Positions 1 through 27,574 of a stretch of DNA of 27,574 nucleotides are shown here, piece by piece. How positions within the stretch are numbered: the stretch's first letter is position 1; the number at the start of each line of letters is the position of its first letter. The notes under the pieces are model-generated. The model saw only the letters and a program-made list of their open reading frames with translations, was not told the DNA's origin and ran no database searches. A program made the translations under genes and the position numbers. The stretch is from a virus. Where the stretch lies: positions 1 to 27,574 of IMG/VR virus record IMGVR_UViG_3300018080_000507. One strand, 5' to 3'.

Positions 1-876
1 ATGGACGCGGAATGGGACATCCAGCACAACAACCGCGAGCTTTCCGAATTCAACGTGCCGGGCAACGAAGCGCACCGCAAGCCGGCCAGCACCTACACCA
101 ACAAGCTCGCCAAGATGATGTACATCCGCGAGAAAACGCCCCTTTCCGCGCCCACGATCCGCATGCTTCGCATGCCCGGCGGGCCCAAGGACAAGGTGGC
201 CGGCGAACAGCGCGTCCGCCGCGAACTGCAGGACCTGGACAACTTTGTCACCCAGCGCGCCGAATGGGCCGTGTGGCAGATGTTCGGGGAAGGCTCGATC
301 ACCTACAACAACAACGGCCAGGTTTTCTCCGTGGACTACGAGATCCCGGCCAACAACAAGGTCACCGTCACCACGGACTGGTCGGACTTCACCAACAGCG
401 ACCCGGCATCGGACATTGACGCGTTACAGCGCGTGATCAGCCGCACGAGCGGACGCATGCCCACGGACATGTGGATCACGAAAACCGTCAACAACTACCT
501 GGTCCAGAACACCAAGATCCGCGAGCTTTTGCGCAACCAGGACGGCAAGCGCATGCTGGCCGAGAACAAAATCACGCGCCTGCTGGACATGGACGTCCAC
601 ATTTACGACAACACCTACCAGATCAGCGGCACCACCTACACCTTCATCACCGAGGACTACGCCATCCTCCTGCCCAAGAGCACGAGCGAGGATCCGGTCT
701 TTGACATGATGGAGGGCGGAAGCATGGACCTGGACTCCCCCGAAGGCCACCGCGGGAAATTCAGCAAGATGTGGATCGACAAGGACCCCAGCGTCGAAAC
801 CGTACTGATTGACTGGGCTTTCATGCCCATCCTGAAAGTACCCGGCGCGGTCGGCCGCATCAATACGGTCGCATAG
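1..876 (+). CDS. Major capsid protein, lambda gpE-like (5' partial)
   Basis: Forms the icosahedral head shell. The 291 visible residues resemble the lambda gpE major capsid family (Phage_cap_E): an early segment rich in charged residues (KDKVAGEQRVRRELQDLDNF), a mid region with DWSDFTNSDPASDIDALQRV, the probe-like stretch RTSGRMPTDMWITKTVNN, and a C-terminal beta-rich part ending near GAVGRINTVA. Family members are usually about 340 residues, so roughly 50 N-terminal residues probably lie before the window; the ATG at base 1 is likely internal. It heads the late structural cluster, with the connector and tail genes downstream. The family call rests on recognised sequence character, not on a search. 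Confidence 0.85.
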   Translation: MDAEWDIQHNNRELSEFNVPGNEAHRKPASTYTNKLAKMMYIREKTPLSAPTIRMLRMPGGPKDKVAGEQRVRRELQDLDNFVTQRAEWAVWQMFGEGSITYNNNGQVFSVDYEIPANNKVTVTTDWSDFTNSDPASDIDALQRVISRTSGRMPTDMWITKTVNNYLVQNTKIRELLRNQDGKRMLAENKITRLLDMDVHIYDNTYQISGTTYTFITEDYAILLPKSTSEDPVFDMMEGGSMDLDSPEGHRGKFSKMWIDKDPSVETVLIDWAFMPILKVPGAVGRINTVA

Positions 877-897
877 CGACGGCAAACCGGAGACCCG

Positions 898-1002
898 ATG
901 AAAGCAACGGCGGCTGGATCCCGAGAGGGGTCCCGCCGCCGTCGCGCTACTACCGGCACGCACCCGGGCGCGGCCACCAATTTTTACAAGCCCGGAAATT
1001 GA
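898..1002 (+). CDS. Possible 34-residue peptide after the capsid gene
   Basis: An ATG placed 5 nt after GGAG (889-892) opens a 34-codon frame ending in TGA. The peptide is basic in its first half (REGSRRRR) and ends in NFYKPGN. It fills most of the gap between the capsid gene and the next gene. A strong RNA hairpin (908-941) lies inside it, so the bases may be selected as RNA, not as protein. The product is not recognised. The good ribosome site is the main support. Confidence 0.35.
   Translation: MKATAAGSREGSRRRRATTGTHPGAATNFYKPGN
908..941 (+). other. Strong stem-loop with a GAGA tetraloop after the capsid gene
   Basis: Bases 908-914 pair with 935-941 and 916-922 with 927-933, giving 14 pairs (one G-T wobble) with one T-C mismatch, closed by a GNRA-type loop GAGA (923-926). 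No T-run follows, so it is not a standard terminator. It could act as an mRNA-stabilising or transcription-attenuating hairpin below the highly expressed capsid gene (inference). Confidence 0.6.
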
Positions 1003-1018
1003 AACGCGGAGGACCGAT

Positions 1019-1534
1019 ATGGCCAAAAGCGAGCCCAAACTTTACGCAGTATGCCTGGGCGATTCAATAGCCCTTTGGGGAATCGTCTACACCAAAAACG
1101 AGATCGCCCCCGATCCGACCTGGCAGATGATCGACAAGGCCAAGGAAGCAAAGGAGGGCGTGGTCCTGCTTTCGGACGGCTCGCCATTCTACCAGATCGT
1201 CGACGAGAAAACGGCCACGGCCCTGGACGCGGACAAAAACAGCCCCTGCCATTTCACCAAGAAAACCCGCCTTTCACATTTTGGCACGCCGGACCTGATG
1301 AACCCCGGAGCCGGCAAGCACCCAAACGCGTCGATCTACACCGACGCCGGCGCGGCCGACGTGGGCATCAAAACCGGGACGCCCGTGCACCCGCGCCAAG
1401 CCCAGGCCAAGGCCGATGCCAAGGCCAAGGCCGAGCGCGAGAAGGCCGCGGAAAAGGCCGAGAATGAAAAGAAGGCCCAGGCCGAGAAGGCCGCCAAGGC
1501 CGCGAAAAAGAAAACCGGCAAGGGCCGAAAGTAA
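1019..1534 (+). CDS. Virion-region protein with Ala/Lys-rich tail, function unknown
   Basis: 171 residues. The start follows GCGGAGGACCGAT, a strong ribosome site. The first ~125 residues are mixed and globular-looking (LYAVCLGDSIALWGIVYTKNE); the last ~45 are an almost pure Ala/Lys/Glu helix (KAKAEREKAAEKAENEKK) ending in a basic patch (KKKTGKGRK). The position directly after the major capsid gene, where many phages encode head decoration or completion proteins, suggests a virion role. The basic tail could touch DNA or the capsid surface. No family is recognised. Confidence 0.75.
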   Translation: MAKSEPKLYAVCLGDSIALWGIVYTKNEIAPDPTWQMIDKAKEAKEGVVLLSDGSPFYQIVDEKTATALDADKNSPCHFTKKTRLSHFGTPDLMNPGAGKHPNASIYTDAGAADVGIKTGTPVHPRQAQAKADAKAKAEREKAAEKAENEKKAQAEKAAKAAKKKTGKGRK

Positions 1535-1549
1535 GAGGAGGACCAGGGC

Positions 1550-1963
1550 ATGGTCAACAAGTCAACCGAGCAGGTCCTGAACGATTGCCACGACGATGCC
1601 AATGACGCCCTGCGCACCATTGGATCCGGAGGCACTCCCCCAAGCCCGGCCGGCATTTCCGACAATTTCTCGGTCACGGGAACGGCCGTGGACAAGACAA
1701 CCGCGGTCGGGGACAAATGGCGCCCGGGCCACGTCAGCGCCCACGGGAACGCCGCGATCACAAGCGCCCTTACCATCAAATTCAAGCCGGCCAGCGGGGC
1801 CGAGCAACTCCTGGTCACATTTGCCGCGGGATGGACGGACATTTATTTTGATGATTTCAACCGCAATGCGATCTACGGGGCCGGCGATGAATTGCACATT
1901 GAATGCGCCAACGCCGGCGCGGCCAATATCAACGGCGACATCCGCGGGGAGGACTTGAGCTAA
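1550..1963 (+). CDS. Small virion-region protein, function unknown
   Basis: 137 residues, starting after AGAGGAGGACCAGGGC. The sequence is polar and beta-prone, with little charge clustering (NFSVTGTAVDKTTAVGDKWRPGHVSAHGN, then LLVTFAAGWTDIYFDDF), and resembles small capsid or fibre-base proteins in style only. Its TAA shares a base with the ATG of the next gene (1963), so the two are translationally coupled. It sits between the capsid-proximal gene and the first fibre-like gene. No family assigned. Confidence 0.75.
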   Translation: MVNKSTEQVLNDCHDDANDALRTIGSGGTPPSPAGISDNFSVTGTAVDKTTAVGDKWRPGHVSAHGNAAITSALTIKFKPASGAEQLLVTFAAGWTDIYFDDFNRNAIYGAGDELHIECANAGAANINGDIRGEDLS

Positions 1964-3543
1964 TGGGCGGCGCCTACCGAAACGGGGAGAAGGTCACCCA
2001 GGAAAGCGTGCGCCTTGATGAGCGAGGCCTCGCGGATACCGGCTTTGTCAGCCGCGCGCAGACAAGCCTGGCCTTCGACAACGGCAACCGTCGCCTGACC
2101 ATCACCCCGACCGGGGCCAGCTTTGAATACTACATCAAGGGCGTGCGTTACCAGAAATTCGGCGCCGAGACCGTGGACATCACCGACACCGAGGGCACCT
2201 GGTTTATTTACTACGACGGCGCAACCCTCACGGCCAGCCAGGTCGCCTGGACCATAGGCGCGGTCGCGCCCGTGGCCGTCGTTGTTTGGGACGCGGCCGG
2301 CAACGCCCGCGTCAAATTCCTCGATGAGCGCCACACGATCCTGATGGACAACGCAACGCACGAGGAATTGCACCAAACCATCGGGGCCAGGTGGAAGGCG
2401 GACGGGGGCGGCGCCCTTTCCTACACGCCCGGCGGCGGAAGCGCGGACAGCGACGCCCAGGTCGCATTGACAAACCTGACCATATACGATGAGGACATCG
2501 AGGCCTACATCGAGCACGCGGCCGCGCCCAGCGCGCCCTTTGAACAGGTTTTGACCCCCATCGCCAAGATCCCGGTCTACCGCCTGGACGGCGCCGCCGG
2601 AAACGTCCGGAAGAAAACCGCCGACAATTTCCCGTGCTGGCAGGGCCCTGGCGCCGGCAACGACCGCCTGCAGTACAACCAGTACACGGGCGGAGCCTGG
2701 CAATTGACCGAGGTCACGGACAACTATTTTGTGAACGTATGGGTCTGCGCGGACGCGGACAACGACGCGCCCGTCTTCGCCATCCTGGGCCAGACCGTCT
2801 ACCAATTCCTGGCCGAGGCCCAGCTTGAGGACATCGGCGACCTCGACCTGGCCAGCTTCAATTTCCCCGAGGTAAAGGTCCTTTACCGCGTAACCTTCCG
2901 GACCAAGGACACCTTTACCAACACCGTCAAGGCCTTCATTGCCGCGGTCGCGGACTACCGCGTGGCCTCGAGCCTTCCCGGGGGCGTGCCGGCACCCACG
3001 GCCCACAACAGCACGAGCGGCCGCAACGTCGCCGGAGCGCACCCCGAGAGCGCGATCAACCCAGCGGCCATCGCCCTGGCTCCGGAATTCGCAGGCGCCG
3101 TCATTTCCAGGCCCGGAAGCCTGAACGCCGTGCAATTCAGCGCCGAGCACGACGCCTCCCAGGTCACTAACTACTACCGCGGAGAAAGCGCCCAGGCCAC
3201 ATTGCAGGCCTCAAGCATCATCGCCATGATCCAGATCCCGGCCGGCTTTGCCGGATGGGCCCCGGACGCCATAAAATACTTGAACAAGGTCGACGGCACC
3301 CCGGGATCCACGGGCCTGACCGTGAAAGTGTACGACACCGGCGGAACCCTTCGCCATACCGACACCAAGCAGGCCAACGCGGCATGGACCGAGACCGTGA
3401 TCGCGGACACGGACCTGGCCGCGGGAACCTTCACCCCGGGCGCCATGATGAAAATCGAATTTTTGATGGAGGCCCAGGCCGTCGGCGGGACACCGAAAGG
3501 CGTCCAGCTTGGCAAACTCACCTTGACCCCGAAAGGCAACTAG
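1963..3543 (+). CDS. Fibre-like virion protein
   Basis: 526 residues. The start is ATG 1963, preceded by GGGGAGGAC; a longer frame opening at 1903 overlaps the previous gene in another phase and has no reason to be used. The N-terminal ~160 residues (SRAQTSLAFDNGNRRLTITP ... VRYQKFGAETVDI ... EGTWFIYYDGATL) have the repeated short-beta character of fibre or appendage proteins. A middle segment contains NSTSGRNVAGAHPESAI, resembling the H/AHPESAI shaft motif common in tail and head fibres, and the C-terminal ~130 residues look like a beta-sandwich. It probably belongs to a surface appendage. Head fibre versus tail fibre cannot be decided from sequence. Confidence 0.7.
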   Translation: MGGAYRNGEKVTQESVRLDERGLADTGFVSRAQTSLAFDNGNRRLTITPTGASFEYYIKGVRYQKFGAETVDITDTEGTWFIYYDGATLTASQVAWTIGAVAPVAVVVWDAAGNARVKFLDERHTILMDNATHEELHQTIGARWKADGGGALSYTPGGGSADSDAQVALTNLTIYDEDIEAYIEHAAAPSAPFEQVLTPIAKIPVYRLDGAAGNVRKKTADNFPCWQGPGAGNDRLQYNQYTGGAWQLTEVTDNYFVNVWVCADADNDAPVFAILGQTVYQFLAEAQLEDIGDLDLASFNFPEVKVLYRVTFRTKDTFTNTVKAFIAAVADYRVASSLPGGVPAPTAHNSTSGRNVAGAHPESAINPAAIALAPEFAGAVISRPGSLNAVQFSAEHDASQVTNYYRGESAQATLQASSIIAMIQIPAGFAGWAPDAIKYLNKVDGTPGSTGLTVKVYDTGGTLRHTDTKQANAAWTETVIADTDLAAGTFTPGAMMKIEFLMEAQAVGGTPKGVQLGKLTLTPKGN

Positions 3544-5082
3544 ATGGCGATCTACTACGTCGACGGGGACAACGGCAACGACGGCTGGGACGGCCTGGCC
3601 GAGACCTACCAGGGCGGCACCAACGGGCCAAAGGCCACCGTCGGGTCCATTACCCCGGGCACGGGCGACCAAATACGCATCATCAAGGCCACGAGCGCCT
3701 ATGATGAGGGCGGCTTTCAGCTTGCGGCCATCGGAGCTATCCAGGAAAGCGAGCGCGTGACATACCGCGGCTGGGTCGTGGGCCAGGCCGCAACCGACCC
3801 CGTCGCGCCGGCCAACCGTCCCGTGCTTTCCGCCTTGACCGGGGGCGGGGCCGACATCATCGATCTGAAGGACAACGACTATATCAGCCTTGAGGACCTG
3901 GCCCTGGACGGAGCACAAAGCGGCTACGATTGCATCGACGGGAACACCGCGAGCTACCTCCGCGTGCGCCGATGCTTGCTTGCCAACGCGGCCAAGGCAT
4001 GGCAATGCACGGCCGGCCCAACCTACGACGTTTTGATCGAGGACACCGAGATCGACACGACGGAGGAGGGCGGGATCAACTCGAGCACCAACCTCCAGGG
4101 CATAACCATCCGGCGCTGTTACATTCACGACATCCTGAATGGGGGCACCAACGGCGACGGGATCCAGCTACAGCACCAAACCGCGCCGCCTTTGCTTTCC
4201 AACGTTTTGATCGAGGACTGCCGGTTTGAAAACGTAGAAAAGGAATTGATCAATATAGGGGGATGCCGGACCGGCACCCTTATCATCCGGCGAAACTACC
4301 TCGATTGCCAAGGCCAGACCGTAGACCCGTCGGACGCCATCTACATGGCCGGATGCCGGGCCGCGACCATTGAGGACAATCTCATCCTTGACCCCAGCGG
4401 AAACGGGATCCACTACGCGGCCGCCAATTACGACGCCACGCCATACATGCCAGGCCAGGCCACGATCCGGCGGAACACCATACCCCTGGCCGGGGGAACG
4501 GCCAACTACAAGCGCGGCATCTACGTCAACGGCCACGATGGAAACGACGGCGAGATCCACATCTACAACAACACCGTGCACGCCGCGACCGAAGGCGGCC
4601 TGGGCGGGGGCGAGGGCATCATGTACCGCGTGGACAGCGGGGACGCGGCCGGCAACCCCACGGCCAGAATCAAAAACAATACCAGCTTTGACAACGATGA
4701 CAACGGCCTTGAAATTCGGGGCACCTACGCCGGCGGGACCGTAACCGTGGACAACGACAACAACTGCTACAACGGCAACGGGGCCGCGGACATCAGCGAC
4801 AGCAACGGCTGGGGAAACAACCCCGAGCCCAACGGACTGACCCAGGACCCCCTGGTCCGGGACAAGGCCGGCTTTAATTTCCGGCTACGGCAGGACAGCC
4901 CATGCATCGGCGCCGGGGCCGCGGCCGTGGCCAGCCAGCACGGGGGCCCGCCGGACATCGGTGCCTTGGAATACGGGGCCCCGCTTTTCCTTCCGGACGG
5001 CCGGCCGGCCAGGATGCGCGGGGGCAAGTATTACCGGGGACAGACCCCGGCCGACTTCGCCCTGGAGGGCATGGAGCGATGA
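3544..5082 (+). CDS. Right-handed parallel beta-helix appendage protein (tailspike-like)
   Basis: 512 residues, beginning directly after the previous stop. It opens with IYYVDGDNGNDGWDG...GPKAT, typical of secreted pectate-lyase-like beta-helix proteins, and then shows many short repeats of the form I.ED/IRRN.I (SLEDLALDG, VLIEDTEID, TIRRCYIHDI, VLIEDCRFENV, IIRRNYLDC, ARIKNNTSFDNDD). It ends with SPCIGAGA and PDIGALEYG, a frequent cap of this fold. In phages such proteins bind or cut surface polysaccharide. No catalytic residues can be assigned, so enzyme versus binder is open. Its place in the head-gene region, not after the tail hub, is unusual. Confidence 0.8.
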   Translation: MAIYYVDGDNGNDGWDGLAETYQGGTNGPKATVGSITPGTGDQIRIIKATSAYDEGGFQLAAIGAIQESERVTYRGWVVGQAATDPVAPANRPVLSALTGGGADIIDLKDNDYISLEDLALDGAQSGYDCIDGNTASYLRVRRCLLANAAKAWQCTAGPTYDVLIEDTEIDTTEEGGINSSTNLQGITIRRCYIHDILNGGTNGDGIQLQHQTAPPLLSNVLIEDCRFENVEKELINIGGCRTGTLIIRRNYLDCQGQTVDPSDAIYMAGCRAATIEDNLILDPSGNGIHYAAANYDATPYMPGQATIRRNTIPLAGGTANYKRGIYVNGHDGNDGEIHIYNNTVHAATEGGLGGGEGIMYRVDSGDAAGNPTARIKNNTSFDNDDNGLEIRGTYAGGTVTVDNDNNCYNGNGAADISDSNGWGNNPEPNGLTQDPLVRDKAGFNFRLRQDSPCIGAGAAAVASQHGGPPDIGALEYGAPLFLPDGRPARMRGGKYYRGQTPADFALEGMER

Positions 5083-5126
5083 CAAGAAAAAATTTTCTTA
5101 AACGGAAATCGGGGAGGGCCACCTGA
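5079..5126 (+). CDS. Possible 15-residue linker peptide containing the FLKRK motif
   Basis: An ATG overlapping the previous stop (ATGA) opens 15 codons (MTRKNFLKRKSGRAT) whose TGA overlaps the next ATG (TGATG). It would keep ribosomes moving between the two fibre-like genes. It contains copy 1 of the repeated motif TTTCTTAARCGGAA. Because the same DNA word recurs elsewhere, selection may be on the DNA site and not on the peptide. Confidence 0.25.
   Translation: MTRKNFLKRKSGRAT
5094..5107 (+). repeat. Dispersed motif TTTCTTAARCGGAA, copy 1
   Basis: TTTCTTAAACGGAA in a short junction between two virion genes. The flanks AA before and ATCGG after are shared with copy 2, and both are followed by GAGGGCCA and the next start codon. 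Confidence 0.75.
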
Positions 5127-6061
5127 TGGCCTGGGGACCCATAAACTGGAACGCCATAAAGACCGGCTACAGCCCAGGAACCCACATTGACAGCGCCGAC
5201 CCCACGGTCGGCACGGAGGAAAACCAGCTTAAAGCGGCGATGTGGAACCTTTACGAAAACACGATGAAGGAACACCACATCCGGATCGAGGCCGGAGGCC
5301 TTGAGGGCACAATCGACCTTGACAGCGACCTCGACATCGGCGCCAGCCAATACGATATTTTGGTCGCCAGCGGCACCAACACAATTACAGCCTTTTCCAC
5401 GGCGGCCGCCGGCGTTACCCGGAAAATCATTTTCAACAGCGCCAGGCAACTGACCCACGGCGCGGCCTTGAAATTGTACCCCAGCGGAAACCGGAACATT
5501 CAGACCGCGGTCGGGGACGTCGCCATTTTTGGGAGCCGGGGATCCGGCAACTGGGAATGCTTGGCCTACCAGCGCGCGGACGGATACCCCCTCCTGGGCG
5601 TGATACAGCACAAATGGAACGAAAACACCAACCAAACATTTACCGTCGTGAACAACCCCATCCCCTGGGACAACAGCCCGCCCCAAAGCGGGGAAGGCGG
5701 GCAGATATTCTCCCTGACCATTACCCCCAAATATTCGGACAGCTACCTGGAATTTTTCGCGGCCAGTTATTGCAGTACATACGCCAACGACCGCATCGTC
5801 ACCCTGGCCCTGTTCAAGGACAGCGAAACCACATGCCGAAGGCAGGGGAAACCCACGGGCCACAACTGGGGCCGGTATATGTTGCATACAAAGGTCGACA
5901 CCCCAAGCACAGCCGCCCAAACTTGGAAAATACGAATCGGGATCAACAGCACGGGCGGGGGAACCGACCTCTGGCTAAACCAGGACGCCCTCGCCAACCC
6001 CAAGGGCGCCCAAATTCTCGATCACGAATTTTGGATTAAGGAGGTCCGGGACGCGGCATGA
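5126..6061 (+). CDS. Virion structural protein, probable appendage tip
   Basis: 311 residues; the start follows GGGGAGGGCCACC. The N-terminal part (INWNAIKTGYSPGTHIDSADPTVGTEENQL) looks like an attachment segment. Residues ~60-160 have a beta-prone phage-fibre style (LDSDLDIGASQYDILVASGT). The C-terminal ~130 residues (QHKWNENTNQTFTVVNNPIP ... LFKDSETTCRR ... WKIRIGINSTGG) have the strand pattern of jelly-roll (C1q/TNF-like) receptor-binding heads seen at fibre tips. That assignment is inference from strand pattern. With the two preceding genes it forms an appendage cluster. Confidence 0.65.
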   Translation: MAWGPINWNAIKTGYSPGTHIDSADPTVGTEENQLKAAMWNLYENTMKEHHIRIEAGGLEGTIDLDSDLDIGASQYDILVASGTNTITAFSTAAAGVTRKIIFNSARQLTHGAALKLYPSGNRNIQTAVGDVAIFGSRGSGNWECLAYQRADGYPLLGVIQHKWNENTNQTFTVVNNPIPWDNSPPQSGEGGQIFSLTITPKYSDSYLEFFAASYCSTYANDRIVTLALFKDSETTCRRQGKPTGHNWGRYMLHTKVDTPSTAAQTWKIRIGINSTGGGTDLWLNQDALANPKGAQILDHEFWIKEVRDAA

Positions 6062-6408
6062 AACACCTTGAACTTGTAATGGCGATCCAGATCGTGCGCC
6101 CGGGCGCCAGCTTTGCCTTGCGCGGCGACAGCCTGGAAGGCCTGGAATGGTGCGAAAAGCCCGAAGCCGAGGGCGGCCAGCCCAAGCCCACGATGGCCGA
6201 ATGCGATGCCGTCCTGGCCCAGGCCCAGGCCGACGCCGCGGCCTGGATAAAGGACAAGGAAGCCAGGGCAACCATCGAAGAAAACCGCGACCTGGCCGTG
6301 CGAAAATTGATCGGCTACGTGAGCAAGGACCCCAACGCGCCCGCGGACCTGAAAGCCGTGGCCGCGGACATTGCCGCGGCCGAAGCCGACCTGGAGCCGG
6401 AGAAATAG
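6058..6408 (+). CDS. Small appendage-region protein, function unknown
   Basis: 116 residues, ATGA-coupled to the fibre-like gene and preceded by AAGGAGG. A short N-terminal beta part (IQIVRPGASFALRGDSLEGLEW) is followed by a helical Ala/Asp-rich half (AVLAQAQADAAAWIKDKEARATIEE). Small genes following fibre genes often encode assembly or attachment helpers, so that is a reasonable guess. No family is recognised. A second in-frame ATG (6079) has no ribosome site. Confidence 0.7.
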   Translation: MKHLELVMAIQIVRPGASFALRGDSLEGLEWCEKPEAEGGQPKPTMAECDAVLAQAQADAAAWIKDKEARATIEENRDLAVRKLIGYVSKDPNAPADLKAVAADIAAAEADLEPEK

Positions 6409-6409
6409 A

Positions 6410-6817
6410 ATGCCAGACGCCGACACCAACCGCGCCATCGGGGACATTTACCGCCGGATCGACGCGGACAAAAAGGAAACCAGCCAGGCCATTACCCAAG
6501 GATTCAAGGGCCTGGCCGATAAATTGGACCAGCACAAGGACGAAATGACCAAGGAACTGCGGGAAAACCGGGACCAGGTACACCGCCTTGACCTTGCCGT
6601 CCAGGAGGCCACCAACCGCCAGACATTGTGCAAGGCCGAGATGGAGCCCCGCGTGGCGGCCGTTGAAAAAACCGTCCAGGACCGGGCAGAGAAGGCCTGG
6701 CAGGTCGCGCGCCCGGTTTTGGTAAAAGCCCTGGAATGGGCCATTATCGGCGGCGGCCTTTACGGGATTTTGCGCACCCTACAGGGCGCCCTGCAGAGAG
6801 GAGCGGTCAGCCCATGA
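6410..6817 (+). CDS. Coiled-coil protein with C-terminal membrane segment (XhlA-like layout)
   Basis: 135 residues. The start is ATG 6410 after CCGGAGAAATAG. Residues ~1-85 form a long charged helix or coiled coil (DIYRRIDADKKETSQAITQG ... KLDQHKDEMTKELRENRDQV). Residues ~105-128 (VKALEWAIIGGGLYGILRTL) form one membrane helix. This layout resembles XhlA-type haemolysin/holin-accessory proteins, which act in the inner membrane with an endolysin. The gene lies among head genes, 10 kb from the lysis genes, so a role in DNA entry or virion assembly is also possible. Confidence 0.65.
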   Translation: MPDADTNRAIGDIYRRIDADKKETSQAITQGFKGLADKLDQHKDEMTKELRENRDQVHRLDLAVQEATNRQTLCKAEMEPRVAAVEKTVQDRAEKAWQVARPVLVKALEWAIIGGGLYGILRTLQGALQRGAVSP

Positions 6818-7323
6818 GCTACAGCACCAAGGAAAAGGCCCTGTCCCAAGTACCGAAAATGCTGGCCGCGACAACGGCCGAACTTGACTGGGACAATGGC
6901 GTTATTCCGTTTTGCGACAACTACATCGACAACAAACTGCGCGGCTTTTTTGAGGTCCCTTTCCCGACAACCGCCGACCAGTGCGACGAACCGTCGATTT
7001 TGCAGGCGGCCAACATGCTCTATGCCGGGCATGCCATAAATATTCGATACACCGAGGACGATCCCACGCGCGTCGCCAACAACTTTTTTTGGAAAGAGGG
7101 CCGGAAAATGATCCAGCAGATCCGGGCCGGCATTATAAAACTGGACCTGGACCACGCGACCTTGATCACCAACCCCGACGATGCCAACGCCGAACAGGAC
7201 GCGGACAGCACGACCCAGGACCTGCGCCCGATTTTCAACCAGGGCAACGAACTGGACTGGGAAGATACGGTCTACGACCCCGACACCCACGAGCGCGTCA
7301 ACCCCGAGGACTACAGGCCGTGA
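6814..7323 (+). CDS. Head-tail connector / completion protein, Gp36-like
   Basis: 169 residues. ATG 6814 overlaps the previous stop and follows AGAGGAGCGGTCAG. The mostly helical sequence with IDNKLRGFFEVPFPTT, QAANMLYAGHAINIRYTEDD and WKEGRKMIQQIRAG matches the pattern of Mu Gp36/DUF1320-type adaptor proteins: an N-terminal helix bundle, a loop with basic and proline residues, then helices. These sit below the portal in the connector ring. The order (this gene, virion morphogenesis protein, tail terminator, tail tube) is the standard connector order and supports the call more than the sequence alone. Confidence 0.65.
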   Translation: MSYSTKEKALSQVPKMLAATTAELDWDNGVIPFCDNYIDNKLRGFFEVPFPTTADQCDEPSILQAANMLYAGHAINIRYTEDDPTRVANNFFWKEGRKMIQQIRAGIIKLDLDHATLITNPDDANAEQDADSTTQDLRPIFNQGNELDWEDTVYDPDTHERVNPEDYRP

Positions 7324-7940
7324 GATTCAACGTAAAGGTCCTGGGGGCCAAGGCCGTCCAGCAGACCATGACCAACCTGGCCAAGGCCAACAAGGACTAC
7401 CGGCAACCCCTTACCCTTTGCGCCTTCCGGATGGAGCGGTCCGTCGCCGAAAATTTCCGCGCCCAGGGAATACCGGGCGAAGGCGTTTCATGGAAGCCCC
7501 TCTCCAAGTACACGATCCGGATGCGGGAAAAGCGCACGACCAGGCGCAACGCGGGGAAATACAAGGACAAGGCCCTGCTTGACACGGGCCGGCTTTTTCA
7601 GAGCTACACCAAACTGAGCGGCGAAGGCCACCTGCGCGATATCAACGCGCGCCGCCTTATTTTCGGGTCCACCCTTCCCTATGCCAAAAAGCAACAGGAA
7701 GGATTTACAAACCCAGGGGGACAGATCGAGGTCGCCGCCTTCACGCGCCGGAAAACGAGCACCAAGCGCCGGAGCAAGAAAAATCGGGTTACGGTAAAAG
7801 CCCACACCCGGACCGTGAAGCCGAGCCGCGTGCCGGCCAGGCCGCACCTGGCGATCAAGCGCAAACGCGACGTCCGCGTCTTTAACAAAATTTTCATGGA
7901 ATGGGAAACCAACGCCCTGATATCCGGAGGCGCGCGATGA
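7320..7940 (+). CDS. Virion morphogenesis / tail completion protein (Phage_tail_S or gp10-like)
   Basis: 206 residues from a GTG start overlapping the previous TGA, with GAGG upstream. The pattern RFNVKVLGAKAVQQTM, then MERSVAENFRAQGIPGEGVSWKPLS with LLDTGRLFQSY, then PYAKKQQEGF, is characteristic of the Mu gpG/virion morphogenesis and HK97 gp10-like families, which join tail to head. The C-terminal third is very basic (TRRKTSTKRRSKKNRV), consistent with contact to DNA or the tube. Upstream in-frame ATGs lie inside the previous gene and lack ribosome sites. Confidence 0.78.
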   Translation: MRFNVKVLGAKAVQQTMTNLAKANKDYRQPLTLCAFRMERSVAENFRAQGIPGEGVSWKPLSKYTIRMREKRTTRRNAGKYKDKALLDTGRLFQSYTKLSGEGHLRDINARRLIFGSTLPYAKKQQEGFTNPGGQIEVAAFTRRKTSTKRRSKKNRVTVKAHTRTVKPSRVPARPHLAIKRKRDVRVFNKIFMEWETNALISGGAR

Positions 7941-8656
7941 TTGCGGCCCCGAGCTTCACGACGGCCCCCAACGCCGACAACGCAAGCATTGACATCACCC
8001 TGGGCGCCCTTCCGCCAAGCGCAACCCAGGTCCACATCTACAAGCGCACGGCCACCGGCTACGACAGCCTCGTCCACACGTTCACGGCCCCTGGATCCTA
8101 CAACGACGCCGGCTACAGCAAATACCAGGTGGTCTGGTATCAGGCCGTGGCCGACAACGGGCCCGCACCAACGGACTGGAGCTATCCAAGCCGGGAAATT
8201 CAAGAGCAGGTCGGCACGGGCCGGCGCCTGACAATGGGGGCCCTTATTCTTGCGGCAAAAGACCTTTTTGACAACGACCCCGACCTGCAGGTCCTGGGAT
8301 ACATTGGCCGTGAATACTTTGTCGACCCCAAGCACCTCACGAGCATGATCTATATTTTGCCCGGGGAGGAGCGCCCCGATCTTCGCTGCGCCAACAAAAT
8401 GGTCGAGAGCGAAATGGACGTGCAACTTGAAATTGTAACCACGGGCGGCGTGGGCCGCACGGCCTGGGCCAGGAACGAGGACGCGGTCAACCGCGTAATT
8501 GACCTCCTCCATTTGAACTACCAATGGGGATGCCGGGCCTATAACACGACCATCAACTGGGTCCGGCGCAACGACGAGGCCGAGGGGGACCAGCCCCAAA
8601 ACCCGGTCACGACAATTTCATTTACAGCCATCACGCAATATGCGAAATTCATATAA
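7937..8656 (+). CDS. Ig/FN3-like domain fused to a tail-terminator-like protein
   Basis: 239 residues, ATG 7937 after CCGGAGG. Residues ~1-88 look like one fibronectin-III/Ig sandwich (APSFTTAPNADNASIDITLG ... QVHIYKRT ... YQVVWYQAVADNGPAPTDWSYPS). Residues ~100-239 (LILAAKDLFDNDPDLQVLGY ... MIYILPGEE ... SEMDVQLEIVTTGGVGR ... AVNRVIDLL) have the length and strand-helix order of tail terminator proteins (lambda gpU/HK97 gp9 type) that cap the tail tube. An Ig-like decoration on the terminator end is unusual; FN3 or Ig modules on phage proteins are commonly surface-binding. Confidence 0.6.
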   Translation: MIAAPSFTTAPNADNASIDITLGALPPSATQVHIYKRTATGYDSLVHTFTAPGSYNDAGYSKYQVVWYQAVADNGPAPTDWSYPSREIQEQVGTGRRLTMGALILAAKDLFDNDPDLQVLGYIGREYFVDPKHLTSMIYILPGEERPDLRCANKMVESEMDVQLEIVTTGGVGRTAWARNEDAVNRVIDLLHLNYQWGCRAYNTTINWVRRNDEAEGDQPQNPVTTISFTAITQYAKFI

Positions 8657-8668
8657 CAGGAGCGAGAA

Positions 8669-8902
8669 ATGAGCGCCTACAGATACCGCTACACCGGGGA
8701 AGGCAAGCCCCCGGTTTTCCGCGTACCCCTGACAAAGGTCGGGCCCCAGGAATACGAGGCCCAGGACCCGATCAGCCATCCCGACTTTGAAGCCGTGGGC
8801 CAGGCCCAGGCCGAACCCCAGGCCGAGGACGGGGACGCCGAGGACAAAAAAGACACCGGCAAAGCCGGAAAAAAATCCAAGAAAAAGGACCGGGAGGACT
8901 AG
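8669..8902 (+). CDS. Small acidic/basic protein before the tail tube gene, unknown
   Basis: 77 residues; AGGAGCGAGAA precedes the ATG. The first ~45 residues are compact (YRYRYTGEGKPPVFRVPLTKVGPQEYEA); the rest is low-complexity, acidic then lysine-rich (EDGDAEDKKDTGKAGKKSKK). The ending resembles the charged tail of the 1019-1534 product. The location just before the tail tube gene suggests a tail role. No family recognised. Confidence 0.65.
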   Translation: MSAYRYRYTGEGKPPVFRVPLTKVGPQEYEAQDPISHPDFEAVGQAQAEPQAEDGDAEDKKDTGKAGKKSKKKDRED

Positions 8903-8905
8903 ATC

Positions 8906-9916
8906 ATGAGCGGAATGAAATGGGAAACTTTCATCGGCTGGGACGACAGCGAGACCGCGGGCGTCCTGGACAACCCCTACTACTTCGGCGTGCAGAGCTT
9001 CGACCTGCCGCCCGCCATTGAGCGCAACCTGGCCGAGCAGGCCACGGGAACGCGGTCCTACCACCGGAGCGTGATCGTCCGGAAGGACCTTTCCGGCTCG
9101 ATCAACTACGAGGCCGACGCCGAGACACTGACGCGCCTGCTTTCCTGGGGCATAGGCGCGGGCGTAGCCACCCCGATGGGCATCGGCGACCAGACCTCGT
9201 GGTCCTTCAAGCCGAAACACACGAGCCCGGTCCTGACCCCGTTCTATATTCGGGAATACAAGGCCCTGACCGGCGAGACCAACGGCCTGATCTACGGCCC
9301 GTCCAAATTCAACAGCATCACCCTGGAAGCAACGGCCGGCGAGAAATTGATGGCCAGCGGGGAATTTTTCGTCAGCCATCCCGCCGTGGCCGCGGCCGGC
9401 GTGCACGGCGCCGAGACCTTCCCCGACCTCGAGCTAAAGCCGTTCATGTTTGATCAGCTTGTATTCCTTGAGGACGATCACGCGGCCTTCCCGCCGAGCA
9501 CAGGCGTCCTGGTTGAGCGATTCAGCATGACCCTGAACAACAACCTCGTCACCGACCGGCGCGTGGCCCAGGCCGCCAACAGCCAGTACCCCTACAACTT
9601 GCCAGAGGGCAAGGTCGGCATCACCGGCGAAATGGACATCCAATTTGACAACGCCGACACCTACCAGGACTTTATAGCGGGCCAGGAAAAAATGGTCCGG
9701 GCCACCTTCACGGGCGACCTCATGACCGGGGGCACCAACAACTACTTATTGCAGATCGACATCCCGCGCCTGGTCCTGGACACGCACAACCGAGGCGGAG
9801 CCATTGAAGGCGGCAACGACCGGCTGGTGGCGACAATTGGCTTTACGGCCATGTACGACAGCACCGAGGCAACCGAACTCGAGGCGACATTGCAGAATTT
9901 GACAACCGCTATTTAA
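8906..9916 (+). CDS. Major tail tube protein
   Basis: 336 residues, start after GGGAGGACTAGATC. Two similar halves (IERNLAEQATGTRSYHRSVI ... DLSGSINYEADAETLTRLL in the first; FSMTLNNNLVTDRRVAQAAN ... KVGITGEMDIQFDNADTYQD in the second) match the duplicated beta-barrel pattern of large phage tail tube proteins (Phage_tube_2-like). It polymerises as hexameric rings around the tape measure. It sits directly before the chaperone pair and tape measure gene. An inverted repeat overlaps its tandem TAA TAG stops. Confidence 0.8.
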   Translation: MSGMKWETFIGWDDSETAGVLDNPYYFGVQSFDLPPAIERNLAEQATGTRSYHRSVIVRKDLSGSINYEADAETLTRLLSWGIGAGVATPMGIGDQTSWSFKPKHTSPVLTPFYIREYKALTGETNGLIYGPSKFNSITLEATAGEKLMASGEFFVSHPAVAAAGVHGAETFPDLELKPFMFDQLVFLEDDHAAFPPSTGVLVERFSMTLNNNLVTDRRVAQAANSQYPYNLPEGKVGITGEMDIQFDNADTYQDFIAGQEKMVRATFTGDLMTGGTNNYLLQIDIPRLVLDTHNRGGAIEGGNDRLVATIGFTAMYDSTEATELEATLQNLTTAI

Positions 9917-9922
9917 TAGCGG
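9906..9922 (+). terminator. Palindrome over the tail tube stop codons (weak terminator or attenuator)
   Basis: CCGCTA (9906-9911) pairs with TAGCGG (9917-9922) around TTTAA; the double stop TAATAG lies inside. Only A-rich sequence follows, not a T-run. A weak termination or mRNA-protection site would help the tube protein exceed downstream products (inference). Confidence 0.4.
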
Positions 9923-9952
9923 AATAAAATCCTTTGTGGCGGAGGATACGAA

Positions 9953-10465
9953 ATGCCCTTACATTTGCTTGACGGAATGGGAAAGGTCAGGGACGAGGAC
10001 CTGACCGAATTTTCGGTCTGGATTGAGAAGGACACGGCCAAAGAGGCCGAGGCCCCCAAGGATCCGGACGAAGCCGCGGACGAACTGCCGGAGGAAGCCC
10101 TGCCGGAGGAGCGCGAGGAGGCCAGGGCCAAGGCCGAGGCCTACCGCGAAACCGTGGAGGAAATCCGGCTTTTCATACGGCCCATGAGCGGCTACGAACT
10201 CGAGCGGGCCGGCAACAAAACCGGAATCGTCAAGGGCAAGGGCCGGGGCGACGGCAAGGAAAAGCGGACCGACGGCACGGCCAGCCTTGACCACATCGCC
10301 AAGATCCTGGTCCGGATCGAGCCCGCACCCGTAAACGAGGCCGGCCAGCCCCAGGAGCGCGTGACATTGGACGTGGTCCGCGGCCTTCCGGCCTGGTTGA
10401 TCATGCGGCTTACCCAGCACATGGACCTTGTAAAACAGGGCCAGGCGGAGAAGGAAAAAAACTAG
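9953..10465 (+). CDS. Tail assembly chaperone, short form (gpG-like)
   Basis: 170 residues in the zero frame. It starts with MPLHLLDGMGKVRDEDLTEFSVW after GGCGGAGGATACGAA. The middle is very acidic (residues ~25-65) and the C-terminal half is helical with LDHIAKILVRIEP and VRGLPAWLIMRLTQHMDLV. Position between the tail tube and tape measure genes is that of lambda G, whose product coats the tape measure during assembly. The frame ends GAA AAA AAC TAG, placing a slippery heptamer right at the stop, so a fraction of ribosomes should continue in the -1 frame. Confidence 0.8.
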   Translation: MPLHLLDGMGKVRDEDLTEFSVWIEKDTAKEAEAPKDPDEAADELPEEALPEEREEARAKAEAYRETVEEIRLFIRPMSGYELERAGNKTGIVKGKGRGDGKEKRTDGTASLDHIAKILVRIEPAPVNEAGQPQERVTLDVVRGLPAWLIMRLTQHMDLVKQGQAEKEKN

Positions 10466-10500
10466 CCCGGGCCGTCGCCCATTTGATGGCAACGGCGGCC
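10456..10500 (+). other. Programmed -1 ribosomal frameshift signal
   Basis: Slippery heptamer A AAA AAC (10456-10462) in the correct zero-frame phase, directly before TAG. It is preceded by SD-like GGCGGAG (10444-10450), a known enhancer position in dnaX. Seven nt downstream, GGCCGTC (10470-10476) can pair with GGCGGCC (10494-10500) in a 7-bp stem (one G-T wobble). After slippage, reading continues at CTA 10462 into the next frame. Confidence 0.8.
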
Positions 10501-10845
10501 ACCGGCGGAAAGGTTACGACGTGCCAGAATTGCGACAAGCCCGAAGCCTACCGGCGAGGGCGATGCCTGGGCCCGCGCGACCAAACCAAGCCGCAATGCC
10601 CGGTCCACGGCATACCCGCGCACGCCTGGGCCGTCGTGACCTTGTACAACCGATGCCAGGCCCGGGGCGCCCTTCCCTACCCCGGGGGCGTCCTGGACCA
10701 GCCCGAAAACCTCATGCGCTTTTTCGACGTCATAGACAACGAGATGGAGCGCTACAGGGCCCGGAAGCGCCGGCCGGCGGCCGCCGACAGGCCAGAGCCA
10801 GAGCCCAGGCCGCAGGAAAACCCAAAGGCCGGGGGCCGGCGATGA
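10462..10845 (+). CDS. Tail assembly chaperone extension (T domain), reached by -1 frameshift
   Basis: 127 codons open from the slippage point to TGA 10843-10845, giving a 297-residue fusion with the upstream chaperone. No Shine-Dalgarno precedes the internal TTG/ATG (10483/10486), so independent translation is unlikely. The extension contains a zinc-finger-like set CQNCDK...RCLGP...CPVHG, followed by a helical region (LMRFFDVIDNEMERYRARKR) and a Pro/Glu tail. In lambda the frameshifted GT product recruits tail tube subunits to the tape measure. The Cys/His set seen here is the distinguishing feature. Confidence 0.78.
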   Translation, partial: LARAVAHLMATAATGGKVTTCQNCDKPEAYRRGRCLGPRDQTKPQCPVHGIPAHAWAVVTLYNRCQARGALPYPGGVLDQPENLMRFFDVIDNEMERYRARKRRPAAADRPEPEPRPQENPKAGGRR

Positions 10846-10901
10846 ATTTTCTTAAACGGAAATCGGCGGAAGGGAGGGCCAGGGCATGCCAGGCGGACTA
10901 A
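10842..10901 (+). CDS. Possible 19-residue linker peptide containing the FLKRK motif
   Basis: ATGA overlap with the chaperone extension; reads MNFLKRKSAEGRARACQAD and stops inside the start of the tape measure gene. It parallels the 15-residue peptide at 5079-5126 (shared NFLKRKS) in both sequence and placement. Its coding status is uncertain because it coincides with copy 2 of the dispersed DNA motif. Confidence 0.25.
   Translation: MNFLKRKSAEGRARACQAD
10848..10861 (+). repeat. Dispersed motif TTTCTTAARCGGAA, copy 2
   Basis: TTTCTTAAACGGAA between the chaperone extension and the tape measure gene. Flanking bases AA upstream and ATCGG downstream are identical to copy 1. Confidence 0.75.
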
Positions 10902-13228
10902 AGCAAAATCTAGCCATTATCATCACCGCCCAGGACCAGGTCAGCGGAACCACGACCAAAATCGGCGCCCGCTTGAAGGCCGTGGCCACCGGGGCCGCGC
11001 GCATGGCCCGGCAATTCGCAATGGCCGGCGTCGCGGTAGGGGCCGCGGTCGTGGGCATGGTCGCCAAGGCCACCAAGGAATTTGCCAACTTTGAAACGAG
11101 CATGCGGAATGTTTGGACCTTGCTACCCATAGGCGAAGCCGCCTTTAAGGACCTTTCGGCCCAGGTCCTCGAGATGAGCAAGGCCCTGCCCCAAAGCCCC
11201 GAGGAATTAGGCGCCAGCCTTTACGACATCATCAGCGCCGGAATCACCGACACCGCGGAGGCGATGGCCGTCCTTGAATCCAGCGCCAAGGCCGGCGTCG
11301 CGGGCCTGACCGATGCCAAGAACGCAAGCAAGGGCGCCATTTCCATCATGAACGCCTTTGGCAAGAGCGCCGGCGAGATCCCGGGAATTTTTGATACCAT
11401 GTTTGCAACGGTACGGGTCGGCATAACGACCTTTCCCGAAATTTCAGAAGCCGTGGGCCGCATGGCCTCCCAATTCGGTGCCGCCGGCGCCAGCGTAGAG
11501 GAGATGCTGGGAAGCCTTGCTTTCATGACCCGGATCGGCCTGAACACCCAACAGAGCGTTACCCGCTTGGCCCGGGCCATGCAGAGCATGATCAAGAATT
11601 CCGACAAATTCCAGGACATGGGCGCCGAGATTTTCGACGCCACAGGGAAATTTAGAGGCATGGAGGCCATTATAACCGACCTCCGGAAAAGCCTGGCCGG
11701 ATTGACAACAGAACAGCAATTGAAGGCCATACAGAAACTGATCCCCCAACAGCGCGCCGCCCAGGCCATACAGGCGATGGTCACCAATTACGACAAATTC
11801 CGGGACAGTTTGAACCAGGTCGCGGACAGCCACGGCGCCGCCGACGCCGCGGCCGCGAAGCAACTGGACAGCACGGCCAACAAGGTCAAGCTATTACAAA
11901 ACCAATTCAGCAACCTGCTCATCCAGAGCGGGGAAAAATTCGCAACCGTCCTACTTCCCAAAATTGAAGCCTTCACCGAGCGCTTCAAGAAGGAAGGCGA
12001 CGAATGGATCAAAAAATTTACGGAATTCGGCGAGAAGGCAATAAAAACCATTTCCACCCTGGTCACCTGGGCCGATAAATTCCTGACCAAGGTCGGGGAA
12101 ATTGGAACGCGCCTGGGCGAATGGGACTCGGCCCCCATTATTCAGAAAGGCCGCGAGGGCGCCGAAGTAATCATGATTCAGGGCGACGCCTTGGAGCGTT
12201 TGAAAAACGTGGTCACCGGCCTTTACATGGCCAAGGAATGGCAAAAAATAGTTGACATGCTTACCAAGCTAAAGCCGGCCATTCCCCCGGAGGAATGGCG
12301 CGACTTCGGAATGGCCCTTGGAATAGCAAACACCGAACTCGGACGCATGGCCCTGGCCCAAGAGCGCCTGAACACGGCCAACGAGAAAGCCGGGGCCAAA
12401 CCACCCCCGGTCCCGACCCCGCCGCCGGCGCCAGGCCTCGGAGGAGCACCAGGCGCAGGCGTGCCCGGACTTCCGGAGGGGAAAACCATCGCGGAAGAAT
12501 TCGCGCGCGTAGACAAGGAGATCACCCGCGGCTTGATGGACCAGCGAAGCATCATCATTGAAGAATTCCTCCAACGCGAGGACATAATAAAGGCATGGGG
12601 GGCACAGCGCGTCGACAGGGCCAAGCAGGCCGATGAACTTATAAAACGCAACCGCGAACTCATGCTCAAGGACATCGCGGACCTTGAAAAGCAGAACGCG
12701 TCCGATTTTTTGAAACTTTGGGAGAACACCCTCGACAGATTCAGCGCCGGCTTTGCCGAGGCCGTGGCCGGCGCCATTGTAAGCCAGCAGTCATTCACGG
12801 AAGCGATGGCGACCATGATCCGCGACCTTGGGAAATTGATAATTCAAACCATAATCGAAATCGCCATAAAGAAATTGATCGCCAACGCCCTGGCCGGCAA
12901 CGTGGCCGCCATTATTGCCCTGGCCGGCGGGGCCCTTATAGCCTTGAACGCCATGAAGAAAGAGGTCAACGCCAGCCCGAGCACCAACCAGGAGGGCGGC
13001 TACATTCAGCGGAGCGGCCTGGCGATGGTCCACGAGGGCGAGCAGATCCTGCCGGCCGGGGCCCGCACGAGCCGGCCAGGCCAGCCCATGCGCGGGGGCG
13101 GGGCGCCTACCGGCGAATTGAAGATCGTCCTGCAAAACCCGATTTTCCTGGGCGGCAAAAGCGACGCCGACGCCTTGGCCCGTGAATTGAAGCCGGCCCT
13201 GGACCGCCTGGCAGTAAGGAACGGATAA
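10886..13228 (+). CDS. Tail tape measure protein
   Basis: 780 residues; GGAAGGGAGGGCCAGGGC precedes the ATG. The N-terminal ~250 residues carry the PhageMin_Tail pattern (FANFETSMRNVWTLLPIGEA, LGASLYDIISAGITDTAEAM, AFMTRIGLNTQQSVTRLARA). Hydrophobic helices lie near residues 45-65 and 650-695 (IIQTIIEIAIKKLIANALAG), and the Pro-rich linker near 505-530 separates helical blocks. The end GGYIQRSGLAMVHEGEQILP is the usual C-terminal signature. It sets tail length and helps DNA enter the cell; at about 0.15 nm per residue the tail would be near 115-120 nm (inference). Confidence 0.9.
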   Translation: MPGGLKQNLAIIITAQDQVSGTTTKIGARLKAVATGAARMARQFAMAGVAVGAAVVGMVAKATKEFANFETSMRNVWTLLPIGEAAFKDLSAQVLEMSKALPQSPEELGASLYDIISAGITDTAEAMAVLESSAKAGVAGLTDAKNASKGAISIMNAFGKSAGEIPGIFDTMFATVRVGITTFPEISEAVGRMASQFGAAGASVEEMLGSLAFMTRIGLNTQQSVTRLARAMQSMIKNSDKFQDMGAEIFDATGKFRGMEAIITDLRKSLAGLTTEQQLKAIQKLIPQQRAAQAIQAMVTNYDKFRDSLNQVADSHGAADAAAAKQLDSTANKVKLLQNQFSNLLIQSGEKFATVLLPKIEAFTERFKKEGDEWIKKFTEFGEKAIKTISTLVTWADKFLTKVGEIGTRLGEWDSAPIIQKGREGAEVIMIQGDALERLKNVVTGLYMAKEWQKIVDMLTKLKPAIPPEEWRDFGMALGIANTELGRMALAQERLNTANEKAGAKPPPVPTPPPAPGLGGAPGAGVPGLPEGKTIAEEFARVDKEITRGLMDQRSIIIEEFLQREDIIKAWGAQRVDRAKQADELIKRNRELMLKDIADLEKQNASDFLKLWENTLDRFSAGFAEAVAGAIVSQQSFTEAMATMIRDLGKLIIQTIIEIAIKKLIANALAGNVAAIIALAGGALIALNAMKKEVNASPSTNQEGGYIQRSGLAMVHEGEQILPAGARTSRPGQPMRGGGAPTGELKIVLQNPIFLGGKSDADALARELKPALDRLAVRNG

Positions 13229-13636
13229 ATGGGAAACCCGAAATTTCAGGACCCGGACGTGCCGGCAACCAAATTTGAATTTTCAGCCGATGACCTGCCG
13301 GCCCTTCCCAGCGACAACTACATCAAAGAGATCGCCCATTTTTTGAGCCGGGACCGGCTCGAGCGCGACGGCATCCTCGTCGCCAACTACGTGCGGAAAA
13401 AACTGCGGCAATGGCGCGTTGTTATTCGGAATTGCCCCGAGACCTCGGTCAGCGTAGCCGGCGCCCCGAATTTCAAGAGCTTTGCCGAGGCCGTGGTCTT
13501 CGACTACTACCCGGACAAGGACGAGACGCCACACGTGCGCGTGGAATGGCTGGACGCCGACCTATTCCAACCCGAGCTACAGGGCGGAGGAACTTATAAC
13601 TTTGAATTCATCATGCGCGAAGTGCCGGTGACCTAG
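13229..13636 (+). CDS. Tail tip-region protein, probable distal tail component
   Basis: 135 residues, starting after GGAACGGATAA, one base after the tape measure stop. Contains QWRVVIRNCPETSVSVAGAP and a beta-rich C-terminal part (HVRVEWLDADLFQPELQGGG). It occupies the place where distal tail or minor tail proteins are encoded (between tape measure and hub). It joins directly to the next gene (TAG ATG). Assignment is by position only. Confidence 0.6.
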   Translation: MGNPKFQDPDVPATKFEFSADDLPALPSDNYIKEIAHFLSRDRLERDGILVANYVRKKLRQWRVVIRNCPETSVSVAGAPNFKSFAEAVVFDYYPDKDETPHVRVEWLDADLFQPELQGGGTYNFEFIMREVPVT

Positions 13637-15580
13637 ATGCCCATTGACGCCTCCCAGGCCTTCATCGACGAAAGCGGGAAATGGCATGGAGCCAATCCGG
13701 CCTACAGGATCGAGATCGATCATGGGAGCACTACATACGACGAAACGAGCCGGATTTTCAGGACAACGCCAATCGACCGACTTCTCGAAAAATGGGACAG
13801 CTTCGGCGTGGCCTTGGCCGCCCAGGTCACATTGACGGCCGCCAACCATGACCAGCGCTACAGCCCGGCAAACACCTCGAGCCCGTTTTACCCCGACACC
13901 TTGATCGGTGACACGGTCCGGATTTACTTAAAATTTTTCAAAACCCTGTATGGAACCTACGCAAGCCCCAATATTTACGCCAGCCAAAATCTCTACATGA
14001 CCGAGCCCCAAACCGAGGAAATTCTGGTTTTTACGGGCATCATAAAATCCGTGAACCAAAACAAGAACGCGGAAGCCAACCTGATCGTGCGCGACGCCGT
14101 CCAGGACCTCCTCGACAGCCGGATCGCTATAAGTAAAACATACAGCGGGGATCCGGCCACCGTGATCAAGGCCATCATCGAGGACGCGGGCCTGGCCGTC
14201 AACTTGGACGAATACGAAAATACAAAAGACAAGGTCATTTTAATCAATTGCGCCTTGGACGTAGAGGCCGGCGGAAATTTTCTCGAGGCCGTGCAGGAGG
14301 TCACAGCCGGCACAGGCCTGGCCGTTTTCACGGATGAAGAAAACAAGATCGTGATTTATTCGATCTACCCCAACTTTAACGATTTTGACGAATTCACAAG
14401 CGGAGAGGCCAACCTCCGGACATTCAGCGGCGACCACGATGACCGGGACAACTTCAACATTGCAGACATCAGCGGCGGCATCGAGGAAAGCGCGGTCCGA
14501 AACAAGATTATTTTCAACTACAAAGACCTGGCGACCGGGGAGGACGCGACCTACACACGGGAGGACGCGGCCAGCATTGCCAAATACGGCGAGCAGGCCG
14601 TGACCATTACAACAACCCTGAAACTTGGCCAATTCAGTTTTGACATCTGGCCCGCCCGCCTATTGGCCCGCTATTCGGTCCCGCGCCGAGAATACAGCGC
14701 GACAACAAGCCTAAAATACACGAGCATCTACCGCGTCGGCGAATACTTGCGCCTGACCGATCCGGCCCTGGCCGAAAGCGGCGCACTATTCCTCATGCGG
14801 AAAAAGGGCCTGGATATTGCCGGCAACAGGGCCCAGATCGAACTGCAGGACATCACCGACCTGGACGGCGTAAAATGGGGCTTTGTAGGAAGCGACATTG
14901 CCGAGGCCGACGGCAACAGGCCGTCCGGATTCATGGACCACCTGCACAACAAAGGCTTTGAAAGCGCGGTCAACCCGGGCGTGGACGATACCCCGGAGAA
15001 ATACACGGTCACGCCACCAGGGGCCGGCACATTCACCTTTGCCCGATCCGACCTGCAGGCCAGGTCCGCCATGTACAGCGCGCGCCTGCAGATTTTGAAC
15101 GCGAGCGGGGGCAAGGCCGTGCAGACCATAAACCTCCGCGGACTTATAAACCAGACCACCCTTTATTATTACATCAGCTTTTATTACCGGGGCACGGTCA
15201 CGGCCGGGAGCGCCCTGGTCCGCGTAAAGGAAGCCGGCGCGGCCGTGCGCGGCACCGTAACCATCAACGCAAGCGCCGCGGACTGGACCCGCGTGGGCGT
15301 TTCCTTTTCGGTATTCACGGCGGACACAACGCCCTACACCCTGGAGATCGAGCCAGGAAGCGGCGCCGATGACTTGGACATTTACATCGACGATATCCAG
15401 ATCGACGACCAGGTCGGGACCCCGTACCCATACCAAGTCAACTGGAAAACTTATTGTTTTGCAGGCAAGGACGCGGCCCTGGCCAACCCAGGTTTTGATC
15501 TCGATGGAAACGTAAACGGCGTCATCAATGGCCTCGACTTTTTAGAAGGCTTTGAGGAATTGCACAAGGTCGCCAGCTAG
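13637..15580 (+). CDS. Tail hub protein with C-terminal carbohydrate-binding-like domain
   Basis: 647 residues. Residues ~1-420 look like a gp27/hub-type tail-associated protein: YRIEIDHGSTTYDETSRIFR, VFTGIIKSVNQNKNAEANLI, LVDAVQ-like RDAVQDLLDSRI, and the AGTGLAVFTDEENKIVIYSI segment. Residues ~435-605 form a separate beta-sandwich (NKGFESAVN ... YTVTPPGAGTFTFARSDLQA ... INLRGLINQTTLYYYISFYY) resembling CBM/galactose-binding modules that grip cell-surface glycans. It would form the ring closing the tail tip and contact the host. Confidence 0.72.
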   Translation: MPIDASQAFIDESGKWHGANPAYRIEIDHGSTTYDETSRIFRTTPIDRLLEKWDSFGVALAAQVTLTAANHDQRYSPANTSSPFYPDTLIGDTVRIYLKFFKTLYGTYASPNIYASQNLYMTEPQTEEILVFTGIIKSVNQNKNAEANLIVRDAVQDLLDSRIAISKTYSGDPATVIKAIIEDAGLAVNLDEYENTKDKVILINCALDVEAGGNFLEAVQEVTAGTGLAVFTDEENKIVIYSIYPNFNDFDEFTSGEANLRTFSGDHDDRDNFNIADISGGIEESAVRNKIIFNYKDLATGEDATYTREDAASIAKYGEQAVTITTTLKLGQFSFDIWPARLLARYSVPRREYSATTSLKYTSIYRVGEYLRLTDPALAESGALFLMRKKGLDIAGNRAQIELQDITDLDGVKWGFVGSDIAEADGNRPSGFMDHLHNKGFESAVNPGVDDTPEKYTVTPPGAGTFTFARSDLQARSAMYSARLQILNASGGKAVQTINLRGLINQTTLYYYISFYYRGTVTAGSALVRVKEAGAAVRGTVTINASAADWTRVGVSFSVFTADTTPYTLEIEPGSGADDLDIYIDDIQIDDQVGTPYPYQVNWKTYCFAGKDAALANPGFDLDGNVNGVINGLDFLEGFEELHKVAS

Positions 15581-15589
15581 GAGAAAAAA

Positions 15590-16237
15590 ATGCCCAACGA
15601 CCTCGATCCACGAACCGCGGTTTTTACATACCAAAACATGAAACTCCTCTATAAAGAGGGGATAACCGAGCAATGGATATCCAAGCTCGTCGAAAACGAG
15701 GGCTGGAACCGCTTTCAAATTGGCCGGCTCTTAAACCAGGTCCCAATTGGAACCAGCCCGGCGCCCGTGCTTGGGGAAGAATTCGGCCTGGTCCGGAGCT
15801 TCGGAAAAACAATTACAACGGACGGCACGCCTTACAGCATGGACACAAGCGTCGACTGGAGGGATCGCCATATTTTCGCGGCCGGGATTGTCACCGAGGA
15901 CTCGACCAGCTACCAGGACGGAACGTCCACCATGAAGGATGCCTTTGCCACCCAATACTACGACCAAAGCACGAGCGCCTGGAAAAGCATTTCCGGAACC
16001 CCCGGAACTTGCGCCATGACGATGGCATACTGCTACACCGGGCCCGGCGGATACGGCTACCGGGCAAGCCTGATTTTTTCGGACACCGGAACCATCGTGA
16101 GCACATTTTCATTTTACGCAGACGCGAGCACCGGCAATCTCATCGCCCTTGGAGGAAAAACCGGAGGCATTAGCAACGGGATCAGCGCCTACGGCATCGT
16201 CGTGGCAAGCCCAAAACGCGGATACCAGAGCCTCTAA
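15590..16237 (+). CDS. Tail-tip protein, function unknown
   Basis: 215 residues; AGGAGAAAAAA precedes the ATG. A short helical N-terminus (VFTYQNMKLLYKEGITEQWI SKL) is followed by a beta-rich domain (MDTSVDWRDRHIFAAGIVTE, AWKSISGTPGTCAMTMAYCY, ASLIFSDTGTIVSTFSFYAD). The last gene before lysis, right after the hub, is often a tip or receptor-contact protein. Not matched to a known family. Confidence 0.65.
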   Translation: MPNDLDPRTAVFTYQNMKLLYKEGITEQWISKLVENEGWNRFQIGRLLNQVPIGTSPAPVLGEEFGLVRSFGKTITTDGTPYSMDTSVDWRDRHIFAAGIVTEDSTSYQDGTSTMKDAFATQYYDQSTSAWKSISGTPGTCAMTMAYCYTGPGGYGYRASLIFSDTGTIVSTFSFYADASTGNLIALGGKTGGISNGISAYGIVVASPKRGYQSL

Positions 16238-16238
16238 A

Positions 16239-16829
16239 ATGAACCGCCTAAAAGCCCGCCCCTTTTTGGATGGCGGCCACGGGCCGGCCAAGCCCAAGGC
16301 CTACGCGCCAGGAGTGGACGAACAGGCCGTGGCCTGGATTTTGGCCGAGACCGTATGCGGCCTGCTTGAGGCCGACCCCCGGATCCGGCCAGGCCGGACG
16401 CGGGCCAGCTACTGGGAAACGCCCCGGCTTTCGGAGCGCGTGGCCACGGCCAACCAGGCCGGCGCGGACATTTTCATCAGCATCCACCTCAACGACAACC
16501 CCAGCCCCAGGCCCCGCGGCTTGGAGGTCTACTACTACGGCCGGTCGAGCACGGGCCAGGCCCTGGCCGACAAAATGGCCGCGGCCATAACCGAGGCCAC
16601 CGGCTACCAGGGCCCGGTCCGCGTGATCGGGAGCCCTTCGCCCAGGTACAAAACGACCCTATACGTGCTCAAGCGCACGGCCATGCCGGCCCTATTGATT
16701 GAAGGCGGATTTTTGAGCAACCGCCAGGACGCGGACCTGTACAAAAACGGGACTTTCCCCGGCGCTATTTGCCGGGGGATCCAGCGGGGGACGGTCGAGG
16801 CCTTAAAACACCTTGGCCGCCTACCATAA
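16239..16829 (+). CDS. N-acetylmuramoyl-L-alanine amidase endolysin (Amidase_3)
   Basis: 196 residues from ATG 16239, one base after the previous stop; a weak AGAG lies upstream. It cuts the bond between muramic acid and the peptide stem of peptidoglycan. The Amidase_3 zinc and catalytic residues are visible: His14 in LDGGHG, Glu28 (VDEQAVA), His83 in ISIHLND, and Glu155 in LLIEGGFLSN. The usual GGYIGG-like order and NQAGADIFISIH fit the family. No cell-wall-binding domain or signal peptide is present, so export needs a holin; the holin-like gene is next. Confidence 0.9.
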   Translation: MNRLKARPFLDGGHGPAKPKAYAPGVDEQAVAWILAETVCGLLEADPRIRPGRTRASYWETPRLSERVATANQAGADIFISIHLNDNPSPRPRGLEVYYYGRSSTGQALADKMAAAITEATGYQGPVRVIGSPSPRYKTTLYVLKRTAMPALLIEGGFLSNRQDADLYKNGTFPGAICRGIQRGTVEALKHLGRLP

Positions 16830-16846
16830 AAACCAGGAGGACACCG

Positions 16847-17260
16847 ATGAGGAAAATCCAGACCCTACTTTTGATGGCCGCCCTTGTATTGGCCGTGGCC
16901 ACGCCGGCCCTGGCTGAGGAAGGCAAAACCGCCCTTGAAACCTTCCTAACTTCCGAGGCCTTCGCCAATATCGTGATCGGCGCCATCGCCCTGGGCCTTG
17001 CCGCCCTTCGCCTTCGGGCCAACGACGAACAGCGGAAAATTATTGACATGGCCGTGGGCATTGCCAACGCCGTGGAAAAGGGCATCCCGGACAGCGCGGA
17101 CGGCAACGGCACCCTGGGCAAAATGGACCGGGCCCTGCGGCGCTTCCGGCGCGACTGGGAGAAGGTAAAAGGCCAGGCCCCCAAGGACGCCATCATGGCC
17201 GCGGCCCGGGGCGCCATTGAGCGCTGGGTCGCGGACCGGAACGCCGGGAGGCACCTTTGA
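16847..17260 (+). CDS. Holin-like membrane protein, zero-frame form
   Basis: 137 residues from ATG 16847 after CCAGGAGGACACCG. Residues 1-23 look like a signal peptide or signal anchor (MRKIQTLLLMAALVLAVATP ALA), residues ~38-58 are a second hydrophobic helix (FANIVIGAIALGLAALRL), and the rest is a charged helix (NDEQRKIIDMAVGIANAVEK ... KMDRALRRFRRDWEKV ... AIERWVADRN), as in phage LL-H-type holins. Directly downstream of the endolysin it likely forms or controls the lysis pore. The gene ends AGG CAC CTT TGA C, an RF2-type frameshift site, so a longer form is predicted. Confidence 0.7.
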   Translation: MRKIQTLLLMAALVLAVATPALAEEGKTALETFLTSEAFANIVIGAIALGLAALRLRANDEQRKIIDMAVGIANAVEKGIPDSADGNGTLGKMDRALRRFRRDWEKVKGQAPKDAIMAAARGAIERWVADRNAGRHL

Positions 17261-17261
17261 C
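17246..17261 (+). other. RF2-type programmed +1 frameshift site
   Basis: GGGAGG (17246-17251), a 3-nt spacer CAC, then CTT TGA C (17255-17261). This is the same layout as bacterial prfB (AGGGGG, TAT, CTT TGA C): an SD-like sequence three bases before a slippery CUU followed by a weak UGA C stop. Phase is correct for the gene. Confidence 0.75.
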
Positions 17262-17384
17262 CGGCTACGCTTCACGGCCGACTTTGCCGGCGGCCGCCTG
17301 GACGTGGGCCATTTAACCCACATTCTACCAATCAGCCGGGACCGCATAGAGGGCCCAGGCCTTCGGTTTGTCCGGCATTTTTGA
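17259..17384 (+). CDS. Holin-like protein C-terminal extension, reached by +1 frameshift
   Basis: After a +1 slip at CTT, 41 codons follow (starting DRLRFTADFAGGRLDVGHLT) and end in TGA 17382-17384, giving a 178-residue product. No ATG, GTG or TTG opens this frame near its 5' end, codon choice matches the phage's genes (mostly C/G-ending), and the frame stops 30 bp before the operon terminator. The extension looks beta-prone with Arg/His residues and is not recognised. Two products from one lysis gene, such as effector and inhibitor, would be a familiar phage strategy (inference). Confidence 0.65.
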   Translation, partial: DRLRFTADFAGGRLDVGHLTHILPISRDRIEGPGLRFVRHF

Positions 17385-17414
17385 CACGATACCCGGCGAC
17401 CAGCCCGTCGGGAT

Positions 17415-17481
17415 CCGGCCCGCCAGGGCGGAGCGGGAGCACCCCGCGCCTGCCACGCCACCACAGGCGGGCCGGTTTTTT
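17415..17481 (+). terminator. Intrinsic terminator of the late operon
   Basis: CCGGCCCGCC (17415-17424) pairs perfectly with GGCGGGCCGG (17466-17475), followed by TTTTTTATT. The 41-nt loop holds an inner GCGGG/CCCGC hairpin. It closes the structural and lysis genes. Confidence 0.85.
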
Positions 17482-17509
17482 ATTGCACCCCCGGGTCCCG
17501 GAAATGGCG

Positions 17510-17523
17510 TTTCTTAAACGGAA
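17510..17523 (+). repeat. Dispersed motif TTTCTTAARCGGAA, copy 3
   Basis: TTTCTTAAACGGAA just after the late terminator. An ATG two codons upstream (17504) would read MAFLKRKFHKTAPSVQK and stop at 17557, but no ribosome site precedes it. Confidence 0.7.
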
Positions 17524-17556
17524 ATTTCACAAAACGGCCCCATCTGTTCAAAAATA

Positions 17557-17592
17557 GCCCGATTATTTCACGAAAAGCCCGATAATTTCACG
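17557..17592 (+). repeat. Two 16-bp direct repeats upstream of P1
   Basis: GCCCGATTATTTCACG (17557-17572) and GCCCGATAATTTCACG (17577-17592), one mismatch, 20 bp apart (about two helix turns). A partial third copy, AATTTCAC, lies at 17523-17530. Candidate protein-binding sites. Between here and the promoter, 17593-17667 shows only A/T tracts (17637-17657) that may act as an UP element. Confidence 0.55.
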
Positions 17593-17667
17593 GCCGGGGA
17601 TCCACGGACCCCAGGCCAGCCAGCCCGGACTTTGAAGAAAAAATCTGCATTTTTTTACCAACAGGAC

Positions 17668-17705
17668 TTGACAAACCCTTAAAATGGGCCTATATTCTAT
17701 ATAGG
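17668..17705 (+). promoter_or_regulatory. Promoter P1 with palindromic operator
   Basis: TTGACA (17668-17673), 17-bp spacer, TATATT (17691-17696); predicted start near 17703. A perfect inverted repeat CCTATAT-TCT-ATATAGG (17689-17705) covers the -10 box and start site, an ideal position for a dimeric repressor. The same module recurs at P2. Confidence 0.85.
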
Positions 17706-17732
17706 ATGAACAAAACAAAAGGAGACAAGACG
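17704..17732 (+). promoter_or_regulatory. P1 mRNA leader (shared with P2)
   Basis: The leader begins GGATGAACAAAAC and contains the Shine-Dalgarno AAAAGGAG for ATG 17733. It is identical to the P2 leader over its first 24 nt apart from one extra A before GGAG. An AUG at position +4 (17706) is in frame with ATG 17733. The leader is complementary to the loops of the terminators at 19296 and 26791. Confidence 0.75.
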
Positions 17733-18026
17733 ATGAGCGAAAAACAGAATTTCACGCCCGGAACCAAGATACTGATCAAAACCAACCCCCACGAGGCCGC
17801 GGAAGGCATCATCGGCACGGTAAAGGCCTACCGCGCCGGCGAGGGATTCATGAGATGCGACCTGGTAGAGGTCGAATATCACAGCCCCCGCGAGGGCGCC
17901 CTGGTTGTTTACCCCTTCGGGACCTTCCACCTGGGCGGCACGGCAGAGGAGATGGAAGCGGCCGCGGACGTCCTGGAAGCCCAGGCCGCGGACCTTCGCC
18001 GCCTTGCCAAAGAGGCCCGGTCATGA
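17733..18026 (+). CDS. First gene of the P1 operon, small unknown protein
   Basis: 97 residues from ATG 17733 (AAAAGGAG upstream). An upstream in-frame AUG at 17706, almost at the mRNA 5' end, would add MNKTKGDKT. The first ~65 residues are beta-like (FTPGTKILIKTNP, IIGTVKAYRAGEGFMRCDLV EVEYHSP) and resemble a small barrel; the last 30 are a helix (AEEMEAAADVLEAQAADLRR). Expressed early from a regulated promoter, it may act on the host or on control. No family recognised. Confidence 0.75.
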   Translation: MSEKQNFTPGTKILIKTNPHEAAEGIIGTVKAYRAGEGFMRCDLVEVEYHSPREGALVVYPFGTFHLGGTAEEMEAAADVLEAQAADLRRLAKEARS

Positions 18027-18388
18027 ATACCCGCAACATTGGAACCAAGGGAACGACCGAGCGCCAGGCCATGCGCCGCGCGCAATACCCAGGCGGAGCC
18101 CCGGAGATTTTGAGCGAGATCGAACAGCGGGCCTGGGAAAGCAAGGACCTGGCCCTGCTTTGCGCGCTTTCCACCCTCGATGACGAATGGCCGGCATCCC
18201 GCGGAAAATTGATCCCCTTCCTTAACTTCGCCCGCGTATTCCTGGGCGCGGCCATTGGAGACAAGGTCCCGATTTACCCCGAGCGCGTCCGCACCGTAAG
18301 CGACCTGATCGCGGAAATGTTCGGGGCCGGCATGGCCCACGAGGTCCGGGAAGAATTGGAAATTTACGACGGAAGCGAGGGCAACTGA
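18023..18388 (+). CDS. P1 operon gene 2, unknown
   Basis: 121 residues; ATGA overlap with gene 1. Mainly helical: ILSEIEQRAWESKDLALLCA, IPFLNFARVFLGAAIGDKVP, TVSDLIAEMFGAGMAHEVRE. Balanced charge, no cysteine pairs and no membrane helix. No family recognised. Upstream in-frame starts lie inside gene 1 without ribosome sites. Confidence 0.7.
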   Translation: MNTRNIGTKGTTERQAMRRAQYPGGAPEILSEIEQRAWESKDLALLCALSTLDDEWPASRGKLIPFLNFARVFLGAAIGDKVPIYPERVRTVSDLIAEMFGAGMAHEVREELEIYDGSEGN

Positions 18389-18389
18389 C

Positions 18390-18599
18390 ATGGCCACCAA
18401 ATACCGCACCCTGGTCCGCCGGACCGGATACGTTTACAAAGCGACCAGCCTGGGCACCGCCCAGGCCCTGGCCCGCGAGGACAGCAAGCGCAACGGTCCC
18501 TGCGCCGTTTACGGCATGGACGGCGAGCGCGTCGTCGAATTCCACGGCGCCTGGGACAAGGGCGAGCAGATCGAGCAAGCGGAAAGGAGCCAGGCATGA
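18390..18599 (+). CDS. P1 operon gene 3, unknown
   Basis: 69 residues, one base after the previous stop with GCGAGGG upstream. The short alpha/beta pattern YRTLVRRTGYVYKATSLGTA QALARED suggests a small compact domain; the tail is acidic. It overlaps the next gene by 4 bp. Not recognised. Confidence 0.68.
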   Translation: MATKYRTLVRRTGYVYKATSLGTAQALAREDSKRNGPCAVYGMDGERVVEFHGAWDKGEQIEQAERSQA

Positions 18600-18892
18600 T
18601 TTATACCCGCTTCGGAAACGAGGTCCGGATCACCGGCCTGCAGGACCGGGAATGGGTAACAGCCGTCCGGCAGTACGACCAGGCCGCCCGCGAATACCAC
18701 ATCAGCGACCTGCGCGCCGATGGCGGAGCGCCCGAGATCGACAAGGCCCTGGCGCCCTTCCGCGCCCAGGGCGACCAGGACCAGGAGCCGGACCAGCCAG
18801 AAATGGTGCCCTGCACCCGATGCGGCGACGGATTCAGCCAGCCCGACCCGGACTGCCCCGACTGCGGGGGAAACGGGGAGGTCCCGGCATGA
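18596..18892 (+). CDS. P1 operon gene 4, small protein with DnaJ-like zinc ribbon
   Basis: 98 residues. The N-terminal ~60 residues are mixed. The C-terminus has CTRCGDGFSQPDPDCPDCGG, two CxxCxG half-sites that together could bind one zinc, as in DnaJ-type cysteine-rich domains. Such small zinc proteins bind nucleic acid or partner proteins; no specific function can be given. ATGA overlaps on both sides. Confidence 0.7.
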   Translation: MIYTRFGNEVRITGLQDREWVTAVRQYDQAAREYHISDLRADGGAPEIDKALAPFRAQGDQDQEPDQPEMVPCTRCGDGFSQPDPDCPDCGGNGEVPA

Positions 18893-19260
18893 CCGCGCCG
18901 ACCCCCAGCCGGCGCCCCGGCCAGGTCCCGACCCCGGGCGAGGAAAAGGCGGCCCTGGAATTGGCCCGGGCCCTGCAGGACCCCGCGATCCGGGCCGCAA
19001 CCATTGCCGTCTTGCTTGCCAACGCGGACGGCAACCTGGCCGCGGAGATCCAGGCCTGGCAGGAATGGGCGGCCTTCCCCCAGGCCGGGACCACCTACCG
19101 ATGGGCGATCACGGGCCTGCTTGAGCGGGCCCTCCCGCTTTGGAAACACGCCCAGGCCATCGTGGACGCCTTGAAGGGCGTGGGCCAGCGCGACCGCGCT
19201 GTCCAATTCGCCGGCGCCCTGATATGGGCCATATACCCGGAGGAGCCCGCCAAACCGTAG
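18889..19260 (+). CDS. P1 operon gene 5 (last), unknown helical protein
   Basis: 123 residues; start after GGGGAGGTCCCGGC. Largely helical (EEKAALELARALQDPAIRAA TIAVLLANADG ... WAITGLLERALPLWKHAQAI VDALKGVG ... AGALIWAIYPEEPAKP). No membrane segment is clear. It ends about 35 bp before the operon terminator. Not recognised. Confidence 0.7.
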   Translation: MTAPTPSRRPGQVPTPGEEKAALELARALQDPAIRAATIAVLLANADGNLAAEIQAWQEWAAFPQAGTTYRWAITGLLERALPLWKHAQAIVDALKGVGQRDRAVQFAGALIWAIYPEEPAKP

Positions 19261-19295
19261 AGCCCCCGGGCCCGCGTCTCCCGGGCCCACAACGC

Positions 19296-19344
19296 CGCCC
19301 CGGCGCCTGTTCATCCTAAACCCGGCGCCGGGGCGCCCCCTTTT
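19296..19344 (+). terminator. Terminator of the P1 operon with anti-leader loop
   Basis: CGCCCCGGCGCC (19296-19307) pairs perfectly with GGCGCCGGGGCG (19324-19335), then CCCCC TTTT. The 16-nt loop contains TGTTCATCCTA (19308-19318), an exact complement of TAGGATGAACA at the very start of the P1 and P2 mRNAs. From 19345 to 19481 I see no gene; the stretch is GC-rich with no recognisable element. Confidence 0.8.
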
Positions 19345-19481
19345 CAGCGCCGCGAGGCCGTGAGAGCCCCCAGGACGGCCGTGGGCAAACAGCCGCCCCA
19401 GGGACCGGCCAGGCCCGAGAACGTGCCAGGAAGGCCCAACAGCGCCGGCGCAGGGCCCCAAAGCGCCGGGCCCCGGCAAAT

Positions 19482-19495
19482 TTTCTTAAGCGGAA
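19482..19495 (+). repeat. Dispersed motif TTTCTTAARCGGAA, copy 4
   Basis: TTTCTTAAGCGGAA about 30 bp before the iteron array. Preceded by AAAT and followed by TTCAAA; no clear start codon reads through it. Confidence 0.7.
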
Positions 19496-19523
19496 TTCAA
19501 AGCAAGCCCAAATTGTGCGACCT

Positions 19524-19664
19524 ATGGGACCGATGGAACCTGTGAAACCGATGGAAACGATGGAAACGATGGAAACCGCCAAGTTTTCCACATATTCACA
19601 AGTTATCCACAAAAAACCAATGGAAATCATGAAACATGTGAAACCTATGAAACCAATGGAAACC
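19524..19664 (+). other. Origin-like region: 9-bp iterons flanking DnaA boxes
   Basis: Six tandem 9-bp units of consensus RTGRAAMCN occupy 19524-19577 and five occupy 19620-19664 (for example ATGGAAACG, GTGAAACCG, ATGGAAACC). Between them lie TTTTCCACA (19584-19592), a near-box ATATTCACA (19592-19600) and a perfect DnaA box TTATCCACA (19603-19611). A/T-rich sequence (about 19665-19695) follows. This matches iteron-type replication origins that recruit host DnaA. Promoter P2 starts 40 bp downstream. Confidence 0.65.
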
Positions 19665-19704
19665 AACAAAGGCCAAAAAACTTTCAAAAAAACGACACAA
19701 CCCC

Positions 19705-19741
19705 TTGACAGACACCGAATAAAGGACTATATTCTATATAG
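19705..19741 (+). promoter_or_regulatory. Promoter P2 with operator, twin of P1
   Basis: TTGACA (19705-19710), 17-bp spacer, TATATT (19728-19733), predicted start near 19740. Inverted repeat CTATAT-TCT-ATATAG (19727-19741) covers the -10 and start. The leader GGATGAACAAAACAAAGGAG (19741-19760) follows. The spacer sequence differs from P1 while the -10/operator/leader part is conserved. Confidence 0.85.
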
Positions 19742-19769
19742 GATGAACAAAACAAAGGAGACCGAAACG

Positions 19770-19985
19770 ATGAACGCAAGCACAATCACCGAGTACAGCG
19801 CCGGCGGATTCACGGTCCACGGGGCCATGATCGGCCGCGACGGATTCCGCACCGAGGCCGAGGCCAGGGAATACGCCCGGCACATGGCCAGCCAGCCCGG
19901 CGTCGCCCCCTTCTTCGAGATTTACGCCTGGGACGCGGACGGCAACAACGAGCACATCGGCACCGAAGGCCGCGAGGAGGCCTGA
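19770..19985 (+). CDS. First gene of the P2 operon, small unknown protein
   Basis: 71 residues from ATG 19770 with AAAGGAG upstream. The in-frame AUG at 19743 near the mRNA 5' end would add MNKTKETET, nine codons as in the P1 operon. Sequence: ITEYSAGGFTVHGAMIGRDG FRTEAEAREYARHM, then FFEIYAWDADGNNEHIG; a small alpha/beta protein of the type seen in phage early regions. Not recognised. Confidence 0.72.
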   Translation: MNASTITEYSAGGFTVHGAMIGRDGFRTEAEAREYARHMASQPGVAPFFEIYAWDADGNNEHIGTEGREEA

Positions 19986-19987
19986 CG

Positions 19988-20563
19988 ATGCGCACCAACG
20001 CCGCCACCAAGCGCCGGGTCCGGGCCGAGATTTTCCGGACCCTGCGCCGGATCGAGGACGCCGGCTACAAGGTCCCGGACGCGGTCAAATTCTACGGCCG
20101 CGAAAGCCGCACCATCGCCTTTGCCCGCGGTACACAAAGCCTGCATTTCAACTACCGCCTGATGGGCAAATACACGCCCTGGGACAACGAATTGACGGTC
20201 GCCCACGAGATGGCGCACATTGAGGCCTACCGCCGGATCGCCAAGGCCCGCGAGGCCGTCACCCAGGCCAAGACCAGCACGGCCGCGAAAATGCAGAGCC
20301 TGGCCGAATACCGGCAGACCCAGCGCGCCCTCGAGCACCACAAGCCCGGATTTTGGCAGATTTTCATCGAGATCTGCGAGGCCACGGGCCTGCCTTGGGA
20401 AGCCCACAACAGCGGAAGCGCGCCCCAGGTATGGGCCCAGGTAAAGGCCAAGGCCCAGGCCCTGAAATTCAAGGCCCGCTTTCGGGCCGACCAATTCCGC
20501 CTCGAGGTCTACCAGCACGCCGCGAAATTCGCCAAGGGCGACCAGATCGCCCTGGCGTTTTGA
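19988..20563 (+). CDS. SprT-like zinc metalloprotein
   Basis: 191 residues. A zinc-protease motif HEMAH (residues 73-77, in ELTVAHEMAHIE) is followed about 40 residues later by EHHKPGFWQIF (116-126), where SprT-type proteins have the third zinc histidine and an aromatic patch. The spacing and a basic, helical N-terminus fit the SprT-like family, linked in cells to DNA-protein crosslink repair. In a phage early operon it could act on host proteins or on DNA ends. Catalysis is inferred from the motif; other HExxH families remain possible. Confidence 0.72.
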   Translation: MRTNAATKRRVRAEIFRTLRRIEDAGYKVPDAVKFYGRESRTIAFARGTQSLHFNYRLMGKYTPWDNELTVAHEMAHIEAYRRIAKAREAVTQAKTSTAAKMQSLAEYRQTQRALEHHKPGFWQIFIEICEATGLPWEAHNSGSAPQVWAQVKAKAQALKFKARFRADQFRLEVYQHAAKFAKGDQIALAF

Positions 20564-20573
20564 GGAGGACACC

Positions 20574-20855
20574 ATGAAATGGGGAGAACCGAAGCGCGAG
20601 CACAAGGCCGACGGCTGGACCTTCACCTGGGACGGCCACGGATGGTGGGGCGAAAACGACAGCATCGGCCTTGACGTTTCCGGAGGCCCGGGATGCTGGA
20701 TGGTAAGCGGGACCAAGGGAAGCACGCCCGAGGACTACGACATCGTCGAGCTTGAGGAGAACATCCCCCGCTTGAAGGACGCGTGCGAAAAGGCCCAGGA
20801 AATTGTCGATGCCCAGGAATACAACGGACCGGACGGCCCGGAAGCCTATTTTTAG
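20574..20855 (+). CDS. P2 operon gene, unknown
   Basis: 93 residues; strong AGGAGGACACC ribosome site. The Trp/Gly-rich N-terminus (GWTFTWDGHGWWGENDSIGL) and acidic helical C-terminus (IVELEENIPRLKDACEKAQE) make a small acidic protein, a frequent property of phage inhibitors that mimic DNA. No specific match. Confidence 0.68.
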   Translation: MKWGEPKREHKADGWTFTWDGHGWWGENDSIGLDVSGGPGCWMVSGTKGSTPEDYDIVELEENIPRLKDACEKAQEIVDAQEYNGPDGPEAYF

Positions 20856-20867
20856 AGGAGAATCGCC

Positions 20868-21098
20868 ATGACACCCAACCCCGGAAAAATTTTTCTTAAG
20901 CGGAAATTCAAACGCGAGCGCCAGGTCTACGTGGTCGCGCGCGCCACGGCCCAGGGCGGCCCCTGGACCGTATGGCCCGTGCCCGAAAGCGCGGGGATCC
21001 GCGCCCTTCACAGCCTGCAGGTCCTGACGGCCAGGAGCCGCGCGAACCAGGCCCAGGCCATCGCCGACAAGCACAACGCCCAGGAGGACAGGCCATGA
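20868..21098 (+). CDS. P2 operon gene, small basic protein containing FLKRK
   Basis: 76 residues, GAGGAGAATCGCC before ATG. Its start reads MTPNPGKIFLKRKFKRERQV and includes copy 5 of the dispersed motif, so here the motif is really coding. The remainder is alpha/beta (VYVVARATAQGGPWTVWPVP ... SRANQAQAIADKHNAQE), similar in layout to other small early proteins with an AxAxxxA helix at the end. Unknown. Confidence 0.68.
   Translation: MTPNPGKIFLKRKFKRERQVYVVARATAQGGPWTVWPVPESAGIRALHSLQVLTARSRANQAQAIADKHNAQEDRP
20892..20905 (+). repeat. Dispersed motif TTTCTTAARCGGAA, copy 5
   Basis: TTTCTTAAGCGGAA near the 5' end of the 20868-21098 gene. It is read as FLKRK, as in copies 1, 2 and 3; the only variable base within the core (A/G) is synonymous in that phase. 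Confidence 0.7.
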
Positions 21099-21451
21099 AG
21101 CCCCAGCCCGACCCCACGCCCCTCACCGAGTACGGCCTCGGCTTTTGCGTCCGATGCAAAACCGGCCAGGACTACCAAGCCTTTACCAACGAATTCCCCA
21201 TCGCCGTGGCCGGCCAGGACCGGACGATCCGGCTCCACCTTTGCGCGGATTGCATGGCCGACATTGCGATGGAGATTTACAAGCGCGACCTGGCCTGGGA
21301 AGCCGAGCACGGGCCCACGCCCTGGCGCAAGGCCAAGGGCAAGCGCCTGCACATCCACATCCCCGAGCCCGGCGACAGCCAGGCCGAGATCAGCGGCAAG
21401 ATTGACGGCATCCTGCGCGACGAAACCGGCAACGAGGAGGAACTGACATGA
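21095..21451 (+). CDS. P2 operon gene with two CxxC pairs
   Basis: 118 residues; ATGA overlap. FCVRCK (about residues 16-21) and LCADCM (about 49-54) form a four-cysteine zinc site; the intervening segment is strand-rich. The second half is helical, then basic (WRKAKGKRLHIHIPEP), then acidic. A zinc-ribbon or treble-clef protein of unknown role. Confidence 0.68.
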   Translation: MKPQPDPTPLTEYGLGFCVRCKTGQDYQAFTNEFPIAVAGQDRTIRLHLCADCMADIAMEIYKRDLAWEAEHGPTPWRKAKGKRLHIHIPEPGDSQAEISGKIDGILRDETGNEEELT

Positions 21452-21774
21452 ACGGGAAATGGAAGCGGGACGCCAACGGACACCACCACCTGCAGGAACG
21501 GGCCGTGATTCACATTGTCACCGAAACCGAGGTCGAGCCGCCCGAGCGCTACGAGATACGGACGGTGGGCGAAAAGCGCCTGCGCCAAGTAAGCGGCCCC
21601 TGGACCTTCCGCGCCCGCGCATCGGTTAAAAGCGGCATGGCCATCGGCCCCTGGCTTTGCCGGGAAGCGATGGGCCGCGGGGGCGCCTTCCACGAGACCA
21701 AGCGCCTGGCCAAGGCCAAGGCCCAGGCCCTGGCCCGCGAATTGATACAGGACCTCATGGAGCCCAAGCCTTGA
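21448..21774 (+). CDS. P2 operon gene, unknown
   Basis: 108 residues with ATGA overlap on the upstream side. Beta-like first half (RDANGHHHLQERAVIHIVTE TEVEPPERYEIRTV) and a C-terminal helix (ETKRLAKAKAQALARELIQD) of the same type as the 20868 and 21771 products. Basic overall. Not recognised. Confidence 0.66.
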   Translation: MNGKWKRDANGHHHLQERAVIHIVTETEVEPPERYEIRTVGEKRLRQVSGPWTFRARASVKSGMAIGPWLCREAMGRGGAFHETKRLAKAKAQALARELIQDLMEPKP

Positions 21775-22169
21775 CCAGGAAGCGATGGGCCCGGGGCGAA
21801 TGGCCGTGGGTCGTTTCCTTCGACCTGCAGGCCGGCCATTGGCACACCATAGGCCAGCACAAAATCCGGCGCATTAGGATCGAGCCCGGGCCGGACGGGA
21901 CGGACACCCCTTTTTACAACTTCGATGAAAATGGCCGGGCCTGGTTTTTGCCAGATGACCTTTACAGGACCTGGGAGGAGGCCGAGGCCGAGGTCCGGAG
22001 CCGGCAACTGCAGACCTTCGGCCGGGACACGCGAGCGGAGCCCGATCACAAAATAAGCGAAGATGTAGGGAAGAATAAGGGAAGAATAAGGGAAGCCGGC
22101 CGCGGCCGGGATCCAGGCGCCGGCCAGGCCCAGTTATTCGACCTTGACAAACCCGGAAACACCGGATAA
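21771..22169 (+). CDS. P2 operon gene, TTG start, unknown
   Basis: 132 residues from TTG 21771, which overlaps the previous TGA; GGAG lies 8 nt upstream. Sequence begins TRKRWARGEWPWVVSFDLQA with an aromatic beta part (FYNFDENGRAWFLPDDLYRT) and a basic disordered C-terminus. The -35 and -10 boxes of promoter P3 overlap its last codons. Not recognised. Confidence 0.62.
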   Translation: MTRKRWARGEWPWVVSFDLQAGHWHTIGQHKIRRIRIEPGPDGTDTPFYNFDENGRAWFLPDDLYRTWEEAEAEVRSRQLQTFGRDTRAEPDHKISEDVGKNKGRIREAGRGRDPGAGQAQLFDLDKPGNTG

Positions 22170-22179
22170 ACTCATGAAA
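22144..22179 (+). promoter_or_regulatory. Promoter P3
   Basis: TTGACA (22144-22149), 17-bp spacer, TAAACT (22167-22172); predicted start near 22179. The box extends to TTGACAAACCC, shared with P1. The leader contains CGGGTCAGGACA (22183-22194) and a CCCCG-AAC-CGGGG hairpin (22204-22216) before the HTH gene start. Confidence 0.75.
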
Positions 22180-22251
22180 ACACGGGTCAGGACAACAGAC
22201 AAACCCCGAACCGGGGAACCGCCCTGCCCGAATTCAAACCAGGAGGACAGC

Positions 22252-22494
22252 ATGCCCAAACCGAAAACCGACCCCGAGGTCCGCGGCGCCTTTTCCATTG
22301 CCACGGTCGCGCGAGCTTTGAACGTAAGCCGCACGACCGTGTGGGACTGGGCCAAGGACGGCCGGCTCGAGGCCTTCCGCTTGACCAAGAGCCAGAAAAG
22401 CCCCTATCGCATCCCCCGGAGCGCCCTGGTCCGGCACTACGGCGAGGACGTGGCCGCGCATTGCGACCGGATCGAAGCGGCACGCAAGTCATGA
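22252..22494 (+). CDS. Excisionase/MerR-type helix-turn-helix protein
   Basis: 80 residues from ATG 22252, chosen for its AGGAGG; the in-frame ATG at 22174 lies upstream of the predicted transcript start. AFSIATVARALNVSRTTVWD (residues 13-32) is a helix-turn-helix with the WAKDGRLEAFR turn and IPRSALVRHYG wing of the HTH_17/excisionase group. It should bind DNA and, being first under its own promoter, may regulate the early promoters or replication. Targets are unknown. Confidence 0.8.
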   Translation: MPKPKTDPEVRGAFSIATVARALNVSRTTVWDWAKDGRLEAFRLTKSQKSPYRIPRSALVRHYGEDVAAHCDRIEAARKS

Positions 22495-23504
22495 CCAACG
22501 GCGGGACCCCGGACCCGGGATCGATTGCCAGCGAGATCCGGGCCGACCTTGTAACCTACAAGGCCGAGAAGCGGAGGAAATGGCGGCCCAAGAGCAACGC
22601 CGCCAGCCAACTCGGCCATCCTTGCGCCCTTGAAACCGGGCGCTATTTGTACATCCGGCGCATCACGCCGGAGGAAAATCTTGCCTTGCACCCCGTGGCC
22701 AAGCAGTTTTTATTTGATGACGGCAACACCCACGAGGAAGCGGTCATCGCGGACTTGAAGGCGGCCGGCCATCAGGTCGACCGCGGCCAGGCCAGCTACA
22801 CCTGGGACGCCTACCAGATCAGCGGCAAGATTGACGGATTCATTTACACGAGCGCCGGCGCCTTCCCATTGGAGGCCAAGGCCATGAGCCCCTCCCTTTT
22901 CCGCGCCGCGGCCAAGGCCGCCATCAACGGCGTCTTGACATGGGACCGGATAAAGGCCACGCGCAACGACTGGATCGCCAAATACGCGGTCCAGCTTAAC
23001 ACCTACCTGCTGATGACCGGCCGGCCCCTTGGAATTTTCGCTTTCAAGGACAAGGAAAGCGGGGATATTGCCATTTACGGCTGGGCCCTGGACTACGACC
23101 TGGGCGAGACCGCGATCAAGCGCGCCGAAGAAATCAACGCGGCGATGGCCGGCACGGGCCCGGAACCCAAGCATTGCACGCGGCCCGACCTTTGCGGCCG
23201 ATGCGAGATCTGCCACATTTGCAAGCCGCCCTTGGTTCAATTCGGGGAAACGCGCGAGATCATGGACAACCCCGACCTCGAGGCCAAGCTCATCCGCCTT
23301 GAAGAATTGGAGCCGGCCTACAAGGAATATAAAACCTTGGACGAACAGATCAAGGCCGCGGTCCGCGGCAAAATCGGCGTCCTTGGGGATTTTGAAATTG
23401 ACGGGGCATGGAGCGAAAGCCCGGCCCAGGTCATCCCCGAGCACACGGAACCACCGCGCCGGCAATGGCGCCGGAAAATTACCAAATGGAGGAAAACAGC
23501 ATGA
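22491..23504 (+). CDS. Cas4/RecB-like PD-(D/E)XK exonuclease
   Basis: 337 residues, ATGA-coupled to the HTH gene. Nuclease motifs: His81/Glu82 (THEEAV), Asp115 (SGKIDG), Glu128-Ala-Lys130 (PLEAK) and Gln168...Tyr172 (YAVQLNTYL), the order of the RecB nuclease family. Cys45 (GHPC) and a C-terminal cluster Cys229, 235, 238, 241 and 244 could hold a 4Fe-4S cluster as in Cas4 and AddB. It likely resects phage DNA ends and works with the next protein as a two-component recombination system. Confidence 0.78.
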   Translation: MTNGGTPDPGSIASEIRADLVTYKAEKRRKWRPKSNAASQLGHPCALETGRYLYIRRITPEENLALHPVAKQFLFDDGNTHEEAVIADLKAAGHQVDRGQASYTWDAYQISGKIDGFIYTSAGAFPLEAKAMSPSLFRAAAKAAINGVLTWDRIKATRNDWIAKYAVQLNTYLLMTGRPLGIFAFKDKESGDIAIYGWALDYDLGETAIKRAEEINAAMAGTGPEPKHCTRPDLCGRCEICHICKPPLVQFGETREIMDNPDLEAKLIRLEELEPAYKEYKTLDEQIKAAVRGKIGVLGDFEIDGAWSESPAQVIPEHTEPPRRQWRRKITKWRKTA

Positions 23505-24583
23505 ACTACGACGACGATCCGGCCATCGTGCCGGTCAACGAAAAAGAAAACATTGTCCAGGCGGGCAACATCGCCGAAGCCCAACTCGTGCCGGCCGGGC
23601 CTTTGCAGACCCAGGCCAGCCTGCAGGCCTTTGACGAATACATGGCCGTCGTAAAGCACCGGGCAGAAAAGGTCATGGAATTGAGGGAATACCTTATTTC
23701 AAAAACCACGCACCTGGACTGGGACAACCTCGACGGAAAACCCTACTTGAACATTGCCGGCGCCAACAAGGCCATGAAGGTCGGCATCATCAACATGGAC
23801 GGCCTGCGCGGGGGCAAGGACTGGAGCGAGGACGAAAAACGGGAGCGCTACTACTATTACAAATACATCGCCCGCTTTTTCATTCCCAACCTCGGCGACA
23901 GCTTGTGGGAAATGGGCCGGTGTTCACAGCGGGATTTACTTTTCGGAACCCACAAGGTCCCCAAGCTCGGCAAGGACGGCAAGCCCGAGACCTACAAGGA
24001 CAGCGGAAAAGTTATCATGGTCCGCGCCTTCAAACCGGCCAGCGAGGTCGACGAAGGCAACATCGACAAGAGCGCCATGACCAACCTGCGCGTCCGCGGC
24101 GTGCGCGCAATTTCAGGCCTTTCCAGCGTGACCTGGGAAGAATTGGAGCGCTTGGCCGGAATTACCCCGGACATGATCGAGGGCGGCACCAACTACAGCG
24201 ACAGCGCCGGCGGGGAGGACGCGGTCACCAAGGCCGAGATGCGCCAGCTTTTCAACTTGCTCGAGAAACACAAGGTCGACGCCAAAGAATTTCAAGCCAA
24301 ATTCGGGATCGGCATGATCAAGGAACTCAAGCAGAAGGACTTGGGCAAGGCCAAGGTCTGGATCAGCAAGCAGGGCCAGACCGCGACAACGGCCAGGGCC
24401 ACCGACAACAGCATCATCGCGCCGGCCGCGGCCAAGCGCCTGCGCGAGGGCATGGCCGCCGTGGGCATCAGCGACGAAACCTACAAGAAGGAAATCGGCG
24501 CCCTGCCCGAGGAGACCAAGAAGGTCGACTTTGCCCGCGCCGAGGCCTTCATCAACAAGATCGCGGACGGGGGCGCGAATTGA
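23501..24583 (+). CDS. Putative ssDNA-annealing/recombination protein
   Basis: 360 residues; TGGAGGAAAACAGC precedes ATG. Key stretch HLDWDNLDGKPYLNIAGANK (71-90), then RYYYYKYIARFFIP and LWEMGRCSQRDLLFG (136-149), then AMTNLRVRGVRAISGL; the C-terminal ~130 residues are helical with KAEMRQLFNLLEKHKVDAKE FQAKFG, like C-terminal tails of phage recombinases that bind partners. Annealing function is inferred from position behind a RecB-like exonuclease; I do not place it firmly in RecT, Erf, Rad52 or Sak4 families. Confidence 0.5.
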   Translation: MNYDDDPAIVPVNEKENIVQAGNIAEAQLVPAGPLQTQASLQAFDEYMAVVKHRAEKVMELREYLISKTTHLDWDNLDGKPYLNIAGANKAMKVGIINMDGLRGGKDWSEDEKRERYYYYKYIARFFIPNLGDSLWEMGRCSQRDLLFGTHKVPKLGKDGKPETYKDSGKVIMVRAFKPASEVDEGNIDKSAMTNLRVRGVRAISGLSSVTWEELERLAGITPDMIEGGTNYSDSAGGEDAVTKAEMRQLFNLLEKHKVDAKEFQAKFGIGMIKELKQKDLGKAKVWISKQGQTATTARATDNSIIAPAAAKRLREGMAAVGISDETYKKEIGALPEETKKVDFARAEAFINKIADGGAN

Positions 24584-24984
24584 ACGCGCCTGCGGGGGAA
24601 TGCCAGATCCTTGTGCTTCGGTACGGGCCCTGGCGCTTGATGGTAAACGAGGACGGGGCGTGCTGGCTTGAGCCGCCCCGGGACCAGCGCATCGGCGCCG
24701 GGACCTTGCCCACGCACGAGGAATTGATCGAGGCCATCAACGCCTGGACATACAGCAAGGCGGCCGCGGACTTGCGCGACCTCGGGATCGACTACGAAGC
24801 CGCGGTCCACCGTTTCAAGATCGGATGCAAGGCCATGAGCGAAAAAGCCCACGGCCAGCGCCGGAAGCGCACGGGCGGGATCGTAAACCGCGTCATTCAT
24901 TGGTGGCGGGAGCGGCGCCTGGAGGCCCGGACCCTGGCCCAGGTCCGCGAGATTTTACGCAAGGACCAGGAGGCCAGGCGATGA
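24580..24984 (+). CDS. Accessory gene, TTG start, unknown
   Basis: 134 residues if it starts at TTG 24580 overlapping the previous TGA; the ribosome site (GGGGGCG) is weak and an internal ATG at 24640 is an alternative. QILVLRYGPWRLMVNEDGAC is strand-like; the rest is helical and very basic near the end (HGQRRKRTGGIVNRVIHWWR). Possibly nucleic-acid binding. Not recognised. Confidence 0.58.
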   Translation: MNAPAGECQILVLRYGPWRLMVNEDGACWLEPPRDQRIGAGTLPTHEELIEAINAWTYSKAAADLRDLGIDYEAAVHRFKIGCKAMSEKAHGQRRKRTGGIVNRVIHWWRERRLEARTLAQVREILRKDQEARR

Positions 24985-25199
24985 GCCCGCGGCCGGGATG
25001 GACCGTGGAGACATTCAACGAACGATGCCCGCCAGGGACCCGCGTCCAGGTCCTGCACGCCAACGGCGTCCGGATCCGCACGCGGACGGTCGGCCGGGCA
25101 TGGGCCCTGGGCGACGGCACCCCGGTCGTCCAGGTAAAGCGGGCCGCGCATGACATTTACCGCCTGGACCACGTCGAGCCCGAGGAGGAAAGCCCATGA
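24981..25199 (+). CDS. Accessory gene, small beta protein, unknown
   Basis: 72 residues; GGAGGCCAGGCG precedes the ATG. VETFNERCPPGTRVQVLHAN GVRIRTRTVGRAW and TPVVQVKRAAHDIYRLDHVE suggest a small SH3-like barrel. ATGA overlaps on both sides. Not recognised. Confidence 0.62.
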   Translation: MSPRPGWTVETFNERCPPGTRVQVLHANGVRIRTRTVGRAWALGDGTPVVQVKRAAHDIYRLDHVEPEEESP

Positions 25200-25690
25200 C
25201 CAAAACCGAAAAGAAGCGCATGCCAGAGTACACCGCACGACAGCGCGCGATCTACAAGGCCGCGATCCACGCCATACACTGGATCCAGGAGGACGCCGGG
25301 CCCGCCGGCCGGGCCCTCGGCACCAAGGCCAAGCCGATCAAGCGTGCCCGCGTCCTGCAGGTAATACAGCGCCTGGCCGGCGCCTACGGGGGCCCCTACG
25401 CCAAGCCCGTCCTGCCGGCGGACTTCAAGGACCTACACGACCGCGACATGCGCAAGGCCATCAGCACGGGCCGGAAGCACGGGGAATGGCCGTGCCTGCT
25501 TTCCAACCCCGGAGGCAGGGCCAAGGGCGGCTACTACATGGCCGCGGGCCCGGAGGAAATACGGGAGGCCGCGGACAACTTGAGGAGCTACCTGATCGAC
25601 CAGGCCTGGAACCTTCGCGGCCTGCGGGCCAGCGAGGCCCACGCGCGCGGCATGCCCCTATTTCCCGCCTACGAGGAGCCCCAACCATGA
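25196..25690 (+). CDS. Accessory gene, basic protein, unknown
   Basis: 164 residues with GAGGAGGAAAGCCC upstream. Mostly helical and basic in the first half (TARQRAIYKAAIHAIHWIQE, KPIKRARVLQVIQRL); a second helical domain contains DMRKAISTGRKHGEWPCLLS NPGGRAKGGYYMA, which has the look of a winged-helix hairpin, and EEIREAADNLRSYL. May bind DNA. No family assigned. Confidence 0.6.
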   Translation: MTKTEKKRMPEYTARQRAIYKAAIHAIHWIQEDAGPAGRALGTKAKPIKRARVLQVIQRLAGAYGGPYAKPVLPADFKDLHDRDMRKAISTGRKHGEWPCLLSNPGGRAKGGYYMAAGPEEIREAADNLRSYLIDQAWNLRGLRASEAHARGMPLFPAYEEPQP

Positions 25691-26169
25691 CCGGCCAGGG
25701 AAACCAGGCAAACTGGCGCTGGGAAACCGTCACGGCCTGGGACGTGCCAACCGGGCCCGCGAAATACCGGGCCGAATACCGCCGGCCGTGGACCAGGGCG
25801 GAAGCCCAGCGCCTGGTGCTTGGGATTCGGGCCTGGGACCGCGGGGAACCGGCACCGCCGGCGGCCGCCGAAAGCCCAGGGCCCGCCTGCGACGCCCGGG
25901 CCATCGACATGGCCCTGCGACTTCGCGGCCTTTGCCTTGAATACGAAACCCAGGCCAAGGACCTGGCGGACCAGATCCAAAAGGCCGTCGGCGACCTTGG
26001 AGAAAAGGCCCTGGCCGCCCTGGCTTGTTTCGCCTTGAATTACCACAAGAACACGGGTCGATGGCCGAGCCCGGCCGTCTACAGGGCCGCACGCAAGCAC
26101 CTGGAGAAACTGGCCGGCCACGGGACCAAGACCGAGCCCCCGGACAACAAGCGCGAGATCCCGCATTGA
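25687..26169 (+). CDS. Accessory gene, unknown
   Basis: 160 residues, ATGA overlap, GAGGAG upstream. The N-terminal segment is aromatic (NWRWETVTAWDVPTGPAKYR), then a Pro/Ala linker, then helices (AIDMALRLRGLCLEYETQAK DLADQIQKAVGDLGEKALAA) and YHKNTGRWPSPAVYRAARKH. Not recognised. Confidence 0.6.
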   Translation: MTGQGNQANWRWETVTAWDVPTGPAKYRAEYRRPWTRAEAQRLVLGIRAWDRGEPAPPAAAESPGPACDARAIDMALRLRGLCLEYETQAKDLADQIQKAVGDLGEKALAALACFALNYHKNTGRWPSPAVYRAARKHLEKLAGHGTKTEPPDNKREIPH

Positions 26170-26435
26170 ATCCTAAGCCAGGCCAGATCGCGGTCCGGGA
26201 CGGCGTGAATTTTGGCCGCCCCTACTTGAAGGCCAGCGGCGTGCCGACCTGGACCATCGCCGACCAATTCCGTGGCGGGGACAGCGTGGCCACCATTGCC
26301 CGATGGTTTGGAATTCCGCGGGCCCAGGTCGAGATCGCCCTGCGGTACGAATTGGAAACCCCGGCCCGAAAACGAAAAATGGAGGACAGACATGCCAGAG
26401 ACCAACGACCATCCAAGCGGAAAAAAGTGCGGTAA
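26166..26435 (+). CDS. DUF433-like small HTH protein, TTG start
   Basis: 89 residues from TTG 26166 overlapping the previous TGA. FGRPYLKASGVPTWTIADQF RGGDSVATIARWFGIPRAQV EIALRYE follows the DUF433 pattern, a small winged-HTH family often found as antitoxins; no toxin gene is seen beside it. It overlaps the next gene by 44 bp, more than any other pair here, so its C-terminal end (basic, KRKKVR) may be under double use. Confidence 0.58.
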   Translation: MNPKPGQIAVRDGVNFGRPYLKASGVPTWTIADQFRGGDSVATIARWFGIPRAQVEIALRYELETPARKRKMEDRHARDQRPSKRKKVR

Positions 26436-26670
26436 TTGCGGACATTCGCACCTGGTCCACGGAACCAGGCCCGCGGCCAATGAGCCCAACAACCCCACGG
26501 ATGGCCCAATATTGGAATGCCGGGCCCGACCGCCAAAATGCCTTGGGCAAATAGACCCCAACACCAAATGGGCCGAGCCTTTCACCGCGATCTGGCCCAC
26601 GGTACGCGTGCGCACCCGCGCCTGCGGCCAATGTTGGGATCCGACAGCCCGGGCAGAAAAAAGGACTTGA
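26392..26670 (+). CDS. Small cysteine-rich protein, last gene of the P2/P3 operon
   Basis: 92 residues; ATGGAGGACAGAC precedes ATG. KKCGNCGHSHLVHG, CRARPPKC and CGQCWDP give six cysteines plus histidines, enough for one or two zinc sites. Its TGA lies within the -35 region of P4. Unknown role, possibly nucleic-acid binding. Confidence 0.65.
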   Translation: MPETNDHPSGKKCGNCGHSHLVHGTRPAANEPNNPTDGPILECRARPPKCLGQIDPNTKWAEPFTAIWPTVRVRTRACGQCWDPTARAEKRT

Positions 26671-26702
26671 CTGGGCAGGCACGCCCGCCCATACTACGAA
26701 AA
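26667..26702 (+). promoter_or_regulatory. Promoter P4
   Basis: TTGACT (26667-26672), 17-bp spacer, CATACT (26690-26695); predicted start near 26702. The first transcribed bases resemble those of P3 (GAAAACA then GGTCAGGACAA). No ribosome site or credible gene follows before the terminator at 26791-26872. Confidence 0.6.
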
Positions 26703-26872
26703 CATGGTCAGGACAAACCAGAGCAACCCAACCTTTCGGCAAGCGCCGCCGTCTCATGTCCTGACCCGGGGGCGCACCATTGCCGGAAACGCGGCCCCGG
26801 GACCGGAACGAAGGAGCGCCATCGGCCTCCTTTGTTTTGTTCATCCAACCCGGTCCCGGGCCGCCTTTTTTT
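26702..26872 (+). ncRNA. Predicted regulatory RNA with antisense to the early leaders
   Basis: About 170 nt from P4 to an intrinsic terminator. A 5' hairpin pairs GGTCAGGACA (26706-26715) with TGTCCTGACC (26757-26766). Bases 26757-26768 are also a 12-nt exact complement of the P3 leader (22183-22194). Bases 26827-26846, in the terminator loop, are a 20-nt exact complement of the P2 leader (19741-19760), including its Shine-Dalgarno, and match the P1 leader with one bulged A. An inner hairpin AAGGAG/CTCCTT (26811-26832) could hide the anti-SD part until pairing starts at GTTCATCC. The idea that it blocks early translation or causes early termination is inference. It could also be an attenuated leader of the initiator gene downstream. 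Confidence 0.6.
26791..26872 (+). terminator. Terminator of the P4 RNA, large anti-leader loop
   Basis: GCGGCCC-C-GGGACCGG (26791-26806) pairs with CCGGTCCCGGGCCGC (26850-26864): 15 bp with a single bulged C, followed by seven T (26866-26872). The 43-nt loop is unusually long and contains the antisense segment. It also ends readthrough from the P2/P3 operon. Confidence 0.85.
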
Positions 26873-26902
26873 CCGGACCTGGCAACGGAGGAGCGGCGGA
26901 AA

Positions 26903-27574
26903 TTGTACTCGCAGATTGAAACGACCTTGTGGGGCGAGACCTGGTGGCAGGAAACTAGCCAGGGCGCAAAATTCCTTTACTTGTATCTTCGGACCAACGA
27001 CCACCGGCACCTGTCCGGCTTGTACGAGATCACCGACCGGACAGCCCGCTTTGAGACCGACATGGAGGCCGTGGCCTACGAGAGAGCCCTGGCCGAGCTT
27101 GTAGCCCTGGGCCAGGTAAAGCGGGACGGGGCCCTGGTATGGATCGTCGAGGACTTGAAGCGCCGGCCGGAAGCCACCCTTTCACCCAAAATCGTCCGGG
27201 CCGTGGCCAAACAGGTCGAGCGGCACCGTGGGAGCCCCCTCGCGGCCGAATTGTTGCGGAAATATTCAAAAAGGTTAAAGGGTATCCATACCCTACCGAT
27301 AACCCATGGTAAGGGTAAGGATACCGTAGGGATACCGTCCATTGATGATGAAGATGAAGGAATAATTAAGAAAGTAAAACCAATACAATCATCAATGAAC
27401 CCTACCGCTACCCCTTCGATACCCTATCCAAACCCTACGGAAACCGGCGACGAATTCCCGGCCCTTGACGGGCCCTGGGCCGGCATACCGGCCTGGATGG
27501 TCAGCACCAACCCCGAGGCCGAGCCCGGGGCCTTGCAAAAGGCTTTTCCCAGGTACAACTACACCGCCCCCAGC
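26903..27574 (+). CDS. Replication initiator, O-like (3' partial)
   Basis: Open from TTG 26903 to the window edge (224 codons); GGAGGAG (26887-26893) supports this start, and the frame is open upstream without an ATG. The first ~115 residues look like the winged-helix domain of phage replisome organisers (LYSQIETTLWGETWWQETSQ GAKFLYLYL, HLSGLYEITDRTARFE, ALAELVALGQVKRDGALVWI VED). A low-GC linker full of repeats follows (27280-27440), as in lambda O where the origin lies inside the gene. The C-terminal part continues outside the window. It should bind origin repeats and load the helicase. Confidence 0.68.
   Translation, partial: MYSQIETTLWGETWWQETSQGAKFLYLYLRTNDHRHLSGLYEITDRTARFETDMEAVAYERALAELVALGQVKRDGALVWIVEDLKRRPEATLSPKIVRAVAKQVERHRGSPLAAELLRKYSKRLKGIHTLPITHGKGKDTVGIPSIDDEDEGIIKKVKPIQSSMNPTATPSIPYPNPTETGDEFPALDGPWAGIPAWMVSTNPEAEPGALQKAFPRYNYTAPS
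27280..27440 (+). repeat. Repeat-rich, A/T-rich segment inside the initiator gene (candidate origin)
   Basis: Contains palindrome GGGTATCCATACCC (27280-27293), direct repeats GGATACCGT (27319-27327 and 27330-27338), and ACCCTA words at 27290, 27399, 27421 and 27432, around an A/T-rich stretch (27341-27395). The local base composition departs strongly from the rest of the window. Confidence 0.55.

Follow-up and report, generated by a model that had tools for sequence, protein, structure and literature searches.

Direct repeats and DnaA boxes lie beside A/T-rich DNA in the iteron origins of plasmids such as P1, F and pSC101, and the same combination is found between positions 19520 and 19660 of the viral DNA analysed here, raising the question of whether this locus starts replication or controls the early promoter, P2, that follows it. 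The window, by which is meant the whole stretch analysed, is a 27,574-base virus record that is classed as linear and is probably a fragment; it begins in the capsid gene region (PF03864), tail and lysis genes follow, and a replication gene is cut off at its end. The explanation that fits best, which is put forward tentatively, is that 19520-19660 is a cis-acting control element of P2, on which filaments of a putative BldC/Xis-like protein would occupy both repeat arrays, with host DnaA bound between them.

A repeat array around three DnaA boxes

The locus is made up of the following parts:

19520 to 19573, forward strand: left block, six unspaced 9-bp direct repeats (AMCNRTGRA), found by self-match and Tandem Repeats Finder
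19574 to 19615, forward strand: core between the blocks, 42 bp
19584 to 19592, forward strand: DnaA-like box TTTTCCACA, found by motif search
19592 to 19600, forward strand: near DnaA box ATATTCACA, one mismatch from TTATNCACA, found by motif search
19603 to 19611, forward strand: perfect DnaA box TTATCCACA, the sole one in the window, found by motif search
19616 to 19660, forward strand: right block, five unspaced 9-bp direct repeats, found by self-match and Tandem Repeats Finder

The units are in register within each block and read, in order, ACCTATGGG, ACCGATGGA, ACCTGTGAA, ACCGATGGA, AACGATGGA and AACGATGGA on the left and ACCAATGGA, AATCATGAA, ACATGTGAA, ACCTATGAA and ACCAATGGA on the right, with position 4 of the consensus free and a partial unit at the right edge of each block, which for the right block is part of a sixth. 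Self-match at a lag of 9 is 0.80 in the left block and 0.67 in the right (the latter measured over 19616-19663), and 9 is the top lag among lags 4-15 over the whole window. Over 45 columns the best lag-9 score is 36, whereas none of 2000 local dinucleotide shuffles exceeded 28; in Tandem Repeats Finder the left block scores 61 and the right block 42. Tandem 9-bp units are found nowhere else in the window. The first-pass annotation's description of six and five tandem units around a 42-bp core is therefore confirmed, the lag-9 score lying beyond the shuffles, and only the bounds need correction, as its start at 19524 falls in the middle of a unit and the register begins at 19520.

The core, which spans about four helical turns, holds the only two TTWTNCACA sites present on either strand of the 27.6-kb window. 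A same-strand pair of such sites at most 30 bp apart arose in none of 1000 shuffles of the window and in none of 20,000 local shuffles; the pair of DnaA boxes is beyond chance. All three boxes in the core share one orientation, so that the motif search of both strands bears out the perfect, consensus-matching and near boxes, co-oriented, that had been noted previously. The array together with its boxes is a real, non-random element.

Two promoters, one with an array

The surroundings of the array include these features:

17668 to 17704, forward strand: promoter P1, like P2 in hexamers, palindrome and leader
19465 to 19477, forward strand: terminator-like hairpin lying after the P1 genes and before the array; matches of this kind are no more frequent here than expected by chance
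19705 to 19733, forward strand: promoter P2, TTGACA-17-TATATT, 11 of 12 consensus matches
19727 to 19741, forward strand: palindrome CTATATTCTATATAG, a 15-mer over the P2 -10 element
22491 to 23504, forward strand: Cas4-domain exonuclease, downstream of P2

P2 begins 44 bp past the last full 9-bp unit, and the lowest-GC 100-mer of the window (31% GC) begins at 19592, in agreement with the earlier placement of the array just upstream of P2 and beside A/T-rich DNA. As expected of a DnaA-regulated promoter, a cluster of boxes thus lies upstream of a promoter. The 15-bp palindrome is identical at the -10 elements of P1 (17690-17704) and P2 (19727-19741) and is present nowhere else in the window; it is probably the operator of a regulator that the two promoters share. 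P1 shares its promoter sequence and palindrome with P2 but has neither a 9-bp array nor a DnaA box upstream, which makes the array an addition found only at P2. Two further repeats were observed in the window: an inverted copy of the P1/P2 leader (26822-26846, 96% over 25 bases), which lies just upstream of the replication gene and has no promoter, and a 20-bp direct repeat in two copies (17547-17590) upstream of P1.

Downstream of P2 lie a winged-helix gene (22252), the gene for the Cas4-domain exonuclease (22491), its neighbour (23501) and a DnaD-like gene (26882), and their order and strand suggest that all four are transcribed from P2.

A candidate protein for the 9-bp units

The first of these genes encodes a protein of a type that could occupy the array:

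22252 to 22494, forward strand: 80-amino-acid winged helix-turn-helix protein, excisionase/BldC-like, preceded by AGGAGG and downstream of P2

The product matches HTH_17 (E 7e-10, in the longer reading of the ORF) and passes the cut-off of the excisionase family TIGR01764 (30.4 bits against 28.8), with HTH_BldC in second place; for the BldC family proper (NF033787) it scores 22.2 bits, well below the NCBIfam cut-off of 77. In a Foldseek search with a structure model built from the single sequence (mean pLDDT 81), ranks 1-9 were all chains of Pukovnik Xis or BldC-DNA structures (E 0.026-0.061), and the VIA Z-scores were 7.4 for BldC, 6.6 for Xis and 5.1 for RdfS; with all of these Z-scores below 8, the predicted fold match to BldC/Xis taken alone is modest. 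A phmmer search of the PDB with the same product found no BldC.

BldC occupies unspaced direct repeats head to tail, with one subunit to every 9-bp site, and a 36-mer is filled by four of them (PMC5859096, in the part covered). Because BldC, its structural relative, uses unspaced 9-bp repeats, the product of 22252-22494 is the candidate binder of the array. This coincidence between a 9-bp period and a type of protein is the main argument for a P2 control element, and it is circumstantial; other excisionase-type proteins are described with sites at 10-11 bp or one-turn spacing (PMC7498355, in the part covered). Speaking against BldC-like binding, the sequence of the units does not match BldC's published AATTXXXX(C). 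Weighing against the P2 control element more generally, the window has no other tandem units at which the same protein might bind a second time, and the A/T-richness of the array, with its lowest-GC 100-mer, would suit an origin equally well.

In the mechanism that is proposed, winged-helix monomers would load head to tail, one per 9-bp unit, to form two short protein filaments, one per block, that bend the DNA. The likeliest binder would be the phage's own BldC/Xis-like product, and with its gene located downstream of P2, the loop would be autoregulatory. Host DnaA, when bound to the core, may make it easier or harder for the two filaments to join, and P2, with its recombination and replication genes, would thereby be tied to the replication state of the host, whether the effect is activating or repressing. 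A stronger version, that the level or nucleotide state of host DnaA decides whether the filaments join and in this way switches the recombination-replication operon on or off at the early promoter, is considered rather unlikely. If the proposed mechanism is right, a single element would join a head-to-tail filament protein with the host replication initiator and would give the phage a direct means of sensing imminent host replication. The first-pass annotation, whose interpretation is partly supported as a whole, had also offered DnaA-linked transcription and operator sites for P2 as readings of the array; both agree with the location just before P2, with the period of 9 bp at which BldC binds head to tail and with the presence of a BldC/Xis-like protein in the phage.

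The units could instead be operators of a regulator that is encoded outside the fragment, for example a ribbon-helix-helix repressor, with the DnaA boxes as a separate input. The linear 27,574-bp record may be missing regulators, and omega of pSM19035 also binds runs of short repeats over promoters (PMC5016525, in the part covered). A candidate whose nearest structural relative matches the period is, however, already encoded downstream of P2, and an outside regulator is regarded as an unlikely alternative to the P2 control element.

Origin or promoter element

The same letters have also been read as an iteron-type origin, in which DnaA would load on the boxes, the repeat units would be occupied by a phage initiator, and melting would take place in the A/T-rich DNA on the right-hand side. 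Direct repeats, the fragment's only DnaA boxes and the lowest-GC 100-mer of the window do coincide here, in favour of such an origin. However, among the scanned neighbours of the array there is no match to a Rep protein and hence no adjoining initiator gene; iterons of plasmids usually measure 17-22 bp; GC skew, itself indecisive, has no switch at the array; and a search of 72,556 plasmids for similar DNA gave nothing better than E 0.07, over 12% of the query. A gene of a recognised initiator type is present elsewhere, moreover, and has its own repeat cluster and the lowest-GC 60-mer:

26882 to 27574, forward strand: DnaD-like helicase loader/replisome organizer, cut by the contig end, its true start probably slightly downstream
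27281 to 27454, forward strand: rival origin candidate inside the DnaD-like gene, where an A/T tract adjoins repeats of the GGTATCC/GGATACC and ACCCTA types

The lowest-GC 60-mer of the window (27% GC) begins at 27340, inside the DnaD-like gene. The repeat score of this gene was reached by one of 300 synonymous-codon shuffles, and those of four related phage genes by 0, 1, 0 and 5 of 300. These four were drawn from six matched phage records, a duplicate and Escherichia phage LMessi being excluded, and the end of one of the genes (L033) was set by hand and may overrun the stop. The control genes were not uniformly free of an excess: the score of the tape measure gene was reached by 3 of 200 shuffles, and those of the other four by 36, 160, 61 and 16 of 200. 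A similar GGTATCCATA repeat is found in the replisome-organizer gene of Geobacillus virus E2. Lambda-type origins lie inside initiator genes, and since repeats and an A/T tract occur together inside a replisome-organizer gene, with an excess of repeats in related genes, 27281-27454 appears, on sequence grounds, to be a stronger origin candidate than the array.

The plasmid-type origin that had first been proposed for this locus accordingly keeps its repeats, boxes and A/T-rich DNA and is weakly supported, with no adjoining Rep initiator, no ParA/ParB-like gene among those named in the window and a better candidate about 7.6 kb away. An iteron-type origin at the array is judged unlikely, on a par with an outside regulator, these two being the main rivals of the P2 control element; an auxiliary DnaA-dependent origin is possible, as no other 100 bp in the window are as rich in A/T. 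The lesson may be a general one: direct repeats with DnaA boxes should not be taken for an origin before the initiator gene has been checked for a better one.

Searches for related loci

Close relatives were not found. Megablast of positions 1-25000 against 50,697 phage records gave no match, no relative emerged when viral contigs were scanned with the capsid, 23501 and winged-helix proteins, and searching for exact copies of the P1/P2 leader yielded no relative either. Distant blastn returned weak partial matches only, the best being E 0.02 among phages, in the leader, and E 0.07 among plasmids. An alignment of two rows for the Cas4-like exonuclease led to six distant loci (L023-L028, 29-38% identity) in which no TTWTNCACA box and no tandem units occur, three of them being contigs of 4.2-6.3 kb that may miss the equivalent region. 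As far relatives, three of them short, these array-less loci are uninformative on function and neither support nor refute it.

Pattern searches gave matches and no relative of the array. Tandem ATGGAAACN was found at seven viral loci, three of which (L008, L011, L012) have the same sequence around the match. At five (L006, L008, L010, L011, L012) it lies at or near ORF starts and encodes Met-Glu-Thr repeats, an arrangement suggestive of duplicated start-codon regions; of the two left over, L009 lies inside a 3412-amino-acid frame and L007 in a 70-amino-acid frame only. The three-box cluster was found at one viral locus, inside a long coding frame, and a box with two units at two viral loci, with identical sequence around the match and inside long frames, and at four cellular loci. 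Unit-like matches were also seen near metal-efflux genes in a Sulfitobacter plasmid (L029). In Pseudoalteromonas phage J2-1, reached via a weak blastn match, DnaA boxes at 2004 and 2022 are followed, in a parallel to P2 that counts in favour of the control element, by a promoter-like site at 2109 (region L030:1995-2136), such sites being no more frequent there than by chance (4 found, 3.2 expected).

Remaining readings

The whole 140 bp might be a single DnaA array, in which three good boxes are flanked by weak sites in the opposite orientation. Read as NRTGRAAMC, the units resemble the reversed box TGTGGATAA at five of nine positions, by eye, and tandem TGTGGAAAC or GGTGGAAAC units lie beside DnaA boxes in three cellular contigs (L017, L019, L020). 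One of these three matches (L017) is inside long frames, however, and in most units the GTGGA of the box is replaced by ATGGA, with four or more differing positions in all, by eye, making this reading improbable. A role as a decoy that titrates DnaA was also considered and set aside, as three boxes seem too few.

It is similarly improbable that the array is the partition site, or centromere, of a plasmid-like prophage, in the manner of parC of R1. The layout in two blocks fits split parC/tubC sites (PMC5016525, in the part covered), but R1 has its promoter inside the core, and here the core holds DnaA boxes and the promoter lies outside. In addition, no ParA, ParM or TubZ and no ParR/TubR-like gene is named among the scanned proteins of the window, an incomplete genome; the ParA/ParB genes for which the first-pass annotation had suggested looking are thus not among them. 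An attachment site with sites for an excisionase was considered as well and is a possible reading; nothing in the location beside a promoter calls for one, and no integrase is named among the scanned proteins of the window.

That the repeats are coding, as Met-x-x repeats in a frame at 19515-19985 that is open and in frame with the 71-amino-acid gene at 19770, and with the ORF-start positions of five of the seven viral ATGGAAACN loci in its favour, is very improbable and was rejected, for this frame crosses P2 and the Shine-Dalgarno sequence of the next gene and starts with a GTG, at 19515, before which no Shine-Dalgarno sequence is seen.

Comparison with known systems

Set beside the P2 control element, the iteron origins of plasmids have repeats about twice as long and an initiator gene that adjoins them. 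Short repeats of other lengths are used elsewhere, those of omega of pSM19035 being 7 bp and unspaced and those of parC of R1 being 11 bp. A literature search covering the starts of abstracts returned no report of a phage promoter at which DnaA boxes are flanked by short repeats.

Three systems share part of this arrangement. Like the array, parC of plasmid R1 has two blocks of short direct repeats around a short core, but that core is the par promoter, and its function needs ParM and ParR (PMC5016525, in the part covered). In the replication region of lambda, host DnaA binds boxes near a phage promoter, as would be the case in the array core, and touches the control of both transcription and replication; the lambda boxes, in contrast, lie downstream of pO, and flanking short repeats are not mentioned in the covered text of that account (PMC3985674). 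Apl of phage 186 is an excisionase-type phage protein that binds cooperatively to seven direct repeats and regulates the early promoters pR-pL through them, but with a spacing of 10-11 bp and with sites between face-to-face promoters, and the covered text does not mention DnaA boxes (PMC7498355).

Another likeness is to Streptomyces BldC at the whiI and smeA-ssfA promoters, where a small stand-alone MerR-like winged-helix protein binds unspaced 9-bp direct repeats, in varying number, upstream of genes; the differences lie in its consensus, AATTXXXX(C), and, in the covered text, in a repeat number of two to four and in DnaA boxes, which go unmentioned there (PMC5859096). With operators of the BldC/Xis type, the array shares both its unspaced 9-bp repeats and a small winged-helix protein that is encoded by the same element.

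Follow-up and report, generated by a model that had tools for sequence, protein, structure and literature searches.

A predicted antisense RNA in a phage genome fragment with complementarity to the 5' leaders of two early operons

The window analysed here is the whole of IMG/VR record IMGVR_UViG_3300018080_000507 (virus, positions 1-27,574; 27,574 bases). Its 5' edge lies inside the major-capsid gene (phrog_29) and its 3' edge inside a replication gene, so the record represents a fragment of a genome. Promoters P1, P2 and P3 precede early operons, while promoter P4, the weakest of the four by promoter-like score, stands before a short unit that closes with the intrinsic terminator T4 and is followed by the replication gene rep, whose product has the N-terminus of a DnaD-like helicase loader/initiator (Table 1). 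Neither an integrase nor a repressor was recognised among those proteins that were searched, the genome being incomplete. The -10 regions of P1 and P2 (17690-17705 and 19727-19742) form a perfect inverted repeat, CTATAT-TCT-ATATAG, that may be an operator. Between the terminator-like hairpin T1 and P2 (19511-19690) lies a probable replication origin with 9-bp-spaced GATGGAAAC-like repeats and the DnaA-box-like sequences TTATCCACA (19603-19611) and TTTTCCACA (19584-19592), 7 kb away from the rep gene. The stretch 22252-24583 carries an HTH_17 excisionase-like gene, then a Cas4-domain exonuclease gene and then a conserved partner gene, possibly for single-strand annealing; in distant relatives the partner gene stands before Cas4, whereas in the window it stands after it.

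Table 1. Coordinates of the promoters, leaders, hairpins and antisense segments considered in the text; promoters are given as hexamers with spacer length and score
Feature	Position	Strand	Remarks
P1 promoter	17668..17696	+	TTGACA-17-TATATT, 11/12
P1 mRNA leader AGGATGAACAAAACAAAAGGAGACAAGACG	17703..17732	+	antisense target including SD; first gene ATG 17733
T1, terminator-like hairpin of the P1 operon	19297..19333	+	loop TGTTCATCCTAAACCC from 19308
P2 promoter	19705..19733	+	TTGACA-17-TATATT, 11/12
P2 mRNA leader	19740..19769	+	19741-19760 antisense target; first gene ATG 19770
P3 promoter	22144..22172	+	TTGACA-17-TAAACT, 10/12
P3 leader segment complementary to H1 loop	22183..22200	+	shares GGTCAGGACA with sRNA 5' end
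Promoter P4 of the RNA unit	26667..26695	+	TTGACT-17-CATACT, 9/12
Predicted antisense RNA	26702..26872	+	~171 nt; also likely 3' end of P2/P3 mRNAs
GGTCAGGACA in the 5' end of the antisense RNA	26706..26715	+	complementary to own H1 loop; identical to P3 leader core
Hairpin H1	26734..26788	+	loop segment 26757-26768 (TGTCCTGACCCG) antisense to P3
Hairpin H2, intrinsic terminator T4	26790..26872	+	GC-rich outer stem, then seven T
Antisense to P1/P2 leaders in T4 loop	26827..26846	+	20 nt; TTCATCC end exposed (predicted fold)
Replication gene rep	26903..27574	+	TTG start; cut by window end

A first-pass annotation of this DNA had described the stretch from promoter P4 to T4 as a complete promoter-to-terminator unit that holds no credible gene. 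We come to the same description, and all coordinates given there were correct on recheck. The predicted promoter and intrinsic terminator are those expected of a trans-acting antisense sRNA, and the RNA is predicted to fold into two main hairpins, H1 and H2, at -84.7 kcal/mol (z -5.6). The initial transcribed sequences of promoters P3 and P4 are alike. An ORF of 71 aa (26704-26919) was rejected as a gene, as it has no SD and its GC3 of 0.61 is the lowest among the frames compared (others 0.65-0.90); it starts about 2 bases past the inferred RNA start, spans T4 and overlaps the rep start, and could disrupt the terminator if it were translated leaderless. A minus-strand ORF (26173-26844), which has no promoter and overlaps plus-strand genes, was rejected as well.

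Of all exact inverted matches in the 27.6-kb window, the longest joins the P2 leader (19741-19760) to the T4 loop and is perfect over 20 nt (25 nt at 96%). The joint second-longest, of 16 nt, joins the P1 leader (17704-17719) to 26831-26846 and extends to 20 nt with one bulge. Both fall on the first bases of the respective mRNAs, and the longest inverted match anywhere in 60 whole-window dinucleotide shuffles was 13-19 nt. Complements of 16 and 20 nt to the P1 and P2 leaders were reached by none of 5000 shuffled sRNAs. The pairing spans about +2 of the mRNA through the Shine-Dalgarno sequence in both cases, so that the two matches proposed in the first-pass annotation, and its statement that they cover the start region and SD of the P1/P2 mRNAs, hold up. 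Sequence resembling the leader (at most 3 mismatches) occurs in the window only at P1, P2 and in the T4 loop, against 0.01 expected. The 30-nt block common to P1 and P2 takes in the -10 region as well as the start, but the T4 complement ends at about +2; an end at the inferred transcript start is what pairing between RNAs would produce, and not what a copied DNA site would.

The predicted structure of H2 is compatible with such pairing. Its outer GC stem encloses an inner helix where CTCCTT is covered by AAGGAG, which mimics the target SD, while TTCATC is predicted to be unpaired (p 0.9-1.0). The inner hairpin sequesters half of the T4 antisense, and 15 kcal/mol would be spent on opening the full 20 nt. 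As cofolding does not allow a loop to pair while its stem stays closed, we used opening energies; the net interaction energy is then -13.9 kcal/mol for the 20 nt of P2, -12.8 (P2) and -12.4 kcal/mol (P1) for a 10-bp toehold, and -10 to -12.4 kcal/mol for P1 depending on the segment. The P1 and P2 mRNA 5' ends are themselves predicted to be unstructured over their first 20 nt. Raw long-duplex energies computed for the entire sRNA against gene starts were uninformative in this GC-rich genome. A loop-level ranking was used instead, and it puts the P2 and P1 leaders in the top two places among 5506 windows as targets of the H2 loop.

The third target is less clear. The H1 loop segment TGTCCTGACCCG is a perfect 12-nt complement of 22183-22194 in the P3 leader (16/18 when extended), with a net energy including opening of -11.7 kcal/mol over 18 nt; 0 of 5000 shuffles reach this length when the first 25 nt of the transcript are taken as the target, and 9 of 5000 do so when the whole leader is. 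By duplex energy, however, the P3 pairing is only 50th among the 5506 windows and thus not unique, and some 50 nt separate its target from the downstream P3 SD (22241-22246), which is not covered. The earlier proposal of antisense to the leaders of all three early transcripts therefore stands for P1 and P2 and in a weaker form for P3. Beside its 12-nt match to P3, the H1 loop matches the 5' end of the antisense RNA itself over 10 nt. As GGTCAGGACA is common to the P3 leader and the sRNA 5' end, the H1 loop is antisense to a leader class (P3, P4) to which the RNA itself belongs.

Leader antisense of at least 9 nt is present at one other place in the window. The T1 loop contains TGTTCATCCTA (19308-19318), which is antisense to the P1/P2 mRNA 5' ends (0/5000 shuffles). 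The 3' halves of T1 and T4 look paralogous, so T1 is not wholly independent evidence, and its T-run is short (four T), which makes its efficiency as a terminator uncertain. Between P2 and T4 the plus strand yielded no other strong terminator; long P2/P3 mRNAs therefore probably end at T4. Judged by sequence, P2 mRNAs ending there would probably carry at their 3' end an antisense to their own leader, a possible feedback in cis. The first-pass annotation mentions none of three features: the antisense in the T1 loop, the self-complementarity of the RNA's 5' end and the probable ending of P2 mRNAs at T4.

Among 91 sequences (877 kb), a leader with an SD and its antisense in a terminator loop is strong only in the window: a scan for SD-proximal leaders with a complement in a terminator loop returned the two pairs of the window and one weak case of 14 nt. 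L023, a distant phage that has the Cas4 and rep families of the window, carries a 21-nt inverted match (8263-8283 / 14319-14339); one side lies just ahead of an SD and the other in the loop of an intergenic hairpin that a T-run follows, possibly the same architecture in unrelated sequence. We rejected it as an equivalent case, as the site on the leader side may be part of a coding sequence and the general scan did not pick the pair up. Another sequence (L018) has a 23-nt perfect inverted repeat (14843-14865 / 15227-15249) whose two copies immediately precede the SDs of consecutive genes; an invertible segment or a long-range RNA hairpin could underlie it.

Relatives were sought in viral contigs and genomes with the annealing-protein-like product, the Cas4-like protein (alone and as an alignment), the MCP and the SprT-like gene product as protein queries, and with scans for the three leader patterns. 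These returned only distant Cas4 relatives (26-41% identity), which do not share the early region of the window, and chance 16-mers; a search of a phage collection with 19600-27574 gave no similar DNA. The records closest to the window may have been left out of these searches, so the lack of relatives is not evidence of rarity. None of them was a usable relative for comparing leaders with loops, and the reading draws on a single genome.

The best reading of the unit is a trans-acting antisense RNA directed against the P1 and P2 leaders, and we give a probability of roughly 60% to its repressing translation of these two early operons. This reading is favoured because the complement ends at the inferred mRNA 5' end and sits in a terminator loop, because its targets are predicted to be unstructured and because T1 repeats the pattern. 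The T4 hairpin would present UUCAUCC as a largely single-stranded toehold for the unstructured first nucleotides of the P1/P2 mRNAs (GGAUGAA); from there, as we infer from the geometry of H2, the duplex would invade up to the SD and block ribosome binding, possibly becoming exposed to a double-strand-specific RNase. The H1 loop could pair with the P3 mRNA 5' end and, over a shorter stretch, with that of the RNA itself. Promoter P4 would supply the RNA, with P2/P3 transcripts probably contributing more of it as their 3' ends, and T1 of the P1 operon carries a shorter version of the P1/P2 antisense. The net effect might be a delayed negative feedback, in which early transcripts and sRNA accumulate and early translation is turned off. 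The earlier suggestion that one trans-acting RNA could shut off or time the whole early programme is thus supported in part: an action on P1 and P2 is the best reading, while an action on P3, where the match is weaker and off the SD, and control of the programme as a whole are more doubtful. Considerably more tentative is an RNA-only shut-off of early expression, in which the terminator loops of early units are antisense to early 5' ends, one sRNA covers both leader classes (P1/P2, and P3/P4 including itself), and finishing early transcription would silence early translation with no protein repressor.

The presence of leader antisense in both T1 and T4 also fits a feedback through 3'-UTRs, in which the functional objects are the terminator ends of the early mRNAs and not a dedicated sRNA. 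The P1 mRNA would then end in T1 and the P2 (and P3) mRNA in T4, as the lack of a strong terminator found from P2 to T4 allows, and the P1/P2 messages would limit their own translation as a circle or via a released 3' fragment. There are precedents: in icaR the 3' end of the mRNA pairs with the SD region of the same gene (PMC3868564), and OppZ and CarZ are 3'-UTR-derived sRNAs that act back on their own operon (PMC7398697). These are cellular genes with one operon each, whereas in the window the terminator-loop antisense is common to separate early phage operons. We consider feedback through 3'-UTRs unlikely as the whole explanation, since a separate promoter-like site with an initial transcribed sequence like that of P3 lies directly upstream of the RNA, H1 with its P3 antisense would be superfluous, and the P2 mRNA would have to reach about 7 kb. 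It is not exclusive of the trans-acting antisense RNA and is partly merged into it above.

Less probable still is that the unit is an attenuator of rep. The rep SD (GGAGGAG, 26887-26893) starts about 15 nt past the T4 T-run and no promoter-like site was found between T4 and the rep start, so rep expression probably needs read-through of T4. Promoter P4 would then transcribe a leader, read-through would set the level of Rep, and the P1/P2 leader RNA or another factor acting on the loop would modulate termination; the phage P4 CI and IsrK RNAs occupy comparable leader positions (PMC4825925). However, termination should still occur while the leaders are paired, since the bases involved are confined to the loop and inner helix and both the outer GC stem and the T-run are left untouched. 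An attenuator also leaves unexplained both the match exactly from mRNA start to SD of P1/P2 and the antisense in T1. A cause at the level of DNA, either a regulator-binding site copied in inverted orientation or what remains of a minus-strand promoter duplication, has in its favour the promoter/leader block shared by P1 and P2 and the partly palindromic nature of GTCAGGAC, as operators can be, yet we think it very improbable given that the copied block ends at the transcript start, that no minus-strand promoter was found there and that both inverted copies sit in terminator loops.

The trans-acting antisense RNA would act in a way familiar from other phages. C4 of phages P1 and P7 and sar of P22 pair around the ribosome-binding site of a phage mRNA and block its translation, and the complementary segments of C4 are thought to lie in loops (PMC12197685). 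Likewise, the predicted folds place in loops the segments of the window's RNA that are complementary to the ribosome-binding sites of phage mRNAs. C4 and sar each act on one antirepressor mRNA, whereas this RNA would act on two, possibly three, early operons; neither the P1 nor the P2 operon begins with a gene that could be convincingly matched to a family, and no antirepressor was recognised. CI of phage P4, a short RNA that is not translated, lies ahead of replication genes, and one of its segments is complementary both to the upstream part of its leader (seqA) and to other leader sequence (PMC4825925). The window's RNA similarly precedes a replication gene and complements its own upstream leader and other leaders: a seqA-like site was found (26706-26715 versus 26757-26766), and no matching downstream (seqC) site was found in the window. 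CI is processed from a transcript under its control and causes premature termination; here, in contrast, a separate promoter and terminator are predicted and the main targets are distant operons with the SD covered. The RNA has its own promoter-like site, yet P2/P3 transcription across the unit is also expected. Coverage of the SD at P1 and P2 points to a translation block of the C4/sar type rather than to premature termination of the phage P4 type. IsrK of Gifsy-1 combines a promoter, a short RNA ending at a terminator and read-through into downstream phage genes, and its short form pairs in trans (PMC4825925). The same elements, read-through and trans pairing included, are predicted for the window's unit; however, IsrK activates translation of its own read-through mRNA, while this RNA is predicted to repress other operons.

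By our analysis the RNA would work like C4/sar and share layout with phage P4 CI and IsrK, and we do not file it as a member of these families because an Rfam search gave nothing above threshold (for C4, no hit reached the gathering score, and none appeared in 26600-26950 even with E allowed up to 10) and the IsrK covariance model gave no match. It resembles the RNA control devices known from phages P4 and P1 but has a sequence and layout of its own. If the reading is true, this phage times its early programme by one RNA that recognises the shared 5' leaders of separate operons, with terminator loops serving as the antisense, and RNA-based control in phages extends beyond the few P4, P1 and P22 models. 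A leader and a terminator loop within one genome make a simple architecture that can be searched for across phage genomes.

Follow-up and report, generated by a model that had tools for sequence, protein, structure and literature searches.

The DNA examined here (the window) is the whole of a 27,574-base IMG/VR record, which ends inside the gene of a putative replication initiator. The gene is an open frame on the + strand from a TTG start codon at position 26903 to position 27574, and continues past the record end; 224 codons are present. The N-terminal part of the deduced protein (residues 2–110) matched the phrog_1701 profile "DnaD-like helicase loader" (E 3.3e-8), tblastn related the protein to ORF39 of Geobacillus virus E2 (E 3e-9), and its matches to replisome organisers of E2 and other phages showed 22–30% identity. 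The Pfam search gave no family at E ≤ 1, hence no RepA_N sequence match. The segment 26903–27283 encodes a predicted N-terminal DNA-binding domain, for which AlphaFold2 gave a winged-helix model with a pLDDT of 87.7. The best four rows of a VIA comparison with this model were all RepA_N initiators (5kbj, 4pql, 4pt7 and 4pta; Z 8.1–7.6, rmsd 2.7, 83 aligned), a Z of about 8 not being decisive according to the tool's own note; the Foldseek E values for RepA_N structures were weak (0.06–0.09), and a search of the PDB by sequence, with an alignment as query, returned chance-level matches only. From profile and model, the gene is assigned to the DnaD-like helicase-loader family with a possibly RepA_N-like N-terminal fold. 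The preliminary description had likened the gene to lambda O; homology to lambda O was rejected, no lambda O being among the Pfam and phrog matches listed, and the likeness to lambda is one of layout only. No close relative of the phage was found through the initiator, the Cas4-type exonuclease gene, the leader sequence described below or the neighbour gene at 23498–24580, which had one weak phage match (27% identity).

Within the gene, a repeat element spans about 27277–27446, and it is larger and more ordered than first described. Repeat block I (27277–27342) consists of six 11-bp units starting at 27277, 27288, 27299, 27310, 27321 and 27332; it contains the near-palindrome GGTATCCATACC at 27281–27292, with the two central bases as the sole exception to perfect symmetry, and inverted copies. 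Repeat block II (27396–27446) consists of four 11-bp units, starting at 27396, 27407, 27418 and 27429, and a partial fifth, and includes at 27418 one perfect copy, GATACCCTATC, of a word shared by the initiator family (see below). The blocks are separated by a 53-bp A/T-rich spacer (27343–27395) with 26.4% G+C, as compared with 61.5% for the record. The palindrome, the direct repeats and the four ACCCTA words around an A/T-rich stretch which had been reported for this region are all present, ordered as two 11-bp-phased blocks.

The four ACCCTA words start at 27290, 27399, 27421 and 27432. The word is not rare in the window (8 observed, 5.16 expected), and four of the eight copies lie within 150 bases. 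With the protein sequence preserved, four copies were reached in 9 of 5000 trials when the codons of the gene were permuted, and in none of 5000 when codons were drawn from the window usage. Since these copies stand in codon frames 0, 1, 2 and 1, a protein repeat cannot explain them; likewise the 11-bp units step through all codon frames, 11 not being a multiple of 3. The lag-11 self-match was 0.53 in block I, a value reached by none of 2000 codon permutations, and 0.63 in block II, reached by 13 of 2000 (36 of 2000 with the best lag chosen between 5 and 22). Repeated k-mers in a 180-nt frame peaked at 27263, and this peak was equalled in 0 of 1000 codon permutations for k = 6, 7 and 8 and, when codons were drawn from the window usage, in 0, 0 and 8 per 1000, respectively. 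The signal was weaker for repeated 9-mers (33 of 1000 permutations), and a 7-mer/120-nt repeat test of the gene gave p = 0.023. The third-position G+C content in 90-nt frames fell from 0.77–0.93 (26948–27262) to 0.27–0.40 (27263–27442), and within the initiator gene codon choice strayed far from the habit of the record solely at the repeat element. The repeats inside the initiator gene exceed what the protein constrains. The element holds only three matches to the family word with up to two mismatches, and four more lie elsewhere in the window; the units of the window are therefore degenerate copies.

The spacer is both A/T-rich and triplet-phased, having A at every third base on the + strand (T-n-n-T on the − strand), with five NAN triplets at 27344–27358 and eight NNA triplets at 27371–27394. 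Such tracts were scored with +1 per A at a phased position and −2 otherwise. The tract of the window is short (score 8); this score was reached by none of 200 codon permutations and was the best of the 18 window ORFs scored, the next best of the 17 others being 7. A DnaA-trio- or T-n-n-T-like arrangement, that is, fixed A/T triplets beside repeat boxes, is present in the window as a sequence pattern.

Relatives of the initiator were collected from two protein-based scans (160 loci) and from a phage collection (5 loci). Genes were found in the 165 loci (166 with the window), and the 163 genes of at least 150 codons were grouped into 30 clusters at 60% identity. In this family a word close to GATACSSTATC recurs at 11-bp intervals in the DNA that encodes the linker following the DNA-binding domain; the linker-coding DNA of E2 and others reads, for example, GATACCCTATC...CATACGGTATCGATACGGTATC. 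With up to two mismatches the word is present in 22 of the 30 clusters, at a density of 11.7 per kb in codons 120–139 and 7.2 per kb in codons 140–159, as compared with 0.28 per kb in the flanks. In a fixed-word test, at most 2 of 200 codon permutations were as good as the natural sequence in seven clusters, and 23 of 30 missed p ≤ 0.01; an unbiased repeat test was passed at this level by 13 clusters and missed by 17. Examples with no repeat excess in the unbiased test are L004, L087, L096, L119, L121, L123 and the large, near-identical L036/L049 group. In family genes from bacterial genomes, the word was found behind the DNA-binding domain in 41 of 70 loci (9.0 vs. 0.28 per kb) and was absent from 29; this set overlaps the IMG/VR set, several contigs of identical length being the same prophages, and its independence is partial. 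In the complete genomes of phages E2 and vB_EalM-137, the word clusters in the initiator gene only, with scattered single words elsewhere.

The repeat pattern is pronounced in some members of the family and faint or absent in the others. Homologues which keep the protein and lack the repeats had been named as evidence against an origin at this place. Such a lack is not general, the word being carried by 44 of 65 matches of a protein-blind scan (see below) and by the 41 genome loci; yet some homologues are free of repeats, and the rule of embedded repeats therefore covers part of the family only. A DnaB_2 domain was recognised in four of ten relatives scanned (L007, L013, L089 and L036) and was not found in the other six. 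A smaller second peak of the word was noticed around codons 55–66 in L091, L096, L119, L124 and L131; it comprises seven matches in codons 40–59, within the DNA that encodes the DNA-binding domain, and may be protein-driven.

The protein-blind scan searched all IMG/VR contigs, with proteins ignored, for a 22-bp sequence made of two tandem copies of the word. Sixty-five loci were obtained, of which 44 lie inside a family gene, with a median of 14.5 residues between the DNA-binding domain and the word, and nine within 100 nt behind a family ORF. Among the remainder, one locus lies 5.8 kb away from such an ORF and 11 have no family ORF in the available DNA, some of them because of the contig end. 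Part of the 44 in-gene loci are contigs also contained in the protein-based sets. In L215 (5132–5290), one of a similar group, the DNA-binding domain forms a short gene of its own, with the repeats and a purine-rich tract located after its stop codon; the DNA element thus stands without a linker protein. Repeats just behind a stand-alone ORF for the DNA-binding domain were also observed in L174, L182, L186, L190, L204, L213, L220 and L226. Judging from L215, which was read in detail, these loci may represent a split initiator with a non-coding candidate origin. Similar intergenic arrays of the family word were seen in L210 (6228–6271), L177 and L222. The L210 array is 5.8 kb from the initiator ORF, which itself has no word at up to one mismatch, and is a candidate detached or second origin.

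In many relatives A (T in some clades) occupies every third base of a tract adjoining the repeats. The tract score was at least 14 in 15 of 29 relative clusters, as compared with none of 64 other ORFs of the same loci, and below 12 in 13 of the 29. In the bacterial genomes, scores of at least 12 were found in 47 of 70 family genes vs. 2 of 180 control ORFs, and 14 of the 70 genes had neither word nor tract. In the complete genomes of E2 and vB_EalM-137 the top tract lies directly behind the word cluster, E2 having another tract of 13 elsewhere. When the phase falls on codon position 3, none of 200 codon shuffles matched the tract in L004, L005, L088, L131 and the extra members L013 and L089; when it falls on codon position 2 (runs of E, K, Q and N), the protein fixes the tract and the shuffle test is silent. 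In L088, a locus of 75% G+C, 19 consecutive codons end in A (log10 P −20.5 given the codon usage of L088 itself). The G+C content of the tract is 53% in L088 and 47–48% in L005 and L089, in the last two above the locus mean. A plain A/T-rich melting zone as the sole reason for the tract was rejected for the relatives, in some of which the G+C content of the tract is near 50%. A link between tract and DnaB_2 was also rejected, L088, L096, L121 and L123 having a tract with no DnaB_2 found. No significant triplet tract was detected in lambda O (score 6, reached by 125 of 300 permutations), TP901-1 rep or A118 ORF49, three known or likely origins of other types; the tract is therefore not general to such linkers.

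In B. subtilis, the binding sites of DnaD are paired T-n-n-T motifs located on the complementary strand to the DnaA-trios (PMC10201434). Read on the complementary strand, A-n-n-A becomes T-n-n-T. A simple DnaD reading is opposed by the occurrence of tracts where DnaB_2 was not found and of the phase on either strand. We tentatively suggest, with the odds somewhat against it, that the triplet tract (about 15–30 triplets beside 11-bp iterons), shared by a large family of phage origins, allows strand-specific recognition of the opened strand in the manner of the DnaA-trio or the T-n-n-T element of bacterial chromosomes. The coding linker would then bend to the tract, as with the A-ending codons of L088, and the window would represent a high-G+C member whose weak tract is flanked by iterons on either side.

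The layout of the window recalls several known systems. In the lambda record four iterons are annotated inside gene O, and they fall in its linker-coding part. The window and the lambda origin both have iterons inside the initiator gene, but they differ in protein family, in the iteron length of 18 bp in lambda and in the lack of a triplet tract there, so that the comparison with lambda-type origins which had been proposed holds for layout only. ORF39 of Geobacillus virus E2 has a homologous N-terminal domain, the same word, the 11-bp step and a triplet tract in the linker-coding part; the window protein differs in being about 28% identical, and its gene in having blocks on both sides of the tract and more degenerate units. 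RepA_N initiators have a winged-helix N-terminal domain, a central linker and a C-terminal part varying with the host, and their binding boxes are located centrally in the rep gene itself (PMC5703833); their iterons are described as semi-palindromes converging on a poly-A tract (PMC7145576). On these descriptions, the window resembles RepA_N plasmid replicons of the pSK41 type in the candidate mid-gene boxes and the linker segment and possibly in the predicted winged-helix N-terminal fold, and differs from them in its 11-bp phased units, in the lack of a Pfam match and in belonging to a phage, not a plasmid. In Bacillus phage SPP1, oriL comprises direct repeats and an A/T-rich part inside the initiator gene (gp38), and its direct repeats, bound by one initiator, are shared with oriR (PMC6316719). 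Compared by description, the window resembles SPP1 in having direct repeats and an A/T-rich part in the initiator gene, and differs in that no second region with like repeats was seen in the 27.6 kb of this incomplete record.

The sequence shows that there are repeats, that they keep an 11-bp phase and do not depend on the reading frame, and that distant relatives have the same layout. On these sequence data the element at 27277–27446 is most probably (about 85%) the phage's own replication origin, located inside the linker-coding part of the initiator gene; the earlier proposal of an origin within this gene is supported by repeats beyond the protein constraint and by the same layout in distant relatives. 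The N-terminal winged-helix domain would bind adjacent 11-bp units along a single face of the helix, as suggested by the one-turn spacing and the RepA_N relatives. The adjoining A/T-rich, triplet-phased spacer would then melt, with one strand being held, and the C-terminal part, which lies beyond the contig end here and is a DnaB_2 domain in some relatives, would recruit the helicase or its loader.

Initiator sites inside the initiator's own gene could also control expression, and binding alone would fit both an origin and an operator by which the initiator regulates its own or a downstream gene with no replication start. The blocks, however, lie about 375–540 bp inside the gene and a promoter-like site is found upstream at 26667, the A/T-rich tract between the repeat blocks is an origin feature, and in 9 of the 65 blind-scan loci the word comes after the end of the family ORF, not before it; an operator is accordingly very unlikely. 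Chance repeats in a low-complexity linker under weak selection, or in a recently gained A/T-rich patch, would agree with the richness of the family linkers in E, K, Q and D and with the codon bias lost in the patch. This explanation is strongly disfavoured, and we consider it extremely improbable, since the repeats exceed protein-preserving shuffles, occupy all three codon frames, are found again at the corresponding position in distant families and, in nine loci, come after the family ORF has ended.

Until now, origins inside initiator genes have been known from single model phages and plasmids. An origin embedded in the initiator gene, as favoured here, is thus known in kind; the open-access literature searched yielded no description, for these phages, of the 11-bp word, of the triplet tract or of the layout combining them. 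Across many phages and prophages, most of them from Bacillota and occasional ones from other groups, one repeat word and one triplet rule mark a likely origin, and such likely origins become readable from DNA sequence alone. If the tract were a strand-recognition element, phage initiation would be linked to the bacterial chromosome unwinding system.

The preliminary description regarded the element as a candidate second origin, next to a region at 19.5 kb (19520–19664), with a possible division of labour, for example between lytic growth and maintenance. The latter region has 40% G+C and 9-bp repeats around three DnaA boxes, defined by the DnaA-box consensus, within 28 nt (19584–19611), a cluster matched by none of 5000 first-order simulations, and it may be a DnaA-type site. 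The region directly precedes a strong promoter-like site (19705–19733) and may be its control region. It shares no 10-mer with 27277–27446 and has no family word at up to two mismatches; the two regions share five 8-mers, vs. a mean of 1.1 in random stretches, mostly A-rich words. No second cluster of the family word occurs in the 27.6 kb of the incomplete record. That a phage may have two origins is illustrated by SPP1 (PMC6316719), and the L210 array at a distance from its word-free initiator ORF points the same way; but the SPP1 origins share repeats, whereas the 19.5-kb region has none in common with the 27.3-kb element, and E2 and vB_EalM-137 have one word cluster each. The data do not support a second origin or a division of labour, and two origins, as an addition to the embedded-origin explanation, appear rather unlikely for this phage.

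Among the relatives, L087 (2986–3612), the best match to the DNA-binding domain of the window (39%), has an initiator-type DNA-binding domain fused to an HNH nuclease (PF01844, E 1.2e-13), and the same fusion was recognised in L118 and L120 by reading the sequence. These fusions recall Odn, the origin-directed nuclease by which phage ICP1 cuts the origin of a satellite (PMC8263062); their nuclease is HNH, while that of Odn is GIY-YIG.

Near-identical copies of a promoter and leader were noticed at 17668–17728 and 19705–19762, each with TTGACA-17-TATATT followed by the shared leader and preceded by an A/T-rich repeat stretch (17547–17590, 20-bp unit, and 19520–19664, 9-bp unit, respectively). 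Other IMG/VR contigs yielded no match to the exact leader sequence. Immediately before the initiator gene, positions 26667–26875 on the + strand comprise a promoter-like site, a long strong hairpin (z −5.7) and a T-run, a possible small RNA or leader. Within the hairpin, 20 nt are exactly complementary, in antiparallel orientation, to the leader and ribosome site at 19741–19760 and, with one base inserted, to the site at 17704. The predicted duplexes have energies of −40.5 and −34.2 kcal/mol, whereas the median for 38 start regions is −19.0. The hairpin RNA is possibly a phage antisense RNA blocking translation of two operons.
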